A DNA stretch of 64,000 bases from Pseudorhodoferax soli. Its GTDB lineage: Bacteria; Pseudomonadota; Gammaproteobacteria; Burkholderiales; Burkholderiaceae_C. A model generated the notes under the pieces. The model was not told the DNA's origin and did not search any database. It was given only the letters and a program-made list of their open reading frames with translations. The DNA lies in NCBI RefSeq assembly GCF_003337555.1, contig NZ_QPJK01000004.1, positions 62,001 to 126,000 on the forward strand, given 5' to 3'. Below, piece by piece: positions 1 through 64,000 of this stretch (position 1 is its first letter; each line of letters starts with the position of its first letter). Both the position numbers and the translations under genes were made by a program.

Positions 1-151
1 CCGGCAGCGGTGCGCAAGAAGGAGGAACGGACAGGCATTGGCGAGCTCACCCAAAGTGATTTGGTTGGCTGGCTCGGCACATGGCGTCATGCGGACGCAT
101 GCCTGGCTGGCGGGGGACGGCGAGTTTACGTCGGCCCCTGCCCGAACTAAG

Positions 152-181
152 CCGAATCGTTGCGCCGAGGCAACGATTCGG
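152..181 (-). terminator. Strong hairpin downstream of the universal stress gene
   Basis: Two perfect 12-base arms (CCGAATCGTTGC and its complement) enclose the 6-base loop GCCGAG. It begins 18 bases past the stop codon of the stress gene read on the minus strand, so a terminator or mRNA 3'-end stabiliser is likely. There is no clear T-tract. Apart from this hairpin, bases 1-199 show no gene. Confidence 0.5.
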
Positions 182-199
182 GCGGCTGCAAGAACCGTT

Positions 200-619
200 T
201 CAGCGCAGCAGCAGCACCGGCACCTTGCACTGGCTCACCACCTTGGTGGCGACCGAGCCCATGAGCAGGTTGCCCAGTGCGCCGTGGCCGTGGCTGCCCA
301 GCGCCAGCAGGTCGTAGCGGCCGCTCTCTGCGGTCTGCGCCAGCTCGTGCGCGGGGCTGCCGACCTTGAACGCGAACTGCGCCTCGATGCCCTTCTGCGC
401 GAAGAAGGCCTTCACGGGTTCGAGCACCTTGTCGGCCTCTTCCTGGTAGTAGCCCTTGACCGTCTCGGCATTGACATAGGAGGCGGCGCGCTTGGGCAAT
501 TCCAGCACCACGGTCAGCACCGTGTATTCGTTGCCGGTGGCCAGCAGCTGGTGCTGGGCGAGATAGGCGAGCATGCGCTGGGTCTGTTCGCTGCCGTCGA
601 CGGCGATCAGGATCTTCAT
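200..619 (-). CDS. Universal stress protein, UspA family (139 aa)
   Basis: A single-domain cytoplasmic universal stress protein of normal family length. It starts MKILIAVDGSE, with the conserved Asp at residue 8. It carries the ATP-binding signature G-x2-G-x9-G-S at residues 108-122 (GSHGHGALGNLLMGS), so it should be an ATP-binding member of the family. Such proteins improve survival in stationary phase, oxygen limitation or oxidative stress by a mechanism that is mostly unresolved. It is divergent from tag, with 118 bases between them. An FNR/ANR-like box lies about 66 bases upstream of the start, so control by oxygen limitation is plausible but inferred. The family call is secure; the specific role is not. 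Confidence 0.9.
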   Translation of the reverse strand: MKILIAVDGSEQTQRMLAYLAQHQLLATGNEYTVLTVVLELPKRAASYVNAETVKGYYQEEADKVLEPVKAFFAQKGIEAQFAFKVGSPAHELAQTAESGRYDLLALGSHGHGALGNLLMGSVATKVVSQCKVPVLLLR

Positions 620-678
620 CTGTCGATCTCCCGGTGGTTTTGATGGATTCAGTATCTGCCCAAGCCCGGGTGCAGGCC

Positions 679-692
679 TTGATCTCCCTCAA
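679..692 (-). promoter_or_regulatory. FNR/ANR-like box upstream of the stress gene
   Basis: TTGATctccCTCAA matches the FNR/ANR consensus TTGAT-N4-ATCAA at nine of ten defined bases. It lies in the gap between the divergent stress gene and tag, about 66 bases before the stress-gene start. Anaerobic control of usp genes by ANR/FNR is known in proteobacteria; here it is inferred from the motif alone. Confidence 0.35.
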
Positions 693-737
693 GCCAGCAG
701 GCGAAAGCGCAGGCGCCGTCGGCACAATGCCGCTCCC

Positions 738-1310
738 ATGAACACCTCCACCGCCCTGCCACGCTGCACCTGGTGCGGCGCAGACCCGCTGTACCAGCAT
801 TACCACGACACCGAATGGGGCGTCCCGCAACGCGACCCGCGCATGCTGTGGGAGATGCTGATGCTGGAGGGCTTCCAGGCGGGGCTCTCGTGGATCACCA
901 TCCTGCGCAAGCGCGAGGGTTTCCGCCTGGCGTTCGACGGCTTCGATCCCGCCAAGGTCGCGCGCTACGACGAGGCGAAGATCCAGGCGCTGGTGGCCGA
1001 TCCCGGCATCGTCCGGGCGCGCGCCAAGATCGTGGCCACCATCGCGGGCGCGCAGATCTACAACACCATGATGGCCGCCGGCGAGGACTTCGCCGACTAC
1101 TGCTGGGCCTTCAGCGACGGCAAGGTGCTGCGCGGCGACGGCGTGCACTTCGCCACGTCCACGCCGCTGTCCGAGGCGATCTCCAAGGACCTCAAGAAGC
1201 GCGGCTTCAAGTTCGTCGGCCCGACCATCGTCTACGCCTGGATGCAGGCCATCGGCATGGTGGACGACCACGCCGTGCACTGCTTCCGGCGCCTGCAGCC
1301 CGCGCGCTGA
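738..1310 (+). CDS. tag: DNA-3-methyladenine glycosylase I (190 aa)
   Basis: Removes 3-methyladenine from alkylated DNA as the first step of base excision repair. The family zinc site is intact: Cys10 and His23 near the N-terminus (motif [15 protein letters not shown]) and a His and Cys near the C-terminus (VDDHAVHCF). The catalytic region [17 protein letters not shown] is also present. The ATG at 738 is chosen because homology begins there; the open frame extends further upstream without family similarity. It is constitutive in other proteobacteria, and no operator is evident here. It stands alone between two divergent or unrelated genes. Confidence 0.95.
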
Positions 1311-1351
1311 GCGAGGTCCGCCCGCGCGCTGGCAGCGAAGCCCGGCACGCG

Positions 1352-1378
1352 CATGGCCTGCATGGCCTGCATGGCCTG
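1352..1378 (+). repeat. Tandem 9-bp repeat, three copies
   Basis: CATGGCCTG is repeated three times head to tail in the 290-base gap (1311-1600) between tag and the hydrolase. No gene or recognisable promoter was seen in the rest of the gap. The repeat could be a slippage-prone simple sequence; no function is assigned. Confidence 0.6.
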
Positions 1379-1600
1379 CACCACGCCGCAAGCGCGGCGG
1401 CGATTGCTACGTCCGAAACACGCGCCATTGCGGCTGCATTGCGGCCTGCCCCCAGGGGCAACGCCGCTGCAACGCCCGGCCGCCACAGTGGAGCCCACGC
1501 ATCCGACGGCATGCGTCGCAGCCCACCCACCGTCTGGTGCGCAGGCTGCGCAGCAACCCTGCTGATCCCTTCAACCTGCAACCGCACCGAGGAACACGCC

Positions 1601-2422
1601 ATGCCCACCATGACCATGCAAGACGGCACCGAGATCTACTACAAGGACTGGGGCAGCGGCACGCCCGTGGTCTTCAGCCACGGCTGGCCGCTCAGTTCCG
1701 ACGCGTTCGAAGACCAGATGTTCTACCTGGCCCAGCGCGGCTACCGCTGCATCGCGCACGACCGGCGCGGCCACGGCCGCTCCAGCCAGCCGTGGACCGG
1801 CAACGACATGGACACCTACGCCGACGACCTGGCCACGCTGGTCGACAAGCTCGACCTGCAGGGCGCCATGCACGTGGGCCACTCCACGGGCGGCGGCGAG
1901 GTGGCGCGCTACATCGGCCGCCACGGCACGTCGCGTGTGGCCAAGGTGGTGCTGATCGGCGCCGTGCCGCCGGTGATGCTCAGGAGCGCCAGCAACCCGG
2001 GCGGCCTGCCGATGGAGGTGTTCGACGGCATCCGCGCGGGCGTGCTGAAGGACCGCTCGCAGTTCTGGCTCGACCTGAGCCTGCCCTTCTACGGCTACAA
2101 CCGCCCCGACGCCGCCCGGTCCGACGCGGTGCGCCAGGCGTTCTGGCTGCAGGGCATGCAGGCCGGCTTTCCGGCGGCGTACTTCTGCGTCAAGGCCTTC
2201 TCCGAGACCGACATGACCGAAGACCTCAAGCGCATCGACGTGCCCACCCTGGTGCTGCACGGCGACGACGACCAGATCGTGCCGATCGCCGACTCCGCGC
2301 TGCGCACGGTGGAGCTGGTGAAGGGCGCCACGCTGAAGGTCTACGCCGGCGCGCCGCACGGCCTGTGCACCACGCGCAAGGACGAGGTCAGCGCCGACCT
2401 GCTCAAGTTCTTCAGCGCATGA
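1601..2422 (+). CDS. Alpha/beta hydrolase, chloroperoxidase/arylesterase-like (273 aa)
   Basis: A cofactor-free alpha/beta-fold hydrolase of the non-heme chloroperoxidase/esterase group. The nucleophile elbow is GHSTGG, with Ser95. The acid residue lies in the HGDDDQIVP segment and the catalytic His in GAPHGLCTT near the C-terminus, completing the triad. Such enzymes hydrolyse small esters or lactones and perhydrolyse acetate; the native substrate cannot be read from sequence. The start at 1601 follows a GGAAC-type ribosome site and begins exactly at the family N-terminus. The flavin monooxygenase gene starts 34 bases after its stop, so the two are probably co-transcribed. Confidence 0.85.
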
Positions 2423-2456
2423 GCCGCCCGCGCATCGCCACCCAGCGGAGACGGCC

Positions 2457-3605
2457 ATGACAGACGCCGCGCCGCCGCGCGCGCTGGTCATCGGCGGCTC
2501 GCTGGCCGGCCTGTTCACGGCCACCGCCCTGCGCGCCATCGGTTGGCGCGTCGACGTGTTCGAGCGCTCGCCGAGCGCGCTGGACAGCCGCGGCGGCGGC
2601 ATCGTGCTGCAACCCGACGTGGTGCAGGCCTTGCGCTTCGCGGGCATCGCGCACGAAGGCGCGCTCGGCGTGCGCTCGGGCGACCGCATCTTCCTCGACC
2701 GGCACGGCCAGGTGCTCCAGCGCATGGCCATGCCGCAGACGCAGACCTCGTGGAGCCTGGTGCACGGCACGCTGGCCCGCGCACTGCCCGATGGCATCGG
2801 CCACCGGGGCGAGACGTTGGCCGGCTTCGAGACCGCCGGCCACACCGTCACCGCGCATTTCGCCAGCGGGCGCGTGGAACGCGGCGATCTGCTGGTGGGC
2901 GCCGACGGCCCGCTGTCGACCGTGCGCGCCGCGGTGCTGCCGCAACTGGCGCCCGCCTACGCCGGCTACACCGCCTGGCGCGGGTTGCTGCCCGAGGGCG
3001 CGCTGACGGAACGGGCCACCGCCCAGCTGGGCGGCACCTTCGCGTTCCAGGACGGGCCGGGCTTCCAGTTCCTCGCCTACCTGGTGCCCGGGCAGGACGA
3101 CCGCACCACGCCCGGCGCGCGCCGCTGGAACTGGGTCTGGCACCGCCGGCTCGACGCGGGCGCGCCGTTCGACGCGGCGATGACCGACACCCACGGCCGG
3201 CGCCGGGCGTACTCGGTGCCGCCCGGCGCGCTGCGGCCCGAGATCGCGCAGGGCGTGCGCAACGCGGCGCACGCATCCCTCGCGCCCTCGTTCTCCGACC
3301 TGGTGGCCGCCACCGAGGAACCCTTCGCCCAGGCCATCACCGACCTGCGGGTGCCGACGATGGTCTTCGGCCGCGCCATCGTGCTGGGCGATGCGGCCTT
3401 CATCCCGCGCCCGCACACGGCCGGCGGCGCGGCCAAGGCGGCGGCCGATGCCATGGCGCTGGCCCAGGCGCTGCGCAGCGTGGCCGACGTCGACGAGGCG
3501 CTGGCCGGATGGAACCGCAGCCAGATGCGGGTCGGCACCGCCATGTGCGACCGCGGCATTGCGCTGGGCAACAGCATCGTCGGGCTGGGCCGCGCGGGGC
3601 GGTGA
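2457..3605 (+). CDS. FAD-dependent monooxygenase (382 aa)
   Basis: A class A flavoprotein monooxygenase (UbiH/PhzS-like fold). It has an N-terminal dinucleotide fold (VIGGSLAGLFTATALRA), a central DG motif (LLVGADGPLSTVR) and the late GD motif contacting the FAD ribityl chain (IVLGDAAFIPRPHTAGGAA). It should use NAD(P)H and oxygen to hydroxylate or epoxidise an aromatic or similar substrate that is not identified here. It is cytosolic, with no signal peptide or membrane segment. It lies just behind the alpha/beta hydrolase, suggesting a two-step oxidation and ester/lactone hydrolysis, which is inference. It ends convergently with the SnoaL-like gene. Confidence 0.85.
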   Translation: MTDAAPPRALVIGGSLAGLFTATALRAIGWRVDVFERSPSALDSRGGGIVLQPDVVQALRFAGIAHEGALGVRSGDRIFLDRHGQVLQRMAMPQTQTSWSLVHGTLARALPDGIGHRGETLAGFETAGHTVTAHFASGRVERGDLLVGADGPLSTVRAAVLPQLAPAYAGYTAWRGLLPEGALTERATAQLGGTFAFQDGPGFQFLAYLVPGQDDRTTPGARRWNWVWHRRLDAGAPFDAAMTDTHGRRRAYSVPPGALRPEIAQGVRNAAHASLAPSFSDLVAATEEPFAQAITDLRVPTMVFGRAIVLGDAAFIPRPHTAGGAAKAAADAMALAQALRSVADVDEALAGWNRSQMRVGTAMCDRGIALGNSIVGLGRAGR

Positions 3606-3669
3606 AAGGCGGGCACGACCACGCCAGTGGACACCCCTGACGGCATCCGCACGCCACCCACAGATCTGC

Positions 3670-4065
3670 TCAGCTTTGGGGCGGCTCGATGAGCACCCAC
3701 AGCCGGGCGATCCGCCCATCGACGACCTCCGCCGTGTCGAAACCCTGCACCACCGCAGGCAAGCCCGGCTCGCCGGCGGTCCATCGCAAGGTCGCCATGC
3801 CGTGGTGTCCCACCGCGACGCCCTCTGCCTGGAAGCGGAATGTCGGGCCGAACTGCTGGAGCAGGTCACCGGCGACACGGTCGATCGCGTCGCGGCCATG
3901 CACAGCCCCCTGCGGCTCGTACATGACGGGCGTCTCCGTGAAAAGCGCGGCGATGGCCAGGGCGCGCTTCGCCCCGTCGCGTTCGTTGAACACACGCGCC
4001 AGGTTGGCCTTGAGCAGCGCGTCGAAGTCGACGGGCAACGCGGCCGGGGTTGGATGGGTGGCCAT
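3670..4065 (-). CDS. SnoaL-like / NTF2-superfamily protein (131 aa)
   Basis: A small alpha+beta barrel of the nuclear transport factor 2 / SnoaL-like superfamily, recognisable from an N-terminal helix pair, the central segment EPQGAVHGRDAID and the ending VVDGRIARLWVLIEP. Members are ketosteroid-isomerase-like enzymes or small-molecule binders; no catalytic assignment is safe. The ATG at 4065 is preceded by AAGGAAG at good spacing. It follows the NADP-binding oxidoreductase by 44 bases on the same strand, so the pair likely forms an operon driven from the promoter shared with the divergent LysR gene. Confidence 0.75.
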   Translation of the reverse strand: MATHPTPAALPVDFDALLKANLARVFNERDGAKRALAIAALFTETPVMYEPQGAVHGRDAIDRVAGDLLQQFGPTFRFQAEGVAVGHHGMATLRWTAGEPGLPAVVQGFDTAEVVDGRIARLWVLIEPPQS

Positions 4066-4109
4066 GGTGTCTTCCTTGGAAAGGGTGGTTGCGCGCCGCG
4101 CGGGTGCGT

Positions 4110-4724
4110 TCAGCTGAACCGCACCAGTTCGAGCGTGGGCAGGGGCCCGCCCGGGAACTGCGTGAGACGCCCGCCCATGGCCAGCGTCCCCAGGTCGATG
4201 CCGGCGAAGCCCAGCCGGCCCATCAGCCCAGCCACTTGCGCCTTGGCGTCTGCATCGTCGCCGGCAAGGAACAGCACGCGCTGGCCACCGCGTTCGGCCG
4301 GGTCGGCGGCGACCAGTTCGGGGCGCAGGTGGTTGAAGGCCTTGACCACCCGCGCACCGGGGACCCAACCGGCGAACACCTCGCTCGATGCGCGGCCGTG
4401 CAAGTCCGCGGGCTGGAACAGCGGCGCCTCGATCGGGTTGTTCGCATCGATGACGATGCGCCCTCCGAAGTCCGGCAGGCCCGCGAGTGCGCTGGGCAGC
4501 TTCGACCAGTTCACCGCCACCAGCACGGTGGGCTGCGCAGCGGCCTCTTCGCGGGTGCCGGCACGCACGCTGGAGCCCATGGACTGCACCAGGGCTTGAA
4601 GGCTGTCCGGCCCGCGGCTGTTGGACAGGATGGCCGGGATGTTCCGCCGTGCCAATGCACGCGCGAATGCTGCGCCGATGTGGCCGGCGCCGATGATGCC
4701 GATGGAAGAAGCCGAATGGCCCAT
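4110..4724 (-). CDS. NADPH-dependent F420 reductase-like / NAD(P)-binding protein (204 aa)
   Basis: A compact Rossmann protein with the N-terminal motif GIIGAGHIGAAFARALA, related to the F420-dependent NADP reductase and ProC-like dehydrogenase superfamily. The N-terminal domain is followed by IDANNPIEAP and a segment around VKAFNHLRPE typical of this group. Betaproteobacteria do not generally make F420, so it probably acts as an NAD(P)H-dependent reductase on another substrate. It is the first gene of a two-gene operon and is divergent from the LysR gene, its likely regulator. Confidence 0.8.
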   Translation of the reverse strand: MGHSASSIGIIGAGHIGAAFARALARRNIPAILSNSRGPDSLQALVQSMGSSVRAGTREEAAAQPTVLVAVNWSKLPSALAGLPDFGGRIVIDANNPIEAPLFQPADLHGRASSEVFAGWVPGARVVKAFNHLRPELVAADPAERGGQRVLFLAGDDADAKAQVAGLMGRLGFAGIDLGTLAMGGRLTQFPGGPLPTLELVRFS

Positions 4725-4826
4725 GGTGGATTCCTTGAAGAGAAGTAAGCGGGACGTGAACCAGGCAGCGCTGCTGCGATGCCCCGACTGTGGCCGTGCC
4801 GCGCCACCGTCGGTAGCCGTCCGCGC

Positions 4827-4854
4827 CTTGAATCATCTTCAAGCATCGCTTGAA
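4827..4854. promoter_or_regulatory. Three 11-bp-phased CTTGAA half-sites, candidate LysR operator
   Basis: CTTGAA at 4827-4832, its complement TTCAAG at 4838-4843 and CTTGAA again at 4849-4854 start exactly 11 bases apart, on one helical face. The first two form a perfect inverted repeat. The array sits in the 176-base gap between the divergent LysR gene and the oxidoreductase gene, ending 46 bases before the LysR start, which fits an autoregulated LysR site. Confidence 0.5.
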
Positions 4855-4900
4855 CCCTAGGCCGGCCTTATGCTGTGGCAGACGCCCACAAGGAACCCGC

Positions 4901-5827
4901 ATGGAAACGCTCGCCAACCTCGAATCGTTCGCTCGCAGTGCCGAGGCCGGCAGCTTCTCGGCGGCGGCGCGGCGGCTGGGCCTGACGCCTGCGGGCGTCA
5001 GCCGCAACGTGGCGCGCCTGGAGGCCAATCTGGACGTGCGCCTGTTCCAGCGCAGCACGCGCAAGCTCACGCTGACCGAAGCGGGCGAGCGCTTTCTGGA
5101 AGGCATTGCCGGCGGGCTGGACAGCATCCACGCGGCCATCGCATCGGTCGACCAGGCTTCTGCCGAGCCCAGCGGCACGCTGCGCGTCACCATGCCGCCG
5201 GGCTTCGGCTCGGACTACGTGCTGCCGCTGCTGCCGGGCTTCCTGCAGCGCTACCCGAAGGTGCTGTCGGACTGGCATCTGGAGAACCGCCGCGTCGACC
5301 TGATCGCCGAAGGCTTCGACGTGGCCATCGGCGGCGGCTTCGCACTGTCTCCCGGCGTGGTGGCGCGCGAACTCGCCCGCATCCATGTCGTGGCGGTCGC
5401 CGCGCCGGCCTACCTCCAGGGCAGGCCCGCGCCGAAGGAGCCCGCCGACCTGGACGATTGGGACTGGATCGGCATGCGCTCCATCCAGCAAGGCAGGGTG
5501 CGCAGCCGGCATCTTCGCAACCGGGCCGGCCGTGAAGTGCAGATCAACACCGCGCCGCGCCTTGCGTTCAACGACCCCGATGCGGTGGCCCGGGCGACGG
5601 CCATGGGGCTGGGCGTGACCTTGATGGCCATGCCGCACGCCGTGCCCCTGCTCAAGACGGGCGCCCTCGTGCGGGTGTTGCCCACCTGGTACTGGGACGA
5701 CGGGCCGATCTCGATGTACTTCGCGGGCAAGAAGTTGCTGCCGGCGAAGACGCGCGTGTTCATCGATTACGTCATTGCCCAGTTCAAGGAAAAGCGCATC
5801 GCCGCGTCACTGCAGGCTGACCGATGA
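4901..5827 (+). CDS. LysR-family transcriptional regulator (308 aa)
   Basis: The N-terminal winged helix-turn-helix covers about residues 1-60 (FARSAEAGSFSAAARRLGLT, then SRNVARLEANLDVRLFQRST). A substrate-binding effector domain follows (about 90-295) with the group marker DVAIGGGFALSPGVVARELA. The length is standard. The ATG at 4901 follows an AAGGAA-like site and is where LysR homology begins. It is divergent from the oxidoreductase/SnoaL operon, the usual arrangement for a LysR protein and its target; the phased CTTGAA half-sites in the gap support this. The effector is unknown. Confidence 0.9.
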   Translation: METLANLESFARSAEAGSFSAAARRLGLTPAGVSRNVARLEANLDVRLFQRSTRKLTLTEAGERFLEGIAGGLDSIHAAIASVDQASAEPSGTLRVTMPPGFGSDYVLPLLPGFLQRYPKVLSDWHLENRRVDLIAEGFDVAIGGGFALSPGVVARELARIHVVAVAAPAYLQGRPAPKEPADLDDWDWIGMRSIQQGRVRSRHLRNRAGREVQINTAPRLAFNDPDAVARATAMGLGVTLMAMPHAVPLLKTGALVRVLPTWYWDDGPISMYFAGKKLLPAKTRVFIDYVIAQFKEKRIAASLQADR

Positions 5828-5881
5828 GACGCCATCGCAGGACCAGGGCGCGGCAAGGTTCCCGGCATCCGGGTGCCCCGC

Positions 5882-5901
5882 CGGCCGTGAAAAGGCGGCC
5901 G
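5882..5901. terminator. Weak hairpin between convergent genes
   Basis: CGGCCG, an 8-base loop (tgaaaagg) and CGGCCG form a short GC-rich stem in the 96-base gap between the convergent LysR and pyruvate oxidase genes. It could terminate from either side. No T-tract is present. Confidence 0.3.
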
Positions 5902-5923
5902 CGATCAGGAGCGTCGCGCGGCG

Positions 5924-7645
5924 TCACCGCATCAGGTTCGTCTTCGCCAGGTCGACCAGCTGCGCGCCGCGCCCGTCCAGCACGGCCTTGGCCAGGAACA
6001 TGCCGAAGTGCGCGGCCTGCCCCAGCGTGGTCTTGGGCGGCATCGCCAACTCCTGGCGCGCGCTGACCACGTCGACCAGCACCGGCCCGTCGTGCGCGAA
6101 GGCCTCGGTCAGCGCGGCCCGCAAGTCCTGTGGCCGCTCGACGCGGATGCCCTTCACGCCCATGGCCTGGGCCATCGCCGCGAAGTCGGGGTTCTGCAGC
6201 GTGCAGCCGGTGTCGAGGAAGCCGTTGGCCTTCATCTCCATCTCGACGAAGCCCAGCGTGCCGTTGTTGAGCACCACCACCTTCACCTTGAGGCCGGCCT
6301 GCACCAGCGTGATGAACTCGCCCATCATCATCGTGAAGCCACCGTCGCCCGACATCGACACCACCTGCCGGCCGGGATAGGCCGCCTGCGCACCGATGGC
6401 CTGCAGCATGGCGTTGGCCATGGAGCCGTGGTTGAACGAGCCGACCAGGCGGCGCCGCCCGTTCATGCGCAGGTAGCGCGCCGCCCAGATCACGGGCGTG
6501 CCCACGTCGCAGGTGAAGATGGCGTCGTCGTCGGCCAGCTCGCTGACGAGGCGCGACACGTACTGCGGGTGGATCTGCGTGCTGTGCGGCCCGCTCTCGG
6601 CCAGCGCGTCGAGGTCGGTGCGTGCCTGGCGGTAGTGGGCCAGGGCGCAGTCGAGGTGGCGCCGGTCGGCTTTCTCGGCCAGGGCCGGCAGCAGCGCCGT
6701 GATCGTCTGGCGCACGCCGCCCAGCACGCCCAGCTCGATGGTGCAGCGGTTGCCCAGCGCCTCGGGCCGCAGGTCCACCTGCGCGATGCGCGCACCGGCG
6801 GGGTAGAACGCGCGGTAGGGGAAGTCGGTGCCCAGCAGCAGCAGCGTGTCGCAGCTTTCCATGGCCGCGTAGCCCGACGCGAAGCCCACGAGCCCGGTCA
6901 TGCCGACGTCGTGGGGGTTGTCGTATTCGAGGTGCTCCTTGCCGCGCAGCGCATGCACGATGGGCGCTTTCAGGCGCTCGGCCAGCACGAGCACCTCGTC
7001 GTGCGCGCCCGCGCAGCCCGCGCCGCACATCAGCGTGACGCGCTCGCCCGCGTTCAGCAACTCCGCCAGCTGTGCCAGCGCCTGCGGGTCGGGCTGCACG
7101 GCCGGCGGGGCCGGCAGCAACCAGCGCGGCACCTGCGCCGCCAGGGACTGCAGCGCCACGTCGCCCGGCAGCACCACCACGGCGACGCCGCGCCGGGCCA
7201 CCGCCACGCGCATGGCCCGGTGCAGCACCTGCGGCAGCTGCTCGGCGTGCGAGACCAGCTCGACGTAGTGGCTGCATTCCTTGAACAAGCTCTCGGGATG
7301 CGTGGCCTGGAAGTAGTCGATGCCGATCTCGCTGCTGGGGATGTGCGCCGCGATCGCCAGCACGGGCACGCCGCTGCGCTGGCAATCGAACAAGCCGTTG
7401 ATGAGGTGCAGGTTGCCCGGCCCGCAGCTGCCGGCGCAGACCGCGAGTTCGCCGGTCAGGTGCGCCTGTGCCCCGGCAGCGAACGCGGCGGACTCTTCAT
7501 GGCGCACGTGCACCCACTCGATCGCCTCGCGGCGGCGCAAGGCCTCGGTGAAGCCGTTGAGCGAGTCGCCCACCACGCCGTAGACGCGCTGGACGCCCGC
7601 TTGCTGCAAGGTTTCGGCCAGGTAGTCGGCCGCGGTTCTGGTCAT
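5924..7645 (-). CDS. poxB: Pyruvate dehydrogenase (quinone)/pyruvate oxidase (573 aa)
   Basis: A thiamine diphosphate- and FAD-dependent enzyme that decarboxylates pyruvate to acetate and CO2, passing electrons to the membrane quinone pool. It acts at the inner face of the membrane, mainly in stationary phase or stress. The N-terminal ThDP domain has the catalytic Glu region ([18 protein letters not shown]) and [14 protein letters not shown]. The C-terminal ThDP-binding motif is [11 protein letters not shown] followed by NNGTLGF. The length is close to that of E. coli PoxB. The ATG at 7645 is preceded by GGAG at proper spacing, so it is preferred over an ATG nine codons upstream. It lies next to dps on the same strand. 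A related ThDP oxidase function remains possible. Confidence 0.88.
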
Positions 7646-7745
7646 GGTCAGGTCTCCGGATGGTGTGAACAAGAGGCGAGGCGCAGCCCTTCGGATGGGC
7701 CGCGCCAGCGTGTCGGGCCGCCTGCCGGCGCAGGATCGCGTGCGC

Positions 7746-8303
7746 TCAGCGGCCGCTGGAATCGCCCGGCCGCACCGCCTCGAACAGGAACCAGGTGCGC
7801 CGCTCGGTCTCGTCGATCCAGTTCTCGATCAGGCTCGCGGTGGCGATGTCCTGGCTCTCGTTGCACACGGCATGCGCGGCACGCAGGCGGGCGGCCAGCG
7901 TCTTGTTGTCCTCGCACAGCTCGGCCAGCATGTCGGAGGGCTCGACGAAGTCGGCGTCGTTGTCCAGGATGCGCTGGTTGCGTGCGATGTGGCCGATGGA
8001 GAGCAGCGTGGTGCCGCCCACCTTGCGCACGCGCTCGGCGATGGGGTCGGTCATGGCGAAGATCTGGTCGGACTGCTCGTCCAGCATCACGTGGTAGTCG
8101 CGGAAGTGCGGGCCGCTCATGTGCCAGTGGAAGTTCTTGGTCTTGAGGTACAGCGCGAACACATCGGCCAGCACGCCGTTCATGGCCGCGGCGATGTCGC
8201 GCGTGGCGGCGCCCTGCAGGTCGGTGGGGGTGCGCAGCACGGCGCCCTGGCGGGGCTTGGCGGCGCTGGCTTCGGCGGTCTGGGGGCGGGTGAGCGTGGT
8301 CAT
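7746..8303 (-). CDS. dps: Dps-family DNA-protection ferritin (185 aa)
   Basis: A mini-ferritin that stores iron, detoxifies peroxide by ferrous oxidation and compacts DNA in starved cells. The ferroxidase ligands are visible in [16 protein letters not shown] and in the following MLDEQSDQ segment. It has a 25-30 residue basic, flexible N-terminal tail rich in Lys, Arg, Thr and Ala, of the kind that binds DNA. The start is preceded by AGGAAG. It is on the same strand as poxB, 100 bases upstream of it, and divergent from the DUF3072 gene. The 289-base gap upstream (8304-8592) carries a LexA-type box facing the other gene; no OxyR or sigma-S element is clear on the dps side. Confidence 0.92.
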
Positions 8304-8560
8304 GGTGCACTTCCTGGTTGGGGTTGAAAACTTCCTGTCGCGCAGTGACTGTCCGTTCCGGGCGTTGCCTGGGCGTTGCAGGCGCTGGCATAGGGCAATA
8401 CGGGTGAAGCGGCGAAGGTTTCAGATGCAACGCGAGGGGCGTGAGGGCGTACCACGGCCGGCTTGGCGCCCGGTGCATGGCCCCACGTGTGCAGCCGCCG
8501 GCATGCCGCTGGCCTGCGCGAGCGACATCGGCCTACACAGGCTGGGCCGCGCACAACTTA

Positions 8561-8576
8561 CTGTGTATAAATACAG
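8561..8576 (+). promoter_or_regulatory. LexA (SOS) box overlapping the promoter of the DUF3072 gene
   Basis: CTGTGTATAAATACAG fits the CTGT-N8-ACAG LexA consensus exactly. It keeps the AT-rich alternating centre and the preceding TA of the classical TACTGT...ACAG operator. It contains the only -10-like sequence in the area (TATAAAT, 8566-8572) and ends 16 bases before the start codon, so a bound repressor would block the promoter. The surrounding region is GC-rich, which makes a chance match unlikely. Confidence 0.75.
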
Positions 8577-8592
8577 ACCCAAGGAGTTAGCG

Positions 8593-8844
8593 ATGACCGA
8601 CAAGCAGACACAGGCCATGGCCGAAGACAGCAACATGGAGAAGGATCCGTCGACCTGGGTGACGGGCGACGAAGCCATGACGGGCGCGCAGCGTTCGTAC
8701 CTGAAGACGCTCAGCGAGGAGGCGAAGGAGCCGTTCGACGAATCGCTCACCAAAGCGCAGGCGTCGGTCCGCATCGACGAACTGCAGCAGCTCACCGGGC
8801 GCGCGCCGCCGGACCACCGGCCAGCGACCGACCGCAAGGAATAG
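8593..8844 (+). CDS. DUF3072-domain protein of unknown function (83 aa)
   Basis: A small, charged, soluble protein with no signal peptide or membrane segment. The core from about residue 33, MTGAQRSYLKTLSEEA, through LTKAQASVRIDELQ matches the DUF3072 family, whose function is unknown; the two predicted helices resemble small nucleic-acid-associated folds but this is not established. A perfect AAGGAG at 8581-8586 with six-base spacing fixes the ATG at 8593. The gene sits alone behind a LexA-type operator, which suggests DNA-damage induction. It ends 30 bases from the convergent histidine kinase with a strong hairpin between them. Confidence 0.85.
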   Translation: MTDKQTQAMAEDSNMEKDPSTWVTGDEAMTGAQRSYLKTLSEEAKEPFDESLTKAQASVRIDELQQLTGRAPPDHRPATDRKE

Positions 8845-8850
8845 GCGCTG

Positions 8851-8876
8851 GAGCCGGGGTACTGAACCCCGCGCTC
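8851..8876. terminator. Bidirectional hairpin terminator between convergent genes
   Basis: GAGC-CGGGGT, loop actga, ACCCCG-c-GCTC form a ten-pair stem with a single bulged base. It lies between the DUF3072 stop and the stop of the convergent kinase gene, which it slightly overlaps, so it can act for both. Confidence 0.6.
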
Positions 8877-11367
8877 AGCGGCCCTCCAATGCCCTCGCCA
8901 GGCCCTCGGCCAGGTCCCGCCCGGCCAGCGGCTTGTGCAGCACTGCGCGCACCCCGCCTGCCAGCGCCTGCTGCTCCGTGGCGGCGCCCAGGTTGCCGCT
9001 GACCAGCAGCACCGGCAAGCCGGGCCGCAGCGCCAGCAGGCGCTCCGCCAGGGCGTCGCCCTGCAGCCCGGGCAGCGCCAGGTCGGTGACGACCGCGTCG
9101 AAGCGCTGGGGCGCCGCTTCGAAAGCAGCCAGCGCAGCCTCTGCCGTGGGGTAGCCCACCGGCTCGTAGCCCAGGCCGGCCAGCAGTTCCTCGGCCAGTT
9201 CGAGCAGCGCGCGCTCGTCGTCGACGACCATGATGGTCTGGCCGGCACCGGCCGGCCAGTCGGCCTGGCCCGCCGGCATGGGTGCCTCGGTCTCGCCGCA
9301 CACGGGCAGCCACACGCTCACCAACGTGCCGTGCGGCGCGCGGCCACACACATCGATGGCGCCGCCCAGGTCGGAGACGATGCCGTGCACCACCGACAGG
9401 CCCAGCCCCGTGCCCTCGCCCACCTTCTTGGTGGTGAAGAAGGGGTCGAACATGCGCGCCAGCACCTCGGGCGCAATGCCGGGACCGGTGTCGCCCACGG
9501 CCAGGCACAGGTGGGGGCCGGGCTGCAGCTGCCCGTGCAGCAGGGCGCGGCCTTCTGCCAGTTCCACACGCGTGAGGCTGAGTTCCACCGTGCCCGCATC
9601 CCCCATGGCCTGCACCGCGTTCGTGCACAGGTTCATCGCCACCTGGTAGAGCTGCGTCGGGTCGCCGATGACCGCCGAGCTGCCGGACGTGAGCTGCGTC
9701 TGCACGTGGAACGTGGCGGGCAGTGACGGCGACAGCATGGCCACCACCTCCTCCACCACGCACTGCAGGTTCACCGGCACGCGCTCTGCGACGCCGTTGC
9801 GGCTGAAGTCGAGGATGCGGCGCACCAGCAGCCGCGCGCGCGCACCCGACTGCATCACCTGGTCGACGTGGCGGCGGATGGCCGAGCCGGCTTCGGCGCG
9901 CTGCTGGGCCATCTCGCCGAAGCCGAGGATGGCGCCCAGGATGTTGTTGAAGTCGTGCGCGATGCCGCCGGCCAGGGTGCCCAGCGCCTCCAGCTTCTGC
10001 GTCTGCTGCAGCCGCGCGTCGAGCCGGGTGCGCTCTTCGGCCGCGCGGCGGCGTTCGCTGATGTCGATGGCCGAGCTGAACACGCGCACGGGCTGGCCCG
10101 CACCGTCGAGCACGCGGCGCCCGCGCGCATGGATCCAGCGCCAGCTGCCGTCCTGGGCCTGCACGCGGTAGTCCATCTCGATGGCGGGGGTGCGGCCTTC
10201 CAGGTGGTCGCGGATGCCCTGGCGCACGGCCTCGGCGTCTTCGGGGTGCACGGCCACGTGGCGCACCAGCGCGTCGGCGTGGGCCAGGCGCACCGATGGG
10301 TCGACGCCGTGCAGCGCGGCCCAGCGCTCGGACGGGAACACGGCGCCATCGGCCAGGTGCCATTCGATGTGCCCCTCGCTGGCCGCCTCCATCACCATGG
10401 CGTAGCGTTCTTCGCTGGCGCGCAGGGCCGCCTCGCCGCGTTCGAGCCGGCGCATCTGGCGCAGCAGCCCGGCGATGGTCGCCAGCACCAGCAGCGACAG
10501 CAGCACGGTGCGCACCACCGCGCTGCGCATCTCGTCGACCCAGGGCAGCAGGGCCTGTTCCTCGTCGCGCGTGATGGCCAGCACCAGGGGCTGCTGGCCC
10601 ACGCCCACCGACGCCACCAGCTTGGTGCGCCCGTCCACGGGGCTGGTGCTGCGGTCGATGAGCTCGCCGCCCTTCAGCGCCACCAGCTCGGGGTACTTGA
10701 CGCGGCCTTCCAGCGCGGCGGCCGGTGGCTGGCGCGCCACCAGCGTGCCATCGGCCAGTGTCAGCACGAGCGAGCTGCGTTCGCCCAGGTCGAGCGCGGT
10801 GTAGGCCGTCTGCAACTGCTGCAGCGTGACGATGGCGGTGACCACGCCGTCGAAGCCGCCGTCCGGGCCATCCAGCCGGCGCGACAGCACCAGCGCCGGG
10901 ATGCGCTCGGTGCGGGTGACGATGGGCTCGTTGATGAACAGGCCCTCCTGCGCCTGCTCGCGCTGGCGCTGGAAGTACGGCCGGTCGGCCACGTTGGCCA
11001 TGGGCTCGCCGGTCTCGCGCGAGCGCGCCAGCTGCTGGCCGTCGGCACCGACGATGCTCAGCACGCTGACCTGCGCCACGCCGGCCGCGCGCGTGGCAAG
11101 GCCGTTGGCGATGGCCGCGGGGCGGCGTGGCGCGTCGGCGCCCTCGTACCAGTCGGCCGTCTCGCGCAGCAGCACGTCCACCGCCTCCAGGCTGCGCGCC
11201 GCTTCGGCGCCCAATGCCTTCGCCAGGTTGCCCAGCTCGCGTTCGTTGGCCGCGGTGATCTGCTGGTGCAAACGCCAGCCGTCGTAGGTGGCCGAGCCGA
11301 CGAAGGCCAGGATCAGGGCCGCGCCGAGGACGATGGTGCGCAGGCGCAGGGCGTCGCGGCGGTGCAT
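8875..11367 (-). CDS. Hybrid sensor histidine kinase with Cache, PAS and receiver domains (830 aa)
   Basis: A membrane-bound two-component sensor. It has a transmembrane segment at about 10-30, then a periplasmic double-Cache-like ligand domain at about 40-280 (motif RPYFQRQREQ near residue 130). A second transmembrane segment is at about 282-303. A PAS/PAC domain follows at about 315-440, then the dimerisation domain with phospho-acceptor His471 in GGIAHDFNN, an ATPase domain with GDTGPGIAPE and GTGLGLSVVHG, and a C-terminal receiver at about 712-828 (VVDDE, phospho-Asp in VVTDLALPG). The ligand is unknown. The short receiver gene 11401-11763 lies directly upstream on the same strand and an OmpR-type regulator is divergent from that gene, so the three may form one relay. 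Confidence 0.9.
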   Translation of the reverse strand: MHRRDALRLRTIVLGAALILAFVGSATYDGWRLHQQITAANERELGNLAKALGAEAARSLEAVDVLLRETADWYEGADAPRRPAAIANGLATRAAGVAQVSVLSIVGADGQQLARSRETGEPMANVADRPYFQRQREQAQEGLFINEPIVTRTERIPALVLSRRLDGPDGGFDGVVTAIVTLQQLQTAYTALDLGERSSLVLTLADGTLVARQPPAAALEGRVKYPELVALKGGELIDRSTSPVDGRTKLVASVGVGQQPLVLAITRDEEQALLPWVDEMRSAVVRTVLLSLLVLATIAGLLRQMRRLERGEAALRASEERYAMVMEAASEGHIEWHLADGAVFPSERWAALHGVDPSVRLAHADALVRHVAVHPEDAEAVRQGIRDHLEGRTPAIEMDYRVQAQDGSWRWIHARGRRVLDGAGQPVRVFSSAIDISERRRAAEERTRLDARLQQTQKLEALGTLAGGIAHDFNNILGAILGFGEMAQQRAEAGSAIRRHVDQVMQSGARARLLVRRILDFSRNGVAERVPVNLQCVVEEVVAMLSPSLPATFHVQTQLTSGSSAVIGDPTQLYQVAMNLCTNAVQAMGDAGTVELSLTRVELAEGRALLHGQLQPGPHLCLAVGDTGPGIAPEVLARMFDPFFTTKKVGEGTGLGLSVVHGIVSDLGGAIDVCGRAPHGTLVSVWLPVCGETEAPMPAGQADWPAGAGQTIMVVDDERALLELAEELLAGLGYEPVGYPTAEAALAAFEAAPQRFDAVVTDLALPGLQGDALAERLLALRPGLPVLLVSGNLGAATEQQALAGGVRAVLHKPLAGRDLAEGLARALEGR

Positions 11368-11400
11368 GTCAGGCGGCCCGCGGGGCGCCGGCGTGCCGCG

Positions 11401-11763
11401 TCATGCCGCCACGCCGATGGCGCCCACCACCGCCGCCAGCAGCTCCTGGCGGGTGCAGGGCTTGCCCACCAGTGCGCCCACGCCCAGCGCGCGGGCCTGC
11501 GCGGCGTCGGCGCCCAGCGTGCGGCGCAGCTGCGTGGAGATGCCGATGAGCGCCGCCCCCGGGTAGATGTTCCGCACTTGTCGCACCGTTTCGGCCCCTT
11601 GCATGGGTAGGTTGAGAAGATCGACGATGGCCAGGTGCACACCGGGCTCCACCGCCCCGCCGCGCGCGCCGCGCCCTTGCACCCGGTAGCCCTCGGCCGC
11701 CAGCCATTCGCAGAACAGGGTGCGCATGGCCACGTCCTGTTCGATCACCACGATTGTCAACAT
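11401..11763 (-). CDS. Single-domain response regulator receiver (about 120 aa)
   Basis: A stand-alone CheY-like receiver without an output domain. The acidic pair near the start (VVIEQD), the phospho-acceptor Asp in LAIVDLLNLP and the conserved Lys in VGKPC are present, so it should be phosphorylatable. Two adjacent ATG codons (11766, 11763) could start it; 11763 leaves a short gap after AGGG. It sits 33 bases upstream of the hybrid kinase gene on the same strand and could shuttle phosphate between the kinase and the divergent OmpR-type regulator, which is inference. Confidence 0.75.
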   Translation of the reverse strand: MLTIVVIEQDVAMRTLFCEWLAAEGYRVQGRGARGGAVEPGVHLAIVDLLNLPMQGAETVRQVRNIYPGAALIGISTQLRRTLGADAAQARALGVGALVGKPCTRQELLAAVVGAIGVAA

Positions 11764-11857
11764 CATCCCTGTCTCACCACGCCGGACGGCACCCACTGCC
11801 GCAGAATCCGATTGGCGGCGACGCCCGTGCCGCCATGATGTCGGGCGTCATCGGGCC

Positions 11858-11875
11858 GGATTTCAGTTGAAATCC
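11858..11875. promoter_or_regulatory. Perfect 18-bp palindrome between divergent regulators
   Basis: GGATTTCAGTTGAAATCC has two perfect 8-base arms around GT. It is AT-richer than its surroundings and lies in the gap between the receiver gene and the OmpR-type gene, ending 44 bases before the latter's start. An operator for autoregulation is likely; a transcript hairpin is the alternative. Confidence 0.45.
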
Positions 11876-11919
11876 AGGCCACACCGCTCCGTAAGCAACC
11901 CGCACTAGCCTCCCAACGC

Positions 11920-12657
11920 ATGGCACACACCCCGGCCCCCCACATCCTCGTCGTCGACGACGACCCATCCATGCGCGCGCTGATGGGCGAGTACCTTGAG
12001 GAGAACGAGCTGCGCGTGTCCACCGCGGCCTCGGGCGCCGAGATGGCGCGCGTGCTGCAGGACCAGATCATCGACCTGGTGATCCTGGACCTGCGGCTGC
12101 CCGGCGAGGACGGCATGCACCTGGCCCGCGACCTGCGCGCCACGACGAAGATCCCCGTGATCATCGTCACCGGCAAGCGCGACGAGGCCGACCGCGTGAT
12201 GGGCCTGGAGATCGCGGCCGACGACTACATGACCAAGCCCTTCAGCAACCGCGAGCTGCTGGCGCGCATCCGCGCCGTGCTGCGGCGCTGCCAGGCCAAT
12301 GCGGAGGCGCTGGCCGCTTCGCGCCCCTCGCAGCGGCGGGCCTACCGCTTCGCGGGCTGGGAGCTGAACCTGCTGGCGCGCCGGCTCACCGCGCCGCAGG
12401 GCCACCGCGTGGAGCTGAGCAACGGCGAATTCAACCTGCTGCTGGCGCTGTGCGAGGCGCCGCAGCGCGCGCTGACGCGTGACCAGTTGCTGGAGCTGTC
12501 GCGCCTGCACGGCGCCGAGGTGTACGACCGCTCGATCGACGTGCAGATCCTGCGGCTGCGCCGCAAGATCGAGGTGGACGCCTCGGCGCCGCAGTTCATC
12601 CGCACCGAGCGCGGCGTGGGCTACCTGTTCGACGCGCAGGTCGAGGCGCTGAACTGA
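11920..12657 (+). CDS. OmpR-family response regulator (245 aa)
   Basis: An N-terminal receiver (about 8-120) has acidic pocket VVDDD, phospho-Asp in LVILDLRLPG, Thr in IIVTGK and Lys in MTKPF. A C-terminal winged-helix DNA-binding domain (about 145-238) has the recognition segment YDRSIDVQILRLRRKIE and wing RTERGVGYLF. All phosphorylation residues are intact. It is divergent from the receiver and hybrid kinase genes and has no kinase of its own, so the hybrid kinase is the probable partner. The 18-bp palindrome in the gap is its best candidate target. Confidence 0.9.
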   Translation: MAHTPAPHILVVDDDPSMRALMGEYLEENELRVSTAASGAEMARVLQDQIIDLVILDLRLPGEDGMHLARDLRATTKIPVIIVTGKRDEADRVMGLEIAADDYMTKPFSNRELLARIRAVLRRCQANAEALAASRPSQRRAYRFAGWELNLLARRLTAPQGHRVELSNGEFNLLLALCEAPQRALTRDQLLELSRLHGAEVYDRSIDVQILRLRRKIEVDASAPQFIRTERGVGYLFDAQVEALN

Positions 12658-12674
12658 GGCACTGCGGCAAGCGC

Positions 12675-12693
12675 CGCGGCGCACACCGCCGCG
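12675..12693. terminator. Hairpin between convergent genes
   Basis: CGCGGCG, loop cacac, CGCCGCG: seven GC-rich pairs fill the 40-base gap between the OmpR-type regulator and the convergent zinc-finger gene, so it may serve both directions. There is no T-tract. Confidence 0.45.
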
Positions 12694-12697
12694 CCGC

Positions 12698-13006
12698 TCA
12701 CACGTAGCGCGGGATCGGCCCGTTCTGCGGCGTGGTGTTCTCGCCCAGGTCGACCATGACCTTGTCGACGAAGCACCAGCCCCAGCCTTCCGGCGGGTCG
12801 TAGCCTTCGATGATGGGATGGCCGGTGGCCTTGAAGTGCGCCCGCGCGTGGCGGTGCGGAGAATCGTCGCAGCAGCCCACGTGGCCGCAGTGCCGGCACA
12901 GGCGCAGGTGCACCCATTCGCTGCCGATCTTCAGGCATTCCTCGCAGCCCAGCGCGCTGGGGTGCACGCGCAGGATGCCGGCGGTGTGGGAACAGACAGG
13001 TCGCAT
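12698..13006 (-). CDS. UBP-type zinc finger protein (102 aa)
   Basis: Almost the whole protein is a ubiquitin-protease-type zinc finger. The metal-ligand pattern is dense: Cys5, then CEEC (21-24), CRHC (37-40), GCCDD (from 44) and His residues at about 51-63 ending in TGHPII. In eukaryotes this fold binds the C-terminal tail of ubiquitin; this bacterium should have no ubiquitin, so the ligand is probably another peptide tail or the partner enzyme. The ATG at 13006 follows GAGG. It lies ten bases behind the thioredoxin-reductase-like gene, so the two are one operon and probably work together. Confidence 0.85.
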   Translation of the reverse strand: MRPVCSHTAGILRVHPSALGCEECLKIGSEWVHLRLCRHCGHVGCCDDSPHRHARAHFKATGHPIIEGYDPPEGWGWCFVDKVMVDLGENTTPQNGPIPRYV

Positions 13007-13016
13007 GTCGATGGCC

Positions 13017-14279
13017 TCAGGCTTGGTGAAGGAACTGGTGGACGAAGGCAACGGCCATGGCCCCTTCGCCGACGGCGGTGGCCACGCGCTTGATGGAGCC
13101 GTGGCGCACGTCGCCGATGGCGAACGAGCCCGGCACGCTGGTTTCCAGATGGTAGGGCAGGCGCTGCAGCGGCCAGGGCCGGGCCGGCGTGGCGGCGGCC
13201 AGCACGTCGGCGCCGGTCAGCAGGTAGCCGGCGGAGTCGCGGGCGATGGGGGTGTCGCGCGCCCAGTCGGTGTTGGGCAGTCCGCCGATGCAGACGAACA
13301 GGTGGCGCGTGGGCAGCGTCTGCTCGGCGCCGCTGCGGCGGTCGCGCACGGTGATGGCCTCCAGCGACGCATCGCCCTGCAGGGCCGCCACCTCGCAGTG
13401 CGTCACCACGCGCACGTTGGGGGCGGCGGCGATCTTGCGCACGAGGTAATCCGACAAGGTGTCGGCCAGCCGCTCGCCGCGCACCAGCATGACGACGGCG
13501 CTGGCGTAGGCCGAGAAGTGCATGGCGGCCTGGCCGGCCGAGTTGCCGCCGCCCACCACGTACACGGTTTCGCCCTGGCACATGGGGGCCTCGCTGGCGC
13601 CGGCGCCATAGAACACGCCGGCCCCGAGCAGGCGGTCTTCACCGGCCAGTTGCAGCCGGCGCCATTCGATGCCGGTGGCGCAGATGTTGACGCGCGCCGC
13701 CAGCTTGCTGCCATCGGCCATGTCCACATGGATGCCGTCGTCGCCAAAGGTGGCGTAGACGCCCTCGCGCAGCTGCAGGATGTCGACACCGAAGCGCGCG
13801 GCTTGCTGGCGGGCGCGCTCGGCCAGCTCGGCGCCGCTCACCCCTTGCGGAAAGCCCAGGTAGTTCTCGATCAGCGACGAGCTGCCGGCCTGCCCGCCGA
13901 TAGCCTGGCGCTCGACCAGCACGGTCTTGAGCCCCTCGGACGCGGCATACACCGCGGCACTGAGACCCGCCGGACCGGCGCCGTAGATCGACACGTCGTA
14001 GGTGGCCAGCCGTGGCTTGGTGATCCAGCCCAGCCGCGCGGCGACCGCCGGCACGGTGGCCGCGTCGATCCAGCTGCCGTCGGGAAACTCGCACAGCGGC
14101 AGGCGCTGGCTCTCGACCGGGTGCAGGCCCGTGGAGCTGTCGAGCGCGAGCCAGTCGTAGGCCACGCCGCTGCGGCTCAGGAAGTCGCGGATCTCGAAGG
14201 CCTGGGCGGAATGGGGCGCGCCCAGCAGGCGGATGCGGGGCGCCTTCAGCGCTGGGTCTGGAGCGGTCACGTCGGTCAC
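13017..14279 (-). CDS. Thioredoxin-reductase-like FAD oxidoreductase with N-terminal thioredoxin-fold domain (about 420 aa)
   Basis: The C-terminal part (from about residue 100) is a TrxR-type flavoprotein: FAD fold YGAGPAGLSAAVYAASEG, ERQAIGGQAGSSSLIENYLG, NADPH fold VVGGGNSAGQAAMH and the late FAD motif FAIGDVRHG. The CxxC redox centre that normally precedes the NADPH fold is absent; only one Cys remains (MCQGE). The first 80 residues resemble a glutaredoxin/thioredoxin domain whose active-site cysteines are lost (GAPHSAQAFEIRDFL). No ATG fits the start; GTG at 14279 or 14270 does, the second having AGG upstream. It may reduce a partner without dithiol chemistry. The zinc-finger gene follows immediately. 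Confidence 0.85.
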   Translation of the reverse strand: MTDVTAPDPALKAPRIRLLGAPHSAQAFEIRDFLSRSGVAYDWLALDSSTGLHPVESQRLPLCEFPDGSWIDAATVPAVAARLGWITKPRLATYDVSIYGAGPAGLSAAVYAASEGLKTVLVERQAIGGQAGSSSLIENYLGFPQGVSGAELAERARQQAARFGVDILQLREGVYATFGDDGIHVDMADGSKLAARVNICATGIEWRRLQLAGEDRLLGAGVFYGAGASEAPMCQGETVYVVGGGNSAGQAAMHFSAYASAVVMLVRGERLADTLSDYLVRKIAAAPNVRVVTHCEVAALQGDASLEAITVRDRRSGAEQTLPTRHLFVCIGGLPNTDWARDTPIARDSAGYLLTGADVLAAATPARPWPLQRLPYHLETSVPGSFAIGDVRHGSIKRVATAVGEGAMAVAFVHQFLHQA

Positions 14280-14418
14280 CTGGAGTTGAAACACCGCCAG
14301 TCTCGGCGCCCGCCGTTGCCGCGGCATTGCGGCGCGCGCGGCCAGCAATGCAGACGAAACATGGCCGGTGACAGCCGTACGCAAGCCGTCGTCATGGCGA
14401 CAGCCACGGTGCCGAGTC

Positions 14419-14726
14419 ATGTTCATCGCCGCGGCCGCCAGCGTGGCGCTGGTCGGCATCGCCGCCTGGCGCGGCCTGCCGCGCTTCAAGGCCACCACGC
14501 ACCTGACCTGCGGCGCGTTGATGGGCTCGCTCGCCAGGCTGTGGCTGCAGCACGGCCCGTTGCGCCGCGCACCGGCATCTTCGTCGGCATGTCGGTGGGC
14601 GCGGCGGCGGGCAGCCTGCTGTTCGCGCAGTGGGGCTGGATGGCGGTGACGGCGTTCGCCACGGCCGCCGCGGTGGCGGCGCTCGCGGTGCGGTGGCAGC
14701 GCGCGGCCGGGCCGATGCGGGCATAG
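14419..14726 (+). pseudogene. Remnant of an MFS drug/solute transporter
   Basis: Two fragments in different frames match consecutive C-terminal parts of a 12-helix MFS transporter. The first (14419 to about 14568) encodes a membrane helix then RFKATTHLTCGALMGSLARLW and a QHG-LRRA cytoplasmic segment. The second (from 14571, ending at the TAG 14724-14726) encodes TGIFVGMSVGAAAGSLLF and a last helix. About three helices expected between them are missing and the frame is shifted, and the whole N-terminal half is absent. It is a relic deletion product. The rest of the 14280-14969 interval shows no gene. Confidence 0.6.
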
Positions 14727-14969
14727 GTGTGGCGATACCGCCGGTGGGATGGGCCGGCCGTGGCGGGCACCGGGCGCGGTGCGCTTGAGTTCGTCGCCGC
14801 CGCACGCGCCGTGTTCGTGCGCGCTGAGCACGGCCCTGCGGGTTGCGGTGGCCGCGGGCCGGTCGCGGGCTGCGGCATGGGGTCCGTGGCGCAGACGCAG
14901 TCCAACCTGCAGGCGGTGCACGCGGTGGTGGCCCCCGGGGCGCCGCGCAGAGACGGCCGGCGCCCCGCT

Positions 14970-16280
14970 TCAGGCCAGCGCGGCCTGCAGCTGCAGCTCC
15001 GTCGGCTTCTCTCGCGCCGGCCCGCCCGCGCCGAGCGCCGACCGCCGCTGCGCGATGCGCTCGGCCAGGTACGCCGCATCGCGCGCCACGCCGCTGAAGC
15101 GGCCCGAGCCCCAGGTGTGCAGCCACGGCAGGCCCAGGAAGTACAGGCCCGGCACCGCCGTCACGCCACGGTTGTGCACCGGGTGGCCGCGGCCGTTGAA
15201 CACCGGCGCGTCGAGCCAGCCGAAGTCCGGTGCAAAGCCGATGCACCAGACCACCGCCGTGATGCCCGACTCCGTCAGCGACAGCGTGGCACGCTCCGCC
15301 GCAGGCTGCCAGACCGGCTCGTAGACAGAACCCTCGGGCGCATCGATGCCGCGCTCGGCGATGAACTTGTCGATCGACGCGTTGATGCCGTTGTAGGTGC
15401 GGTCGGCCTGGTCCAGCACCTCGGCCAGCCGCGGCGCGAAGCGCAGCGTGTCGCCATCGGCGTCCAGGCCCTGCAGCACGCCGAACAGGTCCATGCCTTC
15501 CAGCGCGAAGCGGCGCAGGTCGATGTCGCGCCCGCCGTCGCGGCCGGTCACGTAGTGGTTGGTGTTGTCGCGCACGCCCTCGCGCAGCGGATGCTGGGTG
15601 ACGGGCATGTCGTAGTACTGCATGTCGGCCAGCCAGTCGACCACGTCGCGCCCGCGGTAGAAGCGCGCGCAGCGCGGTGCGTCGCCCACGGCCAGCACCA
15701 CCTGCCGGCCGGCCAGGTGCAGGTCTTCGGCGATCTGCGCGCCGCTCTGGCCCGAGCCGACCACCAGCACCTTGCCGGGCGGCAGCTGGTCGGCGTTGCG
15801 GTAGTCGGCCGAGTGAATCTGGCGGATGGACGCCGGCAGGCGTTCGGCCAGGCGCGGCACGATGGGGGTGTGGTAGCCGCCCGAGGCCACCACCACCTGC
15901 TCGGCGAAGCACTCGCCCGCGCTGCTGCGCACGAGGAAGCCACCTGGCGCGGGCCGCACCTGCTGCACGGCCACGCCCTCGCGCAGCGGCGCATCCACGC
16001 TGGCCTTGAAAGCGGCCAGGTACTCGATGATCTGCGGCTTCTTCATGAAGCCGTGCGGGTCGTCGCCCGCGTAGGGATGGCCCGGCAACGCGCACTGCCA
16101 GTTGGGCGTGACCAGGCAGAAGTTGTCCCAGCGCTGGGTGCTCCAGGCGTGCAGCGCGCGGTGCTTCTCGAACACGACGTGCTCGATGCCCTGGGCCTTG
16201 AGGCCATGGCTCAGCGACAGGCCGGCCTGGCCGCCGCCGACGATCACGACGCTGTGGCGGGGAATGGGGGAAGTGGTCAT
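14970..16280 (-). CDS. Nit1C flavin-dependent oxidoreductase, MSMEG_0569 family (436 aa)
   Basis: A two-dinucleotide-fold flavin monooxygenase: FAD motif [16 protein letters not shown] at about 11-26, NADPH motif [15 protein letters not shown] in the middle, and the conserved ending [18 protein letters not shown]. It belongs to the family found only beside Nit1-type nitrilases (MSMEG_0569; called NitH in Pseudomonas descriptions). The exact reaction is unproven; the gene set is needed for cyanide assimilation in Pseudomonas fluorescens NCIMB 11764. It is the last gene of the eight-gene cluster here, 19 bases after the MSMEG_0570-like gene. The ATG at 16280 follows GGAG. Confidence 0.92.
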
Positions 16281-16299
16281 GGTGGATCTCCAGGGGTGT

Positions 16300-16590
16300 T
16301 CAGGCGGGGGTGAAGGACAGCACGTGCACGCGCGCATCCGGCAGATCGGCGAACGGCTCGGCGCGCGCCTCGGTGTCGGCCATCTGGTCGTGGGCGCGCG
16401 AGCAGGCGAAGCCGTACTTGGCCTCGACACGCGCGCTGGCAATCGCCGTGGCTTCGCGCACGCGGCGCAGGAAGTCGGCGAGCGGGTAGTCCTGGCCGGG
16501 CTGGAAGAAGTCTTCGATGACCAGGGATGGCGAGTAGGCAAGGCTCTCGCTGGCGTCGGGCCAGCGGAGGCGGTAGTGCATGGCGGGCAT
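16300..16590 (-). CDS. Nit1C small protein, MSMEG_0570 family (96 aa)
   Basis: A small soluble protein with the family core [38 protein letters not shown] and the Cys in YGFACSRA. Known only from nitrilase clusters and described as a nitrogen-starvation response family; the biochemical role is unknown. Residues 1-4 may be skipped, as a second ATG lies at 16581. It is the seventh gene in transcription order, 13 bases after the glycosyltransferase. Confidence 0.88.
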
Positions 16591-16603
16591 GGGCTTGTCC
16601 TTG

Positions 16604-17770
16604 TCAGGCGGGGATGGGTTCCAGCACGCGCTGGTACCAGGCGTCGTGCAGTGCGGCGCTGCGGGCCCAGCTGTGGGCCACGCACACGGGCGGCGGCGCG
16701 GGCAGGCGCGGCAGGGCCAGGGCCTGCTGCAGGCCGGTGGCGATGGAGGCCACGTCCTCGGGATCGCACCAGGCCACGGCCGGCGTGTCGTGCAGCGTCT
16801 CGGTGAACGGCGGCCGGCGCGACACCAGCACCGGCGTGCCGCAAGCCAGCGCCTCCAGCGCGGCCAGGCCGAAGCCTTCGACCAGCGACGGCATGGCCAG
16901 CACGCCGGCGCGGCGCATCAGCGCGGGCAGCAGCGCATCGGGCAGCGGGCCGGTGCGCAGCACGGGCTGCTGCGGCCCTTCGGCCAGGCCGGTGGCGGCC
17001 AGCACGGCCAGCCAGTCGCGGCGCGCGGCGCCGTGGTCCAGCATGCTGGCACCGCCGGCCACGACCAGCCGTGTGTCGGCCCAGGCGGCGTCGGTGGTGC
17101 GCAGCTGCGCGAAGGCCTGCAGCAGGCGCACGCTGTTCTTGCGCTCCTCCACGCCGCCGACCAGCAGCAGCACGGGGCCGGTGTCTGCCGGCAGGCCGAG
17201 CGCCTCGATGGCTTCTGCGTCGCCAGGTTCCGGCTGCGGCCGGTAGCGGGCCAGGTCGACGCCGTTGAACATGCGCTCGGCCGGCTGGCGCAGCACCTCG
17301 CGGAAGTGCCGGCACCAACCGTCGCTGACGCAGGCCACGCCATCGGCGGCACGCCAGGCACGCTCCTGCCAGCGGTTGAGCAGCGGCTGGCCGAAGACGT
17401 CCAGGTGGTGCACGGTGCGCAACCAGGGCGGCAGCACGTAGCCGGCTTCGCGCAGCAGCGCCAGCGCGTTGCCCGAGAGGCTGTCCTGCGCGTGCAGCAG
17501 GTCGAAGCCGCCACGTGCCAGCAGCGGCGGCAAGGCCTGGACCAGCGTGTCGATGCGCTGCGCGACCTGGGCGACGAGGTCGCCCTGCAGCCGCGGCAGC
17601 GCGATGGTCTCGACCGGAAAGCCGACGGTGCGGAACAGCCGCTCGCCGGGCTCGGCCGCTGCGATCACGGTCACGGCATGGCCGCGCCGCGCCAGCGCAT
17701 GGGCCAGCTCCAGCGTGTGGACGACACCGCCGCGCGGGCGCAGCGAGTGCGTGAGCAGCCCGACCTTCAT
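16604..17770 (-). CDS. Nit1C glycosyltransferase, MSMEG_0565 family (388 aa)
   Basis: A GT-B fold glycosyltransferase of family GT4. The N-terminal acceptor domain starts [18 protein letters not shown]. The C-terminal donor domain has [15 protein letters not shown] and the diagnostic [20 protein letters not shown] with the E-x7-E motif. It is cytosolic. The family is specific to extended nitrilase clusters such as the mycobacterial one; its sugar donor and acceptor are unknown, and it suggests that the pathway makes a glycosylated metabolite. The start overlaps the stop of the AIR-synthase-like gene as ATGA, so translation is coupled. Confidence 0.9.
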
Positions 17771-18792
17771 GCGGCCCTCCGTGGCTCGACGGCCGGTGCG
17801 ATGAAGGGCTGGTCCGCCAGATCCCACAAAGGCACGCGCGCGTCGCCGAGCTGCAGCGCCAGCACGCTGCCGCGGTGCACCGTGCCCACATCGGCGCAGG
17901 CGATGCCGCGCTGGGCGAAGCGCGCGATGGTCTCGTCGGCCTGCGCGGGCCGCACGCTCAGCACATAGCCGAAGCTGGGAAACGCGCTGAGCCAGCGCAG
18001 GCGCTGCGCCGCGCCGTCGGCCTGCGACCAGTCGGGCACGCCGGCCGGGCGCGGCAGCCGCGCGAGGTCCACCGTGGCGCCCACGCCGGAGCACTCGAGC
18101 AGCATCAGCGCCGTGCCCAGCACGCCGGCCATGCTGATGTCCTTGCCGGCGTCGACCAGGCCCGCCTCGGCCAGCGTGGGCAGCAGCGCCATGTCGCCGC
18201 GCAGGCGCTCGGCCGGTGCGGGGGTCGATGCGTTCCAGAACGGCGCATCGCCCTGCCACTGGCCGCGCAGGTCGACCGCAACCAGCAAGCGGTCTCCGGG
18301 CTGGGCCGCGAAGCTGCTGATCAGGCGCTGCGCACGTCCCAGCACCGCCACGGCCAGTTGCCCGCTGGCAGAGCGCAGGTTGGTGTGGCCACCGACCAGC
18401 GGCACGCCGTAGCGCTCGCAGGCGGCGCGCATGCCGGCCAGCACCTCGCGGCCCTGCGCTGCATTGCCGGCCCACAGCGCATCGACCACGGCCAGCGCGC
18501 GGCCGCCCATGGCCGCGATGTCGCTGAGGTTGACCATCACCGCGCTGTAGCCGGCGAACCATGGCTGCTGTTCGACGAAGTCCTGCACCATGCCTTCGAT
18601 GGCCAGCAGGAGGTGGCCGTCGTGGTCCGGCAACACCGCGCAGTCGTCGCCGTTGGGTACGGCGGTGGCAAAACTGCTGGGGCCGAGCTGCGGCAGCACT
18701 TGCGCGATGTCGCGCTTGTGCGCAAAGCCGCGGCTGGCGCGCAGCGCATCGGCCAGTTGCTCCAACATCGGCGTGTCGAGGACGGCGCTCAT
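17767..18792 (-). CDS. Nit1C AIR-synthase-like protein, sll0787 family (341 aa)
   Basis: Related to PurM/SelD/ThiL ATP-binding enzymes. The N-terminal ATP-binding part contains [22 protein letters not shown] and [15 protein letters not shown]. The C-terminal domain contains [19 protein letters not shown]. The sll0787 family occurs next to Nit1 nitrilases (NitF in Pseudomonas descriptions) and probably activates a substrate carbonyl or amide with ATP, which is inference from the fold. It overlaps both neighbours as ATGA, upstream with the acetyltransferase and downstream with the glycosyltransferase. Confidence 0.9.
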
Positions 18793-19367
18793 GACACCCT
18801 CCGTGGCGACACCACGAAGCCCGCGTACGGCGTCTCGCACGGCGGGTAGTGCGCGAGGTCCGCGCGCATCAGGGCATGCATGCGGCCGTGGATCACCATC
18901 TCGTCCAGCACCTGCCAGTGCAGGCGCTGGAACAGCGGCACGTTCTGCGCCTGCACATGGGCCAGGAACTCGCGGCAGCCCAGCGCGTGCGCGCTGCTGA
19001 CGGCCAGGCGGATCAGCTCGGTGCCGAGTTGGCTGCTCTGGCGGAACGCGCGCCGCACGGCCAGGCGCGAGCCCCACCACAGGCCGGGCGAGGCTTGGTG
19101 GATGCGCACCGTGCCGACCATCTGGTCGGCCTCGCCGGCCAGGCAGGACAGGGCGACCAGGGTGTGCAGGCTGGGGTCGTCGTCGATGGCGTCGCGGTCG
19201 TCGCCATCGCGTCCGCCAAACAGACCCTGCTCCGTGCAGAACACCTGGCGGCGCAGCGCGGCCGCCTCGCGCAGCATCCAGCCATCGCTGGCCCATTGCA
19301 CGCGGTAGGCCTGCGGCCGGTAGTCGGTGGCGAGTTCGCACCAGGGGATGGCGTGGGCGGTGAGCAT
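18789..19367 (-). CDS. Nit1C GNAT N-acetyltransferase, MSMEG_0567/sll0786 family (192 aa)
   Basis: A GNAT-fold acyltransferase: early strand-helix QVFCTEQGLFGG, central strands LAGEADQMVGTVRIHQ, and an acyl-CoA loop region RRAFRQSSQLGTELIRLA. It ends in the family-typical HYPPCETPYAGFV. It should acylate an amine or peptide in the cluster pathway; the substrate is unknown. It lies 12 bases after the radical-SAM gene and overlaps the next start as ATGA. Confidence 0.9.
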   Translation of the reverse strand: MLTAHAIPWCELATDYRPQAYRVQWASDGWMLREAAALRRQVFCTEQGLFGGRDGDDRDAIDDDPSLHTLVALSCLAGEADQMVGTVRIHQASPGLWWGSRLAVRRAFRQSSQLGTELIRLAVSSAHALGCREFLAHVQAQNVPLFQRLHWQVLDEMVIHGRMHALMRADLAHYPPCETPYAGFVVSPRRVS

Positions 19368-19379
19368 GCTGGAACTCCT

Positions 19380-20519
19380 TCAGGCAGCCAGAGGCGCTTC
19401 GTAGCGCGAGAGGGTCGAACACGCGGCGCAGCGGCCGCAACCGGCCTTGATGTCGGCCGCGCGCACGCCGGCCTCGGCCACCATCGCACCCAGCGGCGCC
19501 AGCACACTGCGCATGAACTCCGGCGTGGGCGCGGCGTGGTCTTCCAGCGGGGTGCCGCTGATCGGCACGAAGGGCACGACGAAGGGGTAGACGCCCAGGT
19601 CCAGCAGGCGCCGGCTGGTGGCCAGCAGCGTCTCGGCGCTGTCGCCCAGGCCGGCCAGCAGGTAGGTGCTGACCTGGCCACGGCCGAACACGTCGACGGC
19701 CGCGGCGAAGGCATCCCAGTAGCGCGCCATCGGCACCTCGGCCTTGCCGGGCAGGATCTGGCGGCGCAGGTCGTCGCCGATCACCTCGAGGTGCATGCCC
19801 AGCGTGTCCACGCCCGCGTCCTTCAGGCGCTGGAACCAGGCGTCGGTGTCGGGCGGCTCGCACTGGGCCTGCAGCGGCAGGTCGACGGCGGCGCGGATGG
19901 CCTGCGCGCTCTCGCACAGGATCTGCGCGCCGCGGTCGGGCGTGGGCGGCGTGCCGGTGGTCATGACCATGTGCTTGACGCCGTCGAGCTCCACCGCGGC
20001 CTTGGCCACCTCGGCCAGCTGCGCGGGCGTCTTGCGCGCGACGGTGCGGCCGGCCGCCAGCGACTGGCCGATCGCGCAGAACTTGCAGGCCTTGCGCCGG
20101 CTCTCGTAGCGGATGCAGGTCTGCAGCACGGTGGTGGCCAGCACGTCGGCACCGTGCAGCGTGGCGATCTGCTGGTAGGGCACGCCGTCTGCCGTCTGCA
20201 GGCCGTAGAAGCGCGGCGCGCGCGGGAAGGCAATGCTCGCGATCGGGATGCTGTTGCGCCGCAAGAGGCTGCGGCCGTCCGGCCCCGGCGCCTCCGCCAC
20301 GAAGGGCGAACTGAAGGCCGTGGCGGTGTGCACCGGCACCATCAGCGTGACGCCGTCCACCGTCACGGCCTTGTGGTCCGAGGGGCCGGCGCCGCCGCGC
20401 CGGCTGGCCGCACCCGCGTGCGGGTCGATCAGGCGCAGGCCCTGGCTCTGCAGCTCGGTCATGAGCTGGCGCGTGCGTTCGGAAGAAGCGTCGACAAGGT
20501 CGAGGACGGCGGTGTTCAT
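19380..20519 (-). CDS. Nit1C radical SAM protein, MSMEG_0568 family (379 aa)
   Basis: A radical-SAM-superfamily protein recognisable by its context and by cysteines at 135, 145 and 148, a CX9CX2C arrangement (CIRYESRRKACKFC) in place of CX3CX2C. Segments resembling the SAM barrel follow: MVMTTGTPPTPD, then GMHLEVIGDDLRRQILPG. A second cluster of cysteines at 361, 364 and 367 (CGRCAAC) at the C-terminus could bind an auxiliary iron-sulfur centre or zinc. The reaction is unknown. The ATG at 20519 is taken because homology begins there; the gene is 16 bases behind the nitrilase. Confidence 0.9.
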   Translation of the reverse strand: MNTAVLDLVDASSERTRQLMTELQSQGLRLIDPHAGAASRRGGAGPSDHKAVTVDGVTLMVPVHTATAFSSPFVAEAPGPDGRSLLRRNSIPIASIAFPRAPRFYGLQTADGVPYQQIATLHGADVLATTVLQTCIRYESRRKACKFCAIGQSLAAGRTVARKTPAQLAEVAKAAVELDGVKHMVMTTGTPPTPDRGAQILCESAQAIRAAVDLPLQAQCEPPDTDAWFQRLKDAGVDTLGMHLEVIGDDLRRQILPGKAEVPMARYWDAFAAAVDVFGRGQVSTYLLAGLGDSAETLLATSRRLLDLGVYPFVVPFVPISGTPLEDHAAPTPEFMRSVLAPLGAMVAEAGVRAADIKAGCGRCAACSTLSRYEAPLAA

Positions 20520-20535
20520 GGGCTGGGTTCCAGGT

Positions 20536-21558
20536 TCAGGCGACGCGGCGCAGCGGCGCGTCCGCTTCGGGAAGAAGAAGGTCGGCTTCGTCGGCCAGGG
20601 GTTCGCCATCCGGTGCATCGGATGGCATGGGCATCGTGGTGCGCGCCGCATCGCGCCGGATCGCCAGGCGCAGCAACTCAGGACGCGCGTAGTGGCCGAC
20701 CGAATCCATCATGCGTTTGCGCTTGTCGATCAGCGCGAAGTCGAGGTCTGCGATCACCAGCCCCTCGCCCTCGCTCAAAGGCTCGGCCAAGTACTTGCCC
20801 TCGGGCGAAATGATCGCTGTGTGGCAACCGCCGCGCAGCGCGCCCTGCAGCTTCTCGTCCGGCGTGATGGCGCGCACCTGCGCGTCGTGCAGCCAGCCCG
20901 TCGCGTTGACGACGAAGCAGCCCGATTCCAGCGCGTGGTGGCGGATCGTCACGCCCATCTGGTCCGCGAAGATCGGGCCCACCAGCGAGCCGGGGAACTG
21001 CGCGCAGTGGATCTCTTCGTGCGCGGCCATCAGCGCATAGCGCGCCAAGGGGTTGTAGTGCTCCCAGCAGGCCAGCGCGCCGACGCGGCCGGCGCGCGTG
21101 TCCACGGCCGTGAGGCCAGCGCCGTCGCCCTGGCCCCAGACCATGCGCTCGTGGTAGGTCGGCGTGATCTTGCGGCGCTTGAGCACCAGCCGGCCGTCGG
21201 CGTCGAACACCAGCTGCGTGTTGTACAGGCTGCCGTGGTCGCGCTCGTTGACGCCCAGCACCACCACCATGCCCAGCTCGCGCGCCGCCGCGGCCACCGC
21301 GTCGGTCAGCGGGCCGGGCACGGTGGGGGCGCGCTGCATCAGCAGCAGGTGGTCCGCGCCCTGCAGCACGGGCGGCTGCACGAACGAGAAGTAGGGGTAG
21401 TAGGGCACGAAGGTCTCGGGGAAGACGATCAGCTCCACGCCTTGCTTCGCCGCGTCGCGCATGGTTTCCAGCACGCGCGCCAGCGTGCCGTCGGCACTGG
21501 CCAGGTCGGGCGCGATCTGCGCCGCGGCCGCACGGACCTTGCGGTGGTGCTGGGCCAT
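20536..21558 (-). CDS. Nit1-type nitrilase, Nit6803/sll0784 family (340 aa)
   Basis: A carbon-nitrogen hydrolase of the nitrilase branch that converts an organic nitrile to carboxylate and ammonia. The catalytic triad is complete: Glu48 ([12 protein letters not shown]), Lys130 ([12 protein letters not shown]) and Cys164 (LACWEHYNP). The extra active-site Glu (HER, CWEHYNP) typical of true nitrilases is present. It is cytosolic and likely forms spiral oligomers like family members. It is the second gene of the cluster, four bases after the sll0783-like gene. The native substrate is not known, though cluster function is tied to cyanide assimilation in Pseudomonas. Confidence 0.95.
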
Positions 21559-21561
21559 GGC

Positions 21562-22044
21562 TTACAGCGTCCAGGTGTCGAGGATGACGGCGCCGGCCTT
21601 CTTGTGCAGCAGCACCACGTCGAGCACATCCAGCGGGTTGATCGGGCGGATGCCTTCGATCAGCGAACCCTCGCCGTGGCCGTACAGCGCCTGCAGCGCG
21701 AAGCGGCAGGCATAGACCTTGCCGCCCTCGGCGATGAACTTGGTGATCTGGTTGTTGAAGTTCTGGTGGCCCGGGAAGGCCTCGTCGCCGATCTTCGGAA
21801 AGCCGCGCTTGACGCCCAGCGTAACGCCGGGACCGTACAGCAGCACCGAGGTGTCGTAGCCCTTGCGCTGCAGGCGGGTCGCTTGCAGCAGGTTGACGAA
21901 GCCGATGGAGCCTTCGAAGGCCACGGTGTGGAAGGTGACCAGGGCCTTCTCGCCGGGTTCGGCCTTCACGTCCTCGAAGACCTTCTCTTCGTAGTCGACC
22001 AGGAAATCGCCGTTGCGGTGTGCGGGGTGCGTGACTTGGGGCAT
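21562..22044 (-). CDS. Nit1C first-gene protein, MSMEG_0572/sll0783 family (160 aa)
   Basis: A small soluble protein with a DsrE/peroxiredoxin-like alpha/beta pattern: [30 protein letters not shown], then [19 protein letters not shown] with a conserved Cys. The family occurs with Nit1 nitrilases and is called a nitrogen-starvation response protein (NitB in Pseudomonas descriptions); its molecular function is unknown. It is the first gene of the cluster, divergent from the MocR regulator, with 291 bases of repeat-bearing DNA between. A sulfur- or cyanide-adduct-carrying role is speculation. Confidence 0.9.
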
Positions 22045-22131
22045 GGTGGTCCTCGTGCGGTGGTTGGGTGGCCGGCGGGATGGCCGGACGCCAGACCTCT
22101 TGCGAAGCGCGTACCACCGCCCCCGCTCGCC

Positions 22132-22310
22132 ATGCGATCAAGGTCCGATCAAGCCAGCGAGAAGGCCCTGTCCACGCGCGGCCACGCCGCCTGCGCGATG
22201 CCGCGGCCATGCACCAGCACAACGCGCGGCCGATGCAATCAATGCACCCGATCAATGGCGCACATGCACCAAGCCGCGCCGGGGGCCGGCATGCAATCAA
22301 CTGCAATCCG
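22132..22310. promoter_or_regulatory. Repeated ATGCRATCAA motifs between MocR and the nitrilase cluster
   Basis: ATGCGATCAA (22132-22141), ATGCAATCAA (22233-22242) and ATGCAATCAA (22291-22300) are each followed within 15 bases by a related copy: CCGATCAA at 22145-22152, CCGATCAA at 22248-22255 and TGCAATCC at 22302-22309. MocR proteins usually bind direct repeats like these. They fill the 291-base gap between the divergent genes, where no gene is visible. Confidence 0.55.
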
Positions 22311-22335
22311 CCCTGCGCGCAGGCAAACTCGCGCC

Positions 22336-23712
22336 ATGCCCTTCGCCCACTGGGTCCACCGCCTCAAGTCCAGCCCGCTGCCCGCCTACCAGCTGATTCC
22401 CGACCTCATCGCCGAGGACCTGCAGCAGGGGCGGCTGGCGCCGCGCGAGCGCCTGCCGCCGCTGCGCGAACTGGCGACCAAGCTGCAGCTGAACTACACG
22501 ACGGTGGTGCGCGGCTTCGCCGAGGCGCGCGAGCGCGGGCTGATCGCCTCGCGGCCCGGCATGGGATCGTTCGTGCGCGGCTCCTTCATCGGCCTGCCCT
22601 TGCGCGCCGGCACCGGCGCCGAGATGACGATGAACATGCCGCCCGAGATCGAGGACCATCCTGCGATGCAGGCGCTGCTGGAAGGTGCCAACGCGGGCCT
22701 GGCCGCCGTGCCGCTGCACGACCTGATGCGTTACCAGGACTTCGGCGGCACGCCGCGCGACCGGTCACTGGGCGCGCAGTGGATGTCGCAGTGGGTCGAG
22801 GCCGATGCCGCGCGCGTGCTGGTGGCGCCCGGCATCCACGCCGTGCTGCTGGCGCTGGTCTCGCTTCTGGTCAAGCCGGGGCAGAGCCTGTGCGTGGAGG
22901 CGCTGACCTACCCGGGCATCAAGGCCATCGCCGCGCAGCTGGGCACGCGCCTGCACCCACTGGCCATGGACGCGCACGGCCTCGTGCCCGACGAGTTCGA
23001 GGCCGCCTGCAAGAGCACGCCCATCGGCGCGCTGCACCTGTGCCCCAACCTGCACAACCCGACCACGGCCACGCTGCCGATCAAGCGGCGCGAGCAGATC
23101 GCCGACATCGCGCTGCGCTACAGCATCCCCATCATCGAGGACGACGCCTACGGCATGCTGCCGGCCGCGATCCCGCCGTCCATGGCCGAGTACGCGCCCG
23201 ACCTCGTCTACTACGTGAGCGGCATGTCCAAGTGGCTGGGCGCGGGGCTGCGCGTGGCCTACGTGCAGGCGCCTTCAACCGCGGCCCACCTGCGCCTGGC
23301 CGGCGCGCTGCGGGCAACGACGGTGATGGCCTCGCCACTCGTCAACGCCATCGTCGCCAACTGGATGGAGGGCGGCCATGCCGAGGCCGTGCTGCAGGCG
23401 GTGCGTGCCGAATGCGCGTGGCGCAGCGCGCAGATGCGCCAGGTGCTGGGGCCGCACGGCGTGCGCACGCAGCCGCATGGCTTCCACGGCTGGCTGCCGG
23501 TGCCGCTAGCGGATGGCGAGAGCAGCCCTGCCACGCGCATCGCGGCCGAGCTGCGCGCGCTGGGCATCGCGGCCGTGGACGGCACGGCCTTCTCGACCGA
23601 CCGGCAGCCGCCCGAGGCGCTGCGCCTGTGCCTGGGCGGCGGGCTCACGCGGGACGACTGCGGGCGGGCGCTGCAGGCGGTGCGCGATGCGCTGGCGCCT
23701 GCGGCGGCGTGA
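22336..23712 (+). CDS. MocR-type PLP-dependent transcriptional regulator (458 aa)
   Basis: An N-terminal GntR-type winged helix (about 15-80: LPAYQLIPDLIAEDLQQG, LPPLRELATKLQLNYTTVVR) is fused to a class I aminotransferase-like domain. Lys299, in SGMSKWLGAGLRV, is the expected pyridoxal-phosphate lysine; HLCPNLHNPTTATLP and IIEDDAYGML are further fold-type I marks. MocR proteins sense amino compounds through the aminotransferase domain. Its position, divergent from the nitrilase operon with direct repeats between, makes it the probable regulator. It ends two bases from the convergent TctC gene. Confidence 0.92.
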   Translation: MPFAHWVHRLKSSPLPAYQLIPDLIAEDLQQGRLAPRERLPPLRELATKLQLNYTTVVRGFAEARERGLIASRPGMGSFVRGSFIGLPLRAGTGAEMTMNMPPEIEDHPAMQALLEGANAGLAAVPLHDLMRYQDFGGTPRDRSLGAQWMSQWVEADAARVLVAPGIHAVLLALVSLLVKPGQSLCVEALTYPGIKAIAAQLGTRLHPLAMDAHGLVPDEFEAACKSTPIGALHLCPNLHNPTTATLPIKRREQIADIALRYSIPIIEDDAYGMLPAAIPPSMAEYAPDLVYYVSGMSKWLGAGLRVAYVQAPSTAAHLRLAGALRATTVMASPLVNAIVANWMEGGHAEAVLQAVRAECAWRSAQMRQVLGPHGVRTQPHGFHGWLPVPLADGESSPATRIAAELRALGIAAVDGTAFSTDRQPPEALRLCLGGGLTRDDCGRALQAVRDALAPAAA

Positions 23713-23714
23713 AG

Positions 23715-24716
23715 CTACTCGGCCCGGATGTCGTTGGCCTTCACGATGTCGCGCCACAGGTCGAAGTAGTAGCGCGTCATCTTGGCCAGCTGCTCGGGCG
23801 TGCCGCCGCCGGGCTCGTCGCCGCGCTCCAGGATGCCGGTGGTGATCTTGGGGTCCTTCAGCGCGGTGTTCATCGCGGTGTTGGCCTTGGCCACGATGTC
23901 GGCCGGCAGGCCGGGTGGGCCGTACAGGCCGATGAAGGAGATCAGCTCGAAGTCCTTCAGGCCGGCCTCGGCCGCGGTGGGGATGTCCGGGAAGGCCGGC
24001 ACGCGCTTGCCGCCGGTGACGATCAATGGGCGGAGCTGGCCGGACTTGATGAATGGCGCCACCACGGAGGCGGCATCGAACATGGCGCTGACGCGGCCCG
24101 AGATCAGGTCGGTCATGGCCGGGCCACTGCCCTTGTAGGGCACGTGGTTCATCTTGGGCTTGCCGATGCGCTCGCGGAACAGCTCCATGGCGGCATGCGT
24201 GAGGCTGCCAGGGCCGGCCGAGGCGTAGTCGATGTCTTTGCCGCTCTTGTCCTGCGCCTTCACCCAGGCGATGAACTCCTGCAGGTTCTTGGCCGGCACC
24301 GTGGTGGGCACGGCCAGGACCAGCGAAGACTGCAGCAACAGGCCGATGGGCGTGAGCTTCAGCGGGTCGGCCATGGCCGTGTTGCGGTAGGTGTGCGGGT
24401 TCAGCGTGATGGTGCCGTTGCCCACCAGCAGGCGGTAGCCATCGGGGGCGGCCTTCACCACGTTGTCGGTGCCGATGTTTCCGCCGGCGCCGGCCTTGTT
24501 GTCGATGACCACGCCCTGGCCCAGCACGCCCTGCATGCCGGCCGTGACCATGCGGCCGGCGAAGTCGGTCTGGCCGCCGGGCGGGTAGCCCACGACCAGT
24601 GTGACCGGCTTGTTGGGCCAGGCGCCCTGCGCGAAGCTCAGCGGGCTGGCGACGGCGGCCGCTGCTGCCAGGCCGTGCTGCAGGGCGGTGCGGCGCGTAA
24701 GGGGGGTGTGACGCAT
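23715..24716 (-). CDS. TctC/Bug-family periplasmic solute-binding protein (333 aa)
   Basis: A tripartite tricarboxylate-type receptor with an N-terminal export signal (RRTALQHGLAAAAAVASPLSFAQG; the Arg pair would also suit Tat). The mature fold has the Bug marks VVGYPPGGQTDFAGR, DNKAGAGGNIG and DYASAGPGSLTH. Bug proteins bind small carboxylates or amides. No TctA/TctB membrane partners are in the window, as is common in Burkholderiales. It is the last gene of the operon begun by the IolC-like gene, 46 bases after the HAD gene. Confidence 0.88.
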   Translation of the reverse strand: MRHTPLTRRTALQHGLAAAAAVASPLSFAQGAWPNKPVTLVVGYPPGGQTDFAGRMVTAGMQGVLGQGVVIDNKAGAGGNIGTDNVVKAAPDGYRLLVGNGTITLNPHTYRNTAMADPLKLTPIGLLLQSSLVLAVPTTVPAKNLQEFIAWVKAQDKSGKDIDYASAGPGSLTHAAMELFRERIGKPKMNHVPYKGSGPAMTDLISGRVSAMFDAASVVAPFIKSGQLRPLIVTGGKRVPAFPDIPTAAEAGLKDFELISFIGLYGPPGLPADIVAKANTAMNTALKDPKITTGILERGDEPGGGTPEQLAKMTRYYFDLWRDIVKANDIRAE

Positions 24717-24762
24717 GGTGTCTCCTCGTCGGGTGGATGGAACCGAAATTCTGATGGCGTGC

Positions 24763-25401
24763 TTACGCCGGGGCCCTGAGCCGTTTGGGCAGCTCCGACA
24801 GCGTGGCGATGCGCAGCACGTCCGATGGCAGGTCCGCGGCCTGCTCGCCAAGCACGAACACGCGCATGCCGGCGGCCAGGCCGGCGGTGATGCCGGAGGC
24901 GCTGTCTTCGACAACGGCGCAATCCGCCGGCGCACAGCCGATCTGCTGCGCGGCGTGCAGGAACAGGTCGGGCGCGGGCTTCCAGGCGCCGATGTCGTAG
25001 GCGCTGAAGATGCGGCCCTCGAACCACGGCAGCAGCCCCGTGAGGCCGAGCACGAGTTCGATCTTGTGGCGCGGCCCGTTGGAGGCCACACAGAACGGCA
25101 GCTGCAGGCTGCGCACGAGTTCCAGCGCGCCTTCGATGGGCTGCAGGTGCGCCTTGAAGTAGCCTGCCATGCGCGCGCGCACGCGGTCTTCGAAATCGGC
25201 CGGCAGCGGCTGGCTGCTGCGTGCGGCCACCACGGCGATCTGGCGCGACATCGGTGCGCCGCGCTGCGCGTCCAGCACTTCGCGCGCCGAACCGGGCAAT
25301 CCGTACAGCGCGCCCTCGGCCAGCATGGCCTCCACGAGCCAGGGCTCGCTGTCGACCAACGTGCCATCGCAATCGAAGATCAGGGCGCGGATCGGGGTCA
25401 T
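24763..25401 (-). CDS. HAD-family phosphatase/phosphoglucomutase-like (212 aa)
   Basis: A HAD subfamily I hydrolase with a helical cap between motif I and motif II. Motif I is FDCDGTLVDSE with nucleophile Asp10 and general acid Asp12. Motif II is VASNGP, the Lys of motif III is in IGAWKPAPD, and motif IV is VVEDSASG. It likely dephosphorylates or isomerises a sugar phosphate. Its start overlaps the SDR stop as ATGA, so it is coupled to a sugar- or polyol-acting dehydrogenase; the exact substrate is unknown. Confidence 0.88.
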   Translation of the reverse strand: MTPIRALIFDCDGTLVDSEPWLVEAMLAEGALYGLPGSAREVLDAQRGAPMSRQIAVVAARSSQPLPADFEDRVRARMAGYFKAHLQPIEGALELVRSLQLPFCVASNGPRHKIELVLGLTGLLPWFEGRIFSAYDIGAWKPAPDLFLHAAQQIGCAPADCAVVEDSASGITAGLAAGMRVFVLGEQAADLPSDVLRIATLSELPKRLRAPA

Positions 25402-26201
25402 GCTTTCTGTGGGTTCTGCTTCAGGTCGTACAGGATAGCCGCGCTCGTGAGTCCCCCATCGACCACGAGGTCGTGGCCGTTGACGAAGCGCGCATCGTCG
25501 CTGGCCAGGAAGGCGATGGCATCGGCCACCTCGTCGGCCTGGCCGTAGCGGGCCATGGGCGTGGCCTGCACGATGGCCTGGCGGATCACCGGGCCATGCA
25601 GGGTGGCGGTCTGCGCCGTCTCGATGGGCCCGGGCGAGACCGAGTTGACGGTGATGCCGTAGGGCGCCAGGTCGATCGCGCAAGACTTGGCCAGCGCCAG
25701 CACCGCGCCCTTGGACGCGCAGTACGCCGCGCGGCCCGACCAGACCTGCTGTCCCGAGATCGACGCCAGCATCACGATGCGGCCCTGGCGCCGCTCGACC
25801 ATGCGCCGCGCCACGGCCTGGGTGGCCAGGTAGGTGCCGGTCAGGTTGATGTCCAGCACGCGGCGCCACGCCTCGATCGGCGTGTCCAGCACCGAACCCT
25901 GGAAGCTCACGCCCGCGCTGTTGACCAGCACGTCGATGGCGCCGTGCGCCTGCCAGGCGGCGTCGACGGCGGCCTCGACCTGGGCGGCGTTGGTCACGTC
26001 CAGCGCGTGCTGCGTCACGTGGCCGGCAGGCTGCGCGAGTTCATCGGCCACGCGGCGCAGCTCGTGCGCGTTGACGTCGGCCAGCGCCACGCGGGCGCCT
26101 TCGCGCAGCAGGCGGCGCGCGCTGGCCAGGCCGAGGCCGCTGGCGCCGCCGGTGATGAAGGCGGTCTTGCCGGCGAAGCGGCCGAAAGCTGTGTTGCCCA
26201 T
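25398..26201 (-). CDS. Short-chain dehydrogenase/reductase (267 aa)
   Basis: A classical SDR: cofactor motif TGGASGLGLASA near residue 18, ADVNAHE after strand 2 (acidic, favouring NAD), the NSAG motif, the catalytic Ser in MLASISGQQ and YCASK as the Tyr-Lys pair. The ending NGHDLVVDGGL is typical. It likely oxidises a polyol or sugar acid, given the IolC-like kinase in the operon; it could replace an IolG-type inositol dehydrogenase, which is inference. It is 20 bases after the TctC gene. Confidence 0.9.
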   Translation of the reverse strand: MGNTAFGRFAGKTAFITGGASGLGLASARRLLREGARVALADVNAHELRRVADELAQPAGHVTQHALDVTNAAQVEAAVDAAWQAHGAIDVLVNSAGVSFQGSVLDTPIEAWRRVLDINLTGTYLATQAVARRMVERRQGRIVMLASISGQQVWSGRAAYCASKGAVLALAKSCAIDLAPYGITVNSVSPGPIETAQTATLHGPVIRQAIVQATPMARYGQADEVADAIAFLASDDARFVNGHDLVVDGGLTSAAILYDLKQNPQKA

Positions 26202-26221
26202 GTCTGTCTCCTCCTTCGTGG

Positions 26222-27202
26222 TCAGGCGGGCTTGATGCCCAGGCGCTGGATCAGCTCGCGGAATGTAGCGTTGTCGCGTGCGATCACCGATCTGAATCCG
26301 GCTTCGTCGAGGTAGCCCTCGCCCATGTTCTGCTTGGTCATGGTCTCGCGCAGGGCCGGCTCGCGCAGGGTCTTGGCCATGGCCTCACGGAGCACCGCCA
26401 GCGCTTCCGGCGGCGTGCCCTTGGGCGCGGCCAAGCCGCGCCAGCCACCGACCAAGAGGTCGATGCCGCGCTCCTTGAGCGTCGGCACCTGCTCCCAGCC
26501 GGCCGCAATGCGCTTGTCGGCCATCACGGCCAGCGGGCGGATCTTGCCGGCCTGCACATAGGTGGCCACCTCCACAGGCGTCACGGCCACGGCGTCGATG
26601 TGGCCGCCCAGCAGGTCCAGCACGGCCGGGTTGGCGCCGCGGAACGGCACGTGGTTGAGCTGCACGCCGGCCTTGTCCTCCAGCGCCGCAGCGGCCAGGT
26701 GGCCGAGCGAGCCGGGGCCGGCATTGCCCACGCGCAGGTCGCCCGGCGCCTTGCGTGCGGCGGCGAGGAATTCCTCCGCCGTCTTGTACGGCGCCTCGGT
26801 GCGCACGGCGATGGTGGCCGGGTCGGCATTGAGGCGCGCGATGGGCAGCACATCGTCGGCGCTGAACTTCACCACGCCCATGTGCGGAATCATGGTGATC
26901 TCCACCGTGATGATGGCCAGCTTGTAGCCGTCGGGCCGCGCGTTGATGAGCTCGGCCCAGCCCACGCCGCCGCTGGCGCCGGCGCGGTTCACGACGATCA
27001 GGCTCTGGCCCAGATGCGGGCGCGCGCTCTCGGCCAGCGCACGCGCCAGCACGTCGGTGCCGCCACCGGCCGCGAAGGGCACGATCAGTTCGATGGGCTT
27101 GTTCGGATAGGCCGCCTGCGCAAAAGCGGGCGCGGCGACGGCGGCCGAGGCACCGGCAAGCAGCACGGAGCGGCGCGTGACACCGGGACGGATCGATGGC
27201 AT
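26222..27202 (-). CDS. TctC/Bug-family periplasmic solute-binding protein (326 aa)
   Basis: A second Bug receptor of the operon, distinct from the one at 23715. The signal peptide is TRRSVLLAGASAAVAAPAFA, again with twin Arg. Mature domain marks are LIVPFAAGGGTDVLAR, VNRAGASGGVGWAEL and RVGNAGPGSLGH. It should deliver a small anionic or polar ligand to a TctAB or other permease encoded elsewhere. It lies 59 bases after the IolC-like gene and 20 before the SDR. Confidence 0.88.
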   Translation of the reverse strand: MPSIRPGVTRRSVLLAGASAAVAAPAFAQAAYPNKPIELIVPFAAGGGTDVLARALAESARPHLGQSLIVVNRAGASGGVGWAELINARPDGYKLAIITVEITMIPHMGVVKFSADDVLPIARLNADPATIAVRTEAPYKTAEEFLAAARKAPGDLRVGNAGPGSLGHLAAAALEDKAGVQLNHVPFRGANPAVLDLLGGHIDAVAVTPVEVATYVQAGKIRPLAVMADKRIAAGWEQVPTLKERGIDLLVGGWRGLAAPKGTPPEALAVLREAMAKTLREPALRETMTKQNMGEGYLDEAGFRSVIARDNATFRELIQRLGIKPA

Positions 27203-27261
27203 GGAAGTCTCCTGATGGAATGAATGCACGAGGGGCGTGGCCGCATCGCGGCAGCGCGTGT

Positions 27262-29199
27262 TCAGCCGCGGCTGGCGCGCCAGCCTGCAATCAAACGGCG
27301 GAAGTTGGCCGCCACCTGCGCGGTGAACGCCGCGTCGTCGATCTCGCCCTGCAGCCAGGCCGCGGCGGGTGCCGTCCAGCAGCTGCGGCCGACCATGAAG
27401 CCCTTGACGATGGGTGCCTGCGCAGCCTGGAAGCTGGCGACCAGCTGCTCCAGCGGCTGCGACAGGCCCAGGATCACCGCGCCGCGGCACCAGGGGTCGC
27501 GCTCGCGCACCAGCGCGTCCAGCGCCTGCCATTGCGCGGCGGCCATGGGCGGCAGCTTCCACCACTCGGGTTGGAAGCCCAGGTCGTAGAGGCGCCGCAC
27601 GGCGCGCACCACGGCCTGGCCCTCGTCGCCCGGGGCCAGCGTGTCGGCCGGCGGGATCAGCTCGAGCAGCAGCTCGTGGCCGCTGGCGCGCGTGGCCTCC
27701 CACACCTGCTGCAGCCATTCCTCCTGCTCGGTGCGCAGCGCCTCGGCGTCGTCCGGGTGGTAGAAGGCCAGGCACTTGACGGTGTGTTCGCGCGGCCAGT
27801 GCGCCAGTTCCGAGGCCAGCGAGGCCGTGCCGTCGAAGCGCAGCGGGCGCGAGCCGGGCTTCTCCACCGGGCGGCCGATCCACCAGCCGCGGCCGGCGGC
27901 GGCGTGCAGCGCGGCCTGGCCGATGCGCCCGTCGATCAGCACGCCGACGCGGCCGCGGTTTCCACTGTCCTGCTCGACCTGCGCAACCACCTCGTTCAGC
28001 AGCAGCTTGAGCGCGGGCAGGCGCGCGGCATCGGCGCCGGTGGTGCGCGCCAGGTCTTCGAGCTGCGAGCGGTGGTCGTAGGCCAGCACGCAGACCTCGG
28101 GCCACTGCGCGCGGGGCGCGGAGACACGGTGCAGGTGCGACAGCACCGGGTCCTTGTCGGGCCGCGGGTGGCGGTGGCCGGAGAACCAGTGCGCCAGCTC
28201 GGCCTGCGTGGGCATGGCCGGCGCGCAGCCGTGGCGCGACACCACGATGGCGCCGCAGGCGTTGGCAATGGCGGCCGACTCGGCCAGCGTCTTGCCGCGC
28301 AGCAGCCCGGCCAGCAGGCCCGAGGCAAAGGCATCGCCCGCGCCCAGCACGTTGAGCACCTCGATGCGTTCGCCCAGCACTGTGGGCGCGTCGTCGATGG
28401 CGGCCGGCACCGCGCCCTCGATCAGGCTGCAGCCCAGCGGGCCGCGCTTGACGACGAAGACCGCCTGCGTGTGTTCCCGCGCCCGGCGCAGGCTGGCCAT
28501 GAGATCGCCCTCCACGCCGCCGGCGATCATCCATTCCTCTTCGGTGCCGATGATGAGTTCGAACTGGCCGAGCTGGGCTTGCAGGTGGGCCGAGACGCTG
28601 TCGCTCCCCACGTAGCGCGTCTCGCCGTCGCCCTTGGCCGCCAGGCCCCACAGCACGGGGCGGTAGTCGATGTCCAGCGCGCGCACCAGGCCATGGCGGC
28701 CCGCGATCTCCAGCGCGCGCCGGCTCGCGGCCAGCGTGCCGGGCGTGGACAAATGCGTGCCCGTGATCACCAGGCAGCGGCAGCGGGCGAGGAAGTCTTC
28801 GGAGATGGCGGCCGCGTCGATGGCCATGTCGGCGCAGTTCTCGCGGGCGAACAGCAGCGGAAAGCTGTGCTGGTCGCGCAGGCCCAGCAGCACCATGCCC
28901 GTGAGGCGTTCGCGGTCGACCTGCACCTGGCTCACGTCGCAACCCTCGCGGCGCAGCGTTTCCAGCAGGAAGCGGCCGTTCTGCTCGTCGCCCACGCGCG
29001 AGACCATGGCCGAGCGCAGGCCCAGCCGCGCGGTGCCGAAGGCCATGTTGGCGGACGAGCCGCCCAGGTACTTGTTGAAGCTGTGGGCCTCCTCCAGCGA
29101 GCAGCCGATCTGCTGCGCGTAAAGGTCCACGGCCATGCGGCCCAGGCAGGCCACGTCGAAGTCGCGCGCATCGGCGCTGGGGAAGTGCAAACTCGGCAT
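27262..29199 (-). CDS. iolC: Bifunctional 5-dehydro-2-deoxygluconokinase/aldolase, IolC-DUF2090 fusion (645 aa)
   Basis: The N-terminal half is a PfkB-type kinase: GGSSANMAFGTARLG near residue 50 and catalytic Asp289 in VLGAGDAFASG, as in 5-dehydro-2-deoxygluconokinase of inositol catabolism. The C-terminal half (from about 365: VLAYDHRSQLEDLA, ending IVKGFMVGRS) is DUF2090, the class-I-aldolase-like domain often fused to IolC in proteobacteria and thought to cleave the phosphorylated product. The ATG at 29199 is preferred over a GTG one codon earlier. It heads a five-gene operon and is divergent from an RpiR regulator. No iolB, D, E or G is in the window. Confidence 0.9.
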   Translation of the reverse strand: MPSLHFPSADARDFDVACLGRMAVDLYAQQIGCSLEEAHSFNKYLGGSSANMAFGTARLGLRSAMVSRVGDEQNGRFLLETLRREGCDVSQVQVDRERLTGMVLLGLRDQHSFPLLFARENCADMAIDAAAISEDFLARCRCLVITGTHLSTPGTLAASRRALEIAGRHGLVRALDIDYRPVLWGLAAKGDGETRYVGSDSVSAHLQAQLGQFELIIGTEEEWMIAGGVEGDLMASLRRAREHTQAVFVVKRGPLGCSLIEGAVPAAIDDAPTVLGERIEVLNVLGAGDAFASGLLAGLLRGKTLAESAAIANACGAIVVSRHGCAPAMPTQAELAHWFSGHRHPRPDKDPVLSHLHRVSAPRAQWPEVCVLAYDHRSQLEDLARTTGADAARLPALKLLLNEVVAQVEQDSGNRGRVGVLIDGRIGQAALHAAAGRGWWIGRPVEKPGSRPLRFDGTASLASELAHWPREHTVKCLAFYHPDDAEALRTEQEEWLQQVWEATRASGHELLLELIPPADTLAPGDEGQAVVRAVRRLYDLGFQPEWWKLPPMAAAQWQALDALVRERDPWCRGAVILGLSQPLEQLVASFQAAQAPIVKGFMVGRSCWTAPAAAWLQGEIDDAAFTAQVAANFRRLIAGWRASRG

Positions 29200-29246
29200 C
29201 ACAGCAGGCTCGGCATGAAGGAACTGGGCGCCATGGTATCGTGTTT

Positions 29247-29260
29247 AGAAATAAATTTCC
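29247..29260. promoter_or_regulatory. IolR-like inverted repeat between iolC and its regulator
   Basis: AGAA-ATAAAT-TTCC matches the palindrome GGAA-N6-TTCC described for the rhizobial RpiR-family IolR at seven of eight bases; its inner arms GAAAT/ATTTC are perfect. It lies in the short gap between the two divergent starts. The stretch is AT-rich in a GC-rich region. Confidence 0.5.
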
Positions 29261-29266
29261 AATACT

Positions 29267-30157
29267 TTGAAAAATAGAAATGCCCCTGCGGCGCCCGCTG
29301 CCACGCTGGCGCCCTATGCCGATGCCGACGCCTTCCTGGCGGCCGTGCGCGCCGGCTACGAGCCGCTGTCGCGCCAGCTCAAGGCCATCGCCCGCCATGT
29401 GGAGGCGCAGCGCGACCGGCTGGCACTGGACGGCATCCAGGAGACCGCGCGCCAGTGCGAGGTCCAGCCCTCGGCCGTGGTGCGCTTCGCCAAGCACTTC
29501 GGGCTCGCCGGCTATTCGGAGATGCAAGCCCTGTTCCGCGCCGGCGCGGCGCGCCAGCTGGCGGCCGAGGGCGGCTACCAGCAGCGCGTGCGCGCCCTGG
29601 CCGGCGCCGGCTCGCCCGCGCAGATCGCGCACGAGGTGATCGGCGGCAGCATCGCCAGCCTGCAAGCCTTGCAGCAGGGCCTGCCAGAGGGCGATTTCGA
29701 CGCGGCGGTCGACCTCATGGCCCAGGCGCCCGCGCTGTGGCTGGTGGCCTCGCGCCGCGCGTTTCCGGTCGGCGCCTACCTGGCCTATGCGCTGCAGCAC
29801 ACCGACAAGCCGGTGCACTGGCTGCACGGCCTGGGCCACATGCAGGAAGGCGAGCTGCGCGCGCTGGCCGCGGGCGACGTGCTGGTGGCCGTGTCCTTCG
29901 CGCCCTATGCGAGCGAGACACTCAACGTGGTGGAAAGCGCCGCGGCGCGCGGCGCCAAGGTGCTGGCGCTGACCGACAGCCGGCTGAGCCCCTTGGCCAA
30001 GCGCGCCGACGCGGTGCTGCTGGCGCAGGACGGCGCCACCTTCGGCTTCCGCTCGCTGACCAGCACGCTGTGCCTGGCGCAGTCGCTGTTCCTGGGGCTG
30101 GCCTGGCGCATGGAGCTGGCCTACGGGCAGAGCGCACCAGGGCAATCTGCGCCATGA
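29267..30157 (+). CDS. RpiR/MurR-family transcriptional regulator (296 aa)
   Basis: An N-terminal helix-turn-helix of RpiR type (about 30-105, with IQETARQCEVQPSAVVRFAKHFGLAGYSEMQ split over helices) is followed by a C-terminal SIS sugar-phosphate-binding domain (about 130-285: VASRRAFPVGAYLAYAL, then AVSFAPYASETLNVVESAAARGA). It likely senses a phosphorylated sugar from the iolC operon. The only in-frame start compatible with the upstream stop (TAA at 29252) and family length is the TTG at 29267, without a clear ribosome site; an out-of-frame ATG lies at 29280. Confidence 0.85.
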   Translation: MKNRNAPAAPAATLAPYADADAFLAAVRAGYEPLSRQLKAIARHVEAQRDRLALDGIQETARQCEVQPSAVVRFAKHFGLAGYSEMQALFRAGAARQLAAEGGYQQRVRALAGAGSPAQIAHEVIGGSIASLQALQQGLPEGDFDAAVDLMAQAPALWLVASRRAFPVGAYLAYALQHTDKPVHWLHGLGHMQEGELRALAAGDVLVAVSFAPYASETLNVVESAAARGAKVLALTDSRLSPLAKRADAVLLAQDGATFGFRSLTSTLCLAQSLFLGLAWRMELAYGQSAPGQSAP

Positions 30158-30227
30158 ACAGGGCCGGACCACTTCAGACCCCGTTGATAGGGTCCGAACT
30201 AAACTGCCCTGCACTCAGGAGATTGCC

Positions 30228-30455
30228 ATGACCACTCTTGTCGAAGAACTCTCGCGCAAGGCGCTGGCTCTATCGCCGGGCGAGCGTGTGCAGCTCGCCG
30301 AAGCGTTGCTGGCCACAGTCCAAGACGTCGACGCCGAGGCGGAAGCAGCCTGGGACGAAGAAATCCTGCGCCGCATCGTCGACATCGACAGCGGCAACGC
30401 CAAACTCATCCCCGCCGCCGAGGTCTTTGCCGACGTTCGCCGCCTGATCGAGTGA
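30228..30455 (+). CDS. Antitoxin of an addiction module, unstable-antitoxin family (75 aa)
   Basis: A small acidic protein with the family pattern of putative addiction-module antitoxins: SPGERVQLAEALLATV, then AEAAWDEEILRRI and a C-terminal EVFADVRRLI that would wrap the toxin. It likely neutralises the ParE/RelE-type toxin encoded next and represses the operon. Its TGA stop overlaps the toxin's GTG start as GTGA. The ribosome site AGGAG (30215-30219) precedes the ATG. Confidence 0.88.
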   Translation: MTTLVEELSRKALALSPGERVQLAEALLATVQDVDAEAEAAWDEEILRRIVDIDSGNAKLIPAAEVFADVRRLIE

Positions 30456-30754
30456 AGCCGGTCCGCATCCACGATGCGGCCCGGGCCGAGATCGTGCATG
30501 AAGCGCTGTACTACAAGGCGGTCAGCCAAGCCTTGGCGCAACGCTTCGTCAAGGCTGTCGAGGATGCCATCGCCCTTGCAGCCGAGTTTCCTGCGATGGG
30601 CACCGCGCACAAGCATGGCACGCGGCGCTGCTATCCCAAGAAGTTCCCGTTTTCGGTGGTCTACCTTGACCGCCAGGATGAAATCTACGTTCTGGCCATC
30701 GCGCCCTTTTCCAGGAAGCCCGACTACTGGAAGTCAAGGCGCGTCGAAGGCTGA
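30452..30754 (+). CDS. ParE/RelE-type toxin (100 aa)
   Basis: A RelE/ParE-fold toxin: IHDAARAEIVHEALYYKAV, a central FPAMGTAHKHGTRRCYPKKFPF and the last strand YVLAIAPFSRKPDYWKSR, which carries the basic residues typical of the family. ParE members poison DNA gyrase and RelE members cut mRNA; the sequence does not decide between them. The start is GTG at 30452, overlapping the antitoxin stop, so the toxin is translated only after the antitoxin. Confidence 0.88.
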   Translation: MKPVRIHDAARAEIVHEALYYKAVSQALAQRFVKAVEDAIALAAEFPAMGTAHKHGTRRCYPKKFPFSVVYLDRQDEIYVLAIAPFSRKPDYWKSRRVEG

Positions 30755-30774
30755 TTGAAAAAAGCGACTGAACG

Positions 30775-31323
30775 ATGACGTTGACACCATCCCACCGCCG
30801 CCCCCAGGTCTGCGTGCTCGGCAGCGCCGAGCCCGGCAGCGCGGCCTACGAGCTGGCCGCCGCGGCCGGCCGGCTGCTGGCGCAGCTCGGCATCACGCTG
30901 GTCAGCGGCTGCGGCAGCCCGGCCACGCGCGTGGCGGCCGAACAGGCCATCGCCGCGGGCGGGCTGGTGGTCAGCATCGTGCCGCCGGGCGAGATGCCGG
31001 CGCCGGACTGGCCAGCCACGGTGGTGATCCCTTGCGGCATGGGCGATGCCCGCAACCTGCTGATGGCGCTGGCAGGCGATGCCTGCCTGGTCATCGGCGG
31101 GCGCGCCGGCACCATCTCCGAGGTTTGCCTGGCCTGGCTGCACCACCGGCCGCTGCTGCCACTGACGGGCTGCGGCGGCTGGTCCGACGGGCTGCTGCAG
31201 AACCCGCCGGACGAGCGCGGCAATGCGCCCATCCTGCCTTGGGATTCGGTGGCGGCGCTGGAGGCGCAGCTGCGCCAGCTGGGCTTGGTCGCGGCTGCCG
31301 GGAACCAGCGCCAGGCTGCGTGA
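30775..31323 (+). CDS. TIGR00725-type LOG/DprA-like Rossmann protein (182 aa)
   Basis: A SLOG-superfamily protein of the TIGR00725 group: VCVLGSAEPGSAAYELA at the nucleotide-binding start, LVSGCGSPATRVAAEQA, then IGGRAGTISEV in place of the PGGxGT motif of cytokinin-type phosphoribohydrolases. The altered motif leaves catalysis uncertain; a nucleotide-ligand-binding role is possible. It follows the toxin-antitoxin pair by 20 bases but is probably a separate unit with the TerB and esterase genes. Confidence 0.82.
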   Translation: MTLTPSHRRPQVCVLGSAEPGSAAYELAAAAGRLLAQLGITLVSGCGSPATRVAAEQAIAAGGLVVSIVPPGEMPAPDWPATVVIPCGMGDARNLLMALAGDACLVIGGRAGTISEVCLAWLHHRPLLPLTGCGGWSDGLLQNPPDERGNAPILPWDSVAALEAQLRQLGLVAAAGNQRQAA

Positions 31324-31358
31324 ATCCACCCCTGACTGCCGCCCCCGAAAGCCTTTGC

Positions 31359-31829
31359 ATGCTGCGCACCCTCAAGGACCTGTTCGACGCCTTCACCGCC
31401 CCCGCCGCCGGCCAGTCGCTGGCGCAGCGCGAGCACACCCAGCAGCTGGCCGCCGCGGTGCTGCTGGTCGAGGTCATGCGCGCAGAGCCCGGTGCCGGGC
31501 CGGCCGAACAGCAAGCCGTGCTCGAGGCGCCGCGCCGCAAGTTCGCATTGACCGACGATGAGATCGCGCGGCTGCTGGAACTGGCCAACACCGAAGCCCA
31601 GACGCTGTACGACTACCACCGCTTCACCAGCGTGCTGAACGAACGCTTCACGCAGCCGCAGAAGGTGGCGCTGGTCGAGGCGCTGTGGACCGTGGCCTAT
31701 GCCGACCTGCACGTGGCGGCCCACGAGAACCACACCATCCTCAAGATCGCCGACCTGCTGCATGTCACCCACGGCGAATACATCGCCGCCAAGCTGCACG
31801 CCAAGCAGGCCGCCACGGGCGCGGCCTAA
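31359..31829 (+). CDS. TerB-family tellurite-resistance-like protein (156 aa)
   Basis: A single all-helical TerB domain: an acidic helix pair around LAAAVLLVEVMRAE, then FALTDDEIARLLELANTEA, and the ending VAYADLHVAAHENHTILKIADLLHV, with acidic residues fitting the metal-binding TerB fold. The family is linked to tellurite and other stress, but stand-alone proteins such as this one are poorly characterised. The gene is 35 bases after the LOG-like gene and 28 before the esterase. Confidence 0.85.
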   Translation: MLRTLKDLFDAFTAPAAGQSLAQREHTQQLAAAVLLVEVMRAEPGAGPAEQQAVLEAPRRKFALTDDEIARLLELANTEAQTLYDYHRFTSVLNERFTQPQKVALVEALWTVAYADLHVAAHENHTILKIADLLHVTHGEYIAAKLHAKQAATGAA

Positions 31830-31857
31830 CATCGGCACTTTTCCCATCCAGGCCGCC

Positions 31858-32532
31858 ATGTCACCACTGCTCGACGCCATCCACATCGAATCCGCCCCCT
31901 CGCCCACCGCCGCCGTGATCTGGCTGCATGGCCTGGGTGCCAGCGGCGACGACTTCGCCGCCATCGTGCCCGAGCTGGACCTGTCCGGCTGCGCGCCGAT
32001 CCGCTTCGTGTTCCCGCATGCGCCGGTGATGCCGGTGACCATCAACAACGGCTTCGAGATGCCGGCCTGGTACGACATCTTCGCGCCCGACCTGGTGCGC
32101 CGCGAAGATGCCGCAGGCATCGGCCGCTCGGTGCTGGCCATCGAGGCCCTGATCGCCCACGAAGTGGCGCGCGGCATCCCGGCGCGCCGCATCGTGCTGG
32201 CGGGCTTCTCACAGGGCTGCGCGATGACGCTGCACGCCGGGCTGCGCCATCCCGAGCGGCTGGCCGGGCTGGTCGCGCTGTCGGGCTACCTGCCGCTGGC
32301 CGACAGCCTGGCGGCCGAGCGGCACCCGGCCAACTTCGGCACGCCGATCTTCATGGCGCACGGCACGGCCGATCCGGTGGTGGTGCTGCCGCGCGCGCAG
32401 GAGGCCCGCGCCGTGCTGGAGAAGCTCGGCTACCAGGTGCAATGGCGGACGTACCCGATGCCGCACAGCGTGCATCCGGACGAGATCGCCGACATCTCGG
32501 CCTTCCTGCAGCAGGTGCTGCCGGCGGCCTGA
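31858..32532 (+). CDS. Carboxylesterase/acyl-protein thioesterase-like hydrolase (224 aa)
   Basis: An alpha/beta hydrolase of the phospholipase/carboxylesterase family (EstB type). Early motif VIWLHGLGASGDDF, nucleophile Ser in GFSQGCAM, catalytic Asp in AHGTADPVV and His in MPHSVHPDE, all at family spacing. It is cytosolic and should hydrolyse short-chain esters. It is last of the three-gene group, ending 15 bases from the convergent phosphofructokinase gene. Confidence 0.9.
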   Translation: MSPLLDAIHIESAPSPTAAVIWLHGLGASGDDFAAIVPELDLSGCAPIRFVFPHAPVMPVTINNGFEMPAWYDIFAPDLVRREDAAGIGRSVLAIEALIAHEVARGIPARRIVLAGFSQGCAMTLHAGLRHPERLAGLVALSGYLPLADSLAAERHPANFGTPIFMAHGTADPVVVLPRAQEARAVLEKLGYQVQWRTYPMPHSVHPDEIADISAFLQQVLPAA

Positions 32533-32547
32533 CGCTGTGGCAGGCGA

Positions 32548-33765
32548 TCAGCCAGCGCTTGCGCGCGGCGCCACGGCCGGCAGGCGCAGCCGCTGCGTCT
32601 GCACCCGGCCGCTGCCCAGCAGTGGCAGCAGGTAGTCCAGGAAGGCCGGCGTCACATCGCTGCCGCTGGCGGCGATGAAGGCGTCGTCCATGGTGCGCGT
32701 GCGCGCGGCCACCGTGGCCAGGGGGATCAGCGGGTAGTGCGCGCCCAGGCCCTCAGTGCGCAGCACCGCCACCGAACCAGCCACGTGGCCCTGCATCGCG
32801 TAGCGCATGGCCTGCTCGCCCACGGCGCGGGCCTCGCGCTGGTCCACATCCGATACGCAGCCGACGAAGGAGCGCTGCAGGTAGCCCAGCGTGTCGCCCC
32901 GCACGCGCGACAGGCCCAGGCGTGCCTTGATCTGCTCGCACAGCAGATCGGCCAGCGCACCCGTGCCCGACAGCTGCACGTTGCCGTGCGCATCGCGCGC
33001 CAGCGCCTTGCCGAGCTGGGCCAGGATGGGCTGGCCATCGGCGTCGTGGATGCCTTCGGACACCGCCACCACGCAGCGCCCCAGGCGCTGCACGACGGCC
33101 TGCACCTCGGCCAGGAAGCGCTCGGTGTCGAAGGCGCGCTCGGGCAGGTAGATGAGGTGCGGGCCGTCGTCGGGGTGCTGGCGCGCCGCCGCCGCAGCCG
33201 CGGTGAGGAAGCCGGCATGCCGGCCCATCACCACCCCGATGTAGACCCCGTGCAGCGCCGCGTTGTCCAGGTCGGCCCCGGCGAAGGCCTGGGCCACGAA
33301 GCGCGCGGCCGAGGGGTAGCCCGGCGTGTGGTCGTTGCCCATCAGGTCGTTGTCGATGGTCTTGGGGATGTGGATGCAGCTGAGCGGATAGCCCTGGGCC
33401 TGCGCCGCCTCGCTGACGATGCGCACGGTGTCCGAAGAGTCGTTGCCGCCGATGTAGAAGAACTGGCCGATGGCGCGCGCACGCAGCACGTCGAAGATGG
33501 CGGCGCAGTAGGCCGCGTCGGGCTTGTCGCGGGTCGAGCCCAGGGCCGCTGCCGGCGTGGTGGCCACCTGCTCCAGCAGCTCGGCACTGGCGCCGCCCAG
33601 GTCGACCAGGTCGTCGCGCACGATGCCCTTGACACCGTGGCGTGCGCCGTACACCGCACCGATGCCGGCGTGGCGCCGCGCCTCCAGCACCACGCCCACC
33701 AGCGACTGGTTGATGACGGCGGTGGGGCCGCCGCCCTGGGCGACCAGGATGTTGATCGGGTTCAT
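32548..33765 (-). CDS. pfp: Pyrophosphate-type 6-phosphofructokinase (405 aa)
   Basis: Phosphorylates fructose 6-phosphate to the 1,6-bisphosphate, probably with pyrophosphate and reversibly. The phosphoryl-donor motif reads GGNDS (106-110): the Asp109 replaces the Gly of ATP-type enzymes and is the known marker of PPi use. The second marker, a Lys before TIDND (PKTIDND, Lys135), is also present. The ATG at 33765 follows a strong GAGGAG; upstream in-frame Met codons lack this. It lies 169 bases downstream of fruA on the same strand, so it may be the tail of the fructose operon. That gap holds no gene. Confidence 0.88.
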   Translation of the reverse strand: MNPINILVAQGGGPTAVINQSLVGVVLEARRHAGIGAVYGARHGVKGIVRDDLVDLGGASAELLEQVATTPAAALGSTRDKPDAAYCAAIFDVLRARAIGQFFYIGGNDSSDTVRIVSEAAQAQGYPLSCIHIPKTIDNDLMGNDHTPGYPSAARFVAQAFAGADLDNAALHGVYIGVVMGRHAGFLTAAAAAARQHPDDGPHLIYLPERAFDTERFLAEVQAVVQRLGRCVVAVSEGIHDADGQPILAQLGKALARDAHGNVQLSGTGALADLLCEQIKARLGLSRVRGDTLGYLQRSFVGCVSDVDQREARAVGEQAMRYAMQGHVAGSVAVLRTEGLGAHYPLIPLATVAARTRTMDDAFIAASGSDVTPAFLDYLLPLLGSGRVQTQRLRLPAVAPRASAG

Positions 33766-33934
33766 GGGCTCGTCTCCTCGTGTGTCATGGCGGCCCGGCG
33801 GTTGCACGGGCTGGCACGCAGCTTCTCACATGGCGCGGCCACCGCCACCCGGTGGATGCCGCGGCCCGCAGGCAGCAGCCACGCTGGCTGTGCCGGGCAC
33901 CGCCATACCGGGCCGAGGCGGCCGCTGTCCGTGC

Positions 33935-35662
33935 TCAGGCCGCGATCCTGCGCTTGAACAGCCCCAATGCCAAGGCCGTCACCACCGTGCCCGCGACGAT
34001 GGCCGCGCCGTACAGCAGCACATGGTTCACCGCGTTCGGGATGGCCAGCACGAACACGCCGCCGTGCGGCGCCTGCAGCGCCACGCCCCACCACATCGAC
34101 AGCGCGCCGGCCGTGGCCGCGCCCAGCACGCAGGCCGGGATCACGCGCAGCGGGTCGCGCGCCACGTAGGGGATGGCGCCTTCGGTGATGAAGGCCAGGC
34201 CCAGCACGGCGGCCGCCTTGCTGGCCTCGCGCTCTTCCGCATTGAAGCGGCTGGCGAACAGCTTGCAGGCCAGCGCGATGCCCAGCGGCGGCACCATGCC
34301 GGCCGCCATCGCGGCGGCCATGGGCGTGGCCACGCCGCTGGCGATCAGCGAGGTGGAGAACACGTAGGCCGCCTTGTTGATGGGGCCGCCCATGTCGGCC
34401 GCCATCATCGCGCCCAGCGTGATCCCCAGCAGCACGGCGCTGCTGCTCTGCATGCCCTTGAGCCACTCGGTCAGCGCCGTCATGGCCGCGGCCACGGGCT
34501 GCCCGACGACCATGAGCATCGACAGGCCCACGATGGCGGAGCCCAAGAGCGGCAGCAGCAGCACGGGCTTCAAGCCCTCCAGCCCGCGCGGCAGGCGGAT
34601 CCACTGGTTCAGCCATTTGACGGCGTAGCCCGCGATGAAGCCCGCCGCGATGCCACCCAGGAAGCCCGCACCCACCGTGCCGGCCAGCATGCCGCCGACC
34701 ATGCCGGGCGCGATGCCGGGCCGGTCGGCGATGGAGAACGCGATGTAGCCCGCCAGCGCCGGCACCATGAGCGCGAACGCGGCCTTGGCGCCGACCTGGA
34801 ACAGCGACCACCCGATGGTGCCCTGGTGCGCATCGTCGTAGACATAGATGCCGCCCAGCGCGAAGGCCAGCGCGATCAGCAGCCCGCCCGCCACCACGAA
34901 GGGCAGCATGAAGGACACCCCCGTCATGAGGTGTTTGTAGGGGCCGCTGGCGGCGGCTTTCGAGGCACCGGCCGCGGGCGCGGCGCCGCCCTCCGCCTGC
35001 CAGGGCGTGGCCTCGGCCTGGGCCTTGCCGATCAGCGCGGCGGCGTCGTGGATGGCGGCCTTCGTGCTGGCGCTGTACAGCCGCTTGCCAGCAAAGCGCG
35101 CGCGGTCGACCTGGGTGTCGGCGGCGACGAGCACGAGGTCGGCGTCGGCGATGGCCTGTGCGCTCAACGCGTTCTGCGCGCCGACCGAGCCCTGCGTCTC
35201 CACATGGATCTGGTGGCCCAGGGCCTTGGCGCCCTGCTCCAGCGCCTCGGCCGCCATGAAGGTGTGGGCCACGCCGGTAGGGCAGGAGGTGATGGCGACG
35301 ATGCGCAGCGGCTTGGTGGCCGCCTGGGCCCCGGGCGCTGCCGTGGCCATGCCCAGCCGCGCGAGGGCCTGCTGCACGACCTGCGTGGCGTCGCGGAACA
35401 CGGCCTCGGGCGCCACTTCCAGCAGCCGGTCGGCCGGCAGCGCACTGCGGTCGATGCCGCTGCCGGCGTCTGCCGCCAGGATCACGGCCTGGGCGCTGGC
35501 CAGTTCCTCGGGCGAGAAGCCTTCCTGGGTGCCGAAGCTGCTGACCACGCGCAGTTTGAGGTCGTGCCCGAGGCGGGCGGCAGCGGCCGCCAGTGCCTCG
35601 CCCAGCATGAAGCTGTGGGCGGGGCCGGCCTGGCTGGCGGCGATGGCGAAGAGTTGGGCCAT
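33935..35662 (-). CDS. fruA: Fructose PTS enzyme IIBC (575 aa)
   Basis: A membrane transporter that phosphorylates fructose to fructose 1-phosphate during uptake. The layout is IIB', IIB and IIC. The first domain (about 1-105, [15 protein letters not shown]) is a degenerate IIB copy without the active Cys. The second has the phospho-Cys127 in [19 protein letters not shown]. An Ala-rich linker (225-245) leads to a IIC domain with about eight to nine helices and signature [14 protein letters not shown]. It follows fruK by 22 bases. The length fits FruA of E. coli. Confidence 0.95.
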
Positions 35663-35684
35663 GGTGGTTGTCTCCGGTGGCTTG

Positions 35685-36650
35685 TCAGATTGATTGCGGG
35701 ACGATCTGCGCGGCGAGCGCGTCGATCTCGGCAAGGGGGGGCAGGCTGGGCGCGATGCGCTGGATGCGCGCGGCCGCACAGGCCATGCCGAAGACGGCGG
35801 CGTCCAGCGGCGCACGGCCGGCGATCAGCGCGCCCAGCGTGCCGGCGACCAGCGCATCGCCGGCACCGACCGTGGTGGCCACGGGCACCTTGGGGGTCGC
35901 GGCGAACCAGCGCGCACCACCGCTGGCGATGACGGCGCCCTCGCCGCCCAGCGAGACGATGACCAGCGCGATGCCGCCTTGCTGCAGATCAGCCGCCGCG
36001 TCGGCCACGGCGGCCACGGTGGGCAGTGGCTTGCCCACCAGCTCCTCCAGCTCTGCGCGGTTGGGCTTGATGAAATCAGGCGCAGGCTGAAGCGCATCGA
36101 GCAGCGTGCGCAGCGCAGCCCCGCTGGTGTCCACCATGAGCCGCGCGCCATGGCCGCGCAGCACCGTCGCCACGCGCGCCATGTCGGACGGCGTCACGCC
36201 CGGCGGCAGGCTGCCGGCCAGCGTGACCCAGGTGCCGGGGCCGACCAGCGGCACGAGCTTGTCGAGCAGGCCTTGCTCGGCACCGGCCTGCAGCACCGGG
36301 TCGAAGGCGATGCCGGACAGGTTGATGTCGGTGGTCTCGCCGTGCGTGGTGTCCGCCAGCTTGATGTTGGTGCGCGTGCGGCCGGGCACGCGCCACATGG
36401 CGTCAAGGATGCCGGCCTGGGCGAAGCTGCGCTCGAAGCGCTGCGGGTTCTCCGCGCCGAGCCAGCCACCGGCCGCCACGCGCACGCCCAGCGCGGCCAG
36501 CACGGCGGCCACGCCGATGCCCTTGCCGCCGGCCTCGAACTGCTCGGCCCGCGCGCGGTGCACGGCGCCGGGGTCCAGACGCTCCAAAGTGACGGTGTGG
36601 TCGATCGCCGGGTTCGGGGTCAGGGTGATGACCTGCATTGCGTCCGCCAT
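35685..36650 (-). CDS. fruK: 1-phosphofructokinase (321 aa)
   Basis: A PfkB-family kinase that phosphorylates fructose 1-phosphate to fructose 1,6-bisphosphate. Early motif [11 protein letters not shown], the sugar-binding [19 protein letters not shown] and the catalytic Asp in [11 protein letters not shown]. The start ATG at 36650 shares its A with the stop of fruB (TGATG), so the two are translationally coupled. fruA follows by 22 bases. Confidence 0.95.
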
Positions 36651-39187
36651 CACACGCGCTCCGGTGCGGCACGCAGCTGCGCGCCAAGTGCGCGCACCTG
36701 GTCGCCGTCGTCCATGTCCAGCGCCTGCCGGGCCAGGGCCTGCAACTCCGCCAGGCTGTGCCGGCGCAGCAGCGCCTTGATGGCGGTGAGGTCGCCCACG
36801 CTCATGCTGAGTTCGTGCACCCCGAGGCCGGCCAGCAGTGCCGCGCCCAGCGGCTCGCCCGCCAGGCCGCCGCACACGCCGACCCAGCGGCCGTGGCGGC
36901 GCGCGCCGGCCACGGTGTCGGCGACCAGGCGCAGCACGGCCGGGTGCAGGCTGTCGGCCATGCCGGCCAGCTGCGGGTGCTGGCGGTCCACGGCCAGCGT
37001 GTACTGCGTGAGGTCGTTGGTGCCGATGGAGAAGAAGTCCACGTGCGCGGCCAGCCGGTCGGCCATGCGCGCGGCCGAGGGCACCTCGATCATGATGCCG
37101 ACCGGAATGGTCCGGCCCGCCATGCCGAGCTGTTGCTGCACCTCGGCCAGCCGGGCCTTCAACTGCCGCACCTCGTCCACCGTGCTGATCATCGGGAACA
37201 TGATGGACAGCGGGCCGGTCTGTGCGGCCCGCACCAGCGCGCGCAGCTGCGGCATGAGCAGGTCGTCGCGCTGCAGGCACAGGCGCGCGCCGCGCACGCC
37301 CAGGAAGGGGTTCTCTTCCACCGGCAGGTTGAGGTGCGGCACCTGCTTGTCGCCGCCGATGTCCAGCGTGCGCACGATCAGCGGGCGGCCGCCCATGGCC
37401 TGCACCATGGCCTGGTAGACGGCGAACTGCTCCTCCTCGTCGGGCACGTGGTCGCGTTCGAGGAACAGGAATTCGGTGCGCATCAGGCCCACGCCCTCGG
37501 CGCCCTGCTCCAGCGCGCGCGCCACCTGGTCGGCGCGGTTCACGTTGGCGGCGATCTCGACGCTGTGGCCGTCGGTGGTGGTGGCGGGCTGCAGGCGGCT
37601 GGCGGCCTCCTCGGCCTGGTGGCGGGCCAGGCGCTCGATCATGGCGGCGGTCTGCTGCAACGCCTCTTCGGTCGGTGCGATGTGCAGCTGGCCGCGGTAG
37701 CCGTCGAGGATGGCGCGCTCGCCCGGCTGCAGGTGCAGCACGCCGGGGCCTGCGGCCACCACGGCCGGCAGGCCCAGCGCACGCGCGAGGATGGCGGTGT
37801 GCGCCGTGGGGCCGCCGCGTGCAGTGCAGAAGCCCTTGACGCGCTGCACGTCGATCTGCGCGGTGACCGAGGGCGAGAGGTCGTCGGCCAACAGCAGCGC
37901 ATCGCGCGGCCAGGTGGAGGGGTCGGTGCCCGCGTCGTCGCCGCGGCCCAGCAGATGGCGCAGCACGCGTTCGCCCACGTCCTGCAGGTCGGCCGCGCGG
38001 GCGGCAAGCAGGGCGTCGGCCACGACGCGCTGGGCGGCCACGCGCTCGGCCAGCACATGGCGCCAGGCCCAGGCTGCGCCGTGGCCCTGCACCACCAGGC
38101 GGCTGACCGCGCGCAGCAAGGCCGGGTCGCGCAGCATCTGGCCGTGCGCGTCGAAGATGCCGGCCTGCTCGGCCCGGCCCTGGGTGCGGGCCTGCTCGGC
38201 CAGGTGGTAGATCTGTGCGGCGGCGGCGTTCAGCGCGCGGTCGAGCAGCGCGGCCTCTTGCGCGAAGCCCTGGTGCGTGTCGGCCACCTCCAGCGTGCCG
38301 GCCTCGGCGCTGACCAGCGTGCCGACCACCAGGCCCGGGCTGGCAGCGATGCCGTTGATGGTCTGGCGTGCGGCGGGCTGCCAGTCGCCGAGCAGTCGCC
38401 CCAAGCCCTGGGCCTGCGCCTGGCGGGCGGCGGCCAGTTCGGCCTGGCGGGTTTCCTCGTCGCCCAAGCGCAGCACCAGGTCGCGCAGCGCGGCCAGCGC
38501 GGCTTCTGCATCCGGGCCCTGGGCCGAGAGGCGCAGCGCGGCGCCGCGGCCTGCGCCCAGGCTCAGCAGCGCGGCCATGTTGCGGGCGTCGGCCACCGCA
38601 TCGCCATGGCGCACGCGCAGCGCAGCCTGGAAGCGCGCGGCCAGCTGCGCCCACTGGCCGGCGGGGCGGGCGTGCAGGCCGTTGGGGTAGTTCAGCGTGA
38701 GGTCCAGGCCAAGCGGGTAGTCGTGCGCCGGGGCGGCGGCGGCGTCCGGCGCGGCATCGCTGGTCAGCGCGGCGACGATCTCCTCGGCACGCGTGCTGCC
38801 CACCAGCTGCGCGATGCGGGCCGGGTCGCGCATCAGCCGCGTGAGCCGGCGCAGCACGGTGATGTGCTCGTCCGACGCGGCGGCGATGGCCACGACCAGG
38901 TGCACCGGCTTGTCGGCGCCGCCCCAGGCCACGCCCTGCGGCACCTGCAGCACGGCCAGGCCGGTGCGGCGCACCAGGCCCTTGTCTTCGACCATGCCGT
39001 GGGGAATGGCCACGCCCTGGCCCAGGTAGGTGGTGGCGACCTGCTCGCGGCGCAGCAGGCTGGCGACGTAGGCGGCGTCGCAGAAGCCGGCCTGCACCAG
39101 CAGCGCGCCGGCGCTGCGCACGGCGTCGTCGCGGTCGGCCGGGCTGGCCGCAAGGCGGACTTCCACGGGAGTGGGGAGGGTTTCCAA
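36650..39187 (-). CDS. fruB: Fructose PTS multiphosphoryl transfer protein, EIIA-HPr-EI (845 aa)
   Basis: A cytosolic fusion of three phosphotransferase modules. EIIA has phospho-His63 (VAIPHGMVED), HPr has His172 (NGLHARPAG) and enzyme I has His463 (RGGPTAHTAILARA) with the PEP-binding barrel behind (RTEFLFLERD, then GTNDLTQYTLAVDR). It passes phosphate from PEP to FruA. The proposed start is the TTG at 39187: GGAG lies six bases upstream and EIIA homology begins just after. A start at 39232 would put the regulator's operator inside the coding region, so it is rejected. It is the first gene of fruBKA-pfp. Confidence 0.93.
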   Translation of the reverse strand: METLPTPVEVRLAASPADRDDAVRSAGALLVQAGFCDAAYVASLLRREQVATTYLGQGVAIPHGMVEDKGLVRRTGLAVLQVPQGVAWGGADKPVHLVVAIAAASDEHITVLRRLTRLMRDPARIAQLVGSTRAEEIVAALTSDAAPDAAAAPAHDYPLGLDLTLNYPNGLHARPAGQWAQLAARFQAALRVRHGDAVADARNMAALLSLGAGRGAALRLSAQGPDAEAALAALRDLVLRLGDEETRQAELAAARQAQAQGLGRLLGDWQPAARQTINGIAASPGLVVGTLVSAEAGTLEVADTHQGFAQEAALLDRALNAAAAQIYHLAEQARTQGRAEQAGIFDAHGQMLRDPALLRAVSRLVVQGHGAAWAWRHVLAERVAAQRVVADALLAARAADLQDVGERVLRHLLGRGDDAGTDPSTWPRDALLLADDLSPSVTAQIDVQRVKGFCTARGGPTAHTAILARALGLPAVVAAGPGVLHLQPGERAILDGYRGQLHIAPTEEALQQTAAMIERLARHQAEEAASRLQPATTTDGHSVEIAANVNRADQVARALEQGAEGVGLMRTEFLFLERDHVPDEEEQFAVYQAMVQAMGGRPLIVRTLDIGGDKQVPHLNLPVEENPFLGVRGARLCLQRDDLLMPQLRALVRAAQTGPLSIMFPMISTVDEVRQLKARLAEVQQQLGMAGRTIPVGIMIEVPSAARMADRLAAHVDFFSIGTNDLTQYTLAVDRQHPQLAGMADSLHPAVLRLVADTVAGARRHGRWVGVCGGLAGEPLGAALLAGLGVHELSMSVGDLTAIKALLRRHSLAELQALARQALDMDDGDQVRALGAQLRAAPERV

Positions 39188-39201
39188 GCGTGTCTCCAAA
39201 G

Positions 39202-39221
39202 TTTTGGAATCGATACCAAAA
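39202..39221. promoter_or_regulatory. Probable FruR operator upstream of fruB
   Basis: TTTTGGAATCGATACCAAAA is a 20-base palindrome with one mismatch per arm, the classical LacI-family shape with a central CG. It lies 15 bases before the TTG start of fruB. Its core GGAATCGATACCAAA is repeated exactly before the regulator gene. Confidence 0.75.
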
Positions 39222-39332
39222 TTATTCCGCAAGAAGCCCGCGGCAGTCCAGGACGACGGGATGTTTGGGCCAGAAATCCAAGGGTAAACACTTATGAATC
39301 AGTGCCGAGCGCCCGCCAACGGCGACCGAAAA

Positions 39333-39352
39333 TCCAGGAATCGATACCAAAG
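39333..39352. promoter_or_regulatory. Second FruR operator copy before the regulator gene
   Basis: TCCAGGAATCGATACCAAAG shares 15 identical bases with the fruB operator, and its left arm is degenerate. It ends 14 bases before the regulator's ATG, pointing to autoregulation. Confidence 0.65.
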
Positions 39353-39366
39353 ACGAGCCAGACCCT

Positions 39367-40386
39367 ATGCCGTCCCTCCTCGCCAACCCAGGCAGTCCCA
39401 GCATCAAGGATGTGGCCCAGCGCGCCGGCGTGTCGACCACCACCGTCTCGCGCGTGCTGACCGATGCGGACGCTGTGCGCCCGGTGCTGCGCGAGCGCGT
39501 GCAGCAGGCCATCGCCGAGCTCGGCTGGCGGCCCAACCTGGCGGCGCGCCGGCTGCGCCAGCGCACCACCTCGCTGATCGGCCTGGTGGTGGCCGACATC
39601 CGCAACCCCTTCTTCACCGCCATCAGCCGGGCCGTGGAAGACATGGCCTACGCAGCCGGCCTGCGCCTGATCCTGTGCAACAGCGACGAGAACCCGGCCA
39701 AGGAGCAGTCCTATTTGGAACTGATGGCTGACGAGCGCGCCAGCGGCGTGATCCTCGCGCCCACGCTGGAATTCACCGAGCGGCACCAGCCCGGCCATTG
39801 GCCATTCCCGCTGGTGATGGTGGACCGCGCACCGCAGGCCGCGGCCACCGACGCCGTGCTGCTGGACAACGTGGGCGCCGCCGGCGAACTCACGCGCCAC
39901 CTGCTGGCCCAGGGCTGCCGGCGCATCGCGCTGCTGGCCGGCAGCCACAGCACCACCGGCCGCCAGCGCCAGGCCGGCTACGAGGCGGCGTTGCGCGAAG
40001 CCGGCCTGCCGCCGCGCGTGCTGGCCCTGCGGCCCGACGCGCAGGCCGGCCAGGACGGCGCGGCGCGGCTGCTGGCCGAGCCCGCCGGCACCCGGCCCGA
40101 CGCACTGCTGGCCACCAGCGGCCTGCTGCTGCTGGGCGCCTGGCGTGCCGCCCGCGCCGCCGGCCTGGCACTGCCGCGCGAGCTGGCGCTGGCCGGCTTC
40201 GACGACAACGACTGGACCACCATGCCCGAGCCGGCCATCACCGTGCTGGCCCAGCCCACCGAGGACATCGGCCGCAGCGCGGCGGAGCTGCTGCTGCAGC
40301 GCATGGCCGAACCCGAGCGCGCGCCGCGGCGCATCGTGCTGCAGGGGCAGCTGCTGGTGCGCGGGTCGAGTTTGCGGCTGGGGTGA
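39367..40386 (+). CDS. fruR: LacI-family regulator of the fructose operon (339 aa)
   Basis: An N-terminal LacI helix-turn-helix (SIKDVAQRAGVSTTTVSRVL, residues about 12-31) and hinge helix (AARRLRQRTT) are followed by a periplasmic-binding-protein-like effector domain, VVADIRNPFFTAISRAVED through LAGFDDNDWTTM. It is divergent from fruB, with two copies of a LacI-type palindrome between. Fructose 1-phosphate or 1,6-bisphosphate is the likely inducer, by analogy. Its TGA stop directly abuts the stop of selD on the other strand (TGATCA). Confidence 0.88.
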   Translation: MPSLLANPGSPSIKDVAQRAGVSTTTVSRVLTDADAVRPVLRERVQQAIAELGWRPNLAARRLRQRTTSLIGLVVADIRNPFFTAISRAVEDMAYAAGLRLILCNSDENPAKEQSYLELMADERASGVILAPTLEFTERHQPGHWPFPLVMVDRAPQAAATDAVLLDNVGAAGELTRHLLAQGCRRIALLAGSHSTTGRQRQAGYEAALREAGLPPRVLALRPDAQAGQDGAARLLAEPAGTRPDALLATSGLLLLGAWRAARAAGLALPRELALAGFDDNDWTTMPEPAITVLAQPTEDIGRSAAELLLQRMAEPERAPRRIVLQGQLLVRGSSLRLG

Positions 40387-41445
40387 TCAGCGCACGACGA
40401 GGCGCGGCCCGCCGGCCCAGGCCTGCACTTCGCCGATCTCGGCCGCCTGCGCGAAACCGTGCGCGCGGAACAGCGCGAGCACCTCCTCCACGCTGCCCGG
40501 CGCGCAGGACACCAGCAGGCCGCCGCTGGTCTGCGGATCGGTCAGCAGCGCGCGCTCGGCATCGGACAGCGTGCTCGCGACCTCGGCGCCGTAGCCCTGC
40601 CAGTTGCGGCCCGAGGCGCCTGTGACGCAGCCGGCCGCGACGAGTTCGCGCACGCCTTCGAGCACCGGCACGCGTGCCCAGTCCAGCAGCACCTGGCAAT
40701 TGGCGCCGCGCGCCATCTCCAGGCCATGGCCGGCGATGCCGAAGCCTGTCACATCGGTCAGCGCATGTACGCCGGGCAGCGCGGCCAGGGCCGGGCCTGG
40801 CGTGTTCAGCCGCGTGGTGGTGTCGATCATGCGGGCGTAGCCGGCGGCGTCGAGCTGCTCCTTCTTGAACGCGGCCGACAGCACGCCCACGCCCAGCGGC
40901 TTGCCGAGCACGAGGCGGTCTCCGGGCTGCGCGCCCGCATTGCGGCGCACGCGGTCGGGGTGCACCAGGCCCAGCGCCACCAGGCCGTAGATGGGCTCGA
41001 CCGAATCGATGGTGTGGCCGCCCGCGATCGGGATGCCCGCCGCCTGGCATACCGACTGCCCGCCCGCGAGGATGCGGCCGATGGTGGCCGTGGACAGCAC
41101 GTTCACCGGCATGCCCACGATGGCCAGCGCCAGGATGGGCTTGCCGCCCATGGCGTAGACGTCCGAGATCGCATTGGTCGCGGCGATGCGGCCGAAGTCG
41201 TGCGGGTCGTCCACGATGGGCATGAAGAAATCGGTCGTGGCGATCAGGGCCTGCTCGTCGTTGAGGCGGTAGACGGCCGCGTCGTCGGCGGTCTCGATGC
41301 CGACCAGCAGCTCGGGCGGTACGGGCAGGCCGCCCTGGTTGCGCAGGATCTCGGACAGCACGCCGGGCGCGATCTTGCAGCCGCAGCCGCCGCCGTGGGA
41401 AAGCGAGGTCAGGCGCGGCTCGGCCGCGGGCGTGGTGGTGGACAT
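40387..41445 (-). CDS. selD: Selenide, water dikinase (352 aa)
   Basis: Makes selenophosphate from selenide and ATP for selenocysteine-tRNA or 2-selenouridine tRNA. The active site GGGCGCK has Cys21 and Lys24, corresponding to E. coli Cys17 and Lys20; it uses Cys, with no in-frame TGA. ATP-binding marks are DDAAVY, ATTDFFMPIVDDPHDFG and GGHTIDS. No selA, selB, selenouridine synthase or tRNA-Sec gene is within the window, so its partner pathway is encoded elsewhere. It lies 43 bases after badR on the same strand. Confidence 0.95.
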   Translation of the reverse strand: MSTTTPAAEPRLTSLSHGGGCGCKIAPGVLSEILRNQGGLPVPPELLVGIETADDAAVYRLNDEQALIATTDFFMPIVDDPHDFGRIAATNAISDVYAMGGKPILALAIVGMPVNVLSTATIGRILAGGQSVCQAAGIPIAGGHTIDSVEPIYGLVALGLVHPDRVRRNAGAQPGDRLVLGKPLGVGVLSAAFKKEQLDAAGYARMIDTTTRLNTPGPALAALPGVHALTDVTGFGIAGHGLEMARGANCQVLLDWARVPVLEGVRELVAAGCVTGASGRNWQGYGAEVASTLSDAERALLTDPQTSGGLLVSCAPGSVEEVLALFRAHGFAQAAEIGEVQAWAGGPRLVVR

Positions 41446-41488
41446 GGATGGCAGCAGTGGCAGACGAACAAGGGCCGCATTGTGCGGC

Positions 41489-42013
41489 TCAGGCCGGGTC
41501 GGCGCCCGCGCCAGCCGCCTCTGCGCCACCCTGCGCATCGTCCACGCGCTGCATGTTGTCGAGCAGCTTGAGCAGGTAGTGCAGGCTGTGCGTCACGTCG
41601 TTGACCGAGAAGCCCTCCAGCACCTGGCCGTAGTAGCCATGGATCTTGGGCAGGGCTTCGTCCTGCCAGAGGCTGCGCCCGGCCTCGCTCATGCGGATCA
41701 CGCGCGAGCGCCGGTCCACCGGGTCCGGCCCGCTTTGCACGCGGCCATCGCGCTCCATGCGGCCGATCAGGCCCGACAGGTTCTGTCGGCTCACCTTGAG
41801 GTAGCGGGCCAGGTCGCCCACGCTCATGCCGGCACCGGCCTCGGGCCGCGACAAGGCGCCCAACACCGCCCACTGCTGCGTGGTGAGACCCTCCTGCTCG
41901 ACCGCGCGTGTCCCGGTTTTATGCAACATGTTTGCACATTGATAAAGCCGAAAAAACAAGCGGTTGGCCAGCGCCATGCGGGCCGCTTGCGTTTCTTCTT
42001 CAGGGTAAACCAC
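41489..42013 (-). CDS. badR: MarR-family regulator, BadR-like (174 aa)
   Basis: A winged-helix dimeric repressor: helix LTTQQWAVLGALSRPEA, recognition region LARYLKVSRQNLSGLIGRMERDG and the wing DPVDRRSRVIRMSEAG. The start is GTG at 42013 with AAGGAG six bases upstream. In Rhodopseudomonas palustris, BadR represses the same badHI/aliAB genes and is released by 2-ketocyclohexane-1-carboxyl-CoA; position and family suggest the same here. It is divergent from badH with a pseudo-palindrome in the gap. Confidence 0.85.
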   Translation of the reverse strand: MVYPEEETQAARMALANRLFFRLYQCANMLHKTGTRAVEQEGLTTQQWAVLGALSRPEAGAGMSVGDLARYLKVSRQNLSGLIGRMERDGRVQSGPDPVDRRSRVIRMSEAGRSLWQDEALPKIHGYYGQVLEGFSVNDVTHSLHYLLKLLDNMQRVDDAQGGAEAAGAGADPA

Positions 42014-42068
42014 GAAATCTCCTTAAAACCAGAGCTTGCATTGCCGGCCCGGTCGACCCACAATTGAG

Positions 42069-42091
42069 TCAATATATTTACCTATATTTGA
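42069..42091. promoter_or_regulatory. AT-rich imperfect inverted repeat, candidate BadR operator
   Basis: TCAATATA, six bases, then TATATTTGA form an imperfect inverted repeat (one bulged T) in the 143-base gap between badR and badH. The stretch is markedly AT-rich and covers the likely promoters of both genes. Confidence 0.4.
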
Positions 42092-42156
42092 AAACCGGGC
42101 AATGCCTTGCCCCCACGATAGCAAGGCGCCGCCCGGTCAACCCCAGGAGCAGTGCG

Positions 42157-42924
42157 ATGCAGCGATTCGAGAACAAGGTGGTGGTGGTGACCGGCGGCGG
42201 CGGCGGCATCGGCGGGGCGACCTGCCGGCGCTTCGCTGCCGAGGGCGCCAGGGTGGCGGTGTTCGACCTGAACCTGGCGGCCGCCGAGCAGGTAGCGGCG
42301 CAAATCCGCACGGCCGGCGGCCAGGCCCAGGCCATGGGCTGCGACATCACCGAGCGCGCCAGCGTCGACCGGGCGGTGGCCGCCACGGCCGAGGCGCTGG
42401 GCCCCATCGACGTGCTGGTCAACAACGCTGGCTGGGACGTGTTCAAACCCTTCGTGAAGACGGTGCCGGCTGAATGGGAGCGGCTGATCGCGATCAACCT
42501 GACCGGTGCGCTGCACATGCTGCACGCCGTGCTGCCGGGCATGGCCGAGCGGCGCAGCGGCCGCATCGTCAACGTGGCGTCCGACGCGGCGCGCGGCGGC
42601 TCCTCGGGCGAGGCCGTGTACTCGGCCTGCAAGGGCGGACTGGTGGCGCTGTCGAAGACGCTGGCGCGCGAGCATGCGCGCCAGGGCATCACCGTCAACG
42701 TGGTCTGCCCCGGCCCGACCGACACCGCGCTGCTGGCCGGCGTGGCCGAGGGTGCGCGCGACCCGGCCAAGCTGCTCGAGGCCTTCCGCAGCGCCATCCC
42801 GCTGGGCCGCCTGGGCCAGCCCGACGACCTGGCCGGCGCCATCGCCTTCTTCGCCAGCGACGACGCCGGCTTCATCACCGGCCAGGTGGTGTCCGTCTCG
42901 GGCGGATTGACCATGCACGGCTGA
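42157..42924 (+). CDS. badH: 2-hydroxycyclohexanecarboxyl-CoA dehydrogenase, BadH-like SDR (255 aa)
   Basis: A classical SDR: TGGGGGIGGATCRR cofactor loop, FDLNLAAAE, NNAGWDVF, catalytic Ser in NVASDAARG and YSACKGG as Tyr-Lys pair. In the alicyclic-acid pathway this enzyme oxidises 2-hydroxycyclohexane-1-carboxyl-CoA to the 2-keto compound with NAD. The call rests on the neighbouring badI, aliB and aliA and on the WDVFKPF segment typical of BadH. A GGAG ribosome site precedes the ATG. The gap to badI is 25 bases. Confidence 0.88.
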   Translation: MQRFENKVVVVTGGGGGIGGATCRRFAAEGARVAVFDLNLAAAEQVAAQIRTAGGQAQAMGCDITERASVDRAVAATAEALGPIDVLVNNAGWDVFKPFVKTVPAEWERLIAINLTGALHMLHAVLPGMAERRSGRIVNVASDAARGGSSGEAVYSACKGGLVALSKTLAREHARQGITVNVVCPGPTDTALLAGVAEGARDPAKLLEAFRSAIPLGRLGQPDDLAGAIAFFASDDAGFITGQVVSVSGGLTMHG

Positions 42925-42949
42925 ACCTTCACCCCCCAAGGAGAACCCC

Positions 42950-43732
42950 ATGAATTTCGAAGACATCCTGTACGAGGTGCGCAACGGCGTGGCCTGGATC
43001 ACGATCAACCGGCCCGAGAAGATGAACGCCTTCCGCGGCACCACCTGCGACGAGCTGATCCGCGCGCTGAACAAGGCCGGCTACGACAAGGCCGTGGGAT
43101 GCATCGTGCTGGCCGGCGCCGGCGACAAGGCCTTCTGCACCGGGGGCGACCAGTCGGCCCACGATGGCAACTACGACGGCCGCGGCACCATCGGCCTGCC
43201 GATGGAAGAGCTGCACACCGCCATCCGCGACGTGCCCAAGCCCGTGATCGCACGCGTGCAGGGCTACGCCATCGGCGGCGGCAACGTGCTGGCCACCATC
43301 TGCGACCTGACCATCGTGTCGGAGAAGGCCATCATGGGCCAGGTCGGCCCCAAGATGGGCTCGGTCGATCCGGGCTACGGCACGGCTTTCCTGGCGCGCG
43401 TGGTCGGCGAGAAGAAGGCGCGCGAGATCTGGTACCTGAACAAGCGCTACAGCGGCGCCGAGGCCGTGGCCATGGGCCTGGCCAACATCTGCGTGCCGCA
43501 CGGCGAGCTGGACGCCACCGTGCAGGAATGGGCCGAGACCATCTGCGAGCGCAGCCCCACGGCGATCGCGATCGCCAAGCGCAGCTTCAACATGGACACG
43601 GCGCACCAGGCCGGCATCGCGGGCATGGGCATGTACGCGCTCAAGCTGTACTACGACACCGAGGAATCGCGCGAGGGCGTGGCCGCGCTCAAGGACAAGC
43701 GCAAGCCCGACTTCCGCAAGTACGCGAAGTAG
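42950..43732 (+). CDS. badI: 2-ketocyclohexanecarboxyl-CoA hydrolase (260 aa)
   Basis: A crotonase-fold ring-opening hydrolase that converts 2-ketocyclohexane-1-carboxyl-CoA to pimeloyl-CoA. Strong BadI marks are RPEKMNAFRGTTCDEL, FCTGGDQSAHDGNYDGRG, VIARVQGYAIGGGNVLATIC (oxyanion and CoA segments) and RSFNMDTAHQAGIAGMGMY, and the length is exactly that of the R. palustris protein. It sits between badH and aliB, which fixes the pathway. AAGGAG precedes the ATG. Confidence 0.95.
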   Translation: MNFEDILYEVRNGVAWITINRPEKMNAFRGTTCDELIRALNKAGYDKAVGCIVLAGAGDKAFCTGGDQSAHDGNYDGRGTIGLPMEELHTAIRDVPKPVIARVQGYAIGGGNVLATICDLTIVSEKAIMGQVGPKMGSVDPGYGTAFLARVVGEKKAREIWYLNKRYSGAEAVAMGLANICVPHGELDATVQEWAETICERSPTAIAIAKRSFNMDTAHQAGIAGMGMYALKLYYDTEESREGVAALKDKRKPDFRKYAK

Positions 43733-43743
43733 GGGCTGTGGCC

Positions 43744-44895
43744 ATGAACCCCTACATCGACGAAGACCTCGCGGCCATCGGCGAGCAGGCGCGCCGCTTC
43801 GCCACCGACCGCGTGGCGCCGGGCTTCCAGGAGCGCGACCGCACGCGCGTGCTGGAACGCAGCCTCATGCGCGAGATGGGCGAGATGGGCTTCATCGCGC
43901 CCGAGCTGGCCGAGGAGCACGGCGGCCAGGGCCTGGGTGCGCTGGCCGCCGGCGTGATCCACGAAGAGATCGCGCGGGCCGACCTGTCCATCAGCTACAT
44001 CAATCTGCTGGCCTCGCTGAACGGGCAGATCCTGGCCGAGCATGGCCTGCCCGAGGTGGCACAGCCCTGGCTGCGCCGGCTCACGCGGGGCGAGGCGCTG
44101 CTGGCGATTGCGCTGACCGAGCCGCGCGGCGGCTCGGACGCGGCCAACCTCAGGCTGCGTGTGGAACGCGTGGGCGAGCACTACGTGCTGAACGGCGAGA
44201 AGACATCGATCTCGGCGGCCGACCAGTGCGATGCGGCCGTGGTCTTCGGCCGCACCGGCACGGTCGAGTCGCAGGCCCATGGCGTCACCGCGCTGCTGGT
44301 GCCCATGGACCTGCCCGGCATCACGCGCAACCGCTTCGACTGCCACGGCCAGCGCGCCATCGGCCGCGGTTCGCTGTTCTTCGAGAACGTGCGCGTGCCG
44401 GTGGACCACCGGCTCGGCGACGAGAACAAGGGCTTCGTGCAGGTCATGCAGGGCTTCGACTACTCGCGCGCGCTGATCGGCCTGCAGGTGCTGGCCGTGG
44501 CCCGCGTGTCGCTGGAAGAAGCCTGGGCCTACGCGGCAGAGCGCATGGCCTTCGGCAAGCCGCTGACGGCGTTCCAGGGCGTCTCGCACCCGCTGGCCGA
44601 CGGCGACACCCAGGTCGAAGCCGCGCGGCTGCTGTGCCTGCAGGCGCTGTGGCTCAAGGACAAAGGCCTGCCGCACAGCGCCGAGGCCGCCATGTGCAAG
44701 TGGTGGGCGCCCAAGCTGGCCTACGACGTGGTGCACCAGTGCCTGCTGTCGTTCGGCCATGGCGGCTACGACCGCGGGCCGATGGAGCAGCGCCTGCGCG
44801 ACGTGCTGGGCTTCCAGATCGGCGACGGCACGGCGCAGATCATGAAGACCGTCATCGCGCGCGCCCGCGCCGGCCGCCAGGCCGTGCCGAACTGA
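43744..44895 (+). CDS. aliB: Cyclohexanecarboxyl-CoA dehydrogenase (383 aa)
   Basis: An acyl-CoA dehydrogenase that introduces the ring double bond in cyclohexanecarboxyl-CoA with FAD and an electron-transfer flavoprotein. Family marks: LAIALTEPRGGSDAANL, FGKPLTAFQGVSHPLAD, and the C-terminal segment GHGGYDRGPMEQRLRDV. The general base seems to be an Asp or Glu of the C-terminal helix, not determined here. It is 11 bases after badI and 23 before aliA. No badK hydratase, needed for the next step, is in the window. Confidence 0.92.
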   Translation: MNPYIDEDLAAIGEQARRFATDRVAPGFQERDRTRVLERSLMREMGEMGFIAPELAEEHGGQGLGALAAGVIHEEIARADLSISYINLLASLNGQILAEHGLPEVAQPWLRRLTRGEALLAIALTEPRGGSDAANLRLRVERVGEHYVLNGEKTSISAADQCDAAVVFGRTGTVESQAHGVTALLVPMDLPGITRNRFDCHGQRAIGRGSLFFENVRVPVDHRLGDENKGFVQVMQGFDYSRALIGLQVLAVARVSLEEAWAYAAERMAFGKPLTAFQGVSHPLADGDTQVEAARLLCLQALWLKDKGLPHSAEAAMCKWWAPKLAYDVVHQCLLSFGHGGYDRGPMEQRLRDVLGFQIGDGTAQIMKTVIARARAGRQAVPN

Positions 44896-44918
44896 AACCA
44901 ACAAGAAGGAGACAAGCC

Positions 44919-46562
44919 ATGGAATTCGATGCCGTCCTGCTGCCGCCCCGGCGCGCCGCGAGCGTGGCGCAAGGCCACTGGGCCGACAAGACCGTCAACG
45001 CGCTGCTCGATGCCGCTGTGGCCGCCCACCCTGACCGCATGGCGCTGACCGCGCTGCGCAGCGATGCGGCAGAACCGCGCCGCTTCACCTACCGCGCGTT
45101 GGCGGAGATGGCCGACCGCATCGCCGTGGGCCTGTCGCGCCTGGGAGTGGGCCGCAATGACGTGGTGGCGATGCAGCTGCCCAACTGGTGGCAGTTCAGC
45201 CTGCTGGCGCTGGCCTGCGCGCGGCTGGGCGCGGTGATCAACCCGCTGATGCCGATCTTCCGCGAGCGCGAGCTGTCGTTCATGCTGCGCCACGGCGAGG
45301 CCAAGGTCTTCGTCGTTCCGGCGCAGTTCCGCGGCTTCGACCACGCCGCCATGGCGCGCGCGCTGCAGGCCGAACTGCCCACGCTGCAACACGTGGTGGT
45401 GGTCGGCAGCGGCGGCGCAGACGATTTCGAGGCGCTGCTGTCCGGCCCGGCCTGGGAGAAGGAGCGCGACGCCGAGGACATCCTGCACCGCGGCCGCCCG
45501 GGGCCGGACGACATCGTGCAGCTGATCTACACCTCGGGCACGACGGGCGAGCCCAAGGGCGTGCTGCACAGCGCCAACACGCTGCTGGCCAACATCCGGC
45601 CCTATGCCGAGCGGCTGGGGCTGTCCAGCGCGGACACGGTGTTCATGGCCTCGCCCATGGCGCACCAGACGGGCTTCATGTATGGCCTCTTGATGCCGAT
45701 CCTGCTGCATTGCCCGGCCGTGCTGCAGGACATCTGGGACCCGGCGCGCGCGGTGCAGGCCATCCGCGCGGCGGGCGCCACCTTCACGATGGCGTCCACG
45801 CCCTTCCTGACCGACCTGACGCGGGCCGTGCGCGAAGGCGGCGAGGGGGTGCCCACGCTGCGCACCTTCCTGTGCGCGGGTGCACCCATCCCCGGCCCGC
45901 TGGTGCAGCAGGCACGCGAGACGCTGGGCACCAAGATCGTCTCGGCCTGGGGCATGACCGAGAACGGCGCAGTCACGCTGATTCGGCTGGACGACGCGGA
46001 CGAACGGGCCTACACCACCGACGGTTGCCCCCTGCCCGGCGTGGAACTCAAGGTGGTGGACTTCGACGGCACGGAGTTGCCACGCGGCGAATCCGGCAAG
46101 CTCCTGGTGCGCGCGGCCTCGAACTTCGGCGGCTACCTCAAGCGCCCGCACCTGAACGGCACCGACGCCGAGGGCTGGTTCGACACCGGCGACCTCGCGC
46201 GCATGGACGCCGACGGCTACATCCGCATCAGCGGGCGCAGCAAGGACGTGATCATCCGCGGCGGCGAGAACATCCCGGTGTTCGAGGTGGAGTCGCTGCT
46301 CTACAAGCACCCGGCCGTGCTGCAGGTGGCCGTGGTCGCCTACCCCGACGAACGCCTGGGCGAGCGGGCCTGCGCCGTGGTCGTGCCCAAGCCCGGCCAG
46401 TCCATCGACCTGCCCGAGATCGTGCGCTTCCTGAAGGCCGAGAAGGTGGCCGTGCAGTACGCGCCCGAGAAGCTGATCGTGCTGGACGCCATGCCGGCCA
46501 CGCCGTCCGGAAAGATCCAGAAGTTCAAGCTGCGCGAGCTGGTGCAGAACGTGCCCGCGTAA
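44919..46562 (+). CDS. aliA: Cyclohexanecarboxylate-CoA ligase (547 aa)
   Basis: An AMP-forming acyl-CoA synthetase that activates cyclohexanecarboxylate, the entry step of the pathway. Motifs in order: phosphate loop YTSGTTGEPKG at about 204-214, adenylate motif WGMTENG, DTGDLARMDADGYIRISGRSKD hinge and the C-terminal catalytic Lys in TPSGKIQKFKL. The N-terminal region with GHWADKTVNALLDAAVAAHPD fits the AliA branch. A GAAGGAGA site precedes the ATG. Confidence 0.92.
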   Translation: MEFDAVLLPPRRAASVAQGHWADKTVNALLDAAVAAHPDRMALTALRSDAAEPRRFTYRALAEMADRIAVGLSRLGVGRNDVVAMQLPNWWQFSLLALACARLGAVINPLMPIFRERELSFMLRHGEAKVFVVPAQFRGFDHAAMARALQAELPTLQHVVVVGSGGADDFEALLSGPAWEKERDAEDILHRGRPGPDDIVQLIYTSGTTGEPKGVLHSANTLLANIRPYAERLGLSSADTVFMASPMAHQTGFMYGLLMPILLHCPAVLQDIWDPARAVQAIRAAGATFTMASTPFLTDLTRAVREGGEGVPTLRTFLCAGAPIPGPLVQQARETLGTKIVSAWGMTENGAVTLIRLDDADERAYTTDGCPLPGVELKVVDFDGTELPRGESGKLLVRAASNFGGYLKRPHLNGTDAEGWFDTGDLARMDADGYIRISGRSKDVIIRGGENIPVFEVESLLYKHPAVLQVAVVAYPDERLGERACAVVVPKPGQSIDLPEIVRFLKAEKVAVQYAPEKLIVLDAMPATPSGKIQKFKLRELVQNVPA

Positions 46563-46598
46563 GGGCCTGATTCCCCCAACGACCCGAGGAGACAAACC

Positions 46599-47579
46599 AT
46601 GGACAAGAAGAAGATCGCGCGCCGCAGCGCGCTGGCCGCCGCATGCCTGGCCCTGGCAGGCGCTGCCTGGGCGCAGGCGCCGGCCTGGCCCGGCAGCAAG
46701 CCCGTGCGCATCGTCGTCGGCTTCGCGCCGGGCGGCAGCACCGACGTGATGGCGCGCATCGTGGCGCAGTCGGTCGGCGAGGCCATCGGCCAGACCGTGC
46801 TGATCGACAACAAGCCCGGCGCCAGCGGCAACATCGCGGCATCGGAAGTCGTGCGCGCCGCGCCCGACGGCCACACCTTCCTGATCGCGCCGACCTCGGT
46901 CGAGACGGCCAACCCCTGGCTGTTCAAGTCCACGCTGCTGCCGTCCCGCGACCTCACGCCCGTGGGCACCATCGGCAAGACGCAGATGTACCTGGTGGCC
47001 AAGCCGCAGATGCCGGCCAAGGACGTGCGCGAACTCGTGGCACTGGCCAAGGCGCAGCCGGGCAAGCTGTCGTACGCCTCGGCCGGCACGGGCACGCCGC
47101 CGCACCTGGCCTGCGAGATGTTCAAGGCCGCGAGCCAGACCTTCGTCACGCACATCCCCTACCGCGGCGCGGCGCCGGCGCTGCAGGACGTGCTCTCGGG
47201 CCAGGCCGATTTCGTCTGCGACCCGGGCATCGCGTTCCCGCACATCCGCACCGGCAAGGTCAAGCTGCTGGGCATCGTCAGCGCCAAACGCTCGCCCTTC
47301 TTCCCGGACGTGCCCACCGTGGGCGAGCAAGGCGTGGCCGGTGCCGACCTGGACATCTGGTTCGGCCTGTGGGCGCCCAACGGCACGCCGCCCGAGGTGC
47401 TGGCGCGCATGAACAAGGAGCTGGCCCGCGCGCTGGCCCAGCCCGCGCTGGCCAAGCGCTACGGCGACCTGGGCGCCGAACCGGTGTCGATGGAGACGGC
47501 GGACTTCCGCGCGCTGCTGCAGCGCGAGGGCAAGCAGCTGGAGACGCTGATCAAGACGCAGGGGATCACGGTGGAGTGA
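46599..47579 (+). CDS. TctC/Bug-family periplasmic solute-binding protein (326 aa)
   Basis: The third orphan Bug receptor of the window. Signal peptide ARRSALAAACLALAGAAWAQ, then VVGFAPGGSTDVMARI, DNKPGASGNIA and SYASAGTGTPPH. It is the last gene of the bad/ali operon, 36 bases after aliA with its own GAGGAG, so its ligand may be cyclohexanecarboxylate or a related alicyclic or aromatic acid. The permease is not here. It ends one base from the convergent HigA stop. Confidence 0.9.
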   Translation: MDKKKIARRSALAAACLALAGAAWAQAPAWPGSKPVRIVVGFAPGGSTDVMARIVAQSVGEAIGQTVLIDNKPGASGNIAASEVVRAAPDGHTFLIAPTSVETANPWLFKSTLLPSRDLTPVGTIGKTQMYLVAKPQMPAKDVRELVALAKAQPGKLSYASAGTGTPPHLACEMFKAASQTFVTHIPYRGAAPALQDVLSGQADFVCDPGIAFPHIRTGKVKLLGIVSAKRSPFFPDVPTVGEQGVAGADLDIWFGLWAPNGTPPEVLARMNKELARALAQPALAKRYGDLGAEPVSMETADFRALLQREGKQLETLIKTQGITVE

Positions 47580-47580
47580 T

Positions 47581-47868
47581 TCAATCCCGCAAGGCCTCGA
47601 TCACGGCACGTGGGTTGCGTTCGATCACGTTGAGCAAGACGAGCGAGGCGCCGTGCGGCGTGCGGTCGCCGCGCTCCCAATGGCGCAGGGTGGCGGTGGA
47701 GAAGCCAAACCTGGCGGCGAATTCTTCCTGAGTCATCTCCACCTTGGCGCGCAAGGCCCGCACATCCACAGGCCGCGGGCGGTGCACGCGCACGCCCTGG
47801 CCGCCGTGCTCCGCATGCGAGATGGCTTCCTTCAAACCCTGCCGGATGCTGTCGAATGCCTTGCTCAT
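47581..47868 (-). CDS. higA: HigA-type antitoxin (95 aa)
   Basis: A cro/C1-type helix-turn-helix antitoxin: a variable N-terminal half, then VEMTQEEFAARFGFSTATLRHWERG and the ending LNVIERNPRAVIEAL found in HigA/MqsA-like partners. The ATG at 47868 overlaps the toxin stop as ATGA, so it is preferred to an ATG eight codons earlier. It likely represses the operon jointly with the toxin. The toxin gene comes first, the reversed order typical of higBA. Confidence 0.88.
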   Translation of the reverse strand: MSKAFDSIRQGLKEAISHAEHGGQGVRVHRPRPVDVRALRAKVEMTQEEFAARFGFSTATLRHWERGDRTPHGASLVLLNVIERNPRAVIEALRD

Positions 47869-48221
47869 GTCTTTCGTCCTTTCGCTTTCCACAGACTGAC
47901 CAGCACCACGGTCAGGCCGGCCAGCTCATTGCGTTCCGCCTTGCTCAGGTTCGCGCGGTCGCCCTTGGCAAACAGGGTCAGCAGATACAACGGCATCTGC
48001 TCGTCATGGAAGTAGTAGATGGCGCGGACGCCGCCGCTCTTGCCATGGTCGCCACGACCCCACCGCAGCTTGCGCACGCCGCCCGTGCCCTCCATCAGAT
48101 CGCCGGCCTTGGGGTGCAAGGCCAGATAACGGATCAGCTCCTGCCGCTCCGCCACGCTGAGCAGCTTGTCTGCCTCGCGGATGAACTCCGGCAGCTCGGC
48201 CACGGTTTGCATGGCGGCCAT
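47865..48221 (-). CDS. higB: HigB/RelE-type toxin (118 aa)
   Basis: A RelE-superfamily toxin with an N-terminal helix pair (LPEFIREADKLLSVAERQEL), then GGVRKLRWGRGDHGKSGGVRAIYYF and the catalytic sheet MPLYLLTLFAKGDRANLS. The Arg and Lys residues on these strands suit ribosome-dependent mRNA cleavage. The start may be the fourth codon ATG. The order toxin-antitoxin and the ATGA overlap match HigBA. Confidence 0.88.
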   Translation of the reverse strand: MAAMQTVAELPEFIREADKLLSVAERQELIRYLALHPKAGDLMEGTGGVRKLRWGRGDHGKSGGVRAIYYFHDEQMPLYLLTLFAKGDRANLSKAERNELAGLTVVLVSLWKAKGRKT

Positions 48222-48283
48222 TATGATCCATTGGGACGGTTACCGGCGCATGTCGCCTCTGTCGCCTCCACCAGGCCAGGCGT

Positions 48284-49468
48284 TCAACGCGGCCACAACG
48301 CCCACATCTTGAGCGGCTGTTTGAGCCGCCCGGCGAAATCCCCCGCCTCCGGCCCCCAGCCCGCGAAGTAGTCCGCCCGCACGGCACCGACGATGGCGCT
48401 GCCCGTGTCCTGCGCGAGCACCAGCCGCGCCAGCGTGGTGACCGGCCCCTGCGAGGCCAGCCAGACCGGCGTGCCGTAAGGGATGCTCTGCGGGTCCACC
48501 GCGATCGAGCGGCCCGGCGTGAGCGCCACGCCCTGTGCGCCGCGCGGCCCGAAGCCGGCGTCGAACGGCGGCAGCGGCTCCTCGCGGAAGAACACCATGC
48601 GCGGGTTGGCCCACAGCATGTCGCGCACGCGGCCGGGGTTCTGCACCGTCCAGGCCTTGATGCCGGGCCAGGTGGCATCGCGGATGGCGCCCTGGTCGAG
48701 CAGCCAGCGGCCGACGCTCTTGTAGGGCTGGTCGTTGGTGCCGGCATAGGCCAGGCGCACCAGCTTCTGGCTGCCGTCCGCCTCGGTCAGGCGCAAGCGG
48801 CCCGAGCCCTGGATCTGCAGCACCAGCGCGTCGACCGGGTCGGCCAGCCAGGCGATCTCGCGGCCGGCAAGCTCGGCCTGGGCCTGCGGCAGCGTTTCCA
48901 TCTCCTGGCGCGTGAACCAGGGCTTGCGCTGCCCCAGCGTGGCGGGCGGCTGGTAAAGCGGTATGGGGAAGGCCGCACTGGGTTGGCGCTGGGCCTCGAA
49001 CATCGGCTCGTAGTAGCTGGTCAACAGGCCTTCGCTCGCGCTCTGGCCGGGCAGCGGCTGGATGCGGTAGGGCTGCAGCCGCGCGATCATCCAGGCCCGC
49101 TGCTCCTCCAGGCTGGCGATGGACAGGCGCCGCACCTCGGCGCAAAGCTGGCCCCAGGTCTGGCCGGGGCGCTCGCAGCTGCGCATCCAGGCGTTCCAGG
49201 CTTCGTGCAATGCGTCCTGGCCCACGCCGGGCAGTTCGTTCCAGCGCACGGGAATCCATTGGCTGCGCCCGCGCAGGATCGGCGCCGGCAGCGGCGCGGT
49301 GTCGCCGGGCCAGTCGGCCACTGGCGGCAGGGGCGGCCAGGTCGGCGCCGTGGTGGCCGGTGGCGGGCTGGGCAGGCTTGGGGTTTCGGGCCGTGGGGGT
49401 TTGCTGGAGCAGGCGGCGAGCATTCCTACAATCGCCGCGCCCACCACCCACCAGGAGAGTCGCTTCAT
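48284..49468 (-). CDS. mltA: Membrane-bound lytic murein transglycosylase A (394 aa)
   Basis: An outer-membrane lipoprotein that cuts the glycan backbone of peptidoglycan. The lipobox LAAC ends at Cys20 after a hydrophobic signal. A Pro-rich linker precedes the MltA barrel (LLTSYYEPMFEAQ, LQIQGSGRL) and the C-terminal 3D domain has the catalytic Asp in LAQDTGSAIVGAVRADYFAGWG. The ATG at 49468 is the natural start of the signal; its ribosome site is weak. The same CATG also begins the divergent small gene. Confidence 0.93.
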   Translation of the reverse strand: MKRLSWWVVGAAIVGMLAACSSKPPRPETPSLPSPPPATTAPTWPPLPPVADWPGDTAPLPAPILRGRSQWIPVRWNELPGVGQDALHEAWNAWMRSCERPGQTWGQLCAEVRRLSIASLEEQRAWMIARLQPYRIQPLPGQSASEGLLTSYYEPMFEAQRQPSAAFPIPLYQPPATLGQRKPWFTRQEMETLPQAQAELAGREIAWLADPVDALVLQIQGSGRLRLTEADGSQKLVRLAYAGTNDQPYKSVGRWLLDQGAIRDATWPGIKAWTVQNPGRVRDMLWANPRMVFFREEPLPPFDAGFGPRGAQGVALTPGRSIAVDPQSIPYGTPVWLASQGPVTTLARLVLAQDTGSAIVGAVRADYFAGWGPEAGDFAGRLKQPLKMWALWPR

Positions 49469-49598
49469 GGTCCTGATTTTGCTCGAAGCCCTGGCAGCCC
49501 TTTTGCTGCTGGTGGGCATCGTCTGGTGGACCATGTTCTCGGGCCGCGACAAGGGCGAGCTGCCGCAGGACCGCAAGCCGGACGACCCGCGCGACTGA
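49467..49598 (+). CDS. Small single-helix membrane protein (43 aa)
   Basis: A small protein of one hydrophobic helix (about residues 2-26: LILLEALAALLLLVGIVWW) and a highly charged cytoplasmic tail of about 17 residues rich in Asp, Lys, Arg and Pro. An excellent AGGAGAG ribosome site seven bases upstream fixes the ATG at 49467. No function is known to me. Its start codon and that of mltA are the two strands of one CATG, so both genes read away from the same four bases. Confidence 0.7.
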   Translation: MVLILLEALAALLLLVGIVWWTMFSGRDKGELPQDRKPDDPRD

Positions 49599-49664
49599 AG
49601 CCCCTACGCGCCCTGCGTCACACGCGGGCGGCTACAGTGCCCGGCGCCCCCCGGAGACCCTGCC

Positions 49665-51497
49665 TTGCTGTTCCGCTACTTCGAACGACTGCTTCCCCCC
49701 TATCCCGCCGCCGAGCCGGCCCTGCCGCCCAAGGGCTTCTTCGCCTTCCTGTGGGCCTGCACGGAAGGCCTGCGCGGCAAGGTGGGCTGGCTGGCCCTGC
49801 TGACGGCCGCGATGGCCGCCTTCGACGCGCTGATGTTCGCCTTTCTCGGCCGCCTGATCGACTGGCTGGGCGGCGTGCAGCCCGCGCAGCTGTGGACCGA
49901 ACGCGGCGGCGCGCTGCTCTGGCTGGCCGCGGCGCTGGCGGCCAGCGTGCTGGTGGTGGCGCTGCAGACCATCGTCAAGCACCAGGTGCTGGCCATCAAC
50001 CTGCCCATGCGGCTGCGCTGGAACTTCCACCGCCTGATGCTGGGCCAGAGCATGGCCTTCTACCAGGACGAGTTCGCCGGCCGCATCACCACCAAGGTGA
50101 TGCAGACCGCGCTGGCGGTGCGCGACACGCTGTTCGTGCTGGCCGACGTGCTGGTCACCATGACCATCTACGCGGTGACCATCGCCGTGCTGGCCGGCGT
50201 GTTCGCGGGCGGCCTGGTCTGGCCGTTCGTGGCCTGGCTGGTGCTGTACGTGGCGGCCGCCGCGTACTTCGTGCCACGCCTGGGCAGCGTGGGCAAGGCC
50301 CAGGCCGATGCGCGCTCGGCGATGGTCGGCCGCGTGACCGACGCCTACACCAACATCATGACGGTCAAGCTGTTCTCGCACACCCAGCGCGAGGCCCAGG
50401 TGGCGCGCAGCGCGATGCAGGACTTCATCGTCACGGGCTACCGGCAGATGCGGCTGGTCAGCGCCTTCGAGATCGTCAACCACACGCTGTCCATGGTGCT
50501 GGTGGCGGGCATGGCCGGCATGTCGCTGTGGCTGTGGTCGCGCGGCGAAGTGGGAGTGGGCGCGGTGGCGGCGTCGATCGCGATGGCGCTGCGGCTGCAG
50601 AGCATGTCGCAATGGATCATGTGGGAGATGACCAGCCTGTTCGAAGCCGTGGGCACGGTGCAGGACGGCATCAACACGCTGAGCCGGCCGCGCACCGTGG
50701 TCGATGCGCCGGGCGCGAAGGCCTTGCAGGTCCCGCAGGGCGAAGTGCGCTTCGAGGACGTGAGCTTTCGCTACGGCCCCGACAAGCCGCCCGTCATCGA
50801 CCACCTGAACCTGACGGTGCGGCCGGGCGAGCGCATCGGCCTGGTCGGCCGCTCGGGCGCGGGCAAGAGCACGCTGGTGAACCTGCTGCTGCGCTTCCAC
50901 GACGTGGCCGGTGGCCGCGTGCTGGTGGACGGGCAGGACATCGCCCAGGTGACGCAGGATTCGCTGCGCGCGCAGATCGGCATGGTCACGCAGGACACCA
51001 GCCTGCTGCACCGCTCGCTGGCCGACAACATCGCCTATGGCCTGCCGGACGCGACCGAGGCCGAGATCCGCGCCGCCGCCGAACGTGCGGAGGCCTCGGG
51101 CTTCATCGACCAGCTGACCGACCTGCAGGGCCGCAAGGGCCTGGCGGCGCACGTGGGCGAACGCGGTGTGAAGTTGTCGGGCGGCCAGCGCCAGCGCGTG
51201 GCGATCGCGCGCGTGATGCTGAAGAACGCGCCCATCCTGCTGCTGGACGAAGCCACCAGCGCCCTCGATTCGGAGGTGGAGGCGGCGATCCAGGAAAGCC
51301 TGAACCGGTTGATGCAAGGCAAGACCGTGATCGCCATCGCGCACCGCCTGTCCACGATCGCGGCCATGGACCGGTTGATCGTGCTGGACGGGAGGCAGGT
51401 CGCCGAGGAAGGTACGCACCGCGAGCTGCTCGCCCGCGACGGCCTGTATGCGCGCCTGTGGGCGCACCAGAGCGGCGGCTTCCTCGGCGAGGAATGA
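49665..51497 (+). CDS. ABC exporter, fused permease and ATPase (610 aa)
   Basis: A half-transporter of the MsbA/multidrug type that should work as a homodimer in the inner membrane. The first about 340 residues hold six membrane helices. The ATPase has Walker A GRSGAGKSTL, the signature LSGGQRQR, Walker B ILLLDEATSALD and the switch His in AIAHRLSTI. The only start near the ribosome site GGAG (49653-49656) is TTG at 49665. It could export lipids, peptides or drugs; the substrate is unknown. It ends with the hairpin at 51504. Confidence 0.9.
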   Translation: MLFRYFERLLPPYPAAEPALPPKGFFAFLWACTEGLRGKVGWLALLTAAMAAFDALMFAFLGRLIDWLGGVQPAQLWTERGGALLWLAAALAASVLVVALQTIVKHQVLAINLPMRLRWNFHRLMLGQSMAFYQDEFAGRITTKVMQTALAVRDTLFVLADVLVTMTIYAVTIAVLAGVFAGGLVWPFVAWLVLYVAAAAYFVPRLGSVGKAQADARSAMVGRVTDAYTNIMTVKLFSHTQREAQVARSAMQDFIVTGYRQMRLVSAFEIVNHTLSMVLVAGMAGMSLWLWSRGEVGVGAVAASIAMALRLQSMSQWIMWEMTSLFEAVGTVQDGINTLSRPRTVVDAPGAKALQVPQGEVRFEDVSFRYGPDKPPVIDHLNLTVRPGERIGLVGRSGAGKSTLVNLLLRFHDVAGGRVLVDGQDIAQVTQDSLRAQIGMVTQDTSLLHRSLADNIAYGLPDATEAEIRAAAERAEASGFIDQLTDLQGRKGLAAHVGERGVKLSGGQRQRVAIARVMLKNAPILLLDEATSALDSEVEAAIQESLNRLMQGKTVIAIAHRLSTIAAMDRLIVLDGRQVAEEGTHRELLARDGLYARLWAHQSGGFLGEE

Positions 51498-51503
51498 TCG
51501 GAA

Positions 51504-51533
51504 CCTGGAAGACGCCTTGACGCGTCTCCCAGG
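51504..51533. terminator. Hairpin between convergent genes
   Basis: CCTGG-A-AGACGC, loop cttgac, GCGTCT-C-CCAGG: eleven pairs with one mismatch directly after the ABC exporter stop and before the stop of the 24-residue gene. It is a plausible terminator for both, without a T-tract. Confidence 0.55.
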
Positions 51534-51534
51534 A

Positions 51535-51609
51535 TCAGCGCAGGCCGAAGAACGACAGAACGGCGATGACGACGACGACCAGACCAACGATGTAGATGAC
51601 GGAGTTCAT
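51535..51609 (-). CDS. Short single-helix membrane peptide (24 aa)
   Basis: A 25-codon reading frame encoding MNSVIYIVGLVVVVIAVLSF and then FGLR before TGA. It is almost wholly one hydrophobic helix with a positive end. Peptides of this length and pattern occur in many proteobacteria without an assigned role. The ribosome site is poor. It lies alone in the 215-base gap between the exporter and the FixJ-type regulator gene. Confidence 0.6.
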   Translation of the reverse strand: MNSVIYIVGLVVVVIAVLSFFGLR

Positions 51610-51712
51610 GGTGTGAGAACGGTTGTGTTGAAGACAGCCTGAGCATGCGCCCAAGGCCGCCCGGCCGCTGTCGGCGCCGGTCGGCGCCCGCTGTAGGACG
51701 CCTGAAGATGTT

Positions 51713-52339
51713 TCAGAGGCCGCGCAGCAGGTTGGCCAGTTCCACGGCCGACTTGACTTCCATCTTGTCGAACACGCGGGCGCGGTGCACCTCCACCGTG
51801 CGCACGCTGATCTCCAGCTGGTCTGCGATGAGCTTGTTGGGCATGCCTTCGACCACCAGGCGCATCACGTCGCGCTCGCGCTCGGTCAGCTCGGTCAGGC
51901 GCGTGCGCAGCAGCGCATCGTTGTGCTGCGCGGCCAGGGTGCGGCCCGATTGCACAAGGGCCTGCTCGATGCGGTCTACCAGCGCGTTGTCGGAGAACGG
52001 CTTCTCGCAGAAGTCGAAGGCGCCGCGCTTGACGGCGTCCACCGCGGTCGGCACGTCGGCATGCCCGGTCAGGAAGATCACCGGCAGCGCCTGGTGCAGG
52101 CCCCGCGCGACGAGCTGGTCGAAGAGCTCCAGCCCGCTCATGCCGGGCATCCGCACGTCCAGCAGCAGGCAGCTGGCCTGCGTCGGCAGGAAGCCGGCCT
52201 GCAGCCGGGCTTCGAAGGCTTCTGCGCTGTCGAATCCTTCGCTGAGCAGCCGGCGCGATCGCAGCAGCCACGACAGCGCGTCGCGCACGCCGGCGTCGTC
52301 GTCGACGATGTGGACCAGGGCGTCCTTAGGAACTTGCAT
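51713..52339 (-). CDS. FixJ-family response regulator (208 aa)
   Basis: An N-terminal receiver with VHIVDDD, phospho-Asp61 (LLLDVRMPG), Thr in FLTGHAD and Lys in EKPFSD. The C-terminal LuxR-type helix-turn-helix is LTERERDVMRLVVEGMPNKL, then ISVRTVEVHRARVFDKM. The start overlaps the sensor kinase stop by 14 bases, so the two are a coupled pair. It likely activates a catabolic or transport gene outside the window. Confidence 0.92.
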   Translation of the reverse strand: MQVPKDALVHIVDDDAGVRDALSWLLRSRRLLSEGFDSAEAFEARLQAGFLPTQASCLLLDVRMPGMSGLELFDQLVARGLHQALPVIFLTGHADVPTAVDAVKRGAFDFCEKPFSDNALVDRIEQALVQSGRTLAAQHNDALLRTRLTELTERERDVMRLVVEGMPNKLIADQLEISVRTVEVHRARVFDKMEVKSAVELANLLRGL

Positions 52340-54425
52340 GGGAGGTCTCCACCAGGATGTCGGTGGTGTTCAGTGGCATGGGGTCGGTGGTGGGTTCGGC
52401 ATCGCCGGCTTCGGCCGGCAGTGTGAAGCGGAACACGGTGCCGCGCGGCTGGCGTGCCTCATACACCATGGAGCCGCCGTGCTGCTCCACCACGGTGCGG
52501 CACAGCGACAGGCCCAGGCCCATGCCTTCGGCCTTGGTCGTGAAGAAGGGGGTGAACAGGCGCTCGGCCACCTCGGGCGCGATGCCACCGCCGCAATCGG
52601 CCACGCTGAACTCGAGCCAGCCCCGGGGCCGCGTGGCGCCCGCGCGCGTGCCGGCCGGCGCCACGCGCAGCAGCAGCTCGCGCTGGGCCACCGGCGTGCC
52701 GTCCATGGCCTGCATGCCGTTGCGGGCCAGGTTCAGCAGCACCTGCTCGACCATGGTGCGGTCGCACTGCACGCGCGGCAGCCCCGGCGCGACCTCGGTG
52801 CGCACGCGCACCGCGAGCTTGCGCGCCTGCAGGCTCACGAGCGGCCAGATCGCGCCCAGCAAGGCGTGCGGCGCCACCGCCTCGTGGGCTTCGTCGCGCC
52901 GGCGCACGAAGTCGTGCACGCTCTTGATCACGCGGCCGGCGCGCTCGGCCTGCTCGGCAATGCGGCGCATGGCCATGGCCATGTCGGCCGCCGCGGCCGG
53001 CCCGTGCGCCAGCATGTTCAGCGCACCCGTGGCGTAGCTGGAGATCGCGGCCAGGGGCTGGTTGAGTTCGTGGCTCAGCAGCGAGGCCATCTCGCCCACC
53101 GTGGCCAGGCGCGCCGTGGCCTGCAGCCGCTCCTGGCTGGCGCGCGAGAGTTCTTCCACGCGGCGTTGCTCGCTGATGTCCAGGAAGGCGCTCATCCAGC
53201 CGGTCTGCACGCCCTGCGCATTGATCAGCGGCGCTTCGATGATGAGCACCGGAAAGCGCGTGCCGTCCTTGTGCTGGAACACCGATTCATAGCCCTCGCG
53301 CGGTGGCAGCTTGCCGGCCAGCCGGATCGCCTGGCGCTGCTCGTACTCGCCGATCAGCTCGGGCGGCCAGTAGGGCGCGGGCGCGGCCTTGCCCCAGAGT
53401 TCCTCGGGCGCATAGCCGACCATGCTGCAGAAGGCCGGGTTGACGTAGGTGATGCGGCCGTCCAGGTCGCGCGCGCGCAGGCCGGTGAGCAGCGAATCCT
53501 CCATGGCCTTGCGGAAGGCCAGCGCATCGGCGAGGTCGCGTTCGGCGCGCTGGCGCCGGCGCATGTCCTTGGCCAGCAGCATCAGCACAGAGACCAGCGC
53601 GATCGACATGCCGGTCACCAGCGCGGTCATCACGTTGGGCAGCAGGTCGGGCGCGGCGCGCCAGCTGGCCAGGCGCAGCAGCATGGGGTTGCCAGGCAGG
53701 TCCAGCAGCTGCTGGGCCGTGAACACGCGTGCGCCGCGGCGCGTGGCACCGTGCAGCGCCAGCCGCGTGCCGTCGGCCTCGATGAAGGAGGCCTCCTGGT
53801 AGTGCGGCAGCTGGCGGCCCAGGAACTCGGCCAGGATGTCCTGCAGCGCGTAGGTGGCCAGCACGTAGCCGGTGACGCGGCCATCGGCCTGCAGCGGCAG
53901 GCACAGGTCCATGACCTCCATGCCGCGGCCGTCGGGCTGCGGCAGGTAGTAGCTGGCCGAATAGGCCGGCCCGTTCAGGCGCCGCGCCGTGGCGCAGTTC
54001 AGCGTCACGTCGCTCAGCGTGTCCTGGCGCGGCAGCAGGCCGAACACGGGCGCGCGGTAAGGCGTGTCGGCCTCGCCCAGCAGCCGCTGGCTGCTGCCGC
54101 GCCACTCCAGCCGCATGATCTCGCGCCGTTCGCGCAGCAGTTCGGCCGCGCGCCGGCCCCAGTCCTCGTGCAAGGGATCGGACGCGTGCAGCGCCTGCAG
54201 GCTCTGCACGTTGCGGATCAGCGCGGCGCGGACGTCCGCCACCGCATCGGCGGTGTCGCGTTCGACCTTGCCCTGCACCTGGGTGGCCTCGTAGCGCCCG
54301 GCCAGCCAGACCAGCGTGCCCAGCAGCCCCACCACCAGCAGGATCAGCAGCGACCACAGCGACCAGCGCCGCTGGATGAACTGCGCCCACTGGCGCAGCA
54401 GTTCGGGCACCGCCTGGATCTTCAC
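52326..54425 (-). CDS. PAS-containing sensor histidine kinase, FixL/DctB-like (699 aa)
   Basis: Transmembrane segments are at about 21-43 and 262-286, enclosing a periplasmic sensor domain of about 215 residues. A PAS/PAC domain follows at about 310-420 (VNPAFCSMVGYAPEELWG). The dimerisation domain has His452 in LLSHELNQPLAAISSYATG, and the ATPase domain has NLARNGMQAM and GMGLGLSLCRTVVEQHGG. The start is GTG at 54425, overlapping the stop of the nit2-like gene as GTGA. The ligand is unknown; the kinase partner is the FixJ-type regulator encoded next. Confidence 0.9.
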   Translation of the reverse strand: MKIQAVPELLRQWAQFIQRRWSLWSLLILLVVGLLGTLVWLAGRYEATQVQGKVERDTADAVADVRAALIRNVQSLQALHASDPLHEDWGRRAAELLRERREIMRLEWRGSSQRLLGEADTPYRAPVFGLLPRQDTLSDVTLNCATARRLNGPAYSASYYLPQPDGRGMEVMDLCLPLQADGRVTGYVLATYALQDILAEFLGRQLPHYQEASFIEADGTRLALHGATRRGARVFTAQQLLDLPGNPMLLRLASWRAAPDLLPNVMTALVTGMSIALVSVLMLLAKDMRRRQRAERDLADALAFRKAMEDSLLTGLRARDLDGRITYVNPAFCSMVGYAPEELWGKAAPAPYWPPELIGEYEQRQAIRLAGKLPPREGYESVFQHKDGTRFPVLIIEAPLINAQGVQTGWMSAFLDISEQRRVEELSRASQERLQATARLATVGEMASLLSHELNQPLAAISSYATGALNMLAHGPAAAADMAMAMRRIAEQAERAGRVIKSVHDFVRRRDEAHEAVAPHALLGAIWPLVSLQARKLAVRVRTEVAPGLPRVQCDRTMVEQVLLNLARNGMQAMDGTPVAQRELLLRVAPAGTRAGATRPRGWLEFSVADCGGGIAPEVAERLFTPFFTTKAEGMGLGLSLCRTVVEQHGGSMVYEARQPRGTVFRFTLPAEAGDAEPTTDPMPLNTTDILVETSHASS

Positions 54426-55237
54426 AGCAGCCGGTGCTCCAGCGCGGGCAATTGGCGGCGCGCCTCGTCCAGCCGCCCGGCGTCCAGGCTGCCCACCACG
54501 CAGGCCGGGCCTTCGGCCTGCTCGGCCAGCACCTGGCCCCACGGATCGACCAGCATGCTGTGGCCCCAGGTGCGCCGGCCGTTGGCATGCAGGCCGCCCT
54601 GCGCCGGCGCCAGCACGTAGGCCAGGTTCTCGATGGCGCGCGCGCGCAGCAGCGTGGCCCAGTGCGCCTGGCCCGTGGTGTGCGTGAAGGCGCTGGGCAC
54701 CAGCAAGAGGTCGGCGCCCTGCGCGGCATAGGCGCGGTACAGCTCGGGAAAGCGCAGGTCATAGCAGACCGACAGGCCCACGCGCCAGCTGCGGCCACCG
54801 CGCGCGGCCAGCGTGAACAGCGCAGGTTCGCTGCCGCGTTCGAGCACGCGCGCCTCGTCGAAGCGCTCGCTGCCGTTGTCGAAGCGGAACAGATGGATCT
54901 TGTCGTAGCGCGCCACGCAGTCGCCCTGCGGGTCGAACACCAGGCAGGTGTTGCGCACGCGCGCGCCATCGCCAACGGTGATGGGCAGCGTGCCGCCGAC
55001 GATCCACAGGCCGAGTTCACGTGCCGCGCGCGCGAGGAAGTCCTGGATGGGGCCGGCGCCGAACGGCTCCTGGATCGCCAGCTTGTCGGTGTCGCGCGCG
55101 CCGAGCAGGCAGAAGTACTCGGGCAGCACGGCCAGTTCGGCGCCCGCGGCGGCGGCTTCTTCCAGCAGGCGGCGCGCGGCGGCCAGGTTGTCGCCCAGGT
55201 CCATGCCCGAGACCATCTGCAGCGCTGCCAGCTTCAT
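54422..55237 (-). CDS. Nit2-like carbon-nitrogen hydrolase (271 aa)
   Basis: A nitrilase-superfamily amidase with Glu40 (VLPEYFCLLG), Lys113 (ARYDKIHLFRF) and Cys158 (GLSVCYDLRFPELYR) as catalytic triad. It most resembles Nit2/deaminated-glutathione amidase, which removes a toxic side product of transaminases by hydrolysing its amide. Its start overlaps the yhdP stop as ATGA and its stop overlaps the kinase start as GTGA. The link to yhdP is common in proteobacteria. Confidence 0.88.
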   Translation of the reverse strand: MKLAALQMVSGMDLGDNLAAARRLLEEAAAAGAELAVLPEYFCLLGARDTDKLAIQEPFGAGPIQDFLARAARELGLWIVGGTLPITVGDGARVRNTCLVFDPQGDCVARYDKIHLFRFDNGSERFDEARVLERGSEPALFTLAARGGRSWRVGLSVCYDLRFPELYRAYAAQGADLLLVPSAFTHTTGQAHWATLLRARAIENLAYVLAPAQGGLHANGRRTWGHSMLVDPWGQVLAEQAEGPACVVGSLDAGRLDEARRQLPALEHRLL

Positions 55238-58200
55238 CGCACGGCTCCTTTGTTCTCGTTGTCCTCGGCCTGGGCGCTCGCCGCGCTGCGCGCGACGCGC
55301 TCGATGCGCGGCTCGCTCCAGGTGCCATCGATGTGGAACTGCTGCGTGGCCGCCTCCATGAGCGGACGGCGCAGCACCCATTGTGCGAGGAAGGTCCCCA
55401 GGCCAATGGCCGGGTTGATGACCGAGGCGACGAGCGAGGCCGTGCCGGCGTTGATCTCGGGCACCACCACCACGCGCAGGTCCTGCGTTTCCCGGGCGAT
55501 GTCGGCACGGCCATCCATGAGCACGGCGGCGTTGATGCCCTTCATCTGCAGGTTGTTGGAGCTGACCACGCCGCGCGCGATCTGCGCGTCGCCCCGCACG
55601 AAGTCGAACGCGAAGCCCTCGCTGAACAGGTCGCGGAAATCCAGCGTGAGCCGGCGCGGGAGCGCCTGCAGGCTCAGCACGCCGAGCAGCCGCGCCACGC
55701 CGGCATCGGCCTTGAGGAACTGGCCATCGCGCACGTCCAGGTGCAGCTTGCCCGCCATGCTGGGGTAGTCCAGCGCCAGCGGCGAGCCGTCCCAGGCCAC
55801 CGTGCCCTCGAGCTGGCCATTGCCGCGGCGGAACACGCCGGCCATGCCCAGGCGCGCCAGCAGCGCACCGGCATCGTCGATGGCGAGCTTGAAGTCCATC
55901 GCCGTGCGGCGCCCGGCGCCCGCGCCGCGTGCGCCCCATTGGCCAGAGGCCTCGAAGCGCGCCTCGGGCATGCGCAGCGCCAGCTTGTGCAGTTGCCACT
56001 CTGCACCCTGGTTCACGGCGTTGACTTCGAGCCGGCCGAGCTTCTTGCCACGCAGGTCGAAGTCCTCCACCACGACGTCCAGCGCCGGCACGCTGGAGGG
56101 CTGCTCGTCCAGCAGCGTGGTGACTTCCTCTTCCTCGCCCGCCGCGATCACGAGCCGCTGCAGCCGCGCGTGCACGTTGCCGGGCTGGCTGCCGGTGCCC
56201 TGGCGGTATTCGATCTGGCCGGCGAGTTCGCGCGCATCGATGTGGGCGCGCCAGGTGCTGCCTTCGCGCGCGCCATCGAGCACCAGGTGGTGCAGGCGGC
56301 GGCTGCCCCAGCGCAGCTCGTTGGCCCGCAGCGCGAAGCGGTCGGGCAGGTAGCCGGCGTCCACGCCCACGGCGGCCCGCTCGTCGCCGAGCCCGCCGGA
56401 CAGCGCCTGCCAGGCGTCGAGCGCCACGGCATCGAGCCGCAGGTCCATGGCCACGCCCTGCGTCGGCAGCGTGGCGGCTTCGCCGTCCGGCAGGCCCAGG
56501 CCGATGCTGCCGCGCAGCACGCGCGGGCTGGCGCCCGTGGTGTCGCGTTCGAAGCGCGCCTGCAGCACGGAGCCCAGGCCCAGCGTGAGCAGGTCCTGCC
56601 GGTTCGCCTGCTGCGGTGCCAGCGCCACGCGCAGCGGCAGGCTGGCCTCGGCCGGCTTGGCCAGCGGTGCCGGCAGGTCCAGCGCCAGTCCTTGCAGCGG
56701 GCTGTCGAGCGTGAAGGCCAGCGCACCGGCGGCATCGCGCGTGAGGGCGGCGGTGTAGGCCGCGCTGCCGCTGGCCCGCTGCGCCAGCCGCGTGAGCGCG
56801 CCGAGTTCGCTGGCCTGGCGCAGCCCCTCGGCCGTGGCCGTGCCCTGGGCGCGCACGGACAGCGCGCCGTTCTGCAGGCCACCGTCCACGCGGGTCTCGC
56901 CGCCCAGCACCGCGGTCTGCACACCGGCCAGGCTGAAACCGGTGTCGCTGAAGGCCACGGTGCCGCGCGTGCGCGCCAGCTGTGGCGTGCCGGGCCGCAG
57001 CTGGATGTCGTTGCCCGCCAGCACCACGCTGCCCTGCACGCGGCTGGTCTGCAGGCGCTCCAGCGGCAGGGCCAGCTGCAGTTTGAGATCGGCAGCGCCG
57101 CTGCCCTGGGCCTGTGCCAACGCGCCCTCGGTCATCTGCGCCAGCGGCGAGCCGGCCACGGCGGCCAGCATGCCCGCCAGCGGGCCGCGCCCCTCGGCGC
57201 GCACGGCCACCTCGGGGTGCGCGAAGTCGGCGATGTCGGCCTCGGCCTTGGCCACCGCGAAGCCGCCGGCGTCCGCGAGCTGGCCGCGCGCGTTGCGCAC
57301 CTGCATGCCGTTGCGGTCGAACACCAGCCGGCCCGCCAGGCCGGTCAGGATCGGCCAGGGCAGTTCGCCCGCATCCTGCAGGCGCGGCGGCACGTAGGCG
57401 TACTGCACGTCCTCGACCTCGGCAGCGATGTGGAACTCGCCGAGCTTGGGGTCCTTGTAGGGGAAGTGGTCGAGGTCGCCATGCACCTTGAACTGCACGC
57501 TGCTGGCGCGGCCACGCTGCACCGCGTCGCGCACGTAATGGCGGGCATCGTCGCCGACGGCCAGCGGCAGGTAGCGGTGCACGCGCGTGCCGTCGGCGCG
57601 CGTGAGCTTGCCCTCCAGCGCGAGCGTGCCGGGGCCCCGCGGCGCGCCATCCGCCGGCGCATCGGCCCGACTGTCCCAGCGCGCCTGCAGCTGGCCCGTG
57701 GCGTCGGCATTGGCAAAGCGCAGTTCGGGCACCTGCACCGCCAGCCGCGCCCCCGCATGCTGCCAGCGCACCAGGCCATCGAGCTCCGACATGGGCACGC
57801 GCGCCTCCTGGAACACGCCGGGAAACTCCAGCGCGCCGTCGGTGAGCGCCAGGCGCGCCTCGCCGCCGCCCTCGGTCAGCGTGAAGTCGGCCGACAGCCC
57901 CTCGACGCCGGGGCGGCCCATGGGGTAGTGCAGGTCGGGCCCCCGGGGCGCCATCGGGCCGGCGGCCAGGGCGAGGTCTTGCACCTTGCCCTGCGCGCGG
58001 TAGCTGGCCGGCGCCTCGATGCGGCCGGTCCACTGGGCCTGCAGCTGCTCGACACGGCCGCGCGGAGCCAGCGCCTGCAGTTTGGCCTGCCAATCGCCGT
58101 TCATGTGGGACGTCAGCGGCAGGCGCCCGGCGATCTCGGCCAGCGCCGCCAGGTCGATGTGGTCCACGCGCAGTTCGCCCTGGCCGGGCACGCGGCTCTC

Positions 58201-59265
58201 GCCGCGCATGTAGCTCAGGAACACGTCGCCCTGCGGCCATTGCGCGCCCTCGGCCGTGGCAAAGCGCAGCTGCCGGGTCTGCAGTTCCATGCCGCTGGCC
58301 AGCAGCCGGCCGCGGATGCGCCCCTGCAGCTGCGCCAGCGCGAGCGGCTCCAGCCCCGGCCCCAGGCGCGCGCTGGCGTCGGCCAGGGCCAGGTCCATCT
58401 GCCCGCCCATCACCGCGCCGTGCACCACATCGAACCAGGCCGTGAGGCCGCCGCGCCCGGCCAGCAGCTCCACGTCGCGCGCCACGCCGGACGGCAGATG
58501 GGCCCGCAGTTGCGCGAGATCGAGCTGCGGAAATTCGGCGTAGACGGGACCGTCCCATTCGCGCCAATTGCCGCGGCGCGGATTCAACAGCGACTGGCGC
58601 ATGGCCGCGCGCAGGCTGAAGCGCTGGCCCCACGCGGGCGGCGGCGTGGCGTCGAAGCGGATCTGGTGGCGCCGCGTGCCGTTGCGGATGACGAGGTCGG
58701 CGTCGGTCAGCTCGGCCGTCGGCTGGCCGCTGCGCTCGTCGGTCCAGCGCACGGTGGCCTGGCGCACCGCAAGTTCACGCTGCGAGAAGACCCAGTCGGC
58801 CGCAGGGCTGCTGTCGCCCGCGCCTTCGGACATGGCGATGCCGGCCACCAGCAGGTGTCCGTCGGCGTTGCGGCGCAGGTCCAGCACCGGCCCGTCGACG
58901 ACGATCTGCTCGAAGCCCAGCCGCACCAGCGAACGTGGCGATAACAGCGCGGAAACCCTTGCCAGGCGCAGGCCTTCGCGGCCCTGGGCATCGCGCAGCA
59001 CCACGTCGGTCAGCTCGAAACTGGGCAGGATGCGGGCGGAACTGGCGCTGATCGCGCCGATGCGCACCTCGGCGCCGAGAGCCCGGCTGGCGGCGGCTTC
59101 CAGCTGCGGACGGAAATCGCCGATACGCGGCACAATCCAGCCGTGCAACGCCCCCCAGGCAATGCCAACGACCAACCAGACCCCGAGCACGAGCCCCAGC
59201 ACCCAGGGCGCCAGGACGGCCGCCAGCTTGAGCAGGCGAGAAGGACGTGGCGTCGGAACTGTCAC
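55234..59265 (-). CDS. yhdP: YhdP-family AsmA-like envelope protein (1343 aa)
   Basis: A very long protein with one N-terminal membrane anchor (about residues 11-42, LKLAAVLAPWVLGLVLGVWL) and a repetitive beta-rich remainder, typical of YhdP with C-terminal DUF3971/AsmA-like regions (LTLDFRDLFSEGFAFDFVRG, VVVPEINAGTASLVAS). In E. coli, YhdP with TamB and YdbH carries phospholipid towards the outer membrane. The start is GTG at 59265; a strong ribosome site is not visible. It is divergent from glnE with 27 bases between. Confidence 0.9.
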   Translation of the reverse strand: MTVPTPRPSRLLKLAAVLAPWVLGLVLGVWLVVGIAWGALHGWIVPRIGDFRPQLEAAASRALGAEVRIGAISASSARILPSFELTDVVLRDAQGREGLRLARVSALLSPRSLVRLGFEQIVVDGPVLDLRRNADGHLLVAGIAMSEGAGDSSPAADWVFSQRELAVRQATVRWTDERSGQPTAELTDADLVIRNGTRRHQIRFDATPPPAWGQRFSLRAAMRQSLLNPRRGNWREWDGPVYAEFPQLDLAQLRAHLPSGVARDVELLAGRGGLTAWFDVVHGAVMGGQMDLALADASARLGPGLEPLALAQLQGRIRGRLLASGMELQTRQLRFATAEGAQWPQGDVFLSYMRGESRVPGQGELRVDHIDLAALAEIAGRLPLTSHMNGDWQAKLQALAPRGRVEQLQAQWTGRIEAPASYRAQGKVQDLALAAGPMAPRGPDLHYPMGRPGVEGLSADFTLTEGGGEARLALTDGALEFPGVFQEARVPMSELDGLVRWQHAGARLAVQVPELRFANADATGQLQARWDSRADAPADGAPRGPGTLALEGKLTRADGTRVHRYLPLAVGDDARHYVRDAVQRGRASSVQFKVHGDLDHFPYKDPKLGEFHIAAEVEDVQYAYVPPRLQDAGELPWPILTGLAGRLVFDRNGMQVRNARGQLADAGGFAVAKAEADIADFAHPEVAVRAEGRGPLAGMLAAVAGSPLAQMTEGALAQAQGSGAADLKLQLALPLERLQTSRVQGSVVLAGNDIQLRPGTPQLARTRGTVAFSDTGFSLAGVQTAVLGGETRVDGGLQNGALSVRAQGTATAEGLRQASELGALTRLAQRASGSAAYTAALTRDAAGALAFTLDSPLQGLALDLPAPLAKPAEASLPLRVALAPQQANRQDLLTLGLGSVLQARFERDTTGASPRVLRGSIGLGLPDGEAATLPTQGVAMDLRLDAVALDAWQALSGGLGDERAAVGVDAGYLPDRFALRANELRWGSRRLHHLVLDGAREGSTWRAHIDARELAGQIEYRQGTGSQPGNVHARLQRLVIAAGEEEEVTTLLDEQPSSVPALDVVVEDFDLRGKKLGRLEVNAVNQGAEWQLHKLALRMPEARFEASGQWGARGAGAGRRTAMDFKLAIDDAGALLARLGMAGVFRRGNGQLEGTVAWDGSPLALDYPSMAGKLHLDVRDGQFLKADAGVARLLGVLSLQALPRRLTLDFRDLFSEGFAFDFVRGDAQIARGVVSSNNLQMKGINAAVLMDGRADIARETQDLRVVVVPEINAGTASLVASVINPAIGLGTFLAQWVLRRPLMEAATQQFHIDGTWSEPRIERVARSAASAQAEDNENKGAVR

Positions 59266-59292
59266 TTTGAGTAGCTAGATCGGCCAGGAATT

Positions 59293-62100
59293 ATGACCCG
59301 CGACCCCGGCACCGGTTCCGTCATCCCCCGTGACCCTTTGTTAACGCAGCCCCTCTCCGATTCCCCTGCCGACCGCCCGGCCATGGCCACGCATTCGCGC
59401 TTCGTGCAGCGCCTGCGCCGCCGCTACGCGGCCGAACTGCCGATGCTGCCGCCGGGGCCGCCGCGCAAGGCCGCCATGCAGGCCACGCTGGCGCAGCTGC
59501 TGGCCCAGGGCCACGGCCTCAGCGCAGCGCTGCGCATGCTGCGCCAGCTGGTCATGGAGCGCCTGGTGGTGCTCGATTGCGAGCAGCAGTCCGACCTCGC
59601 GGTGGTGACCACGGCCGTCACCGAGCTGGCCGAGCTGGCACTCGACCATGCCCTGCTGCAGGCCGAGCGCGAACTCGACGAAGGCCACGGCATGCCCTGC
59701 ACGGCCGACGGCCGGCGCGCCCAGCTGTGGGTCATCGGCATGGGCAAGCTGGGCGCGCGCGAGCTCAATGTCTCCAGCGACATCGACCTGATCTACATCT
59801 ACGACCAGGACGGCGAGACCGCCGGCACGGCCGCGGGACGTGGGCGCATCAGCAACCACGAGTACTTCTCGCGCGCCATCAAGACCGTCTACGCGCTGGT
59901 CGGCGAAACCACCGAGCACGGTTTCGTGTTCCGCGTCGACCTGGCGCTGCGCCCGCACGGCAACTCGGGCCCGCCGGCCATCTCGCTCGGCGCGCTGGAG
60001 GACTACCTGCAGGTGCAGGGCCGCGAGTGGGAGCGCTTCGCCTGGCTCAAGAGCCGCGTGGTGGCACCGCGCCGCTGCGTGGAGGACAGCTCGGCCAGCG
60101 AGCTGCGCAGCGTCGTGCTGCCCTTCGTGTTCCGCCGCTACCTGGACTACAACGTGTTCGAGGCGCTGCGCACGCTGCACCGGCAGATCCGCGAACACGC
60201 CGCACGCCGCGCCGCCGGCCATCCCGAGCGCGCCAACGACGTCAAGCTCTCGCGCGGCGGCATCCGCGAGATCGAGTTCATCGTGCAGTTGCTGCAGGTG
60301 GTGCGCGGCGGCCAGTTCCCCGAACTGCGCACGCGCTCCACGCTGGACGCGCTGCCGCGCCTGACCCGCGCCGGGCTCATGCCCCAGGCCACGGCCGAGT
60401 CGCTGGCCCAGGCCTACGTGTTCCTGCGCCGCGTGGAACACCGCATCCAATACCTGGACGACCAGCAGACCCATGTGCTGCCCTCGGGCGACGAGGACCT
60501 GGCCTGGATCGCCGAGACCATGGGCTATGCCTCGTGCTGCCCCTTCCTGTCCGAGCTGGACCAGCACCGCGAGTTCGTCGCGCAGGAGTTCGACATCCTG
60601 CTCGGCGGCGACGCCAAGCCCTGCAAGGGCAATTGCAAGGGCGGCCCCAAGGCCCAGGGCGCCGCGGCGGTGCCGGACTTCGACGCCGTGCTCGAACGCC
60701 TGCCGGCCGACTTCCGCCAGCGCATCGAGGCCTGGCGCAACCATCCGCGCGTGGCGGCGCTGCGCGACGAGAGCCGCGGCCGCCTGCTGCGCCTGGTGCA
60801 GCGCACGGCCGACTGGCTGCGCGACGAGCATCCGGGCGAAGGCATCGACGCGACGCACCGGTTGCAGGGCGCACTGCGCTGGACCGACTGGGTCGAGCCG
60901 CTGCTGCGCCGCGAGAGCTACCTCGCGCTGCTGCTGGAGCGCCCGGCCACCCACGAACGCCTGCTGCGCCTGCTGGGCGCGGCGCGCTGGCCGGCGCGCT
61001 ACCTGCTGCGCCACCCCGGCGTGATCGACGAGCTGGCCTCGGCCTCGATGCTGGCCGAACGCTTCGTGCCCGAGGCCTTCGAGAGCGAACTGGAAGAGCG
61101 CCGCGCCTCGCTGGCGCGCACCGGCGAGGACGACGAAGAGGAGCTGCTCAACCTGCTGCGCCGCGCCCACCATGCCGAAGCCTTCCGCACGCTGGCGCGC
61201 GACGTGGAGGGCCGGCTGACCGTGGAGCAGGTGGCCGACGACCTCTCCGCACTGGCCGACACCATGCTGCGCGTGACGGCCCGCTGGTGCTGGCAGCGCC
61301 TGAAGAACGCCCACCGCGACGAGCCGCAGTACGCCATCATCGGCTACGGCAAGCTGGGCGGCAAAGAGCTGGGCTACGGCAGCGACCTGGACATCGTCTT
61401 CGTCTACGAGGACGAAGACGAGCGCGCACCCGAGGCCTATGCGGCCTTCGTGCGCAAGATGATCAACTGGCTGACCGTCAAGACGCGCGAGGGCGACCTG
61501 TTCGAGATCGACACCGCGCTGCGGCCGAACGGCAACTCCGGCCTGCTCATCACCAGCTTCGAGGCCTACGCCAACTACCAGAAGGGCCGCGGCAGCAACA
61601 CCGCATGGACCTGGGAACACCAGGCCATGACGCGCGCGCGCTTCGTCGTCGGCATGGATGCGCTGCAGCCGCGCTTCGACGCCGTGCGCAGCGCCGTGGT
61701 GACCTCCGAACGCGACGCGCAGGCGCTGCGCAGCGAGATCGTCGCCATGCGCGAGAAGGTCCGCGCCGCCCACCCGGTCCGCGGCCAGAAGTTCGACCTC
61801 AAGCACAGCCCCGGTGGCATGGTCGATGCCGAGTTCGCCGTGCAGTACCTGGTGCTGGCGCACTCCGCCCGGCATGCCGAACTCATCGCCAACGTGGGCA
61901 ACATCGCGCTGCTGCACCGCGCCGAGGCCTGCGGCCTGCTGCCCACGGGCGTGGGCCACGCCGCGGCCGATGCTTACCGCGAGCTGCGCCACCTGCAGCA
62001 CCGCGCGCGGCTGGACGAAGCGCCCACGCAGGTTGAGGCTGCAGAAGTGGCCAGCGAACGCGAGGCCGTGCTGGCGCTGTGGCACGCCGTGTTCGACTGA
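59293..62100 (+). CDS. glnE: Glutamine synthetase adenylyltransferase/adenylyl-removing enzyme (935 aa)
   Basis: Adenylylates glutamine synthetase when nitrogen is plentiful and removes AMP when it is scarce, under PII control. Two nucleotidyltransferase modules are seen: GMGKLGARELNVSSDIDLIY at about 149-168 (de-adenylylation) and GYGKLGGKELGYGSDLDIVF at about 683-702 (adenylylation). RNNSG-type metal sites and the KHSPGGMVDAEFAVQY region are intact. An ATG at codon 31 (59383) is an alternative start. rraA-like follows three bases after its stop. Confidence 0.95.
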   Translation: MTRDPGTGSVIPRDPLLTQPLSDSPADRPAMATHSRFVQRLRRRYAAELPMLPPGPPRKAAMQATLAQLLAQGHGLSAALRMLRQLVMERLVVLDCEQQSDLAVVTTAVTELAELALDHALLQAERELDEGHGMPCTADGRRAQLWVIGMGKLGARELNVSSDIDLIYIYDQDGETAGTAAGRGRISNHEYFSRAIKTVYALVGETTEHGFVFRVDLALRPHGNSGPPAISLGALEDYLQVQGREWERFAWLKSRVVAPRRCVEDSSASELRSVVLPFVFRRYLDYNVFEALRTLHRQIREHAARRAAGHPERANDVKLSRGGIREIEFIVQLLQVVRGGQFPELRTRSTLDALPRLTRAGLMPQATAESLAQAYVFLRRVEHRIQYLDDQQTHVLPSGDEDLAWIAETMGYASCCPFLSELDQHREFVAQEFDILLGGDAKPCKGNCKGGPKAQGAAAVPDFDAVLERLPADFRQRIEAWRNHPRVAALRDESRGRLLRLVQRTADWLRDEHPGEGIDATHRLQGALRWTDWVEPLLRRESYLALLLERPATHERLLRLLGAARWPARYLLRHPGVIDELASASMLAERFVPEAFESELEERRASLARTGEDDEEELLNLLRRAHHAEAFRTLARDVEGRLTVEQVADDLSALADTMLRVTARWCWQRLKNAHRDEPQYAIIGYGKLGGKELGYGSDLDIVFVYEDEDERAPEAYAAFVRKMINWLTVKTREGDLFEIDTALRPNGNSGLLITSFEAYANYQKGRGSNTAWTWEHQAMTRARFVVGMDALQPRFDAVRSAVVTSERDAQALRSEIVAMREKVRAAHPVRGQKFDLKHSPGGMVDAEFAVQYLVLAHSARHAELIANVGNIALLHRAEACGLLPTGVGHAAADAYRELRHLQHRARLDEAPTQVEAAEVASEREAVLALWHAVFD

Positions 62101-62103
62101 CCC

Positions 62104-62652
62104 ATGGCGCCACCCAAGACATCCGACCTCTGCGACGCCTGCGACACCGCGCAGGTCTGCACGCTGGCGCTGCGCGGCTACGGCCTGCGCCGCGCCTTCG
62201 CCGGCAGCATCCGCACGATCCGCTGCTTCGAGGACATCGCGCTGATGCGCGATCTGCTCGGCCAGCCCGGCCATGGCCAGGTGCTGGTCATCGACGGCGG
62301 CGGCTCGCTCGCGCATGCGCTGTTCGGCGACATCATGGCCGAGAAGGCCAGCCGCAACGGCTGGGCCGGCCTGGTGATCCATGGCGCTATCCGCGACTGC
62401 GTGGAGATCGACACGATCGACATCGGCGTGAAGGCCCTGGGCACGGTGCCGCGGCGCGGCGGGCGCGGCAACGGCGGCGAGGTCGATGTGCCGGTCAGCT
62501 TCGGCGGCGTGACCTTCACGCCGGGCCTGCGCCTGGTGGCGGACGCGGACGGCGTGATCGTGCTGCCGCCCGGACTGACCGAGGCCGACATCGACACCGC
62601 CGATGCACTGGCCGCCACGGCGGCCTACACCACAGACGCGCCACGCACCTGA
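62104..62652 (+). CDS. RraA-like protein, aldolase/RNase E regulator fold (182 aa)
   Basis: An RraA/HMG-aldolase fold protein. The shared motif is GGGSLAHALFGDIMAEKA with the later IHGAIRDC: the Asp of the first and the Arg-Asp of the second are the metal- and substrate-binding residues of 4-hydroxy-4-methyl-2-oxoglutarate aldolases/oxaloacetate decarboxylases, so it may be catalytic instead of, or besides, inhibiting RNase E. It lies three bases behind glnE. Its stop abuts that of the LuxR-type gene (TGATCA). Confidence 0.85.
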   Translation: MAPPKTSDLCDACDTAQVCTLALRGYGLRRAFAGSIRTIRCFEDIALMRDLLGQPGHGQVLVIDGGGSLAHALFGDIMAEKASRNGWAGLVIHGAIRDCVEIDTIDIGVKALGTVPRRGGRGNGGEVDVPVSFGGVTFTPGLRLVADADGVIVLPPGLTEADIDTADALAATAAYTTDAPRT

Positions 62653-63441
62653 TCAGGCCCGGCTGCGCAGCAGGTCCTTGACCGAGCGCAGGCCGAGCCG
62701 CCGGAACGCGCGGTACTGCAGCGTGCGCACGGTGCTCAGCGCCACGCCCAGGTCCAGCGCCGCCTCCCTGGCCGTGCGGCCGGCCGCGAGACGGTCCAGC
62801 ACCTCGCGTTCGCGCGGGCTCAGGCGCAGCAGCTCGCCCGCCAGCCCGGCCGCCACGGGGGCGCCGGCCGCCACCACGCGGCCATGCGCGGCCGTGGCCT
62901 CGGCCAGCAGCGCCGCATGCGCCTCCAGCAAGGCGAAGTCCGCCGCAGCGAACGCCGGCTGCGCCAGGCTGCGGTAGCAGCTGATGGCCGCACGCTGCCC
63001 GCTCGGCGAGAGCACCAGCACCGAGGCGCGCTCGCGGATGCCGACCTCGGTGTAGCAGGCGGCGCGGTAGGCCGCGTCGGCCAGCTCGTCGCCGCGGTGG
63101 TGGCCCAGCCACAGCTGGGCACGTGCCGGCCGCTTGCGCGCGGCCAGCCAGACCAGCATGGGATCGACACGGTCGAAGCGCTCGGCCACGTAGCGGCCGG
63201 CCGTGCGCTCGGCCGTGTCGCCATAGCTGCTGGCGGCCGACACGGTCTCGATGCGGCCGCTGGCGCCCACCGCGAACACGGTGCAGAAGGTCACGGGCAG
63301 CAGCTCCTGCAGGGCCGCCAGGTAGTGCGCCGCCAGCCGCGCCGTGCCCACGCCGGCCAGCACACCGCCGACCACGCGGGCGGCCAGCGCCTGGTCGGAG
63401 GGGGTGATGCGCCAGCGTTGCATGGGGTTTGTCCTTGTCAT
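62653..63441 (-). CDS. LuxR-family transcriptional regulator (262 aa)
   Basis: The C-terminal LuxR helix-turn-helix is LSPREREVLDRLAAGRTARE, then LGVALSTVRTLQYRAFRRLGL. The N-terminal about 190 residues form a sensor-like region (FCTVFAVGASGRIETVSAAS) of GAF-like character without a receiver Asp, so it likely responds to a small ligand. It is divergent from the flavin hydroxylase gene and is its probable regulator. A second ATG at 63423 could be the start. Confidence 0.82.
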   Translation of the reverse strand: MTRTNPMQRWRITPSDQALAARVVGGVLAGVGTARLAAHYLAALQELLPVTFCTVFAVGASGRIETVSAASSYGDTAERTAGRYVAERFDRVDPMLVWLAARKRPARAQLWLGHHRGDELADAAYRAACYTEVGIRERASVLVLSPSGQRAAISCYRSLAQPAFAAADFALLEAHAALLAEATAAHGRVVAAGAPVAAGLAGELLRLSPREREVLDRLAAGRTAREAALDLGVALSTVRTLQYRAFRRLGLRSVKDLLRSRA

Positions 63442-63515
63442 CAGAACTTACTACACACGCCGGCGTATCGGCTCCGCACAATCCCGCCATCGCGCAGAAA
63501 CCGAGGAGACAGAAA

Positions 63516-64000
63516 ATGCCCGCACCCGAGCCCCCGCCGCCGTCCGTCGGCGCCTTCCACTACACCCGCCACGCGCCGCAACTGCCGCCGCTGCAGGACG
63601 GCCGGGACACCCGCCGCCATGCCGTGGCCATCGCCGGTGGCGGCCCGGTCGGCATGGCGCTGGCGCTGGGCCTGGCCGTGCAGGGCGTGCCCAGCGTGCT
63701 GCTGGAGGCCGACGACACGGTCTGCACCGGCAGCCGCGCGATCTGCGTCTCGCGCCGCAGCCTGCAGATCCTGCAGCGCCTGGGCGCGCTCGAGCCCTTC
63801 CTGGCCAAGGGCCTGCCGTGGACCGCCGGGCGCAGCTTCTACCAGACCACCGAGGTGCTGCGCTTCGCCATGCCGCACGACGCCAGCCAGAAGCTGCCGC
63901 CCATGCTGAACCTGTCACAGTACTACATCGAGCAGTTCCTGCTCGACGCGATCGGCCGCTGCAACGCCGCCACGCCGGGCCTGATCGATCTGCGCTGGAG
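63516..64000 (+). CDS. FAD-dependent aromatic hydroxylase, N-terminal part (cut by the window edge)
   Basis: About 161 residues are present before the window ends. After a Pro-rich start of about 35 residues comes the FAD fold AIAGGGPVGMALALGLAVQG, then LEADDTVCTGSRAICVSRRS, typical of class A hydroxylases of the 3-(3-hydroxyphenyl)propionate/4-hydroxybenzoate group. The substrate cannot be told from this part. The ATG at 63516 has GAGGAG nearby. It is divergent from the LuxR-type regulator with 74 bases between. Confidence 0.8.
   Translation, partial: MPAPEPPPPSVGAFHYTRHAPQLPPLQDGRDTRRHAVAIAGGGPVGMALALGLAVQGVPSVLLEADDTVCTGSRAICVSRRSLQILQRLGALEPFLAKGLPWTAGRSFYQTTEVLRFAMPHDASQKLPPMLNLSQYYIEQFLLDAIGRCNAATPGLIDLRW

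Follow-up and report, generated by a model that had tools for sequence, protein, structure and literature searches.

The LexA motif takes the form CTGT-N8-ACAG in betaproteobacteria and GTTC-N7-GTTC in alphaproteobacteria (PMC3323433), the alphaproteobacterial form being given in a second source as well (PMC12700426). SOS regulons differ between bacterial groups, as set out in section 7 of an article that examined Variovorax paradoxus, and the members of the LexA regulon described there carry class-type operators shortly upstream of the start codon, an arrangement that is also found at the DUF3072 gene analyzed here (PMC3323433). The betaproteobacterial genes hypA and hypB of that article have homologues confined to betaproteobacterial species with multiple chromosomes, or to Burkholderia only, unlike DUF3072 (PMC3323433). 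Section 8 argues for splB across two LexA motifs, and the argument made below for DUF3072 has the same form (PMC3323433). DUF3072 is not named in the portions of that article concerned, sections 7 and 8 among them. A search of 5.39 million open-access papers for "DUF3072" or "PF11272" found none, and within that literature the family is without a described function.

The DUF3072 gene and its putative operator

The gene occupies positions 8593–8844 of the forward strand in the 64-kb window (the whole stretch of DNA analyzed), with an ATG at 8593 and a stop codon at 8842–8844. As the sequence-only reading had stated, it encodes an 83-residue DUF3072 protein, which matches PF11272 over the full length of the profile (positions 1–56 of 56; 103.5 bits, cut-off 27.5; E 5.2e-30). 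DUF3072 is present as a single copy in the genome, and an alignment of 23 family sequences contains 28 invariant columns. A ribosome-binding site, AAGGAG, lies at 8581–8586 on the same strand, and 16 bases separate the ATG from the palindrome CTGTGTATAAATACAG at 8561–8576, a putative LexA operator that has no strand of its own; both this spacing and the claim that the box keeps every defined base of CTGT-N8-ACAG (eight of eight) were borne out, and no second exact match occurs elsewhere in the window. Upstream, the divergent dps-like ferritin gene (7746–8303, reverse strand) lies outside the unit, at a distance of 289 bases from DUF3072; its product scores above the Pfam Ferritin cut-off (4.1e-26), and its best NCBIfam model is Dps, below cut-off (79.1 against 114 bits).

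Taken alone, the window box is not significant, because shuffled windows contain 0.63 exact matches on average. That CTGTGTATAAATACAG is a chance match without function draws its case from this frequency, since at least one exact match occurs in 52 of 100 shuffled windows and 33 occur in the 8.16-Mb genome (30 contigs). Among the 32 genomic matches outside the window, 20 fall within a predicted frame and 25 have at most four A or T among the eight center bases. Yet the box ranks third of the 33 exact sites (24.8 bits) under a scoring matrix trained solely on 13 lexA-promoter boxes of the window's order, the genome's own two included, and exact boxes stand before 15 of 26 betaproteobacterial homologues against 0.03 expected, so that chance is an extremely improbable explanation. 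The same matrix gives the genome's own lexA boxes 21.9 and 20.3 bits, the imuA box 21.7 bits and a degenerate recA site 13.8 bits. LexA and ImuA were identified in this genome by NCBIfam equivalog models, and one LexA and one full-length RecA match are present. The DUF3072 gene thus has an operator of the host's LexA type directly upstream, as do members of the LexA regulon.

LexA motifs and other promoter elements at DUF3072 homologues

Betaproteobacterial homologues were collected as 39 named loci, together with matches in 13 of 299 genomes of the window's family and 5 of 399 of its order; these sets overlap in part, and the window's own genome is counted in both tallies. Records labeled Variovorax boronicumulans and Pseudorhodoferax contain the closest named relatives of the protein, and DUF3072 is also found in three other genomes of the window's genus. 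The sequence-only reading had proposed a search for the box at orthologous upstream regions, and it is present there: the 15 exact sites lie within 100 bases upstream, where dinucleotide shuffles predict 0.03 and the flank density 0.07, and under the lexA matrix 21 of the 26 loci have a site equaled by at most 1 of 300 shuffles. Thirteen of the 15 exact boxes lie at -29 to -45, the others at -95 (L016) and -79 (L089). Not all of these loci are independent, as three belong to the window's genus and four to a Xenophilus-like cluster. The alphaproteobacterial motif GTTC-N7-GTTC occurs upstream of DUF3072 in none of the 26.

The remaining betaproteobacterial loci show several departures. The lexA-matrix site of L026 is equaled by 4 of 300 shuffles, no box is found either exactly or by matrix at L020 (of the window's genus), L031, L033 and L034, a single box arm is kept at L091, and L009 and L050 have one CCAG half each. 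Four Azohydromonas-type loci (L021, L022, L032 and L011) have CTGG-N8-CCA[G/T] in place of the box. In these loci both arms are altered together (CTGG…CCAG or CCAT), with a sigma54-like element adjoining. CTGG halves are also common in the lexA boxes of the window's family. Start codons were set by hand for L016, L017, L019, L020, L022, L028, L031, L034, L053 and most plasmid loci; L046, where no start was found, was left out of the counts, and L045 (a metagenome-assembled genome labeled Ferruginibacter) and L055 (only 16 upstream bases), neither of which showed a motif, enter no count. A further observation concerns L034, from a metagenome-assembled genome labeled Polaromonas, in which two DUF3072 units are joined in one reading frame from position 2812 onward.

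The Burkholderia/Caballeronia group differs from these loci. None of its 12 loci has an exact box, which makes LexA control of DUF3072 lineage-specific within the Burkholderiales, and under the lexA matrix 1 of 11 (L056) has a weak site of 8.8 bits, equaled by no shuffle; L090, nearly identical to L039, is counted among the 12 of the exact test, and the matrix test comprises 11. L017, whose protein starts MTDK and which is from the window's family, was placed in this group, and moving it would bring the betaproteobacterial count to 15 of 27. At lexA itself, a genome of this group (L145) carries two perfect boxes.

Alphaproteobacterial loci were taken from 24 plasmid records (of 74 with a match in one search and 78 in another) and from Loktanella, which left 20 usable loci after the exclusion of L112 and L115, where no start was found. 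An exact GTTC-N7-GTTC on either strand lies upstream of DUF3072 in 15 of these 20 against 0.15 expected, and the betaproteobacterial motif CTGT-N8-ACAG in none. The motifs had already been noticed in the first beta- and alphaproteobacterial loci before they were counted, and because the alphaproteobacterial motif had first been seen in the same 20 loci, a fresh sample was drawn, which is the only fresh test. It comprised 398 genomes of the phylum, of which 27 had a PF11272 match, three of them seen before; genomes were labeled alphaproteobacterial from their differing class and their lexA promoters. In this sample the exact alphaproteobacterial motif lies within 100 bases upstream in 13 of 18 new full-length loci (a raw count). 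L122 and L124, which belong to the window's class in the taxonomy used but to another order, are among the 18 and have neither motif; together with L123, whose start is doubtful, they stand inside the 18 and outside the 35-locus alphaproteobacterial set. The sample also contained divergent short relatives of DUF3072 (L134–L142, all from family f88 except L137, which is from another), eight of nine of which have the exact alphaproteobacterial motif (a raw count), and in three genomes a long and a short form occur together.

Across the 35 alphaproteobacterial loci the LexA motif is found in 28, and in 23 once the EcfG-like GGAAC is masked, since the GAAC half-site can coincide with an EcfG-like -35 element, as in the three Paracoccus loci. 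A LexA operator is thus kept at homologues beyond chance (15/26, 15/20 and 13/18), as it is in the LexA regulon. The lexA promoters of the sampled genomes bear out the class assignment of the motifs: exact alphaproteobacterial motifs occur in 14 of 14 genomes of the other class, and in the window's order a site matching CTGT-N8-ACAG at seven or more of its eight bases occurs at 10 of 15 lexA-profile loci. The five misses are three Azohydromonas-type genomes, whose lexA loci have no site of at least seven of eight within the 220 bases scanned, together with G435 and G671, the best match of the latter probably not being LexA. The DUF3072 operator thus follows the LexA specificity of its host. 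In actinobacteria, the gram-positive motif GAAC-N4-GTTC was found at none of seven DUF3072 loci and was set aside for these copies, several of which show an element containing GGGTA.

Other promoter elements also recur. CCTACA, which we take to be a possible sigmaS-type -10 element, is found at -70 to -50 in 8 of the 26 betaproteobacterial loci against 0.09 expected. In six of the eight it precedes the start of the box by 29–32 bases; of the other two, L016 has its box upstream of CCTACA and L034 has no box. The window's own copy lies at 8532–8537 on the forward strand. Eleven of the 12 loci of the Burkholderia/Caballeronia group have a GG-N10-GC element, presumably sigma54-like, as do 6 of the 26 betaproteobacterial loci and none of the 35 alphaproteobacterial loci (raw counts); in the group, the upstream regions of L035, L037–L044, L056 and L090 have this element in place of the LexA box. 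In alphaproteobacteria, the sigma factor EcfG (PMC3892343) has the promoter consensus GGAAC-N16/17-BGTT (PMC7083833). An element of this type precedes DUF3072 in 28 of 35 alphaproteobacterial loci against 0.12 expected, as in the EcfG general stress regulon, and is accompanied by the LexA motif in 22 of 35; unlike that alphaproteobacterial regulon, the betaproteobacterial DUF3072 loci show other elements.

Such elements could mean that the palindrome belongs to another regulator or to the promoter and resembles a LexA box by coincidence, with DUF3072 a general stress gene outside the SOS response, a reading to which the frequent EcfG-like, GG-N10-GC and CCTACA elements lend weight. The palindrome itself, however, behaves otherwise: it switches together with the class-specific LexA motif and matches the sampled lexA promoters, and the EcfG-like element and the LexA motif stand in differing positions relative to each other. 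The arms of the 15 exact betaproteobacterial boxes are fixed by definition, while their flanks and most center positions vary (the exceptions being a central T and the A before CTGT), and since a -10 hexamer would sit in that center, the conserved feature is not such a hexamer. This reading is therefore improbable. From its upstream sequences, DUF3072 appears to be a stress gene whose regulators change from lineage to lineage, LexA being used in two classes.

The DUF3072 gene at 8593–8844 very probably belongs, on these comparisons, to the LexA (SOS) regulon, because the box recurs at homologues, swaps with the class and outranks lexA's own boxes; as a LexA site is present in classes with differing LexA specificity, the gene appears to be damage-induced. 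The SOS-protein reading proposed from the window alone thus gains support from sequence comparison in both beta- and alphaproteobacterial loci. In an undamaged cell, a LexA dimer on 8561–8576 would block transcription. The promoter concerned could be of two kinds. The box had been said to overlap the only -10-like element, and TATAAA (8566–8571, forward strand) does lie inside it but is not conserved in relatives, the box center being variable; LexA on the box would cover a -10 element at this position. CCTACA is a second candidate that recurs in relatives, and from a promoter using it LexA would act as a roadblock just downstream. A sigma70 scan of 8300–8900 returned no promoter. On DNA damage, activated RecA would lead to self-cleavage of LexA, and the small DUF3072 protein would then be made. 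DUF3072 would in this way join splB and a small SOS core in which LexA control is kept across a change of the LexA motif, and a strongly conserved protein would gain a concrete context, DNA damage, in which its function is directly testable.

Gene neighborhood and predicted fold of DUF3072

The operator recurs in differing neighborhoods. Among the neighbor clusters listed for 94 loci (at most 40, each in at least 5 of the 94, labeled by eye), no family exceeds 11 of 94 besides DUF3072 itself (76 of 94) and overlapping frames, and a conserved operon was set aside on this ground. Listed clusters that cross genera include a kinase/response-regulator cluster (11 loci), a GGDEF-like cluster (8 loci) and a membrane-protein-like cluster (5 loci), the last common to Azohydromonas and Ramlibacter-type loci; these look like broad regulator families or, in the last case, one small membrane protein. 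The dps-like gene had been named as the neighbor of DUF3072, which holds in the window but appears incidental, as a Dps query against 104 DUF3072 loci matched the window's own copy alone, and a partnership with dps was set aside; these 104 loci include duplicates and loci with flanks of 1.5–3 kb or cut by contig ends. PF11272 is patchily distributed in proteobacteria and actinobacteria, and large plasmids carry it too, with matches in 74 plasmid records. A phage origin was set aside, as 50,697 phage records yielded no homologue at E ≤ 0.1 and no DUF3072 relative is encoded in the 83 stretches of viral contigs that matched a pattern, and so was a role as a defense gene, with no PADLOC match at E ≤ 1.

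AlphaFold2 models predict a conserved core of two helices at about residues 28–68 (positions 8674–8796, forward strand; block-mean pLDDT 83–95), the helices spanning residues 31–43 and 54–68 and the tails being of low confidence; mean pLDDT is 70.8 for the whole protein and 85.0 for the core alone. DUF3072 is thus predicted to form a helical hairpin with disordered tails. A sequence search of the PDB returned no match at E ≤ 10. In a Foldseek search of the PDB with the first model, the C-terminal domain of Red-beta took ranks 1–3 (probabilities 0.91, 0.89 and 0.89), and with a second, overlapping model it took ranks 2–3 (0.69 and 0.57; TM 0.62 by query) behind an unrelated protein with a probability of 0.06. 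The match is not significant, because its E-values are 1.0–2.4. According to PMC8303780, lambda exonuclease and SSB are both bound by the Red-beta C-terminal domain, whose fold resembles that of lambda Orf. The likeness to this domain and to lambda Orf consists in the predicted packing of two helices, with an LT-x-A-x-A motif in the second helix common to DUF3072 and Red-beta; unlike Red-beta, DUF3072 is free-standing and has neither the middle helix nor an annealase domain.

These resemblances suggest, tentatively, that DUF3072 might be an SOS-induced adaptor resembling the Red-beta C-terminal domain, which would bind the SSB tail or a recombination enzyme and bring its partner to single-stranded DNA. 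The domain is the highest-probability PDB match for two overlapping family models, it binds lambda exonuclease and SSB itself (PMC8303780), and it has the LT-x-A-x-A helix in common with DUF3072. Genes with a repair theme also adjoin DUF3072 at one Sphingobium locus (a DNA ligase, Xth and LigD), and a DNA ligase gene is near the Rhodococcus copy, again at a single locus. Against this, small helical hairpins match easily, as the E-values reflect, and the middle helix of the Red-beta domain has no counterpart in DUF3072. Among viral models, none of the best 50 of 137 matches reaches E ≤ 0.001, and the top match is an uncharacterized Lactobacillus phage protein (probability 0.99, E 0.14), with an ERF protein among the matches listed (probability 0.69). 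A profile alignment by hhalign covers 16 residues, and 19 of 400 random protein segments, like 4 of 100 shuffles, score as high, which leaves a sequence link to the Red-beta domain unconfirmed, and one regular expression for LTxAxA found the motif at none of 18 sampled RecT/ERF loci. The adaptor reading is the best guess at the role of the protein but rather unlikely, and a role in SSB binding or recombination can be taken as a lead only. A wider form of it, in which DUF3072 would be a widespread, hitherto unrecognized SOS effector, a free-standing version of the domain by which phage annealases dock onto the SSB tail or a recombinase, repeatedly recruited into host damage and stress circuits (LexA of two specificities, EcfG-like and sigma54-like) and steering repair at SSB-coated DNA, is speculative and unlikely. 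Alternatively, DUF3072 may have another role within the SOS response, modulating RecA, a polymerase or division.

Other LexA-type sites in the same genome

Further LexA-type sites of the genome stand beside other genes. At L072, imuB beside imuA is unsupported, as the second frame there has no Pfam or NCBIfam match. A perfect LexA-type box at G000:C13:18532-18547 (L081) precedes a second imuA-like stretch, recognized by eye, in which a RecA profile match is interrupted by two TAG stops; judged from its sequence, an SOS mutagenesis gene appears to have decayed here in an additional copy. The joint highest exact site under the lexA matrix (26.2 bits) is CTGTTTTTAAATACAG at G000:C4:527496-527511 (L066, position 1501), which is followed after 72 bases by an open frame of 192 residues. 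The frame includes a hydrophobic stretch, matches nothing in Pfam or NCBIfam, and is a candidate for a second uncharacterized SOS gene. Finally, CTGTAGTTATGCACAG at L068 (G000:C5:322631) adjoins a gene for a 2OG-Fe(II) oxygenase (PF13532), which we take to be of the AlkB type and which could plausibly be a DNA-repair member of the same LexA regulon.
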